Below are positions 1 to 38,909 of a DNA stretch of 38,909 nucleotides, one piece after another; the stretch's first letter is position 1; the number at the start of each line of letters is the position of its first letter. Made by a program: the position numbers and the translations under genes. Origin of the DNA: an uncultured Mucilaginibacter sp. (GTDB lineage: Bacteria; Bacteroidota; Bacteroidia; Sphingobacteriales; Sphingobacteriaceae); the NCBI RefSeq assembly GCF_937859865.1, contig NZ_CALMAT010000139.1:1-38909 (forward strand), read 5' to 3'. The notes under the pieces were generated by a model. The model ran no database searches. It was not told the DNA's origin and saw nothing but the letters and a program-made list of their open reading frames with translations.

Positions 1-327
1 GTATTAGGGCACATGATTGATACCGAACGGATTATGAGTTACCGCTTGCTTCGGTTTGCGCGTGCCGACCATCATCCGCTGGCCGGTTTTAACGAAAACT
101 TTTATGCTTCACGCGCCAATGCCAAAAAACGGGATTTGGAAGATTTGGCCAACGAGTTTAGCGATTTGCGCAAAGCCAATTTGTACCTGTACCAAAACCT
201 GGACGAGGAGCAATTGCGCAGAAAAGGCACGGCCAGCAATGCTATTGTTTCGGTAAAAGCGCTGTTGTATATCATTGCCGGCCACGAGCTGCACCACATT
301 AAGATCATTAGAGAAAGATACTTGTAA
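1..327 (+). CDS. DinB-like (YfiT/DinB superfamily) protein, C-terminal part
   Basis: The reading frame is open to the left window edge, so the gene starts outside; the ATG at 13 is probably internal, because the codons before it give V-L-G-H, which continues the usual DinB helix (G-H-M-I-D-T-E-R). About 108 residues are visible, ending in H-E-L-H-H-I, which matches the C-terminal metal-ligand histidine cluster of DinB four-helix-bundle proteins. Members are small metal-binding proteins, some acting as thiol transferases; the substrate here cannot be told. It converges on the minus-strand gene ending at 337. Confidence 0.75.
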   Translation, partial: VLGHMIDTERIMSYRLLRFARADHHPLAGFNENFYASRANAKKRDLEDLANEFSDLRKANLYLYQNLDEEQLRRKGTASNAIVSVKALLYIIAGHELHHIKIIRERYL

Positions 328-336
328 AAGAAGTAT

Positions 337-699
337 TTACAGTTCTTTTTGCTTGTTGGCTTTGTTTTCGATGAAGTAAGAAATCAGCAAACCGATTCCG
401 CCGAAAATGGCAATCAGCGCAAAAAAGATAGCCGGGTTATCATTATCTGCTAACGCAAAATGGTTGATCATGTAAGCGATAAACAAACCCAAACCTGAGC
501 CAATCAGCAGAAAACCAGTAGTTAAGCTGATCGAAGAATTATTTTGCCTTAGTTTTGGTAACTCTATTTCTGGGTTCATGCCACGCTCAATCATCGCCAT
601 CCGTTCTTTGTTTCTTAAATACATTATGCCAAATATCATGGCAAATAAGCCAAGCGACACGATAATAATCATTAAAAGTGCTAAATTTCCGGTATCCAT
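337..699 (-). CDS. Small inner-membrane protein, DUF6249-like
   Basis: This 120-residue protein has one hydrophobic segment near residues 7-28, a charged cytoplasmic stretch with N-K-E-R-M-A-M-I-E-R-G-M, and two further segments near 57-77 and 88-108. The E-R-G-M-x-P pattern after a first membrane helix is typical of Bacteroidota DUF6249-type proteins, often found beside ECF sigma genes, as here (sigma gene at 1173). The ATG at 699 is supported by the immediate start of the hydrophobic segment. Function is unknown. It is separated from the sigma gene by a repeat-filled spacer, so the two are not co-transcribed. Confidence 0.6.
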   Translation of the reverse strand: MDTGNLALLMIIIVSLGLFAMIFGIMYLRNKERMAMIERGMNPEIELPKLRQNNSSISLTTGFLLIGSGLGLFIAYMINHFALADNDNPAIFFALIAIFGGIGLLISYFIENKANKQKEL

Positions 700-787
700 T
701 TTATTAAAGTTTAAAAAGTAAATTAATTTGTTTTGGAAGCTATGACCACAGCTTTTTAAACCAGGTTACAGCATCAGCATAAAATAA

Positions 788-810
788 TTTTAGGTGGATA
801 AAAGAAGTAT
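788..810 (+). repeat. KRSI motif, form A
   Basis: TTTTAGGTGG followed by ATAAAAGAAGTAT. It lies just outside the left end of the MITE-like element and is in direct orientation with the copy at 1104-1127 on its other side. Confidence 0.65.
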
Positions 811-824
811 AGGTTTTCTTGTCC

Positions 825-1100
825 GTTCTTTTGTCTTGATACAAAAGAACCAACGAAATCAAGCATTTCGGATCGCCTCCGGGCGGCATTCCTCCCCACG
901 CTCCTGGGCGCATACCTTGCAAGTTTCCCTTTCTTGCCGCCAACTGTGTTTGTTGGATGCTTCTTTTATCGGCTATTTTTTGTCCGCCGTGCAGATCGAA
1001 GCGTCAGGTCTGCGCCCAGGTGCGTGGGGCTGAACGGGTGCGCGGACGAGCGATCAGCCGTTCTTGATTTTTTGGTTCTTTTTCATCAAGGAAAAAGAAC
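825..1100. mobile_element. MITE-like palindromic repeat element, about 276 bp, non-coding
   Basis: The 470-base gap between the genes at 699 and 1173 holds this element. Its ends are imperfect inverted repeats of about 38 bases (825-862 against 1062-1100), and each end is itself a hairpin: a perfect 10-bp stem 825-834/841-850 with a 6-base loop, and 1075-1084/1091-1100 with a 6-base loop. Inside is a second inverted repeat, 894-912 against 1011-1029, matching at 18 of 19 positions. No plausible protein is encoded. The structure suggests a non-autonomous transposable or REP-like element; no target-site duplication could be assigned. A reversed KRSI motif lies within it at 957-979. Confidence 0.65.
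957..979 (-). repeat. KRSI motif, form A, inside the MITE-like element
   Basis: Reverse-strand copy (ATGCTTCTTTTATCGGC on the plus strand) between the two internal arms of the 825-1100 element. Confidence 0.6.
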
Positions 1101-1103
1101 GTT

Positions 1104-1127
1104 AATTTATACCGATAAAAGAAGCAT
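1104..1127 (+). repeat. KRSI motif, form A
   Basis: Full core CCGATAAAAGAAGCAT at 1112-1127, four bases beyond the right end of the MITE-like element and upstream of the sigma gene. Confidence 0.7.
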
Positions 1128-1172
1128 TGGCTGTAACCTCATCTTTGTTTCAAGCGTCAGAGCAAATAATTG

Positions 1173-1754
1173 ATGCAAAAAGAGCTAACGGATATCGAAC
1201 TGATCAACCTGGTGCTGGCCGGAAACCAATCTGCTTATGCCAATTTGGTGAAGCGGCATCAACGTTATGCGTTTACGCTGGCTTTGCGTTTTACCAAAAG
1301 CCGGGAAGATGCCGAGGAAATTGCGCAGGATGGCTTCGTAAAAGCGTATAAAAGTTTGTCGGCTTTTCAGCAGCAATCAAAATTTACCACGTGGTTGTAC
1401 AGCATTGTTTATACCACGGCCATGACTTTTTTGCGAAAGAAACAATTAAAAACCGATTCGATGAACGACGATGCTGTTTTTACCCAAGTAAATTTGCTGG
1501 CTTCGGATTTAAAGCCGGACAGCACCGAACAAAAATCAAGATTGTATTATGTAAATTTAGCAATCGGCCAGTTATTGCCGGACGATGCCACGATCATCAC
1601 GCTGTTTTATCAGGGCGAACAATCGCTGGAAGAAATTGCACAGGTGATCGGTATGGAAACAAATACCGTTAAAGTAAAACTGCACCGCGCCCGCCATCGT
1701 TTAAAAGAAAAACTGGAAGGCTTGTTAAAACAGGAAGTGAGGGAATTGTTATGA
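1173..1754 (+). CDS. ECF RNA polymerase sigma factor
   Basis: A 193-residue sigma-70 family protein. Region 2 covers roughly residues 20-90 and has the typical A-x-x-x-L-V-K-R-H start, the D-A-E-E-I-A-Q-D-G-F-V-K-A-Y core, and F-x-T-W-L-Y-x-I. Region 4 covers roughly 125-185, with S-L-E-E-I-A-Q-V-I-G and T-V-K-V-K-L-H-R-A-R-x-R-L-K as the helix-turn-helix that reads the -35 element. A TTG lies directly before the ATG at 1173; I take the ATG. The stop overlaps the next start in an ATGA, so it is translationally coupled to the putative anti-sigma gene. The inducing signal is unknown. Confidence 0.9.
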   Translation: MQKELTDIELINLVLAGNQSAYANLVKRHQRYAFTLALRFTKSREDAEEIAQDGFVKAYKSLSAFQQQSKFTTWLYSIVYTTAMTFLRKKQLKTDSMNDDAVFTQVNLLASDLKPDSTEQKSRLYYVNLAIGQLLPDDATIITLFYQGEQSLEEIAQVIGMETNTVKVKLHRARHRLKEKLEGLLKQEVRELL

Positions 1755-2239
1755 ACGAAATAGAAGAACATCTTTGGAATTATATAGATGGTTTTTGTAC
1801 CGAAGATGAACGAAAAACTATCGAAACTTTAATTGAAAATAACGCCAATTACCGCAATAAATACGCTGAATTAAAAGCTTTCGAAGCAAATATGCCGGCA
1901 CTTGATCTGGAAGAACCATCCATGGGTTTCACCTTTAAAGTAATGGAAAACATCCGGGCAGAACATGCGCGTGTACCTTTAAAAACGCGTATCAATACCA
2001 GTATTGTCCGCGCAATCGGTGCTTTTTTTATCTGCACAATTTTGGTGTTGCTGGGTTTTGTTTTTGTAAACGTGGATTGGTCTGCGCCGTCGCCAGTTCA
2101 TCTGCCCGAAATCAAAATCCCGCCGGTAACAAACTATTTAAACCCGGTTGTAATTAAAGGATTTTTGTTTTTTGATGTGGTTTTAGGAATGTTTTTTTTG
2201 GATTATTATTTCAGAAAGTTTTTCATCCGGCAGAAATAA
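1751..2239 (+). CDS. Putative membrane anti-sigma factor
   Basis: A 162-residue protein overlapping the sigma gene by 4 bases. The N-terminal 60 residues resemble the sigma-binding helices of anti-sigma factors (a W-x-Y-I-D-G start and acidic helices) but lack the H-x-x-x-C-x-x-C zinc motif of the ZAS class. Two hydrophobic segments follow, near residues 85-108 and 132-152, with a short proline-rich external loop between them. Role is inferred from coupling: it should hold the sigma factor at the membrane until a cell-envelope signal releases it. No FecR-type periplasmic domain is visible. Confidence 0.65.
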   Translation: MNEIEEHLWNYIDGFCTEDERKTIETLIENNANYRNKYAELKAFEANMPALDLEEPSMGFTFKVMENIRAEHARVPLKTRINTSIVRAIGAFFICTILVLLGFVFVNVDWSAPSPVHLPEIKIPPVTNYLNPVVIKGFLFFDVVLGMFFLDYYFRKFFIRQK

Positions 2240-2284
2240 CGCTAATTTTAAGAACAAATTTGTTTTTTAATCAGTTGAACAATT

Positions 2285-2755
2285 ATGGCAAAAGCAACAA
2301 TACCAGTAATCGAAGCATTGCGCAAAACAGCGGCAAACCTGCAAAACAAAGCGCCTTACCAATGGGGCCACATGGGGCTTTGCAATTGTGGTAATTTGGC
2401 ACAAGTGGTTACAAATCTGGACAAAGCGGCTATACACCGGGAAGCGATGCGCCGCCATGGTGATTGGAACGAGCAATTGTTTGATTATTGTCCGCAAAGC
2501 GGGCTGCCGTTTGATCATATCATTGACACAATGTTAGACTTTGGTTTTACCCGAACTGATTTGGCACATCTGGAAAAACTATCAGACGATCGCATTTTGG
2601 CCAACCTGCCGCAAGGGAAGCACTATTTGTCGCACAACAAAAGCGAAGATGTAATAAAATATTTAAACTCCTGGGCAAATTTATTGGAAAACCAATTGGT
2701 TTCTGGTATGGTAATTGATAAATCTTTATTTGAACCAGTAGCAATATTGGTTTAA
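2285..2755 (+). CDS. Conserved hypothetical protein
   Basis: A 156-residue soluble protein with no signal peptide or membrane segment. I do not recognise a characterised family. It has a C-N-C-G motif near residue 35, further conserved-looking stretches with H-R-E-A-M-R-R-H-G-D-W and a D-Y-C-P-x-S-G motif, so a metal or cofactor site built from the cysteines is conceivable but unproven. It follows the anti-sigma gene by 45 bases with a 12-bp palindrome (AACAAATTTGTT, 2253-2264) in the gap, and a rho-independent terminator follows it. Confidence 0.6.
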   Translation: MAKATIPVIEALRKTAANLQNKAPYQWGHMGLCNCGNLAQVVTNLDKAAIHREAMRRHGDWNEQLFDYCPQSGLPFDHIIDTMLDFGFTRTDLAHLEKLSDDRILANLPQGKHYLSHNKSEDVIKYLNSWANLLENQLVSGMVIDKSLFEPVAILV

Positions 2756-2775
2756 TTGTGATAAGGTTTAGGTTG

Positions 2776-2812
2776 AAAGCTCCACGGACACCGTTTCGTG
2801 GGGCTTTTATTT
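2776..2812 (+). terminator. Rho-independent terminator after the 2285-2755 gene
   Basis: AAAGCTCCACG (2776-2786) pairs with CGTGGGGCTTT (2797-2807), followed by a T-rich tract. It would end transcription from the sigma/anti-sigma/hypothetical run. Confidence 0.75.
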
Positions 2813-2816
2813 TCTG

Positions 2817-2840
2817 ATGCTGTTTTTATCGCCTAAAAAT
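2817..2840 (-). repeat. KRSI motif, form B
   Basis: ATGCTGTTTTTATCGCC then TAAAAAT: the AAAAACAGCAT variant, five bases past the terminator and upstream of the toxin-antitoxin pair. Confidence 0.55.
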
Positions 2841-2863
2841 TAGTGTAAAAAAGCAATAATTAA

Positions 2864-2881
2864 TTATACTTGTACGTATAA
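2864..2881. promoter_or_regulatory. Candidate autoregulatory operator of the toxin-antitoxin pair
   Basis: TTATAC and GTATAA form an inverted repeat around a 6-base centre, 27 bases before the antitoxin start. Ribbon-helix-helix antitoxins commonly bind such palindromes; the assignment is inferred from position. Confidence 0.4.
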
Positions 2882-2907
2882 GATTTAAAAATTTAACACG
2901 TGCTTTT

Positions 2908-3156
2908 ATGAACACGAAATTAACATTGACGATTGAGAAGGAAGTAATTGATAAAGCAAAAAAATATGCTAAAAACCGGGAGCAAAGCCTGTCGGATTTA
3001 ATAGAAAGCTACCTTAAAGCAATTACTGTAGAAAATGATCCTGCTGCTATTGAAATTACGCCAATCGTAAAATCTTTAAAAGGTTCTTTTACAGCACCAG
3101 AAGATTTTGACTACAAAAAAGAACTTTCGAAAAGATTGTCAGAAAAATATTTGTAA
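2908..3156 (+). CDS. Antitoxin of a PIN toxin system, DUF6364-like
   Basis: An 82-residue protein. The N-terminus (T-K-L-T-L-T-I-E-K-E-V-I-D-K-A-K-x-Y-A-K) followed by S-L-S-D-L-I-E-S-Y-L is a ribbon-helix-helix DNA-binding fold of the DUF6364 type. The rest, rich in charged residues, is the expected toxin-binding tail. The ATG at 2908 gives the complete beta strand. Only 3 bases separate its stop from the PIN toxin start, so they form one operon. It should neutralise the toxin and repress the shared promoter. Confidence 0.75.
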   Translation: MNTKLTLTIEKEVIDKAKKYAKNREQSLSDLIESYLKAITVENDPAAIEITPIVKSLKGSFTAPEDFDYKKELSKRLSEKYL

Positions 3157-3159
3157 GCA

Positions 3160-3585
3160 ATGACAAAGGTTTTGATTGATACGGGTGTAATTTTAGATTT
3201 CTTTTTAGATCGCGCACCTTTCTCGGACAATGGGGCTAAAATTTTGTCGCTTTGTGAAGCAAAAAAAATTGTTGGTCACATTACGCCGGTTATCATCAGC
3301 AACGTCTACTACCTTTTACGGCAAACGGCAAAACACGAAAAGGTAATTGAAAAATTAAAGCTTTTGGTTGCTATAACCGAAGTTTTAGTAATGGACAGGA
3401 ATGTGGTATTACATGCTTTAAATGCTGATTTTAAGGATTTTGAAGATGCGTTGCAAAATTATTCGGCAGAAATAAGCAGTCAAGTCTCTTTGATAATCAC
3501 TCGTAATGTAAAAGATTATAAACTAAGTGCTTTAGGTGTAATGACACCTGAAAATTATTTGAACAGCAGGTTTTCCTCTAACTAA
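3160..3585 (+). CDS. PIN-domain ribonuclease toxin (VapC-like)
   Basis: A 141-residue PIN protein. The acidic active-site positions are visible: Asp in V-L-I-D-T-G-V-I-L-D, a Glu near residue 33, Asp in the D-F-x-D-F-E-D-A-L-Q helix, and Asp in T-R-N-V-K-D-Y. Members are Mg-dependent RNases that cut tRNA or rRNA when the antitoxin is lost. The long F-F-L-D-R-x-P-F start is typical of the Bacteroidota PIN group paired with DUF6364 antitoxins. The gene is AT-rich compared with its neighbours, as usual for mobile toxin-antitoxin modules. Confidence 0.8.
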   Translation: MTKVLIDTGVILDFFLDRAPFSDNGAKILSLCEAKKIVGHITPVIISNVYYLLRQTAKHEKVIEKLKLLVAITEVLVMDRNVVLHALNADFKDFEDALQNYSAEISSQVSLIITRNVKDYKLSALGVMTPENYLNSRFSSN

Positions 3586-3604
3586 GATCTTGAGCAAAGT
3601 CAAA

Positions 3605-3626
3605 TTTTAGGTGGTAAAAGAAGCAT
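3605..3626 (+). repeat. KRSI motif, form A
   Basis: TTTTAGGTGGTAAAAGAAG ending in CAT, 20 bases after the toxin stop. Confidence 0.65.
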
Positions 3627-3651
3627 GTCCAGTAAATTCCTTCAAAATAAA

Positions 3652-3689
3652 AAAACCGGTTAAATGATTTTTCACCATTAAACCGGTTT
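3652..3689. terminator. Bidirectional terminator hairpin
   Basis: AAACCGGTT and AACCGGTTT arms with flanking A and T runs lie between the toxin gene and the convergent gene ending at 3719, so one structure can serve both strands. Confidence 0.65.
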
Positions 3690-3718
3690 CAATATTGATC
3701 TTTAAAGAAGCTGCGGAA

Positions 3719-3910
3719 TTAATTTTCCGTATCCCTCGGCGCAACCTTATTTACAAAAAACAAAGCGCTCAGCAGGCCCAATACGGCGCCGATCAATACC
3801 CATAAAAAGGTGCCTTTTACAATCTGTCCGGTAATCATGCCGGCCAACACACCAACAATATAATATAAGTTGTCAAAACTTTTAACTCCTTCTGTTTCCT
3901 GATTTTCCAT
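3719..3910 (-). CDS. Small membrane protein, function unknown
   Basis: A 63-residue protein with two hydrophobic segments, near residues 15-30 and 34-53, rich in glycine (G-V-L-A-G-M-I-T-G and V-L-I-G-A-V-L-G), suggesting a tightly packed helical hairpin. The N-terminus is acidic. I do not recognise a named family. It lies downstream of the PIG-L gene (53-base gap) on the same strand and could be part of the same transcript. Confidence 0.5.
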   Translation of the reverse strand: MENQETEGVKSFDNLYYIVGVLAGMITGQIVKGTFLWVLIGAVLGLLSALFFVNKVAPRDTEN

Positions 3911-3911
3911 A

Positions 3912-3936
3912 ATGCTGTTTTTACAGCGGTAAAATT
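3912..3936 (-). repeat. KRSI motif, form B, diverged
   Basis: ATGCTGTTTTTACAGCGG then TAAAATT, directly upstream of the 3910 start codon. Confidence 0.4.
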
Positions 3937-3963
3937 AACCGAATAATCGGTTGCCGCCTAATG

Positions 3964-6426
3964 CTAATTGTTATTTTTTGGTTTGCTGATTAAGTTGATA
4001 AATAAACGGTATGCGCCTGGCACACCGGCAGGCAATTCCCGAAAAAACACCAGCGAGGTGTAAACAAAACGGCCTCTGCCATAATCGGCAACTAATAATG
4101 AGCCTTTGTTGGGTTCTTCGTTCGGGTCGTTCATTGCTAAAACAGCGCGGTATTTCGGGTCAATATCCGTAGCAAAATAAATGCCGCGTTCCTGTACCCA
4201 GCCTTTAAAATCCTGGCTGGTAATTTTGTTGGGATAATTTAAAACCGGGTCATTCGGGTCGAGCAGCGTTACCGGCGCATTTTCATCCGTAACACGAACG
4301 TTTACAACCCGGAACGGATAGGGCCCGATCTGGCTGGTTACCAAATTTGCATTGGTGTTGTACTGCACCAGCAAATTGCCGCCGTTTTTTACGTATTCCA
4401 GCAGTTTCGGTTCTTCCACCGTTAAGCGGTCATTGATGTTGAAGGCGCGGACACCTATAATAATGGCATCAAAATTCGCCAGGTTTCCGTTCAGAATTTC
4501 ATTTTCTGATAAAGTGGTTACTTGGTAGCCAACCTGGCGCAAAGCTTCCGGCACCAAGTCTCCGGCACCGGGCAAATAGCCGATCCTTTTGCCGTTTACT
4601 TTTAAATCTACCTTAACCAATTTGGCCTGGGCAGGCGGAAAGTAAGTGATGTCTGGGATATGCTCATACATAATTTGATGAATGCTTTGTGTAAAAGTTT
4701 TGCCGTTCACCTGCGTAATTGCTTGTATGGTATCCGTTTCGTTTTTGCCGATGGCAGAAGAAGTAACCGAGAAAACGGCCGTCCACTCGTCGCCCAATTT
4801 TTTGCCGGTAAAAGAAGCATTGGCCGGTGTAATTTTCCAACTCGCAGGCGCTTTCAAACTTACCGAACCGTTGCTGTTGGTAAAGCTTTTCAGTTTAACC
4901 ACCATTTGTTTAGGCTGATTGTTGCTAAAGATATACACCTGCTGGTCTAAATTAGCGGTAACCGGCGGCGTAATTTCTAAAGGCTGGTAAACTTCGCCAC
5001 GAACAGGGCTAACGTATTTGTACATCAATTGCCTTTGCAGGGTTAGCAAATGGCCGTAAATTATAAACTGCCATTTTACCGTAACCGGATCAGGGTTTTC
5101 GGGATAACCAACCAATTCTTGGTTTGCAACCGGATAGCTTTCGTGGATTTGCGCGCCATCCAGCCAGTAAGGCTGCGTTATTTTTTTGGCATCAGTTTTA
5201 CTATCTAAACTAAGTATTTGGTTGGCCGGCAACAATGTGCTGAATGTACTTTTTTGATCGCCTGCCTCAATACCAACCAGCTTAATATTGCTGCCCGAAC
5301 GGTTTATTACCTGGTTTTGGATGCTGATGCTATCGCCAAGGGCATAAGTCGGGCTAAGGGCATAACTTTCCAGCCACAATCCCGCACAAGCCGGTATCAG
5401 TAAATTCAGTTCTTTTATTTTTTGTGTCCTCCAATAACCATCGGTCAGTTTTTGTACCGAGGCATAAATATCCATCAGCAGCGGCAAAGATTTTGTGGGT
5501 TCGGCCGGGCTAAAACTTTTAAGCAGGTCATTAACGCGGATGTTAATTGCATCGCCGCCCACCACCCTTTTCCAGGTCGTGTTGATGCCATCCATCAAAT
5601 CCGTACGCGGTGCATCGCCCAAAATCGTTTTAAAAAACTCGTAGGAACTGCCGCGTTGCTTAGCCGTACCAAAACCCTGGCTTTTATGGTTGGAACGGCT
5701 ATCGGCAGCAATCTCGCCATAACCTTTTCCCAGCAAAGTATTGTAAACGCCAACATCAATTTTAAATTGGTCTGGCCTTGTGGTATCGTTTCCGCCAAAA
5801 TTAAACGTGTTCCACAACAAGCGTTTGGCTTGCCAGGGCTGCACAAATTGTAACTGTTCCGGGAAACGTTTCGGGTCGGCAGCAGCGGTAAAAGCTTCTT
5901 GTGCCAAAATAGCTGATGCGGTATGGTGGCCGTGGCCGCCTTCGCCCGTTGTTGGGAAACGGCAAATAATTACATCCGGCCGAAACTTCCGGATCACCCA
6001 AACCACATCGCCTAAAACCTTTTCTTTGTCCCAGATGCGCAGCGTTTCTTCCGGCCCCTTAGAAAAACCAAAATCTTTGGCGCGGGTAAAAAACTGTTCG
6101 GCACCATCAATGCGCCGGGCGGCCAGCAGTTCCTGCGTCCTGATCAAGCCCAACAATTCGCCTTGTTCGTTGCCGATTAAATTTTGGCCGCCATCGCCCC
6201 TGGTTAAAGAGAGGTAACCCGTCCGGTAATGTTTTTCTTGCGCCAGGTAAGCCAGCAGGCGCGTGTTTTCGTCATCCGGGTGAGCGGCAACGTAAAGCAC
6301 ACTTCCCAAAACAGGGAGTTTTTTAAGTTCCTGTTCGATGGTAACACGATCGGCAGGCGGGGCGGTTTGCGCGAAAACAGGTTTGATACAATTAAAAAAA
6401 ACCAGCAGGAAATAGAAGCGTTTCAT
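3964..6426 (-). CDS. Secreted PIG-L/LmbE family deacetylase, multidomain
   Basis: An 820-residue protein with a signal peptide (residues 1-19, ending V-F-A). The PIG-L domain occupies roughly 35-300: A-H-P-D-D-E at 48-53 and G-H-G-H-H-T-A-S near 164-171 supply the zinc ligands and catalytic acid of LmbE N-deacetylases. Such enzymes remove acetyl groups from N-acetylglucosamine-type sugars. A middle region looks like beta-sandwich modules (about 390-600), and the C-terminal 200 residues (D-A-I-I-I-G-V-R-A-F-N onward) resemble a glutamine-amidotransferase-like fold of ThuA/DUF4350 type. It probably works on glycans outside the inner membrane; the substrate is unknown. A KRSI motif at 4801-4820 encodes N-A-S-F-T-G-K on this strand. 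Confidence 0.85.
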   Translation of the reverse strand: MKRFYFLLVFFNCIKPVFAQTAPPADRVTIEQELKKLPVLGSVLYVAAHPDDENTRLLAYLAQEKHYRTGYLSLTRGDGGQNLIGNEQGELLGLIRTQELLAARRIDGAEQFFTRAKDFGFSKGPEETLRIWDKEKVLGDVVWVIRKFRPDVIICRFPTTGEGGHGHHTASAILAQEAFTAAADPKRFPEQLQFVQPWQAKRLLWNTFNFGGNDTTRPDQFKIDVGVYNTLLGKGYGEIAADSRSNHKSQGFGTAKQRGSSYEFFKTILGDAPRTDLMDGINTTWKRVVGGDAINIRVNDLLKSFSPAEPTKSLPLLMDIYASVQKLTDGYWRTQKIKELNLLIPACAGLWLESYALSPTYALGDSISIQNQVINRSGSNIKLVGIEAGDQKSTFSTLLPANQILSLDSKTDAKKITQPYWLDGAQIHESYPVANQELVGYPENPDPVTVKWQFIIYGHLLTLQRQLMYKYVSPVRGEVYQPLEITPPVTANLDQQVYIFSNNQPKQMVVKLKSFTNSNGSVSLKAPASWKITPANASFTGKKLGDEWTAVFSVTSSAIGKNETDTIQAITQVNGKTFTQSIHQIMYEHIPDITYFPPAQAKLVKVDLKVNGKRIGYLPGAGDLVPEALRQVGYQVTTLSENEILNGNLANFDAIIIGVRAFNINDRLTVEEPKLLEYVKNGGNLLVQYNTNANLVTSQIGPYPFRVVNVRVTDENAPVTLLDPNDPVLNYPNKITSQDFKGWVQERGIYFATDIDPKYRAVLAMNDPNEEPNKGSLLVADYGRGRFVYTSLVFFRELPAGVPGAYRLFINLISKPKNNN
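4801..4820 (+). repeat. KRSI motif, form A, inside the PIG-L gene
   Basis: TTTGCCGGTAAAAGAAGCAT matches the core completely within the beta-sandwich region of the antisense gene. Confidence 0.6.
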
Positions 6427-6514
6427 GGATGCAGATAAAAGCGTGAAGATAGCTAAAAAAGATAAGCTGTATTTGCTCGCATTTATGTTAAAAACAATTT
6501 TTGCCGGGCAACAA

Positions 6515-6537
6515 TTTTATGCCGATAAAAGAAGCAT
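6515..6537 (+). repeat. KRSI motif, form A
   Basis: Complete copy (TTTTATG then CCGATAAAAGAAGCAT) in the divergent spacer between the PIG-L gene and tetR. The rest of this 217-base spacer holds the tetR promoter and operator. Confidence 0.75.
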
Positions 6538-6606
6538 TCCCCCCGAATAGATAAGAGGCTTTGTTTTTAGAAAAAACATCAGTTTGTCAATTAATCCCGA
6601 AACCTT

Positions 6607-6636
6607 TTTGCTTAATCAATCGTTTGATTAAATTTG
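6607..6636 (+). promoter_or_regulatory. Promoter of the tetR-efflux operon
   Basis: TTTG at 6607-6610 (-33 element) and TAAATTTG at 6629-6636 (-7 element, TAnnTTTG) are 18 bases apart, close to the Bacteroidota primary promoter. The start codon follows at 6644, so the leader is nearly absent. Confidence 0.65.
6612..6631. promoter_or_regulatory. Probable TetR operator
   Basis: TTAATCAA (6612-6619) and TTGATTAA (6624-6631) form a perfect 8-bp inverted repeat with a 4-base centre, lying between the -33 and -7 boxes. Bound repressor would block polymerase, giving autoregulation of the whole operon. Confidence 0.7.
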
Positions 6637-6643
6637 CAACGAA

Positions 6644-7291
6644 ATGGAAAAAGAAAAGGCCGACAAGAAGGACCGTATCCTGGATGTTGCCGAAAGGGTT
6701 TTTTCGGAGATGGGATATGACGGCGCTTCCACCCGTTTGATTTCGGGTGAAGCCAATGTAAACATGGCAATGCTAAATTATTATTTCGGATCGAAAGAAG
6801 GTTTGTTTGTTGCCGTGTTTGAAAGAAAGATTTATTCTTTTAAAACTTTATTGCAACCGATTATCGGGGATGAAAATTTAAGCCCGTGGGAAAAACTGGA
6901 ACGCTGCATAGATATTTATATAGACCGGATTTTGATAAACAGTTGCTTCCATAAATTGGTGAACCGGGAAATTTCTTTAAACAGGCATGGAGAAGTGAAC
7001 GACAAAATCACAGATATACTGATGGTTAATGCACTTGAGTTTAAAAAAGTAATGCAGGAAGGGGTGGATAACGGCTCGTTTTTTGAAGCTGCCGATATAG
7101 AGTTGTGTGTTGCCACTATTTTCGGCACTAAAAATTACATTATTAATGCCCCTCACATTGCTTCCCGGTTGCTGGGCAAAGATGTATTTGACCAGCATTT
7201 TTTGGAAACAGAAATGAACCAGCGTATGAAAACATATATGAAAAGACTTTTAAAATCTTATTTAGTTATAACAAATGATAGAACAAATTAA
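6644..7291 (+). CDS. TetR family transcriptional repressor
   Basis: A 215-residue protein. The N-terminal helix-turn-helix is clear: I-L-D-V-A-E-R-V-F-S-E-M-G-Y-D-G-A-S-T-R-L-I near residues 11-33, then N-M-A-M-L-N-Y-Y-F-G-S-K-E-G-L-F near 41-57. The C-terminal part is the ligand-binding and dimer domain of the CerR type. It heads an operon with outer membrane factor, membrane fusion protein and MFS pump, so it most likely senses a toxic compound exported by them and releases the operator at 6612-6631. Confidence 0.9.
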   Translation: MEKEKADKKDRILDVAERVFSEMGYDGASTRLISGEANVNMAMLNYYFGSKEGLFVAVFERKIYSFKTLLQPIIGDENLSPWEKLERCIDIYIDRILINSCFHKLVNREISLNRHGEVNDKITDILMVNALEFKKVMQEGVDNGSFFEAADIELCVATIFGTKNYIINAPHIASRLLGKDVFDQHFLETEMNQRMKTYMKRLLKSYLVITNDRTN

Positions 7292-7322
7292 TAATCCAGA
7301 TCCAGTTTATAAAAAGGGCCAG

Positions 7323-8636
7323 ATGCTTCTTTTAAGGCATGTTTTTTTGCTACTGCTAATGGTTGCCCCCCTGTTAAAAACAAACGCACAAGACCGCACA
7401 CTTACTTTGGACGAAGCTGTTAAATTAGGCCTTGCCAACAGTAAAACCTTAAAATACTCCCAATCCAAAATAGACCAGGCCGTTTCTCAATACAACCAGG
7501 TAAAAGACCGCGCTTTGCCTACCGGTTCCGTAAGTTATATGTATAGCCGTGCACAAATTCCGGCAAATACTTTAGCTTTCGGCCCAAGTAGTTTTTCTTT
7601 GCCAAAAAGTGCCAATGCCAACTTAGGGATTGCTTCTTTGGCCGAACCGATTTACGCCGGGGGAAAATTTAGGTATGCAAAAGAATCAACAGATTTATTG
7701 GTAAAAATTGCCCGTTTGGATGTTGACAACGACAGGGACCAGGTGAGTTATGGCATCATCAGTGCTTATTACAATTTATATAAAGTGCTGCAAAGCAAAA
7801 AAGTAGTTGATACAAACTTGGTTACTGTTGACCAGCAGATCAAACAGGCCCAACGTTTTTTTGAACAAGGCATCGTTACGAAAAATGATGTGTTGCGTTT
7901 CCAATTGCAACGCTCAAACATTGAATTGAACGGGATAGAACTGGAAAGCAACCGCAAGGTAATCAACTATAACTTGGATGTGCTTTTGGGCTTGCCGGAA
8001 ACCACGCAGATCAATATCAATCAGTTAAATACTTTAGACCACCCCATACAACCTTTGACAAATTATTTAGACAGTGCTTTTGCAAACCGTCAGGAAATCC
8101 GCCAGTTGGATTTGCGCACCCGCGTTGCAGAATCCAATATTAAAACTGTCCATGCCGACAGGTTGCCTACATTGGCCGCAACAGCCGGGGCTTATTATGT
8201 AGATATATCCATCAACCCGCTGCCTACCAGGGGAAATTACATTACGCCGCTGACTGTAGGTTTGGCTTTGTCCTGGAATTTCGGAAGCTTGTGGAACAAT
8301 AAAAACAGGGAAGCTGAAGCCAGGATCGAGCGCGACCAAACCGTTATCAATAAAGGGATCACAACGGATAATTTGAAGAATGAAGTAAACGAAAGTTACC
8401 AAAACTTCATTGCCGCTATCAACAAGGTTAATTTACTGCAAACCGCTATTGCACAGGCAACAGAGAACAACCGCTTGCAGCAATCCCGTTACCGGAGCAA
8501 TATATCTACTGCAACAGACCGCGCCGATGCACAAACATTGCTTTATCAAGCCCAGATTGACCTGGAGCTGGCAAAAGCCGATGCAGGGCTGGCATACTAC
8601 AGTTTATTAAAATCAACCGGAAAAATCAATAAATAA
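7323..8636 (+). CDS. TolC family outer membrane efflux protein
   Basis: I place the start at ATG 7323, giving 437 residues, because it begins a clean signal peptide (M-L-L-L-R-H-V-F, cleavage after T-N-A) and follows AAAAAGGG at 7312-7319. An in-frame ATG at 7275 overlaps the tetR end and would add 16 polar residues before the signal. The mature protein starts with the OEP-family L-T-L-D-E-A-V-K-L-G-L and has the long coiled-coil repeats of TolC, which forms a trimeric outer membrane duct. The chosen start codon lies in a weak KRSI-motif match (7323-7335). Confidence 0.9.
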   Translation: MLLLRHVFLLLLMVAPLLKTNAQDRTLTLDEAVKLGLANSKTLKYSQSKIDQAVSQYNQVKDRALPTGSVSYMYSRAQIPANTLAFGPSSFSLPKSANANLGIASLAEPIYAGGKFRYAKESTDLLVKIARLDVDNDRDQVSYGIISAYYNLYKVLQSKKVVDTNLVTVDQQIKQAQRFFEQGIVTKNDVLRFQLQRSNIELNGIELESNRKVINYNLDVLLGLPETTQININQLNTLDHPIQPLTNYLDSAFANRQEIRQLDLRTRVAESNIKTVHADRLPTLAATAGAYYVDISINPLPTRGNYITPLTVGLALSWNFGSLWNNKNREAEARIERDQTVINKGITTDNLKNEVNESYQNFIAAINKVNLLQTAIAQATENNRLQQSRYRSNISTATDRADAQTLLYQAQIDLELAKADAGLAYYSLLKSTGKINK

Positions 8637-8657
8637 AAATTTAGTAATAAAAATAAT

Positions 8658-9731
8658 ATGGCACAGGAACAGGAAACAGGCACAGAACAAGAACAACCGG
8701 CTACCAAAAAGCCGAACAAGGTAATTCCGATAATATTGGGGATTGTAATTTTGGTAGGGATTATTTTTGGGATCAAAGAATACATTTACTATAGTAAACA
8801 CGAAGATACAGACGATGCGCAGATTGATGGCGATATCAGTCCGGTGGTTGCCCGCGTTGGCGGTTATGTAGATAGCATTGCATTTGAAGAAAACACACAC
8901 GTAAACCAAGGCCAGCTATTGGTAAGATTGGATGACCGTGATTATAAAGTTAGGGTAGAACAAGCTTTGGCGGCCCAAAAAGGTGCTGGCGCAGGCGTTG
9001 GTGTCAGCCAATCACAAATCCCGACTACCGAAGCTAATTCTGCCAGTGTACAGGCGCAGGTAGTGTCGGCAAAAGCACGTTTAGAACAAGCCAATAAAGA
9101 TTATGCAAGGTATGCCAACCTGGTACAAGATGGTTCGGTAACACAACAGCAATTTGACCAGGCTAAAGCAACACGCGATGTAGCCCAGGCGAATTACGTA
9201 GCTGCACAAGAGCAGTACCGTGCCGCTCAGGAACAGCTTGGAACCATCCGCAGCCAGTTAAAAGTGAGCAATACGGGTGTCAACCAGCGCCAGGCTGATG
9301 TAGATTTTGCAAAACTGCAGCTATCTTATACCCACATTTATTCGCCTGCAAATGGTATTGTATCAAAAAAGAATGTGCAAAAAGGGCAACTGGTACAAGC
9401 CGGGCAAACGTTGTTTTCGGTAGTAAACGATAACAGTATTTACATCACTGCAAATTTTAAAGAAACCCAGTTGGACAATTTGCGCAGCGGAGAAAAGGTG
9501 GACATTAATATTGACGCTTATCCTGAACTTAAACTGCAGGGAGAGGTATATAATTTTTCGCCGGCCACAGGTGCTAAGTTCTCATTGCTCCCTCCCGATA
9601 ATGCCACCGGTAACTTTGTAAAAGTGGTACAACGTGTGCCTGTTAAAATAAGAATAAACGCAAGCAAAGAGATTATGGATAAATTGCGCCCGGGCATGAG
9701 CGTGGATGTTTCTGTTATCTATAAACAATAA
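8658..9731 (+). CDS. HlyD/EmrA-type membrane fusion protein
   Basis: A 357-residue protein with an N-terminal cytoplasmic tail, one membrane anchor near residues 22-41, then T-D-D-A-Q-I-D-G-D-I-S-P-V-V-A-R-V-G-G-Y-V, the biotinyl-lipoyl-like half motif of EmrA. A coiled-coil hairpin rich in Q and A follows (about 95-195), then the second lipoyl half (I-Y-S-P-A-N-G-I-V-S) and the barrel domain. It should link the inner membrane pump to the TolC duct. It lies 21 bases after the tolC-like gene and 5 bases before the pump gene. Confidence 0.92.
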   Translation: MAQEQETGTEQEQPATKKPNKVIPIILGIVILVGIIFGIKEYIYYSKHEDTDDAQIDGDISPVVARVGGYVDSIAFEENTHVNQGQLLVRLDDRDYKVRVEQALAAQKGAGAGVGVSQSQIPTTEANSASVQAQVVSAKARLEQANKDYARYANLVQDGSVTQQQFDQAKATRDVAQANYVAAQEQYRAAQEQLGTIRSQLKVSNTGVNQRQADVDFAKLQLSYTHIYSPANGIVSKKNVQKGQLVQAGQTLFSVVNDNSIYITANFKETQLDNLRSGEKVDINIDAYPELKLQGEVYNFSPATGAKFSLLPPDNATGNFVKVVQRVPVKIRINASKEIMDKLRPGMSVDVSVIYKQ

Positions 9732-9736
9732 AAACA

Positions 9737-11287
9737 ATGGCCGAAACAGGGTTTAAAAAATGGATCATCACTATAACGGTAATCACAGCCTCCTTGCTGG
9801 AGCTCATTGATACCACGATTGTAAACGTGTCTTTGCCAACCATTCAGGGAAACTTAGGCGCAACGCTTGAAGACATTGCCTGGATTACAACTGGTTATGC
9901 AGTTGCCAACGTAATTATCCTGCCAATGTCGGGTTGGCTGGGCAGTTTCTTCGGGCGAAAAAATTACTTTCTTGCTTCTATTATTTTATTTACCATCGCA
10001 TCATTTTTGTGCGGTAATGCTACCGGTTTAGGTGAGTTGGTAGGGTTTAGGATATTACAGGGTATTGCCGGTGGGGGGTTAATCTCAACGGCACAGGCAA
10101 TTTTATTAGAAACCTGGCCACGCGAACAAGTAGGCACAGCCACTGCTTTGTTTGGTTTTGGCGCTGTGGTTGGGCCAACGGTTGGCCCAACTATCGGTGG
10201 TTATTTAACCGAACATTTTTCGTGGCCGTGGATATTTTATGTAAACATACCCGTAGGTATCTTCGCTGCTTTTTTTACCTATACTTTTGTTAAGGCCACG
10301 CCAAAAACAGGCAGGGGCAAACCAATTGACTGGTGGGGGATTGCTTTGCTGGCAACTGCTATCGGAAGTTTACAAGTGATCTTAGAAAAAGGCGAATCGG
10401 AAGACTGGTTTGCAAAAACCTATATTCTTATATTAACCATTACTGCTATCTTGGGCTTGCTGCTGTTTATCTGGCGTGAGTTAAGTACAGAATTTCCCAT
10501 TGTCAATTTTAGCATCATGCGGCACAGAAGTTTTTCTGTCGGTATGATTACTTCCTTTATCCTCGGGTTTGGCTTGTACGGCACGGTATTCGTTTTCCCG
10601 ATATTTTGCCAGAGTTTGCTGGGCTTTTCGTCTGAAGATACCGGTAAGTTATTGTTTCCCGGCGGCTTGTTCACTTTAGCCATGATGCCTTTGGTAGGCC
10701 AAATGCTTAACAAAGGCATTCCGGCGCAAATAATGGCTACTGTAGGCATGGTATTATTCTTTGTATTTACGCATATGCTGGGCGATTCTACTTTAGAAAG
10801 TGGTAAAGGGGACTTCTTTTGGCCACTTGCCATCCGGGGTATTGGTATGGCACTGCTTTTTGTGCCCTTAACTACATTGGCTATTGCTGATTTAAAAGGA
10901 CCGGAAATAGGCCAGGGAACAGGGCTAAACAACATGATGCGGCAATTGGGCGGTTCATTCGGGATTGCGGCATTAACTACCATTATCCATATTCGCCAGG
11001 GCGTTCACCGCAACAATTTGCTCGTTAGCATTAACCCTTATAACCCGGCTTTTGTACAACGTTACAATATGTATGTACAAGCGTTTATAGCCAAAGGAAA
11101 ATCAATGCTGGATGCCTCGCACATGGCCTATGGGGCAATGGAAGGGACGGTAATCAGGCAGTCGCTGTTGCTGACCTACAACGATGCGTATTGGCTTTCG
11201 GGCATCATCATGCTGTGTTCAATCCCACTATTGTACCTGCAGCCATTCCGCCGTAAAAATGCGCAGATGCCGGTAGATGCACATTAA
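9737..11287 (+). CDS. DHA2 family MFS drug exporter (EmrB/QacA type)
   Basis: A 516-residue integral membrane protein with the 14-helix DHA2 pattern. Family motifs are present: L-I-D-T-T-I-V-N-V-S-L-P-T-I (motif D1, helix 1), G-W-L-G-S-F-F-G-R-K (motif A), and F-G-F-G-A-V-V-G-P-T-V-G-P-T-I-G-G (motif C of antiporters). It is a proton-coupled exporter working with the two preceding proteins as a tripartite pump, probably for hydrophobic drugs or weak acids. It is the last gene of the operon, followed by a strong terminator. Confidence 0.92.
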   Translation: MAETGFKKWIITITVITASLLELIDTTIVNVSLPTIQGNLGATLEDIAWITTGYAVANVIILPMSGWLGSFFGRKNYFLASIILFTIASFLCGNATGLGELVGFRILQGIAGGGLISTAQAILLETWPREQVGTATALFGFGAVVGPTVGPTIGGYLTEHFSWPWIFYVNIPVGIFAAFFTYTFVKATPKTGRGKPIDWWGIALLATAIGSLQVILEKGESEDWFAKTYILILTITAILGLLLFIWRELSTEFPIVNFSIMRHRSFSVGMITSFILGFGLYGTVFVFPIFCQSLLGFSSEDTGKLLFPGGLFTLAMMPLVGQMLNKGIPAQIMATVGMVLFFVFTHMLGDSTLESGKGDFFWPLAIRGIGMALLFVPLTTLAIADLKGPEIGQGTGLNNMMRQLGGSFGIAALTTIIHIRQGVHRNNLLVSINPYNPAFVQRYNMYVQAFIAKGKSMLDASHMAYGAMEGTVIRQSLLLTYNDAYWLSGIIMLCSIPLLYLQPFRRKNAQMPVDAH

Positions 11288-11303
11288 AAACACTTGTTAA
11301 AAT

Positions 11304-11337
11304 AAAAAGCCGTTCTGAATAAACAGAACGGCTTTCC
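11304..11337 (+). terminator. Rho-independent terminator of the efflux operon
   Basis: AAAGCCGTTCTG (11306-11317) and CAGAACGGCTTT (11324-11335) form a perfect 12-bp stem with a 6-base loop. Confidence 0.9.
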
Positions 11338-11340
11338 CCA

Positions 11341-11652
11341 AAAAAATTAACAATTAGAATATAAATTGCCTACCATTTCAACAACTGTTTTGTAGTTGAA
11401 GTACTTGCAGTTGTTATTTAGGCATAAGCTATTAATCTCTCTATAAAAATATGTTTTAATATTTGTTAAAACAACTATTGGCAGTAGTTTTTTGAAAAAA
11501 GTTTTGCACACCATAGAGTTAAACGCCTCTTGCTTCAAACTTCGTTCCTGGAAAAATGGCGATGAAAAGCTTTGTACAAAAATGGTTTGTATGATGATGA
11601 ACTGATCTTTGCAAAGCTACGATCCAACTAAATTCTCAAAATACGCTTGCTG
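11341..11652. other. AT-rich intergenic stretch without a supported gene
   Basis: About 310 bases between the efflux terminator and the motif pair. A 63-codon open frame on the minus strand (11347-11538) has no recognisable family or signal, and I do not call it. No RNA gene or clear promoter was recognised. Confidence 0.5.
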
Positions 11653-11723
11653 ATTTTATGCCGGTAAAAGAAGCATTGCCACTTCTCTCGCACAAAGCCA
11701 TACTTCTTTTACCGGCATAAAAT
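11653..11723. terminator. Inverted pair of KRSI motifs, hairpin at the 3' end of the FAD oxidoreductase gene
   Basis: Two complete form-A copies face each other: 11653-11676 (plus) and 11700-11723 (minus), with a 23-base loop. The arms are 24 bases and nearly perfectly complementary. The right arm abuts the TGA stop (11724-11726) of the minus-strand gene, so the structure is placed to terminate it. Confidence 0.7.
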
Positions 11724-13556
11724 TCAGTTCAAAAACTTGCCCGTTAAATCTAGCCTGCGGTCAAACGGTTTCAGGTAAACATCTGCCAATGCGGCAAATT
11801 CCCTTCGCGTAATTGGCCGGTTCAAATCGAAAACAGAATTTAAATGCAGTTTCGGTTTCCAGTCGTTTTTAATTTGAAGCTGAAACGTTTTGGCATCGCG
11901 CAAATCCAGTTCCTCAATAAAAGAAAGCATATTGCCGATGGTAAACAGTTCGGCAGGTTTATTTTTGTTGAACCAAAGGAAAGCGCGTGTATAAATCTCG
12001 TTCAAAACCGGTTTAATTTCGGCAGTTTTCACAACAGAATCAGGCAAAAAGAAAACAGGCGCAGAACCACCAACAGGTTTTTGCACGCCTTGCAGCAACC
12101 CGGTTACGCCCAGTTTTTGGATGGCAATAAACTGCGGGTCCGTTTGCTTCACATCCATAAAAGGCATCAAATAACCGTGATGGCTTAATATTTCATTTTG
12201 AATGAGGCGAAGTTTTATATTTTTAGTGGTGGTTTTAAAAAAAGAACAGTAGGCAGCAATCGTTCCAATTCCTTGCCCAACCGTCATCTGCACCGAAGGG
12301 TACATCGTGCTGGCGTTGACCAAATGCGTAACCGACATGGCTTTTTCGGCCACCAAAAAATTATCAAAATCTTTTACGATAACTGCACCGGCCGGAAAAC
12401 TGTAAGCCGGAAAAGCGCCATAATTGGTTTCGGGCGCATTTTGCAGCGGTAAAAAGTGTTGGCCGGGCGAAGCATCGCCAATACCAATTGAAGTGCGGTA
12501 CAACTTAGAAGAACGGTTGTAAGGCGTATAAATATCGTCTAAAACCATTTTGATCGCGCCTTTTGTACGCCTCGCTTCGCGGATATAAGGAATATAAGGC
12601 AAATGATCGGGCGTGTTAAACTCTAAATTATCAACGCTTAGGTTTTTTAAACCCATTTGCGTTTGCAGAAAATAAACCAGGCCAAGTGTTTTTAACCGTG
12701 CTTTTTGATAAACAGCTTTTATTTGTGTGCCGGTAAAATCATTGGTTTGAATGGGATAATCGTTGATGCCTTTTACTTTCAGCATAAATTTATCATTGGG
12801 CAAACGGCCGCTTTCCAGCATTTGCTTCATGTTTTTTCCTTTCAGGGAAGTGTACAATGTTTCGTCGTAACCTTCGGGCTTGGCAATAGTTCGATCGGCA
12901 GCGCGGCCATAATCTTTTAAAATAGCAATCCAGGTGAGATTTTGGATAAGGGGCAATGCTTCTTTTACCGCCCATTTTTCGCCGGATTGCGCTTCACTTT
13001 CAAAACCAGCCTCAAACGGAACGCCGAGTTTGGCAGCTACATCACCGGTTTCGGTCCCGTCAACTACTACATCTGCTCTGATCGTCGTGTTTTCCCCGTT
13101 GATTTTGGCCGAAACTTCGTAACCCGTTCCGTCCTTTTTTATACCGGTAAAAGAAGCACTCAAATGAACACTGAGGTTTTTAACCGTATCCGTGATTTTT
13201 TTGAGGATGGCCGCGCCAACAGCGGGTTCAAAACGAAGCGTGGCATTGGTTGTAGTATCAAAACCGGGCGTGTTTTTATAATATTCTTTCAACCGTTTCC
13301 TGAATTCGCCCCAAACCCCCGAATTAAAACTGCGGTTGCCTTCCACCACACACATGCCGCCCGAAGTTAAACTGCCGCCAAGCCAAGGGCCTGCTTCTAA
13401 AATGATCGTTTTTACGTTGCTCCGCGCACTTTGTATCCCGGCCGCTGTGCCTGCTGCGCCGCCGCCGATAACCAAAACACCGGTTTTCTGGCTCTGCGCA
13501 AAAGCAGTTGGGTTAAAAAATATAACTGTAAATAAAAAAATACAAATTTTTTTCAT
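11724..13556 (-). CDS. Secreted FAD-dependent oxidoreductase (FAD_oxidored family)
   Basis: I choose the ATG at 13556 (610 residues), which starts a signal peptide (M-K-K-I-C-I-F-L-F, cleavage after A-F-A); an ATG 18 bases upstream adds non-signal residues. Next comes the dinucleotide-binding motif G-V-L-V-I-G-G-G-A-A-G-T-A-A-G, an E at the end of strand 2, and G-G-S-L-T-S-G-G-M, typical of FAD-dependent oxidoreductases often annotated as xanthan-lyase-like. V-V-V-D-G-T-E-T-G-D is the second FAD contact. The substrate is unknown; export suggests a polysaccharide or other external compound. It is divergent from the amidase genes. Two KRSI motifs lie inside (12956-12975 and 13141-13158). Confidence 0.85.
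   Translation of the reverse strand: MKKICIFLFTVIFFNPTAFAQSQKTGVLVIGGGAAGTAAGIQSARSNVKTIILEAGPWLGGSLTSGGMCVVEGNRSFNSGVWGEFRKRLKEYYKNTPGFDTTTNATLRFEPAVGAAILKKITDTVKNLSVHLSASFTGIKKDGTGYEVSAKINGENTTIRADVVVDGTETGDVAAKLGVPFEAGFESEAQSGEKWAVKEALPLIQNLTWIAILKDYGRAADRTIAKPEGYDETLYTSLKGKNMKQMLESGRLPNDKFMLKVKGINDYPIQTNDFTGTQIKAVYQKARLKTLGLVYFLQTQMGLKNLSVDNLEFNTPDHLPYIPYIREARRTKGAIKMVLDDIYTPYNRSSKLYRTSIGIGDASPGQHFLPLQNAPETNYGAFPAYSFPAGAVIVKDFDNFLVAEKAMSVTHLVNASTMYPSVQMTVGQGIGTIAAYCSFFKTTTKNIKLRLIQNEILSHHGYLMPFMDVKQTDPQFIAIQKLGVTGLLQGVQKPVGGSAPVFFLPDSVVKTAEIKPVLNEIYTRAFLWFNKNKPAELFTIGNMLSFIEELDLRDAKTFQLQIKNDWKPKLHLNSVFDLNRPITRREFAALADVYLKPFDRRLDLTGKFLN
12956..12975 (-). repeat. KRSI motif, form A, inside the FAD oxidoreductase gene
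   Basis: ATGCTTCTTTTACCGCCCAT on the plus strand; the gene reads it as W-A-V-K-E-A-L. Confidence 0.55.
13141..13158 (+). repeat. KRSI motif, form A, inside the FAD oxidoreductase gene
   Basis: ATACCGGTAAAAGAAGCA after a T run; the antisense gene reads it as A-S-F-T-G-I. Confidence 0.55.
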
Positions 13557-13609
13557 TGGGCCGAAATTAACCATTTACAAAACGCTATTTTTAGGACAAA
13601 CGGTTATAC

Positions 13610-15286
13610 ATGACAAATTTTTCTACCAAACGCTTTTACGCTATTGCCGCGGCCTGCAGTTTAAGTTTTAGTTTAGGCTCTTTCGTTTCCAAAACTTTGG
13701 TTGACAGCCCGGTTACGGTTTCGGTAATCAAAGCAGCAGAACAGCTTTCCGGCCTAAGTTTTTCTGCCGCGCAGGAAGATTCTTTGCTGAACGGTTCCAA
13801 CGATCACTTAAAAGCTTACGAAGAACTCCGAAAATTAAACCTTAAAAACAGTATCGTCCCGGCTTTAAATTTTAACCCAATTCCGGTTGGCTTCGTTTAT
13901 CCTGATAAAACAGGCCAATTTTTACTCGATAAAAGAAGCATTGCCACTTTACCTGCAGATAAAAACGAATTGGCTTTTTATACCATTCGGCAATTGGCAG
14001 ATTTGATCCGCAACAAAAAAATATCATCGGTAGAATTGACTAAATTCTTCCTGGATCGCCTTAAAAAACTCAACCCAAAACTGTTGGCGGTCGTTTCTTA
14101 TACCGATGACCTCGCCTTAAAACAAGCTGCACAAGCCGATGCAGAAATTGCAGCCGGACATTACCGCGGTGTTTTGCACGGGATTCCTTTTGCGGTAAAA
14201 GACCTTTTATCGGCCAAAAACTACAAAACCACTTTTGGCGCGGCACCTTATAAAGACCAGGTTTTTGATGTGGATGCCACGGTTGTAAAAAAACTGGAAG
14301 ATGCTGGAGCGGTTTTAATTGCCAAGTTATCGCTGGGCGAACTGGCTATGGACGACACCTGGTTTGGCGGCCGGACGAACAATCCCTGGGATTTGACACG
14401 CGGTTCGGGCGGTTCTTCGGCTGGCCCCGGTGCGGCGGTTTCTGCCGGTTGCGTGCCTTTTGCCATCGGTTCCGAAACCTGGGGCTCTATCGTTGAGCCT
14501 TCCAACAATTGCGGCGATACCGGTTTGCGCCCTTCTTTTGGCCGCGTAAGTAAATATGGTGCGATGGCTTTAAGCTGGAGTATGGACAAATTGGGGCCGA
14601 TGGCGCGGACGGTAGAAGATTGCGCCATCGTTTTTAACGCTATTCAAGGGAAAGACCCGCAGGATTTAAGCACGATTGCTGCGCCTTTTAATTATAATGA
14701 GAAGCAAAATTCTTTAAAAGGCTGGAAGATTGGTTATTTAAAGGCTGATTTTCAATCCAAATACCCAAACCGGCACAACGATTCTTTAACGTTGGTGAAG
14801 ATGAAGGAATTGGGCGCAACTTTAATTCCGATAGAACTGCCAAAACTTCCTTTTAATTCCATGAATTTTATTTTGGATGCCGAAGCCGGTGCCGCTTTCC
14901 AGGAACTGGTGTTGACGCACCGAAGCGATTTATTGCAACGGCAGGAAAAAGCGGCTTGGCCAAATACTTTTCGTACGGCGCAATTTATTCCGGCAGTTGA
15001 ATATATCCAAGCCAACCGCGTACGCACTTTATTGGTGCAAAACTGGTACGAAAAACTAAAAGGGCTGGACTTGTACCTTTCGCCTTCTTACAGCGATAAT
15101 TTACTGCTCACCAACCTCACCGGAAACCCTTGCGTGGTTTTGCCAAATGGTTTTACCACAAAAGGGTTGCCCACCAGCATCACTTTTATGGGACAGCTTT
15201 CTGGCGAAGGAAAAACGCTGGAAGCAGCAAGAATTTACCAGAACGCAACTGGTTTTCAATTAAAACACCCTGCTTTAAACTTTTAA
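13610..15286 (+). CDS. Amidase-signature family hydrolase, paralogue 1
   Basis: A 558-residue protein with an N-terminal hydrophobic export signal or anchor (residues 10-27). The amidase-signature Ser-cisSer-Lys triad is intact: Lys197 in G-I-P-F-A-V-K-D-L-L, Ser269/270 in G-S-G-G-S-S-A-G-P, and nucleophile Ser293 in S-E-T-W-G-S-I. The family hydrolyses C-N bonds of amides; the substrate is unknown. About 120 residues precede the usual domain start, shared with the next gene. Residues 107-111 are D-K-R-S-I, encoded by a KRSI motif. It begins 53 bases from the divergent FAD oxidoreductase start. Confidence 0.9.
   Translation: MTNFSTKRFYAIAAACSLSFSLGSFVSKTLVDSPVTVSVIKAAEQLSGLSFSAAQEDSLLNGSNDHLKAYEELRKLNLKNSIVPALNFNPIPVGFVYPDKTGQFLLDKRSIATLPADKNELAFYTIRQLADLIRNKKISSVELTKFFLDRLKKLNPKLLAVVSYTDDLALKQAAQADAEIAAGHYRGVLHGIPFAVKDLLSAKNYKTTFGAAPYKDQVFDVDATVVKKLEDAGAVLIAKLSLGELAMDDTWFGGRTNNPWDLTRGSGGSSAGPGAAVSAGCVPFAIGSETWGSIVEPSNNCGDTGLRPSFGRVSKYGAMALSWSMDKLGPMARTVEDCAIVFNAIQGKDPQDLSTIAAPFNYNEKQNSLKGWKIGYLKADFQSKYPNRHNDSLTLVKMKELGATLIPIELPKLPFNSMNFILDAEAGAAFQELVLTHRSDLLQRQEKAAWPNTFRTAQFIPAVEYIQANRVRTLLVQNWYEKLKGLDLYLSPSYSDNLLLTNLTGNPCVVLPNGFTTKGLPTSITFMGQLSGEGKTLEAARIYQNATGFQLKHPALNF
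13923..13942 (+). repeat. KRSI motif, form A, in frame in amidase 1
   Basis: CGATAAAAGAAGCAT read in frame as D-K-R-S-I, immediately before the conserved helix L-A-F-Y-T-I-R-Q-L. Confidence 0.65.
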
Positions 15287-15292
15287 TTACTG

Positions 15293-15316
15293 ATGCTTCT
15301 TTTACCATATAAATTT
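15293..15316 (-). repeat. KRSI motif, form A
   Basis: ATGCTTCTTTTACCATATAA then ATTT, 7 bases after the stop of amidase 1. Confidence 0.65.
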
Positions 15317-15321
15317 TCGGA

Positions 15322-15423
15322 CACACCCCTAACCCCTCTCGAGAGGGGAAGTATAGCGGCTACTTTTCTATCGATGGAAATATCTGCGCCCGGTTTCCCC
15401 TCTTGAGAGGGGTTAGGGGTGTG
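15322..15423. repeat. Bacteroidota palindromic repeat (TPNPSQEG-type), 102 bp
   Basis: Arms 15322-15350 and 15395-15423 are 29 bases and match at 28 positions when one is reversed and complemented. Each arm also contains its own palindrome (CCCCTCTCGAGAGGGG on the left). Translation of the minus strand gives the well-known spurious peptide T-P-N-P-S-Q-E-G. The element sits alone between the two amidase paralogues and does not encode a protein. It could act as a bidirectional transcription barrier. Confidence 0.85.
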
Positions 15424-15454
15424 TTCTTTCTCGATTATTAATTCAATATAAACT

Positions 15455-17128
15455 ATGAAAATTTTTACCAAAAAAATCCTAACCATCACTTCTTTATGCG
15501 GCTTCAGCTTTGTTTGCGGCGCTTTTATCACCCAAAAATTAGAAAACAGCCCGATTACAGTTGCTGTGGTAAACGAAGCCGAAAAACTAATCGGCCTAAA
15601 TTTTTCCCCGGCTCAGGCAGATTCGATGTTGAATGGTTTAAGCGAACATCGCAAAGCCTACGAAGAATTGCGCAAACTGCATCTTCCAAACAATGTTGTG
15701 CCGGCTTTAAACTTCAACCCAATTCCGGTTGGCTTCGTTTATCCGGATAAAACAGACCAATTTTTACTCGATAAAAGAAGCATGACAACTTTGCCTTCGG
15801 ATAGAAACGAACTGGCTTTTTATACGATCCGGCAGTTGGCAGATTTGATTCGAACCAAAAAAATAACTTCGGTAGAATTGACTAAGTTTTTTTTAGAGCG
15901 GTTGAAAAAGTACGATCCGAAACTTTTGTTTGTGGTAAATTACACTGAAGAACTCGCCTTAAAACAAGCCGCACAAGCCGATGCCGAAATAAAAGCAGGA
16001 CATTATAAAGGTGTTTTGCACGGCATTCCTTTTGGCGTAAAAGATTTGCTGGCCGTAAAAGGTTATAAAACAACCTGGGGATCAGTACCATACAAAAACC
16101 AGCAATTGGAGGTTGATGCAACCGTTGTAAAAAAACTGGAAGCAGCAGGCGCGGTTTTGGTGGCTAAATTAACTTTGGGCGAGCTGGCCAATGGCGATGT
16201 TTGGTTTGGCGGCCGCACCAATAATCCCTGGGATATTACGCGTGGTTCCAGCGGTTCTTCGGCGGGCCCGGCTTCGGCTGTTGCTGCCGGTTGCTTGCCT
16301 TTTGCCATCGGTTCCGAAACGTTGGGTTCTATCGTTTCGCCTTCCACAGAATGCGGTGATACGGGCTTGCGCCCTTCTTTCGGTCGCGTTAGCAAAACCG
16401 GTGCGATGGCTTTAAGCTGGACGATGGACAAGCTCGGTCCGATTGCCAGAAGCGTTGAAGATTGTGCCATCGTTTTTAACGCCATCCAAGGAACTGACCC
16501 GCAGGATTTAAGCACGATTGCTGCGTCTTTTAAATATGATGGCAACCAGAAATCGTTAAAAGGCTGGAAGATTGGTTATGTGAAAGCAGATTTCGACCGC
16601 AACCGTTTCAACAAAACCTCTGATTCATCAACCTTGGTTAAACTAAAAGAATTGGGTGCCGAATTGGTGCTGATAGAATACCCAAAACTGCCTTTTGGTG
16701 CTTTAAGGTTTATTTTGGAAACAGAAGCTGGCGCAGCTTTCCAGGAACTGGTTTTAAACCACCAAGACGATCTGATGGTGCGCCAGGGAAAAGGCGGCTG
16801 GCCAAATATTTTCCGTACCGCGCAGTTTGTTCCGGCGGTTGAATATATCCAGGCTAACCGTGTCCGCACCATGGTGATCCAGGATTGGTACGAAAAATTA
16901 AAAGGCTTGGATATGTACATTACGCCTTCTTTTTCGGGTAACTTAGTGCTCACCAATTTAACCGGAAACCCTTGCGTAGTTTTGCCAAACGGATTTAACA
17001 AACAAGGCCGGCCGGTAAGCATTACTTTTATGGGACAATTATTTGGCGAAGGGAAAATTCTGGAAGCCGCCAAAATTTATCAAGAAGCTACGGATTTCAA
17101 CAAAAAACACCCGACATTAAATTTTTAG
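15455..17128 (+). CDS. Amidase-signature family hydrolase, paralogue 2
   Basis: A 557-residue protein colinear with paralogue 1 over its whole length, including the signal or anchor and the roughly 120-residue N-terminal extension, so the pair arose by tandem duplication. The triad is intact: Lys196, Ser268/269 in G-S-S-G-S-S-A-G-P, nucleophile Ser292 in S-E-T-L-G-S-I. The W to L change beside the nucleophile and changes in V-S-P-S-T-E-C-G suggest a different substrate preference (inference). It keeps the in-frame D-K-R-S-M motif at residues 106-110. Its TAG stop lies inside a diverged KRSI motif. Confidence 0.9.
   Translation: MKIFTKKILTITSLCGFSFVCGAFITQKLENSPITVAVVNEAEKLIGLNFSPAQADSMLNGLSEHRKAYEELRKLHLPNNVVPALNFNPIPVGFVYPDKTDQFLLDKRSMTTLPSDRNELAFYTIRQLADLIRTKKITSVELTKFFLERLKKYDPKLLFVVNYTEELALKQAAQADAEIKAGHYKGVLHGIPFGVKDLLAVKGYKTTWGSVPYKNQQLEVDATVVKKLEAAGAVLVAKLTLGELANGDVWFGGRTNNPWDITRGSSGSSAGPASAVAAGCLPFAIGSETLGSIVSPSTECGDTGLRPSFGRVSKTGAMALSWTMDKLGPIARSVEDCAIVFNAIQGTDPQDLSTIAASFKYDGNQKSLKGWKIGYVKADFDRNRFNKTSDSSTLVKLKELGAELVLIEYPKLPFGALRFILETEAGAAFQELVLNHQDDLMVRQGKGGWPNIFRTAQFVPAVEYIQANRVRTMVIQDWYEKLKGLDMYITPSFSGNLVLTNLTGNPCVVLPNGFNKQGRPVSITFMGQLFGEGKILEAAKIYQEATDFNKKHPTLNF
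15765..15783 (+). repeat. KRSI motif, form A, in frame in amidase 2
   Basis: TACTCGATAAAAGAAGCAT read as D-K-R-S-M, at the position equivalent to the copy in amidase 1. Confidence 0.6.
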
Positions 17129-17143
17129 GGGTAAAAAAAGCAT
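17122..17143 (+). repeat. Diverged KRSI motif carrying the amidase 2 stop codon
   Basis: TTTTTAGGGGTAAAAAAAGC then AT; the TAG at 17126-17128 is the stop of the gene. Confidence 0.5.
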
Positions 17144-17161
17144 TCAAATAAACAGAAGATC

Positions 17162-17680
17162 ATGACAGACGAAAAATACCCGATTGGGAAATACACCGCG
17201 CCGCTTTCTTTTACCGAAGAAGAAATGCAAAAATGGATCGCAGAAATTGCAGCTTTGCCCGGCCAGATGCGCCAGGCTGTGGTTGGTTTAAACTACAAAC
17301 AGTTTGATACGCCTTACCGTTTAGGCGGCTGGACGATCAGGCAAGTAATCCATCATGTGGCCGACAGTCATTCCAACAGTTTAACGCGTTTTAAACTGGC
17401 TTTAACCGAAGATAACCCAACCATTAAACCTTATGCCGAAGCAGATTGGGCTTTGCTGCCCGATTACAAAATGCCGGTTGCACCATCTTTCCAAATGATT
17501 GAAGGGATCCATTACCGCTGGGTAGAACTGATGCAAGCTTTAACCGACGAGCAATGGAGCCGTACGTTCTTTCATCCGGAAACCCAAAAATCGGTTACTT
17601 TAAAAGCTGCTTTGGGCTTGTATGCCTGGCATGGTTTGCATCATTTGGGGCATATAAAGTTGGCGTTGGGGAAGGTGTGA
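17162..17680 (+). CDS. YfiT/BstA-like DinB-fold metal-dependent protein
   Basis: A 172-residue protein of the YfiT branch of the DinB superfamily: it starts with Y-P-I-G-K-Y and has W-T-I-R-Q-V-I-H-H-V-A-D-S-H near residues 57-70 and W-H-G-L-H-H-L-G-H-I near 155-164, which hold the three metal-ligand histidines. YfiT/BstA proteins are Ni- or Zn-binding four-helix bundles; in Firmicutes they transfer bacillithiol to electrophiles. The thiol used here is unknown. It follows amidase 2 by 33 bases and may be co-transcribed. Confidence 0.85.
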   Translation: MTDEKYPIGKYTAPLSFTEEEMQKWIAEIAALPGQMRQAVVGLNYKQFDTPYRLGGWTIRQVIHHVADSHSNSLTRFKLALTEDNPTIKPYAEADWALLPDYKMPVAPSFQMIEGIHYRWVELMQALTDEQWSRTFFHPETQKSVTLKAALGLYAWHGLHHLGHIKLALGKV

Positions 17681-17719
17681 GGAGGATCTTTTGTATTAAA
17701 CTAATTTTAGAAAAAGCTT

Positions 17720-18379
17720 ATGACCTACAACTTTGATGAACATAAACATCGTTATGCAGTTTGGACTGCTGCACGAGCTGTTCAACGATCATTTGCGAAA
17801 ACATCCGATATAAAAAATGCTATAAACTGTACAGGACTAAGGCAATTTAGTGAATCAGATATATCTATTACACAAGACACTTATGATACAAAGCAAAAGG
17901 AATGGTGCAATTTAATAATTGATCATTTTAGTAAACTTGATAAATCTCCAAAAAGCCCTTCCGATCCACCAGAAAAGTACAAGTGCTCTTATGGCCGTGC
18001 ATCAAAAATTATTGCCATCTATTTAAAAACCTCTATTATACTGCCCAGTAAAGGACAAACAAAAAATTGTTCAGTGATTCATCCGCCAATTGATCGTATT
18101 TTACTTGAATGTTTAGCTGATAAAAAGAATATTAAGGAGCTATTAGAAAAGCCTTGGACACAATTCGAGGAAAAAGATTATTGGAGAATAGTAAGGATTA
18201 TCAGAGTAAATGATTTAACTTTCGATTGGACATTGGAAGAATACTGGCATTCAAACCAGAAACCAAAAGGCTGGCCAGAAGCTTTTCAAGAAATGGCAAA
18301 AAACGGTGATGATGAATTGCTAATCCCTGATATTTTTGAAGATGAAGATTTTAGTGATTGGATTTTGAAAGAAGTTTAA
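17720..18379 (+). CDS. Hypothetical protein, possibly accessory or defence-associated
   Basis: A 219-residue soluble protein without signal or membrane segment. I do not recognise a named domain. The N-terminus (H-K-H-R-Y-A-V-W-T-A-A-R-A-V-Q-R) looks like a helix seen in uncharacterised proteins of accessory loci; a middle stretch has C-S-Y-G-R-A-S-K-I-I-A-I-Y-L-K-T, and the C-terminus is very acidic (D-I-F-E-D-E-D-F-S-D-W). It is visibly more AT-rich than the DinB gene before it and adjoins a toxin-antitoxin pair, suggesting later acquisition. Confidence 0.55.
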   Translation: MTYNFDEHKHRYAVWTAARAVQRSFAKTSDIKNAINCTGLRQFSESDISITQDTYDTKQKEWCNLIIDHFSKLDKSPKSPSDPPEKYKCSYGRASKIIAIYLKTSIILPSKGQTKNCSVIHPPIDRILLECLADKKNIKELLEKPWTQFEEKDYWRIVRIIRVNDLTFDWTLEEYWHSNQKPKGWPEAFQEMAKNGDDELLIPDIFEDEDFSDWILKEV

Positions 18380-18403
18380 ATACTTCTTTTATCAACCAAA
18401 ATT
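18380..18403 (-). repeat. KRSI motif, form A
   Basis: ATACTTCTTTTATCAACC then AAAATT, starting one base after the stop of the preceding gene. Confidence 0.6.
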
Positions 18404-18452
18404 TAAAACATAAAAGTTTTTCTTCACTATATTTATAACAAATAACAGAAAA

Positions 18453-18668
18453 ATGGAAACAATGCTGATACAACTAACCAATCATAAAGCAATTGGGTTG
18501 ATACATGAACTGGAGGAGTTGGAATTGATTAAAGTGTTAGAAGAAAGTACTACTGTAAAAAAGAAACTATCTGAAAAATATGCCGGTAAATTACCAGGAA
18601 ACGTTGCGGATGAACTACAAAATTATGTAACACAAAGCCGCAATGAATGGAACAACCACAATATTTAA
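18453..18668 (+). CDS. Antitoxin paired with a PIN toxin
   Basis: A 71-residue protein: a beta-strand start (M-L-I-Q-L-T-N), a helical E-L-E-E-L-E-L-I-K-V-L-E-E segment, and a charged C-terminal tail ending S-R-N-E-W-N-N-H-N-I. It overlaps the following toxin gene by 22 bases. The pattern matches small VapB-like antitoxins, though the DNA-binding fold is not obvious from sequence alone. AT-rich. Confidence 0.65.
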   Translation: METMLIQLTNHKAIGLIHELEELELIKVLEESTTVKKKLSEKYAGKLPGNVADELQNYVTQSRNEWNNHNI

Positions 18669-19039
18669 TTGATACAAATGCAGTTATTGATTATTTAGGT
18701 AGAAAGATGCCGGAAGCTGGCATGGCTTTTTTAGATCAAGTTTTAGATACGGCACCTAAAGTTTCTGTAATTACAAAAATAGAAGTATTAGGCTTCAACG
18801 CACCAGCAAAAGACTATCAATTGCTGAAAAACTTTATGGATGATGTTGCCCTTATTGAGCTAACTGCGGCAATAGTAGAACGTACTATTGCTATCAGGAA
18901 ATTATATAAAACAAAACTTCCGGACGCTATTATTGCAGCAACTGCTTTAGTGCATGACCTAACCTTAATTACAAGGAATACAACAGATTTTAAGAATATT
19001 ACAGGTATAAAACTTCTTGATCCGTATTTGCTTTCATAA
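18647..19039 (+). CDS. PIN-domain ribonuclease toxin (VapC)
   Basis: A 130-residue VapC-type PIN protein. Active-site acids are visible in Y-L-I-D-T-N-A-V-I-D-Y-L, K-I-E-V-L-G-F, K-L-P-D-A-I-I-A-A-T-A and T-R-N-T-T-D-F. It is of a different PIN group from the toxin at 3160. The 22-base overlap with the antitoxin implies coupled translation. It converges with the minus-strand gene ending at 19081. Confidence 0.87.
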   Translation: MEQPQYLIDTNAVIDYLGRKMPEAGMAFLDQVLDTAPKVSVITKIEVLGFNAPAKDYQLLKNFMDDVALIELTAAIVERTIAIRKLYKTKLPDAIIAATALVHDLTLITRNTTDFKNITGIKLLDPYLLS

Positions 19040-19054
19040 TAAATTAAACTTCCC

Positions 19055-19077
19055 ATACTTCTTTTACTACCCCAAAT
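19055..19077 (-). repeat. KRSI motif, form A
   Basis: ATACTTCTTTTACTACCCC then AAAT in the 41-base space between two convergent genes, 15 bases after the toxin stop. Confidence 0.6.
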
Positions 19078-19080
19078 TCC

Positions 19081-19890
19081 TCAAAACAAATTAAAAAAAT
19101 TATACTCCAACCTCACTAAATACATATTCTCAGAATTGCGCGTCATACTATTATACAAAGGTGTGCGGTAAGAAAAATCAACCCGGAAAACACTGTTAAA
19201 AATAAATTGAACGGCAGGCGCAGCATCCAAGTAACTTTGCCGGTAACCGGGATTGGTTTTCCCTAATAATTCCAAATACAAGTTCACGTTGGTTTGGTTG
19301 TAATTAGTGTAATTTTTCGGAAAAAGCAAATAGCCGGAAGATAACGTATAAGCCACCGCATCTTTTGCAAAACCAACCGGAATTGGATTATTTTGATTAT
19401 TTTGATTATCCAATCCACGTAAGTAGCTTACTGAACCTGATATTGCCAGTTTATGCAGCAATTGCGTAAAAACTAATCCGCCTTGCAAACCGGAATTATC
19501 CCCTTCTAAATTAATTTCCTGATTGATAATTGGATTATTAATGGTAGATGCTTTGATAAAAGCCGCGCCGCGAAAATGCCGCTGAACAGAATCAACCGAC
19601 AAAAAACGGTATTTGGCATAAGCGCTAAAACCTTCCAAATGCTGTTTTTGCTGGTAAAAATCGGATACGTAAGCCGAAGTATGTACCATCCAGTTTTTGC
19701 TGGCGCCGTACATTAATTCCACCGTGCTTCGGTTTTTAAAACCAGGGTTAAAATAACCCTGATTTTCTAACCTTATGCCTAAAGAATGCCGTGCCATATT
19801 ACTGGCCGGCTCGGTATTGACATATAATTCCTGCGCAAAAGCAGTAAAGGTTGATGCCAAAAAGCACCAAATCAGAAACAAATATTTCAT
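19081..19890 (-). CDS. Outer membrane beta-barrel protein, unknown ligand
   Basis: A 269-residue protein with a signal peptide (ends T-A-F-A, then Q-E-L). The mature part is made of alternating aromatic/polar strands with G-Y-F and Y-R-F patterns and ends in V-R-L-E-Y-N-F-F-N-L-F, an outer-membrane insertion signal with terminal Phe. It is the last gene of a three-gene run with an HMA protein (12-base gap) and a HYC_CC_PP protein. The context suggests a role in metal transfer or export, but no metal motif is visible here. Confidence 0.7.
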   Translation of the reverse strand: MKYLFLIWCFLASTFTAFAQELYVNTEPASNMARHSLGIRLENQGYFNPGFKNRSTVELMYGASKNWMVHTSAYVSDFYQQKQHLEGFSAYAKYRFLSVDSVQRHFRGAAFIKASTINNPIINQEINLEGDNSGLQGGLVFTQLLHKLAISGSVSYLRGLDNQNNQNNPIPVGFAKDAVAYTLSSGYLLFPKNYTNYNQTNVNLYLELLGKTNPGYRQSYLDAAPAVQFIFNSVFRVDFSYRTPLYNSMTRNSENMYLVRLEYNFFNLF

Positions 19891-19902
19891 TTCCTTTTTG
19901 GC

Positions 19903-20421
19903 TTAAATGGTAACGTGATATACCTTTTGGCCATCCATCGTACCACTTTTATAGCAGGAATAGGCAGTTTGTGCCGCATATTTTTTGTAAGCAGAAGCCG
20001 GAACAAAACCTTTATCAATTACAGTAACCGGCGTAATTCCGTTCAAAGTTTCATCTTTAACATTTAAAAAATGATAAACATTGCCAGCATAATTGAAGTG
20101 ATAATTGTTGTTGATTTTTAAATTATCAAAGTTAAAAGAAGCTGTCAGTTTGTTAATAGAAAAACCGGCATCGGTTACTTTTTTGCTGATCGCATCCAAG
20201 TTAACAGGCGCATCTTTTTTAAAAGTAACCACAAATAAATTGCGGTTTAAATCGGGTTTTACATCGCTGATAAAAGTTAAAGTTCGCAACGATTTTTCGG
20301 TTGCTTTAGAACACATGGAACAAGTTAAACCGCTTACTTGTAAATCGGCTTTAACAAATTGTGCTTTTGCAACTTGAATGGAAATGGCCAGAATGGCCAA
20401 TACTATTTTGAAAGTTTTCAT
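19903..20421 (-). CDS. Periplasmic heavy-metal-associated (HMA) domain protein
   Basis: A 172-residue protein with a signal peptide (about residues 1-20). The HMA fold begins at Q-V-S-G-L-T-C-S-M-C-S-K-A near residue 30; C-x-x-C binds soft metals such as Cu(I). A second half of about 80 residues has Y-H-F-N-Y-A-G-N-V-Y-H-F and a Y-S-C-Y-K pattern of unknown role. It is probably a metal-carrying periplasmic protein working with its two operon partners. Confidence 0.8.
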   Translation of the reverse strand: MKTFKIVLAILAISIQVAKAQFVKADLQVSGLTCSMCSKATEKSLRTLTFISDVKPDLNRNLFVVTFKKDAPVNLDAISKKVTDAGFSINKLTASFNFDNLKINNNYHFNYAGNVYHFLNVKDETLNGITPVTVIDKGFVPASAYKKYAAQTAYSCYKSGTMDGQKVYHVTI

Positions 20422-20507
20422 GGAAAGATTGATCTAAAATTGTAATTTAAAAAACAGTAAACATCAGCCAAAAGCTGCATTTAAATTTTACTAAGATTAC
20501 AATTAGA

Positions 20508-20876
20508 TCAAATCCTAAAAGTACAATTTTGAATAAAAACAGGAACTGGGTTTGGAGGCGGCCCGCGTTCCAAATGTAAATTGGAAAGATGGTTAATAGT
20601 TAATGGTTCTTGGGAAAAAGCAAAACTAAAAACCGGAACAAGCGAGACTAAAAAAGTACCGGTAAAAACAGTATGTGAGGCCTGGTGTGCATCTTTTACC
20701 TTAACTTCTAAGTGCGTTTCTTTACAGCATTTGCTGTCCATGCCACACTTTTTGCTTGGCGCGTCAATTTTAACCGATTCAATAACATTGCCGCAAAAAT
20801 GCAGGTTCAAAGCAAAGCCGGTTGCCGTAACCAAGTACAGCAGCACAACTAAAATTATGCCTGATTTTTTTATCAC
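20508..20876 (-). CDS. HYC_CC_PP family protein (GTG start)
   Basis: A 122-residue protein from GTG 20876. The frame continues upstream to an ATG at 20936, but that region forms the OmpA terminator hairpin and codes no signal peptide, whereas the GTG starts one directly (I-K-K-S-G-I-I-L-V-V-L-L-Y-L-V). The family signature is present: L-H-F-C-G near residue 25, S-K-C-C-K near 48, and G-P-P-P-N-P near 107. It is found in Bacteroidota beside HMA proteins and is likely tied to copper or a related metal. First gene of the metal run. Confidence 0.75.
   Translation of the reverse strand: MIKKSGIILVVLLYLVTATGFALNLHFCGNVIESVKIDAPSKKCGMDSKCCKETHLEVKVKDAHQASHTVFTGTFLVSLVPVFSFAFSQEPLTINHLSNLHLERGPPPNPVPVFIQNCTFRI
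20657..20675 (+). repeat. KRSI motif, form B, inside the HYC_CC_PP gene
   Basis: TACCGGTAAAAACAGTATG, antisense to the gene (read as H-T-V-F-T-G-T). Confidence 0.5.
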
Positions 20877-20926
20877 GATGTAAAGATAACGCAAATGTTT
20901 AATCCATTTATGGATCAAAAGTAAAT

Positions 20927-20962
20927 AAAGAAGCATCCCCGGAAATACAGGGATGCTTCTTT
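20927..20962 (-). terminator. Terminator of the OmpA-like gene built from paired KRSI motif ends
   Basis: AAAGAAGCATCCC (20927-20939) pairs perfectly over 13 bp with GGGATGCTTCTTT (20950-20962), 10-base loop. The full form-A copy continues to 20977. It lies 24 bases past the OmpA stop on the minus strand, and the T run of its 3' side supports termination. Confidence 0.8.
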
Positions 20963-20977
20963 TATCGTATAAAAATT
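20953..20977 (-). repeat. KRSI motif, form A, right arm of the terminator
   Basis: ATGCTTCTTTTATCGTAT then AAAAATT; this arm carries the whole motif, the other arm only the GAAGCAT end. Confidence 0.7.
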
Positions 20978-20985
20978 GGTATTGA

Positions 20986-21663
20986 TTATTGCGCTGATTG
21001 TGCGTCGGCTTTCATTTTATCGTTGGCCACAATTACAATTTCAACCCGGCGGTTTTGCGCGCGTCCGGCATCTGTTGTATTGTCTGCAATCGGGTCGGTT
21101 TCGCCTTTTCCTTGCGTGGTTAAACGCGAACCGGAAACACCATTTGCAACGATGGAGGATTTTACAGCTTCGGCACGGCGGACAGACAAATCCTGGTTAT
21201 AAGTAGCCGAACCAGTATTGTCGGTATAACCAATGATAGAAATATTGGTGTCCGGGTTTTTTTCCATAGAAGCAGCCAGGTTTTGCAGGTTGGTAGTTGC
21301 AGCAGGTTTAAGCGCAGTTTTATTGACATCGAATAAAATGCCCGAATCAAACTTCACAATCAAACCTTCACCTTCCCGAACCACATCTGCGCCTGGCACG
21401 GTTTGCTTGATTTCAGCCGCTTGCCGGTCCATTTTACGGCCAATAAAAGCGCCTGCAGTCCCGCCGATGGCACCGCCGATAATGGCGCCGATCGCCGTGT
21501 TCCCAGCTCTTTTACCAATCAAAGCGCCGATAGTTCCACCTGCGCCTGCGCCAATTGCCGTGCCTTTTTGGGTTTTGGTAAAAGACGAACAGCCCGTGGT
21601 TAATGTTGCAACCATCGCGATGGCCACACTGGTTACGGCTAATTTTCTGGATAAAGTTTTCAT
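20986..21663 (-). CDS. OmpA family lipoprotein with glycine-zipper region
   Basis: I choose ATG 21663 (225 residues); the ATG 12 bases upstream adds M-N-Y-F. A lipoprotein signal ends in L-T-T-G-C (Cys25). Residues about 35-80 form a glycine zipper (G-A-G-A-G-G-T-I-G-A-L-I-G and G-A-I-I-G-G-A-I-G-G). The OmpA peptidoglycan-binding domain follows (about 100-215) with I-I-G-Y-T-D-N-T-G, L-S-x-R-R-A-E-A-V and G-R-A-Q-N-R-R-V-E-I. It anchors the outer membrane to the cell wall and resembles YiaD/YfiB-type proteins. It has its own terminator. Confidence 0.9.
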   Translation of the reverse strand: MKTLSRKLAVTSVAIAMVATLTTGCSSFTKTQKGTAIGAGAGGTIGALIGKRAGNTAIGAIIGGAIGGTAGAFIGRKMDRQAAEIKQTVPGADVVREGEGLIVKFDSGILFDVNKTALKPAATTNLQNLAASMEKNPDTNISIIGYTDNTGSATYNQDLSVRRAEAVKSSIVANGVSGSRLTTQGKGETDPIADNTTDAGRAQNRRVEIVIVANDKMKADAQSAQ

Positions 21664-21733
21664 AAAATAATTCATGTTTTAAAGTTTTGGGTATTTCATC
21701 AACCTGATTTTCTTATTAAAAGTCAATGTTATT

Positions 21734-21760
21734 CCGCATCGTCTTATAAGTTGGATGCGG
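21734..21760. promoter_or_regulatory. Palindrome upstream of the OmpA-like gene
   Basis: CCGCATC and GATGCGG flank a central CTTATAAG, 71 bases before the OmpA start codon on the minus strand. It could be an operator or a leader hairpin; which is not decidable by eye. Confidence 0.35.
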
Positions 21761-21800
21761 TTGTAAAGTTACAAAGGAGATGCCAAAATGGTTTTTAATT

Positions 21801-21808
21801 TATCTTTG
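21801..21808 (+). promoter_or_regulatory. -7 promoter box (TATCTTTG) of the epimerase-like gene
   Basis: A perfect TAnnTTTG ends 5 bases before the ATG at 21813, so the transcript would be leaderless or nearly so. Confidence 0.55.
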
Positions 21809-21812
21809 AAGG

Positions 21813-22640
21813 ATGAACGGTGGCGGTAAAGGTAAAAAAATCGGTATTTTAGGTTGCGGCTGGCTGGGTTTTCCGTTGGCCAAAAATTTAGTGGAAAAAG
21901 GTTGGCAGGTGCATGGCTCTACCACCACACCCCAAAAACTGCAACTTTTGCAGGAAGCGGGCATCAAACCGTTTCTGCTTGCTTTGGATGCAAATTCTGA
22001 TCTTTCCAATTCCACTTTTTTTGATGCTGATGTGCTTTTTATCAACGTTCCGCCATCGCGCAAGTTGGCGCAAAGCGGTTATCTGGACAAGATGAAAACT
22101 TTGCTGGCGGCTATCCAAACTTCGTCCATTAAAAAAGTAATTTTTGTCAGTTCCACTTCGGTTTATGGTGATGTTTGCCGTGAAGTTACCGAAGCAGACG
22201 AGCCGGACAACCCATCCGAATTGCTACAGGCCGAAATGCTGTTTTTATCGGCAAAAAATTTGCAAACCACGGTCATCCGTTTTGGCGGGCTGTTTGGGCC
22301 GGATCGAAATCCGGGCAGGTTTTTTAGGGATAAAAACAGTATTCCAAACGGTTTGGTTCCGGTAAACTTAATCCATTTAAACGATTGTTTGAGTTTGATT
22401 GAAGCCGTTTTAGATCAGCAAAAATTCTTCGGCGTTTACAATGCCGTTGCACCTTCGCATCCAACAAAACAGGAATTTTACGGGAAAGCAATTTTAAGAT
22501 CAGGTTTTGGCGCGCCGGAATTTGTGGCAGAAAAAACAGTATGGAAGATTATCAATGCTGAAAAAATTGTTCAGGATTTAAATTACCGATTTCAATATCC
22601 GGATTTGCTTTCTTGTCTTGACGATTCGGCTGCTTTTTAA
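21813..22640 (+). CDS. NAD(P)-dependent epimerase/dehydratase-like protein (YeeZ type)
   Basis: A 275-residue extended SDR-like protein. The Rossmann motif G-I-L-G-C-G-W-L-G lies at residues 11-19; V-I-F-V-S-S-T-S-V-Y-G-D near 110-121 includes the Ser and Tyr positions of SDR enzymes, though the usual Y-x-x-x-K is weak (E-M-L-F). It resembles the YeeZ/YbjT branch of sugar-nucleotide-epimerase-like proteins of unknown substrate. The in-frame F-R-D-K-N-S-I is encoded by a form-B KRSI motif. It converges with the minus-strand gene with a 4-base overlap of stops. Confidence 0.8.
   Translation: MNGGGKGKKIGILGCGWLGFPLAKNLVEKGWQVHGSTTTPQKLQLLQEAGIKPFLLALDANSDLSNSTFFDADVLFINVPPSRKLAQSGYLDKMKTLLAAIQTSSIKKVIFVSSTSVYGDVCREVTEADEPDNPSELLQAEMLFLSAKNLQTTVIRFGGLFGPDRNPGRFFRDKNSIPNGLVPVNLIHLNDCLSLIEAVLDQQKFFGVYNAVAPSHPTKQEFYGKAILRSGFGAPEFVAEKTVWKIINAEKIVQDLNYRFQYPDLLSCLDDSAAF
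22321..22343 (+). repeat. KRSI motif, form B, in frame in the epimerase-like gene
   Basis: TTTTTAGGGATAAAAACAGT then ATT, read as D-K-N-S-I. Confidence 0.55.
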
Positions 22641-23203
22641 ATTTCCTCAGCAATAAATAAAAACGGCTGTGCAAATTGCAGCGTAAAAAAACCATCAGTT
22701 TTGGTTTTAAATTGGTTTGAGCTGATCGGCTCCAATCCGCTTTGTACAAAATCTGACGGAATTTGTAGGATTTCAATCATTTCTCCCGCCGCTTTCCACT
22801 TGCTAAAACCGCTGCTTACCGGATAAATTTTTTGGTTATTGCTGAAAATAACCAATGTAATTTGACTGGTAAAAATCAGAAATTCAGAAATGCTTCTTTT
22901 ATCAGCAATAATATTGACTGCCGGATATTGATCTTCAATCAAAAACTGCAAACCAGCTTGCAAAGCGTTTATTCCAATTGGAACAAACCTTAAATTATCT
23001 TGTAAAAATTCCGGTTCATTTTCAGTCAGCAGCACATCAAACTTAATCCCCAAGCTTTGCAGTTTTTCTGCGGAATCGTCGTTCACCAAAACCGTTGGGC
23101 TCCATTCCAGCAATTGCCCTAAATGTTCTTCGTCAAAACCAGTTAAATCCAAAATAAGGAGGGCGGGTTCTTGTTTTTCGCGAACGATGTGGTGGGAAGA
23201 CAT
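22637..23203 (-). CDS. Thiamine pyrophosphokinase-like protein, catalytically degenerate
   Basis: A 188-residue protein. The start S-S-H-H-I-V-R-E-K-Q-E-P-A-L-L-I and G-Q-L-L-E-W-S-P-T-V-L-V are what I recall of Bacteroidota proteins annotated as thiamine pyrophosphokinase; this is recollection, not a search. The expected D-G-A and G-D-F-D-S catalytic positions read N-D-D-S-A and L-T-E-N-E, so the Asp cluster for Mg-ATP is gone and activity is doubtful. Position agrees: it lies on the same strand downstream of a TPP-riboswitch operon with PnuT. D-K-R-S-I at about residue 100 comes from an in-frame KRSI motif. Confidence 0.5.
   Translation of the reverse strand: MSSHHIVREKQEPALLILDLTGFDEEHLGQLLEWSPTVLVNDDSAEKLQSLGIKFDVLLTENEPEFLQDNLRFVPIGINALQAGLQFLIEDQYPAVNIIADKRSISEFLIFTSQITLVIFSNNQKIYPVSSGFSKWKAAGEMIEILQIPSDFVQSGLEPISSNQFKTKTDGFFTLQFAQPFLFIAEEI
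22890..22905 (-). repeat. KRSI motif, form A, in frame in the TPK-like gene
   Basis: ATGCTTCTTTTATCAG on the plus strand; the gene reads it as A-D-K-R-S-I. Confidence 0.6.
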
Positions 23204-23377
23204 TTTTTAAGGAGTTAGAAAGTCAGCAAAGACCGGAAGTCGGAAAGACCGAAAGCCTGCAACTTAGAATTTGGTTGATAAATAAGCGCAGTTCTATGAA
23301 CTAATTTTACTCATTTTTGAATAAATTTCAATGTTTTTAAAAAACATGATGAATTTTTTCGACTGTTTTTAGGTCAA

Positions 23378-23566
23378 TCATTGCGCAAGTTTTTTCAGTA
23401 GCTCCTGATCTTCTTTAAGAATTTGTTGCAGATGATGTGTAAGTGTTAATTGATTAGTAGAAGCTGGCCCGAGGTTTTTCAAGAAATGAAGAATATCTTG
23501 TAATGCATCTTCCGGTACATTATCAAGCACTTTTTGTATCTCTGTTTTTATTTCTGTTGAAGTCAT
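23378..23566 (-). CDS. Small helical protein, function unknown
   Basis: A 62-residue protein: T-S-T-E-I-K-T-E-I-Q-K-V-L-D-N-V-P-E-D-A-L-Q-D-I-L-H-F-L-K, then a Q-rich helix ending E-D-Q-E-L-L-K-K-L-A-Q. The first half resembles short DUF2281-like or orphan antitoxin proteins (helix, N-V-P-E, helix). No toxin is adjacent. It lies between the ACAD-like and TPK-like genes with gaps of 31 and 174 bases, as if inserted into the thiamine operon. Confidence 0.5.
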   Translation of the reverse strand: MTSTEIKTEIQKVLDNVPEDALQDILHFLKNLGPASTNQLTLTHHLQQILKEDQELLKKLAQ

Positions 23567-23597
23567 AAATCAAATTTAACTAAATTCTTTTATCAGT

Positions 23598-24707
23598 TCA
23601 CTCCAAAAACGTGAGCAAACTATGCTGGCTTGCCGTATGAAAATCGCGCCAAACGCGGTTAATTTCCGCATCCGGACTGGCGGCCACCAAACCGCAAAAA
23701 GGATACAATTCGTCCACCGTTTTCCGACAATTGGCAGCCAGTTGCCGGCTCGTGCGGCTTACTTGTTGCAATGCTTCTTTTATGAGGCTTTTTTCATCGG
23801 CCAAAAAAAGTTTCCAGGATTGATCTACGGCTTGGTAAAACCGTCGTCGGCTGTTTTGCAATTCGGCTTCTTGTTTGATAAAGGTAGTTTTTAAAACGGC
23901 TTTTTGTTGGGGCGAAAGTTTGTTTGCGCTGCTTATTTTTTCTTTGATGATTACTTCTGCCAAATCCAAAAAACGGATGGCCATGCCTGATAAATTTGCC
24001 GCCAACGTAGCTTCTGCCAGTTGTAAAAATGGATAACGGTACAAAGGACGGTCAACTACTACAAAATCAGGATCAATTTTAAAGCTGTTTTCCGTCGGAA
24101 CGAATACATCTTTCACTTCAAACGCATCGCTGCCGGTGCCCATCATGCCCATATATTTCCAGGCGGTAATCAGTTTTACGTCTTTCGCATCTAAAACAAA
24201 AGACAAAATTTGCGGCTGTCCTTCTTCATTCAAAACCGTTTCCTGTGCTTCTTTTACCACACAATTTTCGGTGAAGTGCGTGGCGTGTTGCGCGCCGCTG
24301 GCATATTTCCAAGTGCCGTTGATGATAAAACCACCTTCCGTTTTCGTCGCCGTTCCGTTGGAAGCGCCGCTTCCGGCCAGGCAAACTTCTTTTCGGGCAA
24401 AAACTTCGGATGCTGTTTTTACCGGCATAAATCCGCCAAACCAGCCGGCACCGCTGCATAGTGTAATTACCCAGCCAAAACTGCCATCAGCCCAGGCCAG
24501 GCTTTCTTCCAGCCGCACCATTTCCGGCAGCGGTTTTTCTTCACCCAAATACGCTTTCGGCACCAACAATTTAAACCATTGCTGCTGGTAAATCAATTCC
24601 AATTGTTTGGGTTGAAGTAATCCGATCCGTTCTGCTTCGGCTGCTTCCGAACGGATAATTTCTATCCATTTGGGTTGAAGTAAAGCGGAAGGATGAGCGG
24701 TTTGCAT
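23598..24707 (-). CDS. Acyl-CoA dehydrogenase-fold flavoprotein in a TPP-regulated operon
   Basis: I use ATG 24707 (369 residues); it lies 1 base after the transporter stop, so the two are translated from one message. The fold is that of acyl-CoA dehydrogenases: an N-terminal helical domain, a beta domain with L-A-G-S-G-A-S-N-G-T-A and G-G-F-I-I-N-G-T-W-K-Y-A-S-G-A near residues 125-160, and a C-terminal helical bundle. The canonical catalytic Glu region is not recognisable, which fits the flavin monooxygenase branch (DszC/HpaA-like) better than a true dehydrogenase. Role in thiamine metabolism is inferred only from operon and riboswitch. Confidence 0.75.
   Translation of the reverse strand: MQTAHPSALLQPKWIEIIRSEAAEAERIGLLQPKQLELIYQQQWFKLLVPKAYLGEEKPLPEMVRLEESLAWADGSFGWVITLCSGAGWFGGFMPVKTASEVFARKEVCLAGSGASNGTATKTEGGFIINGTWKYASGAQHATHFTENCVVKEAQETVLNEEGQPQILSFVLDAKDVKLITAWKYMGMMGTGSDAFEVKDVFVPTENSFKIDPDFVVVDRPLYRYPFLQLAEATLAANLSGMAIRFLDLAEVIIKEKISSANKLSPQQKAVLKTTFIKQEAELQNSRRRFYQAVDQSWKLFLADEKSLIKEALQQVSRTSRQLAANCRKTVDELYPFCGLVAASPDAEINRVWRDFHTASQHSLLTFLE
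24410..24432 (-). repeat. KRSI motif, form B, inside the ACAD-like gene
   Basis: ATGCTGTTTTTACCGGCATA then AAT on the plus strand. Confidence 0.55.
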
Positions 24708-24708
24708 G

Positions 24709-25338
24709 TTAAAGATTAGGTGCGGGGTATGAGGTTTGAGGTGCGTTCCTGTAAATCTTCCTCCAATCAAAATAACCAAAAATAGCTACTACAAACAGAA
24801 AAAGCGTTAGCAGCGCAAACATCGGCAGGTTTTTATAAAACAGCAGCGGCACGGCAAACAGGTTAGATAAGTTGAGGACGAGCCAGTTTTCGATCTTTCT
24901 TCGGGTCAGCAACCACGTTCCGGCCCAAGCGGTAGAGGAAACAAAAGCATCCCAAACCGGAACATTAGAAGGTGTGTAGTTTTTAAGAATCAAGTATAAA
25001 ACCAGCCAGCCGCCAAAGGTAATGAAGGCTGTAATTATCCATTCCTTTTTAGTGGTATAAGTAATGGGCACGGGCGGTTCATTTCGTTTTCGCATCCAAA
25101 AATACCAGCCATAAATGCTCATTACCACATAATAAACATTAAGCAGCGTTTCGGCATACAGTTGTGCTTCGAGTAATAAAAAGATAGAAAGCCCAGTGCC
25201 AATCAATCCTGCCGGATACAGCAAAACATTGTTGCGCTTGGCCAACAAAACTTCGGCTACGCCAAAAAACACGGCCACCCATTGCAGCCAGCCGGTTTCG
25301 CGGATTTGTTCGAGCAAAAGTTGCAGCCAATGGTTCAT
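24709..25338 (-). CDS. pnuT: PnuC family transporter, probable thiamine transporter PnuT
   Basis: A 209-residue membrane protein with about seven hydrophobic segments. PnuC-family features are G-W-L-Q-W-V-A-V-F-F-G-V-A-E-V-L-L-A, N-V-L-L-Y-P-A-G-L-I-G-T near residue 40, Y-V-V-M-S-I-Y-G-W-Y-F-W near 70, and W-A-G-T-W-L-L-T-R-R-K-I-E-N-W near 140. These carriers move vitamins by facilitated diffusion, with intracellular phosphorylation as trap. Location after a TPP riboswitch and a TonB receptor makes thiamine the likely substrate rather than nicotinamide riboside. Confidence 0.85.
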   Translation of the reverse strand: MNHWLQLLLEQIRETGWLQWVAVFFGVAEVLLAKRNNVLLYPAGLIGTGLSIFLLLEAQLYAETLLNVYYVVMSIYGWYFWMRKRNEPPVPITYTTKKEWIITAFITFGGWLVLYLILKNYTPSNVPVWDAFVSSTAWAGTWLLTRRKIENWLVLNLSNLFAVPLLFYKNLPMFALLTLFLFVVAIFGYFDWRKIYRNAPQTSYPAPNL

Positions 25339-25345
25339 TTTCGAG

Positions 25346-25369
25346 ATGCTTCTTTTATCGGCCTAAAAT
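25346..25369 (-). repeat. KRSI motif, form A, carrying the TonB receptor stop codon
   Basis: Complete copy; its TTTTAG end supplies the TAG stop (25363-25365) of the receptor gene, and its other end lies 8 bases from the PnuT start. Confidence 0.75.
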
Positions 25370-27747
25370 CTTAAACTCAATCCCAGCAGAAAGTTGCGTG
25401 GCGCCTGCGGATAATAATAATTGTAGTTGGTTACTTTTCCGCCTTCAATATCCGGATACGTAGCGCCGTTGGGTTCGTATTTCTCGCTCAAAATATTATT
25501 AATAAGCAACGATACGCCAATATTTTTAACTGCTTTGGTGCTGAAGTTGTAACGCAAACGGATATTGTTCACAAAAAAAGCATCCAGTTTCCGCTCATCG
25601 TTGGAAGTGTTGTCCAGATATTGCTTGCTTACATATTTACTGATCAGCGCAATTTCTCCGCCTTTTATCGGCCGGTAGCCCAACTCGCTCGAACCCACAA
25701 AATCCGGCGAAAAAGCAATATCCGTTTTTTGGTATTGCTGCGCTAATACAGTTTGATTAGTATCGTAATTGTACAAATACTGCTGGAAGTTTTTCACTTT
25801 ATTGGTGCTTAAAGCAGCGGCCAACGACCAGTAAAGCGGTTGGGCAATTTGGATGCGTCCGTCAAATTCAACACCAGCGCGGTAGCTGTCTTTTACGTTG
25901 CTGCGGATGGCCGCGCCCACATCGTTTAGGCTTCCGGTCAGCACCAACTGGTTATTATACTTCATATAAAACCCGTTGATGCCGCCGGTAAAAATGCCTT
26001 GCTGCGTGCGATAACCGGCTTCGTAATCGTACAAAGTTTCGGCTTTTGGCCGGGATGCAGGCGTAGAATTTACATAATCATCACGGTTCGGTTCATGGTT
26101 TCCTATGGCAAAAGAAGCATACAAATTGTTAGTTGGATCGAGCTGAAAACTCAAACCAACTTTCGGATTAAAGAAATTAAGCGCGGCCGATTGCTGCACA
26201 TTATTCAAATTATAATCGTAACCCAAAAACGAATAATAAATGTAGCGATACTGCAAATCGGCATACAAATTCAGCTTACCCAACTGGTAATTTGCTTTTC
26301 CAAAGATGTTGAAGTCGGTTTTAAAAGCATTGTTGCGCGAATACTCATAATCCGGCGTAATGTTGGTGCTTTGCTGCGTCCACTCGATGCGGTTGTAATG
26401 CTGGCCGCGGTACTGGTTGTAAGCGCCGCCCAAAGTAAAATTGAGGTTTTTTTGTGCTTGATAATTGAGGTTGTAGGTAACGCCGTAGAAATAATTATTG
26501 AGCCATAAACGACGCACCAGATCAGTGGTATCGTTTCCCATCACCGGCCTTAAACCATAATCTGCAACAGGCTGAGCAATTTTATATTCTTCGTAATAAC
26601 CGCTTCCCTGCGTGTAATGCAGCGCGCCGTTAAAAGAAAGTTTTTCTGAAAACTTTTGGTTGAACAACAACTGGTAATGGTTCTGGACGTAATTATCGGT
26701 TTGATTGTTGTAGAAACCACCGTTCGGCATCAAACCCAACTTGTTGTACGTGCGGTCGCCGCTTAATAATTTATCTTCCGGCACGCCGTCCCAAGCCTGG
26801 TAAGTTTTTTCTGATCCGGAGAAAACGTTTAAGCGGACCAGCGTATTCTTGCCGTAATAAGCGCCGGAAAGGAAGTAAGATTTGAGATCCGACGAAGCAC
26901 GATCAATATAACCATCCGATTTAATGCGCGATAACCTGCCATCAAACGTAAAATGATTGGCCAGCAAACCAGAACCTAAACTAACGGTATTTTTTACCGT
27001 TGCATAAGAGCCAACGGTATTATCCAATTGTGCGTAAGCTGTATCCTGCCGCGTGGTGGTTTGTACGTTGATGCTGGCACCAAAAGCGCCGGCACCGTTG
27101 GTGGAAGTGCCTACGCCGCGCTGGATTTGAATGTTATCCACCGAAGAAGCCAGATCGGGCAAATCAATAAAATAACTGCCCTGGCTTTCGGCATCGTTTA
27201 GCGGAACGCCGTTGAGCGTTACGTTGATGCGTGTGGCATCCGAACCGCGAATCCGGATTCCGGTGTAACCAACGCCCGCGCCGGCATCCGAAGTAACAAC
27301 GGCTGAAGGCGTTTGGTTGAGCAGAAAAGGCAAATCCTGGCCTAAATTATTTTTGGCCAGTTCTTTTTTGCTGAGGTTGGTATACGTAAAGCCGGAGTTT
27401 TGCGCTGTCCGGGTGGAACGTACAAAAACTTCATCGGCTTGCAGCGTGCTTCTTTTAAGGGCAAAATTTTGGGATTGATTTGTGTTGATGACAACCATTT
27501 GCTGCATTTGCTGGTAGCCAATGTAGCTGATCATCACGCTGTAGCTTCCGGCTTTGAGGTTTCGGATAAGGTAATTCCCGTCCGCATTTGATACTGTTTT
27601 TATCGGTGTTTTTTCGATGCGGATGCTGGCGCCGGGCAAGGTTTCGCCGGTTTGCGCATCGGTAATTTTCCCCGACAGGGAAAACTGCGCTGCAGCCAAA
27701 AAAGGCAGCAGCAAGGCTGTAAAAGCCAATAGTAAATTTTTTTTCAA
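25363..27747 (-). CDS. TonB-dependent outer membrane receptor, probably for thiamine
   Basis: A 794-residue receptor. The start is TTG at 27747: no in-frame ATG exists between it and an upstream stop, and it directly begins a signal peptide (K-K-N-L-L-L-A-F, cleavage after A-A-A). A carboxypeptidase-like domain covers about 22-105, the plug about 110-230 (I-R-I-R-G-S-D-A-T-R-I-N-V-T-L-N-G-V-P), and the rest is a 22-strand barrel ending G-L-S-L-R-F. The TPP riboswitch upstream and PnuT downstream point to thiamine or its phosphates as ligand. TonB and ExbBD energise uptake. Confidence 0.88.
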   Translation of the reverse strand: MKKNLLLAFTALLLPFLAAAQFSLSGKITDAQTGETLPGASIRIEKTPIKTVSNADGNYLIRNLKAGSYSVMISYIGYQQMQQMVVINTNQSQNFALKRSTLQADEVFVRSTRTAQNSGFTYTNLSKKELAKNNLGQDLPFLLNQTPSAVVTSDAGAGVGYTGIRIRGSDATRINVTLNGVPLNDAESQGSYFIDLPDLASSVDNIQIQRGVGTSTNGAGAFGASINVQTTTRQDTAYAQLDNTVGSYATVKNTVSLGSGLLANHFTFDGRLSRIKSDGYIDRASSDLKSYFLSGAYYGKNTLVRLNVFSGSEKTYQAWDGVPEDKLLSGDRTYNKLGLMPNGGFYNNQTDNYVQNHYQLLFNQKFSEKLSFNGALHYTQGSGYYEEYKIAQPVADYGLRPVMGNDTTDLVRRLWLNNYFYGVTYNLNYQAQKNLNFTLGGAYNQYRGQHYNRIEWTQQSTNITPDYEYSRNNAFKTDFNIFGKANYQLGKLNLYADLQYRYIYYSFLGYDYNLNNVQQSAALNFFNPKVGLSFQLDPTNNLYASFAIGNHEPNRDDYVNSTPASRPKAETLYDYEAGYRTQQGIFTGGINGFYMKYNNQLVLTGSLNDVGAAIRSNVKDSYRAGVEFDGRIQIAQPLYWSLAAALSTNKVKNFQQYLYNYDTNQTVLAQQYQKTDIAFSPDFVGSSELGYRPIKGGEIALISKYVSKQYLDNTSNDERKLDAFFVNNIRLRYNFSTKAVKNIGVSLLINNILSEKYEPNGATYPDIEGGKVTNYNYYYPQAPRNFLLGLSLRF
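27591..27610 (-). repeat. KRSI motif, form B, inside the TonB receptor gene
   Basis: ATACTGTTTTTATCGGTGTT on the plus strand, in the carboxypeptidase-like domain. Confidence 0.45.
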
Positions 27748-27817
27748 AATGTTTAAAATAAGCTGTAGTTAAACCATCTGCCCGCCAGGGCGAACGCGCA
27801 GTACACTTAACTTTTTA

Positions 27818-28000
27818 CCTCTCCCTACGCCGGCATTACCCGGATCAGGTGCGAACCCCGGCCCTAAAGGGAGGAGCTACACTTATGGTTTAAGCGTGGC
27901 TCCCCTTTAGGGGCCGGGGGTCTGGGTTTGATCTCAGCCTGTTTTTCAGTTGGTAGCAACGTTTTTGCTGCTATGACCAAGCAAGGCACCCCTTGAGAAT
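27818..28000 (-). ncRNA. TPP riboswitch (THI element)
   Basis: On the minus strand the 5' part reads CTCAAGGGGTGCC (from about 27997), then GGCTGAGATCAAACCC, the pyrimidine-sensor arm. The 3' part is ACCTGATCCGGGTAATGCCG then GCGTAGGGAGAGG, ending at 27818. TCTC (5') and GAGA (3') close helix P1. Between the conserved parts is an extended P3 stem whose arms are CCCCGGCCCCTAAAGGGGA and TCCCTTTAGGGCCGGGGT. It lies 70 bases before the receptor TTG start; no clear terminator is visible, so control may be at translation initiation. Confidence 0.93.
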
Positions 28001-28005
28001 TTGGG

Positions 28006-28013
28006 CAAAGATA
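28006..28013 (-). promoter_or_regulatory. -7 promoter box of the thiamine operon
   Basis: TATCTTTG on the minus strand, a perfect TAnnTTTG, ends 6 bases before the first base of the riboswitch, so transcription would begin at the aptamer. Confidence 0.65.
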
Positions 28014-28054
28014 GGTTTTGTTTTGGATTTGCTAATGCTAATTTCAGATTAAGT

Positions 28055-28078
28055 AAATTTATATGATAAAAGAAGTAT
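28055..28078 (+). repeat. KRSI motif, form A
   Basis: AAATTTATATGATAAAAG then AAGTAT, in the divergent spacer upstream of the thiamine operon promoter. Confidence 0.55.
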
Positions 28079-28108
28079 TAGGTTTCTGATTCAAAAGTTT
28101 GTTTCAAC

Positions 28109-28133
28109 TTGAAGTCGCGTTTTGCGACTTCAA
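28109..28133. other. Perfect 10-bp hairpin in the divergent spacer
   Basis: TTGAAGTCGC (28109-28118) and GCGACTTCAA (28124-28133) with a 5-base loop. There is no T run on the plus side. It is possibly a REP-like unit or operator; the rest of 28134-28248 shows nothing further. Confidence 0.45.
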
Positions 28134-28248
28134 ATCATCTTAATTCTGATTTTGTATATTGATAAAGCAATAAGATGAATTTGGACGAATCAATCAGGAT
28201 AAAGCCGCTGTGCGTAACTTTTCAGATAATTACAAGTAACAAAGTATT

Positions 28249-28662
28249 ATGAAATTTAAGCTGTTTCTTCTAATGCTTATTTGTACTTCATGTACACATA
28301 CTGAATCCAAACCAACAAGGGTTCTTTTTAATATTCCACCTCTTGTTAGAAGTAATATTGATGAAGTAGTTAAAGCTCTTGGTAAACCTGATTTCTATCC
28401 TAAACCAACCGATAACGAAAAAAGTTATTGTGAATACGAAAAAGACGGATGGAGGTTATCCATCAGATACTATCCAGATACAGGAAAAGTGATTGAATTT
28501 TTCATTTTCTCGCCTGTAGGATATGAATATAAAAATGTTGAAGATGTGCTTCGGGTAGGAAATTTAAGTGCTGTTGCTTTTGACTATTTAGTTATACCGG
28601 GTAGCGAATTATATGCTTCTCCAGGAACTTATAGTTATGTTACGGTAGTTCCAAAATTTTAA
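28249..28662 (+). CDS. Hypothetical lipoprotein
   Basis: A 137-residue protein with a lipoprotein signal (K-F-K-L-F-L-L-M-L-I-C-T-S-C, lipidated Cys probably residue 15). The mature part has I-D-E-V-V-K-A-L-G-K-P-D near residue 40, a pattern like the helix-loop of SmpA/BamE-type small domains that measure A-x-x-x-L-G-x-P, followed by beta strands. The similarity is weak and the function is unknown. AT-rich gene between the thiamine operon and the GC-rich pair at 28960. Confidence 0.6.
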   Translation: MKFKLFLLMLICTSCTHTESKPTRVLFNIPPLVRSNIDEVVKALGKPDFYPKPTDNEKSYCEYEKDGWRLSIRYYPDTGKVIEFFIFSPVGYEYKNVEDVLRVGNLSAVAFDYLVIPGSELYASPGTYSYVTVVPKF

Positions 28663-28699
28663 AATTTCACTTGTAAAATTTTCTATTATAAAATCATTC

Positions 28700-28722
28700 A
28701 TACTTCTTCTACCACCTAAAAA
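28700..28722 (-). repeat. KRSI motif, form A
   Basis: ATACTTCTTCTACCACC then TAAAAA, 37 bases after the lipoprotein stop; direct repeat with the copy at 28790. Confidence 0.6.
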
Positions 28723-28789
28723 TCCGCATCGTTTCGTGTTCAAACCCTTTTGAGCCAGAGTTCTTCAATCCCACAATATTAAAACAGCC

Positions 28790-28813
28790 ATACTTCTTTT
28801 ACCGGTATAAAAT
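28790..28813 (-). repeat. KRSI motif, form A
   Basis: Complete copy (ATACTTCTTTTACCGG then TATAAAAT), second of two in this 297-base gap. The gap holds nothing else recognisable before the hydrolase start. Confidence 0.7.
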
Positions 28814-28959
28814 CAGTATTGCTTTTGCCCTTCGGCCTTTCACCTTTCGCCCTCTTTTCCAAATCATTTTTTATTAGAAATTGATTTTAAACTAATAAAA
28901 ACAAGCATTAAGTTTTTATTCTTATGATCCATATACGCACCCTTTAATTAACATTAAAC

Positions 28960-29970
28960 ATGAGCCAGTCCCAGGAAAACACAGCTTCCATTGAACCGGC
29001 AGGTCCTACAAACCTATCATACGCCCAGCCTATTCCCCCTGTTTCAACGCTGCCCAAACTCCCGCTGCCCGTGCCAACAGGTATTGACCAGTTCTTTTTT
29101 CCCGGCTTTGAAGTGTATGACGTGGCAACTTCAGGGGCCACCATTCACGTTCTTAAAGGAGGTTCCGGGCCTGCACTGCTGTTGCTGCACGGACACCCCG
29201 AAACCCACATTACCTGGCACAAAATCGCGGGGGAGCTGGCAAAACAGTACACCGTAGTGCTGCCAGATTTACGGGGCTACGGAGATTCGAGTAAGCCGGA
29301 AGGCGGCCCCAACCATATCAACTACTCTGCACGCAGCATGGCGCAAGACCAGGTTGAGGTGATGCAGCACTTCGGGTTTGATAAGTTCTACCTGGCCGGA
29401 CATGATCGCGGCGCGCGCGTTGCCCATCGTTTGTGCCTGGATCATCCGAATGCCGTAATCAAGGTTAGTATGCTGGATATAGCACCAACGCTGACTATGT
29501 ACAACGACACAGACAAACTGTTTGCAACGCGGTACATGTGGTGGTTTTTGCAGATCCAGCCCTATCCAATGCCCGAGACTCTGATTGGATTCGACCCAAC
29601 GTATTACCTAAAGTACCACCTTGCGGTGCAAGGGAAAACACCGGGAGCGGTTACACCGGAGGCGATGCAGGAATACCTGCGCTGCTACTGCTGCCAGGGA
29701 ACAATTCACGCTGTTTGCGAAGACTACCGCGCTGCCGCCTCTATTGATCTCAACGTGGACCGGGCGGACGACGAAGCAGGGCACTATATCACTGCCCCGC
29801 TGCTGGCTCTTTGGGGCTCTAAGGGAGTAGTTGGCCACCTCTGGAACATACTGGATAGCTGGCGGCCTAAAGCGAACTCAGTTTCAGGTCAGGCACTGGA
29901 TTGTGGCCACCTCCTGCCCGAGGAGCAGCCAGAAGCTGTGCTGGCCCAGTTTAAAGCATTTTTTAAATAA
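28960..29970 (+). CDS. Alpha/beta hydrolase, haloacetate (fluoroacetate) dehalogenase-like
   Basis: A 336-residue alpha/beta hydrolase. L-L-L-L-H-G-H-P-E-T-H near residue 74 forms the oxyanion hole; D-L-R-G-Y-G-D-S-S-K-P near 105; G-H-D-R-G-A-R-V near 149 carries the nucleophilic Asp and the two Arg that bind the carboxylate in fluoroacetate dehalogenases; the catalytic His is in D-C-G-H-L-L near 314. The halide-pocket stretch reads Y-M-W-W-F-L-Q, without the His-Trp pair of fluoroacetate enzymes, so defluorination is uncertain. About 45 N-terminal residues are a proline-rich extension. Codon use is clearly GC-richer than neighbours. Confidence 0.8.
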   Translation: MSQSQENTASIEPAGPTNLSYAQPIPPVSTLPKLPLPVPTGIDQFFFPGFEVYDVATSGATIHVLKGGSGPALLLLHGHPETHITWHKIAGELAKQYTVVLPDLRGYGDSSKPEGGPNHINYSARSMAQDQVEVMQHFGFDKFYLAGHDRGARVAHRLCLDHPNAVIKVSMLDIAPTLTMYNDTDKLFATRYMWWFLQIQPYPMPETLIGFDPTYYLKYHLAVQGKTPGAVTPEAMQEYLRCYCCQGTIHAVCEDYRAAASIDLNVDRADDEAGHYITAPLLALWGSKGVVGHLWNILDSWRPKANSVSGQALDCGHLLPEEQPEAVLAQFKAFFK

Positions 29971-29987
29971 ACTATTAAAATTGGATC

Positions 29988-31283
29988 ATGAGTTCTTCCA
30001 CACCTTCGTCTCTGCCAAATGCGCCGCTTTCGGTGCCTTCCCCTCAGGACGATTACGACTTGCTGCTGGCCGTTGCTGCCGAGCTGCATAAGAATGGAGA
30101 GGAAACCAACGGCGGCATTACAGCAATTGAGCAACTTAACCAAAAAATGGGGCTTGAAACATTATTGCAGCCATCTTGGGGCGAGTTGTTTTTGCAGGTA
30201 AAGGGTGAACAAGTGCGGGTGGTGGCTGCCGTTCCGGAGAACATCAATATGAGTCGGGTAGTAGCCACTTTGCACATTGTTGAAGCATTTTGCGCAGGAC
30301 AAATCGACAAAGCCGGGATGAAAGCAGCACTCGCAGATGCCGGGTGCTTACCTGTATCAAACTTGTGGCTGTTCGTCTTTGCCTGCACGATTGGTGCAGG
30401 CGCGCTTTCGATTATTAACGGCGCAACACACGTAGAACCTATTGGTCTTATCATGATTTGCGCAGGGTTAAGCGGATTGTTGCGCCGGGGTTTGGCGAAT
30501 GTATTAAACGCCAATACATTTTTGCAAATGTTTGCTGCTACCCTGCTTGCAGGGCTCGTGGGGGCGATAGGGTTTAGCTGGCACATCAGTTCGGCAATGC
30601 GCCTGGTAGCACTGGGGCCTCTGTTTGTGCTGGTGCCAGGCCCAACAATTCTTAACGGCATGATCGATATCGCTGCATTACGGTTTCCGCTTGGTTTTGC
30701 GCGTGTAGCATACGGCTTGTTCACCGTTTTGGTCATGTGCACCGGTGTGATAATCGGCCTAACCTTTGGAGGAACAACGCTGCCTGCATTAGTGCCAAAC
30801 CAAGAAGTACCGTTTTGGATCGATGTGATATGTGCCGGTATAGCCGCCGGGAGCTATGGGGTTTTCTTCTCCATGCCGCTTCGGCTGATTTGGTACCCGG
30901 TGCTGACAGGGATGCTTGCACATGCTATCCGTTGGGAGGCAATATATGGCTTTGGCCTAAGCAACTTCACGGGCGCAGGGCTGGCTTGTCTAATGGTCGG
31001 CATAGTGCTTGTACCTATTGCCCGGCGGCGGCATTTGCCGTTTGCCGGGGTCGGGTTCGCATCGGTTGTGTCAATGGTGCCGGGTGTCTTTTTGTTTAGG
31101 ATGAGTGGTGGCCTGGTCGAAATTTTGCACAAGGCTCAAAATACATCGACCGCACTTATCGGTGTGGTTATTTCAGATAGCACAACTGCACTGCTTACCG
31201 TGGTCATGATGGCATTGGGGCTGGTGTTACCCATTAGTGCCTATGCCCACTTTAACCGGGAGAAAAGCAGCAAAGTAGCCTGA
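29988..31283 (+). CDS. Threonine/serine exporter family protein (ThrE-like)
   Basis: A 431-residue protein 17 bases after the hydrolase gene. A soluble segment (about 20-120) precedes ten hydrophobic helices. The ThrE motif [12 protein letters not shown] near residue 222 closes the first half; the second half (about 270-420, with [10 protein letters not shown] near 360) is the ThrE_2 half, so this is the fused, full-length form. The family exports Thr and Ser by proton antiport. Why it is paired with a dehalogenase-like enzyme is unclear. GC-rich like its partner, suggesting joint acquisition. Confidence 0.85.
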
Positions 31284-31384
31284 ACGGGTTTCCGTCTTCG
31301 CTCCTCGGTGCGCCAAATAACGTTAAAACAATAAAAAAAGCCGCTTTGAACTTCGAATGCTTAATTCTATTATCAAAAATAGCC

Positions 31385-31408
31385 ATACTTCTTTTACCAT
31401 CAAAAAAT
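31385..31408 (-). repeat. KRSI motif, form A
   Basis: ATACTTCTTTTACCATC then AAAAAAT in the gap before aspS. Confidence 0.6.
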
Positions 31409-31462
31409 CACCGCCACCCCAACCTTTCTACCCTTCACCTTTCCGCCTTCCACCAAAAACCC

Positions 31463-31470
31463 TACTTTTG
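31463..31470 (+). promoter_or_regulatory. -7 promoter box of aspS
   Basis: TACTTTTG, a TAnnTTTG match, 22 bases before the chosen ATG at 31493. It excludes starts further upstream in the same frame. Confidence 0.55.
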
Positions 31471-31492
31471 CAAACTCAACAAAAAGCATAAC

Positions 31493-33238
31493 ATGCTCAG
31501 AACAAATACTTGCGGCGAATTGACACTGAACGATTTAGGAAAAGAAGTAACCCTATGCGGGTGGGTGCAAAAATCGCGCGATTTAGGCGGAACCACTTTT
31601 ATTGACATCCGCGACCGTTATGGTTTGACGCAATTGGTTTTTAATGAAGAAACAGCTACAGCCGTACGCGAACTGGCCCGAACTTTAGGCCGCGAGTTTG
31701 TAATCCAAGTTTCCGGAAAGGTTATCGAACGCTCTAACAAAAACTTGAAAATACCAACCGGCGAAATTGAAATTGCCGTTACGGAGCTGGAAGTTTTAAA
31801 TCAATCCAAAATCCCGCCTTTTTTAATTGAGGATGAAACTGACGGTGGCGAAGAGTTGCGTGCAAAATACCGTTACCTCGATCTCCGCAGAAACCCAATC
31901 CGCAACAACTTAATTCTTCGCCACAAAATGGCGCAGGAAGTGCGTAAATATTTAGACGGATTAAACTTTATTGAAGTTGAAACGCCCGTCCTGATTAAAT
32001 CCACACCCGAAGGCGCACGTGATTTTGTGGTGCCAAGCCGCATGAATCAAGGTGAGTTTTACGCTTTACCACAATCACCGCAAACGTTTAAGCAATTGCT
32101 GATGGTTTCTGGGTTCGACCGTTATTTCCAAATCGTGAAGTGTTTCCGCGATGAAGATCTGCGTGCCGACCGTCAGCCGGAATTTACACAGATTGATTGC
32201 GAAATGGCTTTCATCACCCAGGAAGATATTCTAAATGTTTTTGAAGGATTGATCCGTACGCTATTCAAAAATGTAAAAGGGATTGATTTGGTTGAAGTGC
32301 CACGTATGACTTATGCTGATGCGATGCGTTTGTACGGTTCTGATAAACCGGATACGCGTTTTGGGATGCAATTTGTAGAACTGACAGATTTGGTAAAAGG
32401 CAAAAACTTCCCGGTTTTTGAGCAAGCTGAATTGGTTGTCGGCATCAACGCAAAAAATTGTGCGGCTTACACACGCAAGCAGTTGGATGAGCTGACAGAT
32501 TATATTAAACGTCCACAAATTGGTGCTACCGGTTTAATTTACCTACGTTATAATGCTGACGGGACGTTAAAATCTTCGGTAGATAAATTTTACAACGAAG
32601 AAGATCTGAAAAATTGGGCTGCAACTTTTAATGCAGAACCAGGCGATCTGATGCTTCTTTTAGCAGGCAAAAAAGAGAAAGTGCGCAAGCAATTAAACGA
32701 GTTGCGTTTAGAAATGGGCAGCCGTTTGGGCTTACGCGATAAAAATACGTTTTCGCCGCTTTGGGTCTTGGATTTTCCATTGCTGGAGTGGGACGAAGAA
32801 ACCGAACGTTACCATGCCATGCACCATCCGTTCACTTCACCAAAACCGGAAGATATTGCGCTGCTGGAAACCGATCCGGGAGAAGTACGCGCAAACGCTT
32901 ATGATTTGGTGATTAACGGAACTGAAGTCGGCGGCGGCTCCATTCGTATCCACGATAAAAACCTACAAGCTTTAATGTTTAAGCATTTGGGTTTTTCGAA
33001 GGAAGAAGCGCAAAAACAGTTTGGCTTTTTGATGGACGCTTTTGAATTTGGCGCGCCGCCGCACGGTGGCATTGCTTTCGGGTTCGACCGTTTGTGTTCC
33101 ATTTTTGCCGGCCTGGATTCTATCCGCGATGTGATCGCTTTCCCAAAAAATAATTCGGGAAGGGATGTGATGATTGATTCGCCTTCCACCATCGACCAAA
33201 AACAACTAAACGAACTGAAAATAAAAACAACCATTTAG
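31493..33238 (+). CDS. aspS: Aspartyl-tRNA synthetase
   Basis: 581 residues from ATG 31493 ([10 protein letters not shown]); the frame is open further upstream but that part is non-coding-like and lies before the promoter. The OB-fold anticodon domain (1-105, [13 protein letters not shown]), class II motif 1, motif 2 ([18 protein letters not shown]), the bacterial GAD insertion, and motif 3 (G-I-A-F-G-F-D-R-L) are all present. It charges tRNA-Asp. Typical bacterial length. Confidence 0.97.
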
Positions 33239-33261
33239 CCGTTAGCAACCTAAAATTTTAC

Positions 33262-33744
33262 ATGAAAAAATATCTATTGTTCTTTGCTTTTTTTACCCTT
33301 GTTTTTTCTGCCTGTAAAAAAAACAATTCAACTATAATGCCAGCGGTTGATCCGGCGGTACAAGCTAAGATTGACGATGATAAAATTCAGGCTTATTTAA
33401 AAGCTAACCCAAGTATTACCGCTACCAAAGATGCTTCGGGTTTGTATTATCAGGTTATAACTGCAGGAACTGGCGTTAACCCAACTACAAAATCAACCAT
33501 AACTGTTGCTTATACAGGAAAGTATTTAGATGGAACTTCATTTCAAACTGCTTCAAACTTTACTTCTGTGCTAGGTGCCGGTTTAATTCAGGGATGGCAG
33601 ATTGGAATACCTTTTGTCAAAACAGGAGGACGTATTTTGCTGATAATTCCTTCCGCATTAGCTTATGGTCCTGCCGGAAGAGACCCTATACCACCAAATA
33701 CTGTGCTGATATTTACGATTGATTTGTTCGCGGTACAAGGCTAA
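33262..33744 (+). CDS. FKBP-type peptidyl-prolyl isomerase lipoprotein
   Basis: A 160-residue protein with a lipoprotein signal ending F-S-A-C (Cys18). The FKBP domain covers about 60-160: S-T-I-T-V-A-Y-T-G-K-Y-L-D-G-T-S-F, G-L-I-Q-G-W-Q-I-G-I-P-F-V-K-T-G-G-R, I-P-S-A-L-A-Y-G-P-A-G and I-P-P-N-T-V-L-I-F-T-I-D-L are the family signatures. It should assist protein folding outside the inner membrane. It lies 23 bases after aspS. Confidence 0.92.
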   Translation: MKKYLLFFAFFTLVFSACKKNNSTIMPAVDPAVQAKIDDDKIQAYLKANPSITATKDASGLYYQVITAGTGVNPTTKSTITVAYTGKYLDGTSFQTASNFTSVLGAGLIQGWQIGIPFVKTGGRILLIIPSALAYGPAGRDPIPPNTVLIFTIDLFAVQG

Positions 33745-33750
33745 TTTCTA

Positions 33751-33773
33751 ATGCTTCTTTTATCGCCCAAAAA
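33751..33773 (-). repeat. KRSI motif, form A
   Basis: ATGCTTCTTTTATCGCCC then AAAAA, starting 7 bases after the FKBP stop, the same spacing as after amidase 1. Confidence 0.7.
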
Positions 33774-33777
33774 TCTA

Positions 33778-33785
33778 TAAATTTG
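33778..33785 (+). promoter_or_regulatory. -7 promoter box of the Uma2 gene
   Basis: TAAATTTG ends 3 bases before the ATG at 33789; predicted leaderless transcript. Confidence 0.45.
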
Positions 33786-33788
33786 GTT

Positions 33789-34340
33789 ATGGCAGTTGCA
33801 GAGAAAAAGAAAAACCCCGAATTAGATTACGAGTTGCTGGAAGTAGGCCCGCAGTTTCAATTGGTTGATGGAGAACAAGTGATGCCGCCATCTTTGTCGC
33901 TTAATCACCAATTGGTTAATGGAAAACTTTTTATGTTGATCTCTCAACATTTGGAGAAAAACGGTTTAGGCGGCCTTTGCTTATTTTATCCTGTTGATGT
34001 TGTTTTGGATGATAAAAATACTTTTCAGCCCGATTTGATTTACATTTCTAACGAAAGAAAAATTGAATTACATTACAATCGAATCATTGGCGCACCAGAT
34101 ATGGTTATCGAAATCCTTTCCCCTGCCACTGCTTATTATGATTTAAAGCATAAAAAAGATTTGTACGAATGTTACGGCGTTAACGAATACCTGATTATCG
34201 ACTCGAGGCTTTACAGTGTAGAAGGTTATGTTTTAACCAAAAATAAATTTGAACTCCAACAAAAAGAGCGTCAAAACGGCACGATCAACCTAAATACTTT
34301 GCCCGGTTTACAAATTAATCTGCAAAAATTATTTGCCTGA
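33789..34340 (+). CDS. Uma2 family endonuclease-like protein
   Basis: 183 residues from ATG 33789; a TTG six bases upstream overlaps the -7 box and is unlikely. The PD-(D/E)xK-like core of Uma2/DUF820 proteins is visible: F-Q-P-D-L-I-Y-I, P-D-M-V-I-E-I-L-S-P-A-T, D-L-K-H-K-K-D-L-Y-E-C-Y-G-V-N-E-Y-L-I-I-D. Members are abundant in cyanobacteria and some Bacteroidota; their biological target is unknown. Convergent with the SMP-30 gene. Confidence 0.85.
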   Translation: MAVAEKKKNPELDYELLEVGPQFQLVDGEQVMPPSLSLNHQLVNGKLFMLISQHLEKNGLGGLCLFYPVDVVLDDKNTFQPDLIYISNERKIELHYNRIIGAPDMVIEILSPATAYYDLKHKKDLYECYGVNEYLIIDSRLYSVEGYVLTKNKFELQQKERQNGTINLNTLPGLQINLQKLFA

Positions 34341-34369
34341 TACTATTTTTACCGGCATAAAAACAGTAT
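34340..34369. terminator. Palindromic KRSI motif (form B both ways) between convergent genes
   Basis: ATACTATTTTTA (34340-34351) and ATAAAAACAGTAT (34357-34369) form a 12-bp stem with one mismatch around CCGGC. It begins at the last base of the Uma2 stop and ends 11 bases from the SMP-30 stop, so it can terminate both strands. Confidence 0.65.
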
Positions 34370-34379
34370 GGATTTTTCC

Positions 34380-35321
34380 TTAATCAAAACCTTTCACTTT
34401 CATTTTCAGCACATAAATCCCTTCGGAAGCAGTTATAAAAAGCTCGTCTTTATTTTTGCCGCCGAAACAAATATTGCCCGTCCAAGCAGCCGGAATATCA
34501 ATGTGTAATAGCTGCTTTCCTTCGGGATTAAAAACAAAAACGCCATTCCCGCACAGATAAATATTGCCACGGTTGTCAATCGTCATCCCGTCCGAACCTT
34601 TTTCTGCAAAAAGCTGTCGGTTGGTTAAACTTCCGTCAGCTTTAATTTCGTACCGGTAAGTTTTGTTGGCTTTAATATCGGCAACATACAAAAACTTCCC
34701 ATCCGGTTTACCGATAATGCCGTTTGGCTGCTGTAAATCATCGGCAACCATAACCAGTTGATGTTTCCCTTTCGGCAGATAATAAACCTTTTCGCCGTCC
34801 AAATCCGGCTTTTTCCGCGTCCAGTAATCGCGCTGATAATACGGGTCGGTGAGGTAAATCCCGCCTTTGTTGTCAATCCAAAGGTCATTTGGGCCGTTTA
34901 GTTTTTTTCCTTCAAAATCGTTCACCAAAACCGTTATTTTTTTTTGCGGCGAGATCAACCAAAGCTGGTTTTGCTCATCGGCACAAGCAATCAAGTTTCC
35001 TTTTTTGTCGAAATACAAACCGTTGGAACGGCCGGTCTTGTCCATAAAAACCGAAAGTTTTCCGTTGGTATCGTATTCCCAGATCTTGTCGTTCGGCTGA
35101 TCGGTAAAAAACACATTGCCTTTTTTATCTGCCGCCGGCCCTTCGGTAAACTTAAATTGTTTGGAAATTAATTGCAGTTTGGCCCCATCTGCAATGAGGT
35201 TTGATTGTTGGACTGTGTCCGGATTAATTGCTGCTTTACCTTGGGCGGAACAAGCAGAAACAGCCGGAAATGTAAGTGCAAGCAGAAAAGTATAAACCAG
35301 AACGATGCTTCTTTTATCCAT
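34380..35321 (-). CDS. Secreted SMP-30/gluconolactonase-family protein
   Basis: A 313-residue protein with an N-terminal export signal (L-V-Y-T-F-L-L-A-L-T-F-P-A-V-S-A-C, possible lipidation at Cys24). The six-bladed propeller carries the family metal ligands: Glu in F-T-E-G-P-A-A, Asn in L-N-G-P-N-D-L, and Asp in G-S-D-G-M-T-I-D. Such enzymes hydrolyse sugar lactones. The first residues M-D-K-R-S-I come from a KRSI motif that touches the start codon. Confidence 0.88.
   Translation of the reverse strand: MDKRSIVLVYTFLLALTFPAVSACSAQGKAAINPDTVQQSNLIADGAKLQLISKQFKFTEGPAADKKGNVFFTDQPNDKIWEYDTNGKLSVFMDKTGRSNGLYFDKKGNLIACADEQNQLWLISPQKKITVLVNDFEGKKLNGPNDLWIDNKGGIYLTDPYYQRDYWTRKKPDLDGEKVYYLPKGKHQLVMVADDLQQPNGIIGKPDGKFLYVADIKANKTYRYEIKADGSLTNRQLFAEKGSDGMTIDNRGNIYLCGNGVFVFNPEGKQLLHIDIPAAWTGNICFGGKNKDELFITASEGIYVLKMKVKGFD
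35305..35319 (-). repeat. KRSI motif, form A, at the start of the SMP-30 gene
   Basis: ATGCTTCTTTTATCC on the plus strand; the gene reads ATG then D-K-R-S-I. Confidence 0.65.
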
Positions 35322-35448
35322 GTTTTTTTAGGTAAAAAATGTGTTTTGACAGATTTGGATTTTATAAAAGCTAAAAGTAGCACTTAAATAAATTTATTTT
35401 GCCGATAATCCTCGTAATTAACTACCTTTCTTCCCAACAAACAGCAGC

Positions 35449-36753
35449 ATGAAAAAACTTTACTTTTTGCCTTTCATACTTTTTACTTTTCCGGCTTTTG
35501 CCCAAACTTCCTACAAAAACGATGTGGCCAAAAAAGCAGATGCGCTTGAAAAACAAGTAATTGCCTGGCGGCGCGATTTCCACGAGCATCCGGAACTGGG
35601 CAACCGTGAAGTGCGCACTTCGGGCATTGTGGCCGGTTATTTAAAATCTTTGGGCATCGAAGTAAAAACCGGCGTGGCCAAAACCGGCGTGGTTGGTATT
35701 TTAAAAGGCGGAAAACCAGGGCCGGTTGTTGCTTTGCGCGCCGATATGGACGGCTTGCCAGTTACGGAAAGGGTGAATTTGCCCTTTGCATCCAAAGTAA
35801 AAACGATGTACAACGGACAGGAAGTTGGCGTGATGGCAGCTTGCGGGCACGATTCGCATGTAGCTATTTTGATGGGCGTGGCCAAAGTTCTATCTTCTAT
35901 GAAAGATGAGCTGCACGGAACAGTCAAGTTTATTTTTCAGCCGGCCGAAGAAGGCGCGCCCGTTGGCGAAGAAGGCGGTGCCGCTTTGATGGTAAAAGAG
36001 GGCGTGCTGGAAAACCCAAAAGTGGATGTTATTTTTGGCCTGCACATCAACTCGCAAACGGAAGTTGGAAAAATTGCTTACCGGCCCGGCGGCGCAATGG
36101 CAGCGGTAAACGATTTTAAAATTACGGTAAAAGGACGTTCTGCACATGGCGCTTATCCATGGTCGTCTGTTGATCCTGTTGTTACTTCGGCACAAATTAT
36201 TACGGCATTGCAAACCATCGTCAGCCGGAATTTGAATGTAAGCGAAAACGGCGGCGTAGTTACGGTTGGTGCAATCAATGGCGGGAACCGGTCGAACATC
36301 ATTCCAGAACAAGTAGAAATGATGGGAACGATCCGCAATTTAAGCGCGGCAGATGAAAAAATGTTTATCGAACGGATCAAAACCATTGTTCAAAATACGG
36401 CAGCGGCGGCAGGTGCAACGGCAGAAGTGCAAATCCCATACACAATTCATTATCCGGTTACTTATAATAACCCCGAACTGACTGAAAAAATGCTGCCAAC
36501 CATGCAGGCAACTGCTGGCCCTGCAAATGTATTGTTGCGCCCTGCTGTTACCGGTGCCGAAGATTTTTCTTTTTATGAAGAAAAAGTACCAGGCCTGTTT
36601 TTCTTTCTGGGCGGAATGCCAAAAGGCGGCGACCCGTTGAAAGCGCCTTCGCACCACACGCCTGATTTTTATATTGATGAAAGCGGTTTTACCCTGGGCG
36701 TAAAAACGATGTGCAATTTAACGCTGGATTATATGGCGATGCAAAGTAAATAA
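35449..36753 (+). CDS. M20 family metal-dependent amidohydrolase, secreted
   Basis: A 434-residue protein with a signal peptide (ends F-A, then Q-T-S). M20D features: W-R-R-D-F-H-E-H-P-E-L-G near residue 43, C-G-H-D-S-H near 133, P-A-E-E-G near 167, the dimerisation-domain G-R-S-A-H-G-A-Y-P-W near 230, and G-A-E-D-F-S-F-Y near 367. Relatives cleave N-acyl amino acids (hippurate, IAA-conjugates). Export suggests a role in peptide or conjugate breakdown in the periplasm. Confidence 0.92.
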   Translation: MKKLYFLPFILFTFPAFAQTSYKNDVAKKADALEKQVIAWRRDFHEHPELGNREVRTSGIVAGYLKSLGIEVKTGVAKTGVVGILKGGKPGPVVALRADMDGLPVTERVNLPFASKVKTMYNGQEVGVMAACGHDSHVAILMGVAKVLSSMKDELHGTVKFIFQPAEEGAPVGEEGGAALMVKEGVLENPKVDVIFGLHINSQTEVGKIAYRPGGAMAAVNDFKITVKGRSAHGAYPWSSVDPVVTSAQIITALQTIVSRNLNVSENGGVVTVGAINGGNRSNIIPEQVEMMGTIRNLSAADEKMFIERIKTIVQNTAAAAGATAEVQIPYTIHYPVTYNNPELTEKMLPTMQATAGPANVLLRPAVTGAEDFSFYEEKVPGLFFFLGGMPKGGDPLKAPSHHTPDFYIDESGFTLGVKTMCNLTLDYMAMQSK

Positions 36754-36765
36754 ATTGATGTTCGC

Positions 36766-36791
36766 ATAAAATATGCCGGTAAAAGAAGCAT
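36766..36791 (+). repeat. KRSI motif, form A, overlapping the SUMT start codon
   Basis: Full core CCGGTAAAAGAAGCAT at 36776-36791; its final AT forms the first two bases of the ATG at 36790, and its AAAAGAAG could double as a weak ribosome site. Confidence 0.75.
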
Positions 36792-37527
36792 GGCCGAAGA
36801 AACAAAACAACCGGAACTGTATGTAGTTGGCGCTGGTCCCGGCGATCCTGAATTGATCACCGTGAAAGCGTACAAGCTGTTGCAGCAGGCCAAAGTTATT
36901 TTGTACGATAATTTGGCCAACAAGCAATTGCTCGATTTGGCCCCCGAAAACTGCGAAATGGTTTATGTTGGCAAGCAGCCTTACGGCGAGTACACACCGC
37001 AGGAAAAAATCCTAGAACTGATTAAGCATTATGCTTTTTTAAAAGGACAAGTGATCCGTTTAAAAGGCGGCGACCCTTTTATTTTCGGGCGTGGTTTTGA
37101 AGAGATTTTATTTGCCAGGAGCAACGGCATCAAAACTTATTTTATCCCCGGAATTACCAGTATGCAGGCTTCCGGTTTTGAAGATATTCCGCTTACGCAC
37201 CGCAATCTAAGCGAAAGTGTTTGGGCGATTACGGGAACAAAAAAAGACGGCTCGCTTTCTGATGATCTGCGTTTGGCCATGCAAAGCAACGCAACGGTTG
37301 TAGTTTACATGGGCATGAAAAAGCTACAAGAAATTGCGGCAACTTATGTAGAAGCAGGAAAAGGAACTGTTCCGGCAGCCATCATCCAACATGCTTCTTT
37401 GCCTTATCAAAAAGCTGTAAAAGGTTTGGTAAAAGATTTGGTGGAAATGGCGGAAGTGCATAAATTGACGTATCCGGCTTTAATTATTATCGGAGAAGTG
37501 GTAGGAGTTGCAGAAAACTATGGGTGA
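36790..37527 (+). CDS. cobA: Uroporphyrinogen-III C-methyltransferase (SUMT)
   Basis: A 245-residue tetrapyrrole methylase. SAM-binding loop V-V-G-A-G-P-G-D-P-E-L-I-T near residues 12-24, V-I-R-L-K-G-G-D-P-F-I-F-G-R-G near 87-101, and I-P-G-I-T-S near 117 are hallmarks of SUMT. It methylates uroporphyrinogen III at C2 and C7 to precorrin-2, for siroheme or cobalamin. It is the single-domain form, not the CysG fusion. Ends overlap the convergent lspA by 10 bases. Confidence 0.93.
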   Translation: MAEETKQPELYVVGAGPGDPELITVKAYKLLQQAKVILYDNLANKQLLDLAPENCEMVYVGKQPYGEYTPQEKILELIKHYAFLKGQVIRLKGGDPFIFGRGFEEILFARSNGIKTYFIPGITSMQASGFEDIPLTHRNLSESVWAITGTKKDGSLSDDLRLAMQSNATVVVYMGMKKLQEIAATYVEAGKGTVPAAIIQHASLPYQKAVKGLVKDLVEMAEVHKLTYPALIIIGEVVGVAENYG

Positions 37528-38021
37528 TTAGGCAAGACTTTTTGCATTTTATACGAAACAAAAACACCAATAACACCAGCCGTAACACAAATATCAGCCA
37601 CATTAAAAATTCCGGTCCGGAGGTTTTGAATGCCCAGGTTCATAAAATCAGTTACATGCCGATCGTGAAAAATACGGTCAATAATATTCCCAATTCCGCC
37701 GGCAAAAACTAATGCAAAGGCTAAAACCCGTATGAGGTTAAATTCTTTGATGTGGCTTATCGTGTAAAAAAACAAAGCCAGTAAAAGCAGCAATGGCGCA
37801 AAACTCAGCAACAAAAAATTATAAGGCTGTGGCAAACCTGCGCCCAGGCTTAATGCTGCGCCCGTGTTTTCTGCATATTCTAAACGAAAGGTATCATGAA
37901 AATAGGAAGCTGGTTGTTGGTCGGATAAATGTGTTTTAGCCAATCTTTTGGTTACCTAATCGCAACTGATAAAAGCAAAAGAAACCAGGCAAAAAAATAC
38001 AATTTTAAATTTCGATTTCAT
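37518..38021 (-). pseudogene. lspA: Signal peptidase II (LspA) family gene interrupted by an in-frame TAG
   Basis: From ATG 38021 the frame reads M-K-S-K-F-K-I-V-F-F-C-L-V-S-F-A-F-I-S-C-D, then TAG (37956-37958, codon 22), then V-T-K-R-L-A-K and an uninterrupted 145 codons to 37518. The stop replaces the Gln of the conserved D-Q-x-T-K. After it, all other LspA features are intact: E-N-T-G-A-A-L-S-L-G, N-I-I-D-R and F-N-V-A-D with the catalytic aspartates, and the remaining helices. One C-to-T change (CAG to TAG) explains it. A TTG at 37943 could start a shortened protein lacking the first helix. Confidence 0.8.
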
Positions 38022-38062
38022 CTTGTTTGGTTTGATCCGGGTTTCTTGTTAGGAAATAAAAT

Positions 38063-38086
38063 ATACTTCTTTTACCGGCCTAAAAT
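38063..38086 (-). repeat. KRSI motif, form A
   Basis: Complete copy (ATACTTCTTTTACCGG then CCTAAAAT), 10 bases downstream of the GT39 stop on the minus strand. Confidence 0.7.
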
Positions 38087-38096
38087 TGGTGTTTAA

Positions 38097-38909
38097 TTAC
38101 GGCTTCACCATGTCTTGCTCCACCAAAACCAAATCTTTTTGCTCCAACTCATTTTTCCGCGTTTTCCTATTCAAAAACTTTCCTTTTAAACGCGTTACCA
38201 AATAATCGTCAAAGCTTTTTATTGGTTTAATTTTCCAGCCTTTTGCCGTTAATGTTTTGATAGCATTTGCAGAAGCGCACAACAAATATGGCTTTTTCGG
38301 CACATTTCCTTTGCCGTCTTCGTTCACCAAAAAAAGCGGCTGGTGCAAATAAAATTCCAAAGCGTGCGAATATTCTTCTTCCTGCAACTGCGCTACGGGA
38401 AATTTCGGCATACTGTTTTTATCAATATAAAATGCAGCTTCACTGCCGGATTGATATTTTAAAAGCGAAGGATAAAAGTTAAGGTTGAGAAAAAGATTGA
38501 TAAAAACCGACACCAACACCGATTGAAAAAGCAGTTTATATTTTGGGTCGAATACTTCTTTTACCGATATAAAAATGAACAGCGCTACGGAAAGAATTAA
38601 AGGTAAAACGGTGAAAAACGTGATATTTTCTGCCCGATAAAAATATTGCAGGATGAGGATGATCAAAACCAGCAAAACCAAAACTACGGTTTGTGTAATT
38701 CGGATGGCGCGCCAGCTTTGAGTGGTTTTTATGTTGATTAAATAGTGCGCCGTTAAGATCGCGAAAAACGGAAAAACAATGGTAATATAATGCGGCAACT
38801 GGAATTTGGAGGCTGAGAAAACCAGAAAAGTAAGCAGCGCGCCGCTGATGCAAAACCATTCGCGTTTGTTTTTTTGTCGGAAAAATTGGATAACGGCGAT
38901 ATATAAAAG
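38097..38909 (-). CDS. Glycosyltransferase family 39-like (ArnT/PMT type), C-terminal part
   Basis: The frame is open to the right window edge, so the N-terminal catalytic part lies outside; 270 residues are visible. F-S-A-S-K-F-Q-L-P-H-Y-I-T-I-V-F-P near the start of the visible part is the conserved periplasmic motif (K-x-P-x-Y) of ArnT-like lipid-linked sugar transferases. Three or four further hydrophobic helices follow, then a soluble C-terminal domain of about 120 residues. It holds two in-frame KRSI motifs (38552-38576 and 38410-38433, the second read as D-K-N-S-M). Confidence 0.8.
   Translation of the reverse strand, partial: LLYIAVIQFFRQKNKREWFCISGALLTFLVFSASKFQLPHYITIVFPFFAILTAHYLINIKTTQSWRAIRITQTVVLVLLVLIILILQYFYRAENITFFTVLPLILSVALFIFISVKEVFDPKYKLLFQSVLVSVFINLFLNLNFYPSLLKYQSGSEAAFYIDKNSMPKFPVAQLQEEEYSHALEFYLHQPLFLVNEDGKGNVPKKPYLLCASANAIKTLTAKGWKIKPIKSFDDYLVTRLKGKFLNRKTRKNELEQKDLVLVEQDMVKP
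38410..38433 (-). repeat. KRSI motif, form B, in frame in the GT39 gene
   Basis: ATACTGTTTTTATCAATATA then AAAT; read as Y-I-D-K-N-S-M. Confidence 0.55.
38552..38576 (-). repeat. KRSI motif, form A, inside the GT39 gene
   Basis: ATACTTCTTTTACCGATATA then AAAAT; read as F-I-S-V-K-E-V, a different frame from the D-K-R-S-I copies. Confidence 0.6.

Follow-up and report, generated by a model that had tools for sequence, protein, structure and literature searches.

A facing pair at the end of a Mucilaginibacter oxidoreductase gene probably consists of two copies of a genus-wide motif with the behaviour of a DNA uptake sequence

We describe an inverted pair at positions 11653-11723 of a Mucilaginibacter sequence and propose that its two facing copies probably belong to a recognition motif found throughout the genus and similar in behaviour to DNA uptake sequences. 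The window, by which we mean the whole stretch of DNA analysed, is 38,909 nucleotides long. The analysis covered about 0.76 Mb of the 3.98 Mb of the window's genome, together with smaller parts of two relatives, and the genes referred to below are mechanical ORF calls.

A sequence-only reading of the window had described two complete 24-nt copies facing each other across a 23-nt gap, and we found this geometry to be correct, with 23 of the 24 bases complementary. The left copy lies at 11653-11676 on the minus strand (plus-strand letters ATTTTATGCCGGTAAAAGAAGCAT; minus-strand reading ATGCTTCTTTTACCGGCATAAAAT) and, at 34 bits, is the best in the window; the loop, placed by sequence and fold, occupies the 23 nt at 11677-11699; and the right copy, ATACTTCTTTTACCGGCATAAAAT, lies at 11700-11723 on the plus strand. 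That reading had also set the inner edge of the pair against a TGA, which requires correction: it is the right-hand outer edge that meets the stop codon. The adjoining gene (11724-13574, minus strand, 616 aa; stop TGA at 11726-11724) does encode the FAD-dependent oxidoreductase previously assigned to it, as it matches PF12831 (FAD_oxidored) with an E value of 2.4e-65, and two further motif copies lie within it, at 12956-12979 (plus) and 13136-13159 (minus). Because a gene for an MFS transporter (9737-11287) lies upstream on the plus strand and converges on the pair, the junction with the oxidoreductase gene is convergent. RNA from either strand of the pair folds into a single long hairpin, with minimum free energies of -29.9 and -37.2 kcal/mol for the two strands; this stability is far beyond chance (z about -8.7) and was reached by none of 200 shuffles. 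A search for known RNA families gave no Rfam match in the window.

In a weight matrix from 764 kb of the window's genome, the motif reads ATRCTKYTTTTAYC-N5-WAAAWT, and a weaker YRGTG follows beyond the T-ending A/T tract, so that the whole motif spans about 30 bp. Sites of at least 13 bits number 981 in these 764 kb, versus 4 in a reversed control. Two other genomes of the genus, those of Mucilaginibacter arboris HMF7410 and the lichen MAG Lichen_MAGs_lobaria3, yield the same matrix; the densities in the three genomes are 1.26, 1.19 and 0.95 sites per kb, with almost none in the reversed controls. Exact 14-mers (RTRCTTCTTTTAYC) occur 1921, 1707 and 1141 times in these three genomes, and no genome among 148 others, from 24 further genera of the family, has more than 5. 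When about 85,000 species genomes, a collection that may omit the window's own genome, were scanned with a 23-mer, only M. arboris and the lichen MAG gave matches. Small 20-kb samples from 13 other genera of the family contained no comparable k-mer that might represent a dialect of the motif, and viral contigs gave 20 single matches, a chance-like level. All bearers of the motif belong to the M. arboris group, a small set of bacteria from soil and lichens. Within the motif, positions 5-6 are TC in 655 and GT in 184 of 964 copies in the window's genome (G000), and mixed forms are far rarer; the two dinucleotides swap as a unit in all three genomes, orthologous copies included, a pattern suggesting that the shape of the duplex is recognized or that there are two alternative contacts.

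Motif copies are equally frequent on the two strands, a balance that speaks against polar chromosome signals such as Chi and KOPS. They are found both in and between genes, at 0.67 and 4.1 per kb, respectively, with 446 of the 964 copies inside genes. In 96 coding copies, third codon positions show a between-species mismatch of 0.096 (core), 0.148 (A/T tract), 0.302 (spacer) and 0.390 (flanks); the third positions of the core are thus kept fourfold better than those of the flanks (p 3e-41). These data are direct evidence that the DNA word itself is under constraint or drive, independent of reading frame.

The pair had earlier been judged unlikely to result from two independent insertions, and we likewise found no support for insertion. 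In alignments with a related species, 113 of 180 copies stand opposite a motif without any gap, and none of the 180 stands opposite a gap of at least 15 bp. Protein alignments with outgroups from other genera contain no indel in 69 of 83 motif stretches, the gaps that do appear being mostly where identity is low, and residues shift to suit the motif (for example, EALKIAKKL to NASFTDQKL). Judged from these alignments, motif copies arise via substitution and not insertion; the absence of large gaps and the mostly indel-free outgroup proteins largely rule out single copies as insertions or as products of mobile elements.

The same evidence bears on the possibility that the motif forms the end of a small MITE- or REPIN-like mobile element, with pairs representing whole elements and singles their remnants. 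What speaks for such an origin is a family of 92-96 bp intergenic repeats with a diverging motif at both ends and a common interior (for example, L040:832-925, L040:5689-5780 and L048:13309-13402). Its 41 copies, in clusters of 29, 7 and 5, are nearly all from the window's genome (764 kb), however, whereas the motif is common to three genomes; the family is MITE- or REPIN-like and perhaps a selfish repeat exploiting the motif. About half of the motif copies are genic, no 24-bp gaps are seen, and Y1 transposases are few and occur in motif-free genomes as well. Moreover, the 11653-11723 pair is facing rather than diverging, and the sequence between its cores is not common to the pair of the lichen MAG (G002). 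We therefore regard a mobile-element origin as very improbable. A REPIN/RAYT system in particular is ruled out by the number of genic copies and by the single Y1 transposase of G000, which is found in motif-free genomes too.

Two large elements, of 78 and 71 kb, are the basis for our finding that the motif is depleted in mobile DNA. The first, a 78-kb contig of M. arboris (G001 C8, L188-L191), carries 4 copies (0.05 per kb) and encodes TraG, TraM, a coupling protein and a relaxase; it is probably a plasmid or conjugative element. A reverse transcriptase, a DnaE-like polymerase and an IMS-family protein are also encoded on this contig. The second, a 71-kb island in the lichen MAG (G002 C1:49.1-120.5 kb, L082-L086), contains 2 weak copies and is flanked by DNA of normal motif density; it encodes an integrase, a serine recombinase/resolvase, a TrwC relaxase and a type I restriction specificity subunit. 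The island likewise encodes a Piwi/Argonaute protein and a KAP NTPase. Outside mobile elements, copies are spaced more evenly than random at 2-5 kb (variance/mean 0.4-0.7, with 0.63 to 0.73 in two large stretches), and this holds even though close pairs alone would act in the opposite direction.

Even spacing and absence from recently acquired DNA could also be explained if the motif were the site of a genus-specific chromosomal protein (nucleoid-associated, or acting in segregation or in replication/repair), with pairs binding a dimer. Conservation at the DNA level on both strands, the long composite motif and the preferred gaps of both facing and diverging pairs would fit such a protein as well. 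Nevertheless, the motif shows no strand polarity, contrary to Chi- or KOPS-like signals; no such protein was identified here; and the upkeep of thousands of redundant sites at the level of third positions is hard to account for by binding, but natural under uptake-driven replacement. We consider a chromosomal-protein site the main rival explanation, possible though rather unlikely.

The position of the pair at a stop codon proved to be common among motif copies. Across 682 ORFs, 104 sites have their centre 10-20 bp downstream of the stop, many of them overlapping the final A of the stop codon, and their orientation relative to the gene is 1:1. Because this peak of single copies contains both orientations equally, much of the placement follows from tolerance of the motif at such sites. 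That the 11653-11723 pair abuts a stop codon is an instance of this genome-wide habit of the motif and reflects no special event. Within the window, copies lie 6 bp after the stop codons of ORFs ending at 15286 and 33744 (15293-15316 and 33751-33774, both plus), and another begins right after that of an ORF ending at 18379 (18380-18403, plus). Intergenic copies are located at 957-980 (plus, single), 6514-6537 (minus, single), 28790-28813 (plus; its TTTTACCGGTATAAAA half is near-palindromic by itself) and 38063-38086 (plus), with one more between two genes at 36768-36791 (minus) and two in short intergenic gaps at 20953-20976 and 25346-25369 (both plus). Single copies fall within ORFs at 2019-2042 (plus) and 4797-4820 (minus), and the coding region at 22236-22342 holds two, plus then minus.

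Two other features were seen in this part of the sequence. Closely following a motif copy is a 30-nt inverted repeat of a different kind (15321-15350 and 15395-15424, 97% complementary, 44 nt apart, ACACACCCCTAACCCCTCTCGAGAGGGGAA). The tandem paralogues at 13610-15286 and 15455-17128, with a DNA identity of about 75%, both retain a motif copy at the matching relative place, 13918 and 15760.

The sequence-only reading had proposed that the pair was selected as a terminator, and this proposal has some support. Among adjacent copies 5-30 bp apart in the three genomes pooled, 45 of 96 are in facing order versus 24 expected under random orientation, a 1.9-fold excess (p 4.5e-6; 27/54, 10/23 and 8/19 by genome). 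Pairing extends past the motif itself into the first bases of the loop (z 3.7 relative to mixed controls; 38 pairs, gap 12-30). Of 31 facing pairs in intergenic DNA, 20 are at most 30 bp from a stop. With genes taken as ORFs of at least 100 codons, facing intergenic pairs number 14 where genes converge (34 kb), 13 where they are codirectional (103 kb) and 4 where they diverge (44 kb); the density of single copies ranks these three settings in the same way, and location alone is therefore no proof of selection for termination.

A comparison with relatives also bears on the proposal. In the lichen MAG, the orthologous FAD oxidoreductase gene likewise has a facing pair (C1:339327-339389, gap 15) right at its stop codon. 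The motif cores of this pair align with those of the window, but the loop and spacers do not, and its stem is lengthened with other bases (GAAGCATCTG / CAGATGCTTC). By its letters, the lichen-MAG pair diverged independently, and it is the best single evidence for a terminator role. In M. arboris, the local gene order is different, and a facing pair is found about 0.8 kb past the MFS gene, after an additional ORF.

Other observations weigh against the proposal. The peak at stops is neutral in orientation, no U-rich tract lies directly past the full stem of the pair, and a standard terminator scan reported no terminator there. CUUCUUUUA sits within the 3' arm, towards its outer end and past a shorter inner stem, and the U-tract is short and partly within the stem. 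Uptake sequences often occur as inverted pairs acting as terminators (PMC12616744), and the pair plausibly serves, in addition, as a weak bidirectional terminator made of two motif copies in the manner described for paired USS and DUS. We also considered whether the motif might act primarily at the RNA level, with pairs and post-stop singles serving as terminators or 3'-end processing sites. The strong post-stop peak, the facing excess, the stem extension and the strong fold are the observations that favour a role in RNA, but copies after stops are oriented 1:1, 446 of the 964 lie in genes, and a single copy has no hairpin partner. A terminator function is hence at most secondary; the 1:1 orientation and the genic copies rule against RNA as the primary level of function, which we consider extremely improbable.

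The link to paired uptake sequences drawn in the sequence-only reading is borne out by the genomic behaviour of the motif. Copies occur about once per kb, on both strands and in coding and non-coding DNA; they are conserved at the DNA level, originate by point mutation, are depleted in acquired elements and are evenly spaced. We infer that the motif would be recognized during uptake by a reader protein, and that the pair would terminate transcription. In the mechanism we propose, a surface or outer-membrane competence receptor would prefer double-stranded DNA carrying the motif; its target would be the 14-bp core, the 5-bp spacer, the A/T tract about one helical turn on and then YRGTG. Bound DNA would cross the outer membrane and pass to ComEC and DprA for recombination. 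Motif-bearing alleles would then replace the cell's own alleles more often than the reverse, and this drive, together with selection, would make and keep copies by point mutation where proteins and promoters tolerate them, chiefly after stops. Imports borne by conjugation would arrive without the motif. At gene ends with two facing copies, RNA of either strand would read A-tract, stem, loop, stem and U-rich tract, and such a fold could serve as a secondary bidirectional terminator for convergent genes.

ComEC and DprA are present in the genus, as is a triple-HHH protein of 306 aa that is similar in kind to an essential Riemerella protein. In three genomes of the genus, we found no PF00437 match over the cut-off for a type IV pilus ATPase of the PilB/PilT type and no PF07963 match for a type IV pilin; a DUF5689 surface protein was not found in the genus. 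Since neither PilB/PilT-type ATPases nor pilins exceed the cut-off, the known receptors (ComP and the proposed ComN) cannot operate, and uptake, if it occurs, would need different machinery. Immediately ahead of comEC, the genus has a gene encoding a protein of about 680 aa (L164:8824-12996 and L163:9717-13888, both minus). This protein has a marginal N-terminal HHH match, ends in ...RVQVRYRF and, by eye, looks like an outer-membrane barrel; homologues of its gene and of comEC are adjacent in 5 of the 5 other family genera compared. It is a candidate for a Bacteroidota outer-membrane DNA receptor, channel or pore. On balance, we lean slightly towards the motif being a DNA uptake sequence of a third kind, which would have evolved independently and be the first in Bacteroidota, with a receptor other than a type IV pilin that is possibly part of the comEC operon to which the barrel-like protein belongs. 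Our search of the open literature found no report of natural transformation in Mucilaginibacter.

If this interpretation is true, a third case, from a phylum whose transformation involves no known type IV pilus, would show that self-recognition in uptake evolved repeatedly and with different machinery. The motif would also help to find the outer-membrane receptor for DNA in Bacteroidota, since a change in that receptor is expected to coincide with the origin of the motif at the root of the genus. Constructs furnished with the motif might render Mucilaginibacter genetically tractable.

Neisseria and Haemophilus use self-recognition tags in DNA uptake. To our knowledge, DNA uptake sequences have so far been described only in Neisseriaceae and Pasteurellaceae, and none in Bacteroidota. 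The USS of Haemophilus influenzae and other Pasteurellaceae resembles the Mucilaginibacter motif in occurring about once per kb on both strands, in having a core with A/T-rich segments, in lying in and between genes with fairly even spacing, and in forming inverted pairs proposed as terminators (USS features from PMC7811141, PMC2346458 and PMC12616744). Unlike the USS, the motif has an unrelated sequence and a Bacteroidota host with no type IV pilus genes detected, and its role in uptake is putative. The DUS of Neisseriaceae likewise occurs in thousands of copies, is confined to related species and forms inverted pairs as terminators; its distribution has served to spot integrative elements (PMC7371117). 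However, the DUS is 10-12 nt long and is read by the minor pilin ComP, whereas the Mucilaginibacter motif is about 30 nt long and no pilin was found. The known cores are CTG in DUS and GCGG in USS (PMC12616744), and the core ATRCTKYTTTTAYC matches neither. We class the motif as uptake-like by its behaviour and not as a member of DUS or USS, from which it differs in its core sequence and in the lack of a detectable pilus. We know of no uptake motif in the transformation of Riemerella anatipestifer (Flavobacteriaceae). This species, whose eight reported essential genes include no type IV pilus homologues (PMC8459023), shares with the genus its place in Bacteroidota, ComEC, DprA and an HHH protein (PMC8459023), but needs the DUF5689 surface protein. 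Finally, REP/REPIN and MITE sequences resemble the motif as abundant short repeats, often in inverted pairs, and the 92-96 bp repeat is similar to them; in contrast to these families, half of the motif copies are genic, and the copies are born by substitution and conserved base by base.
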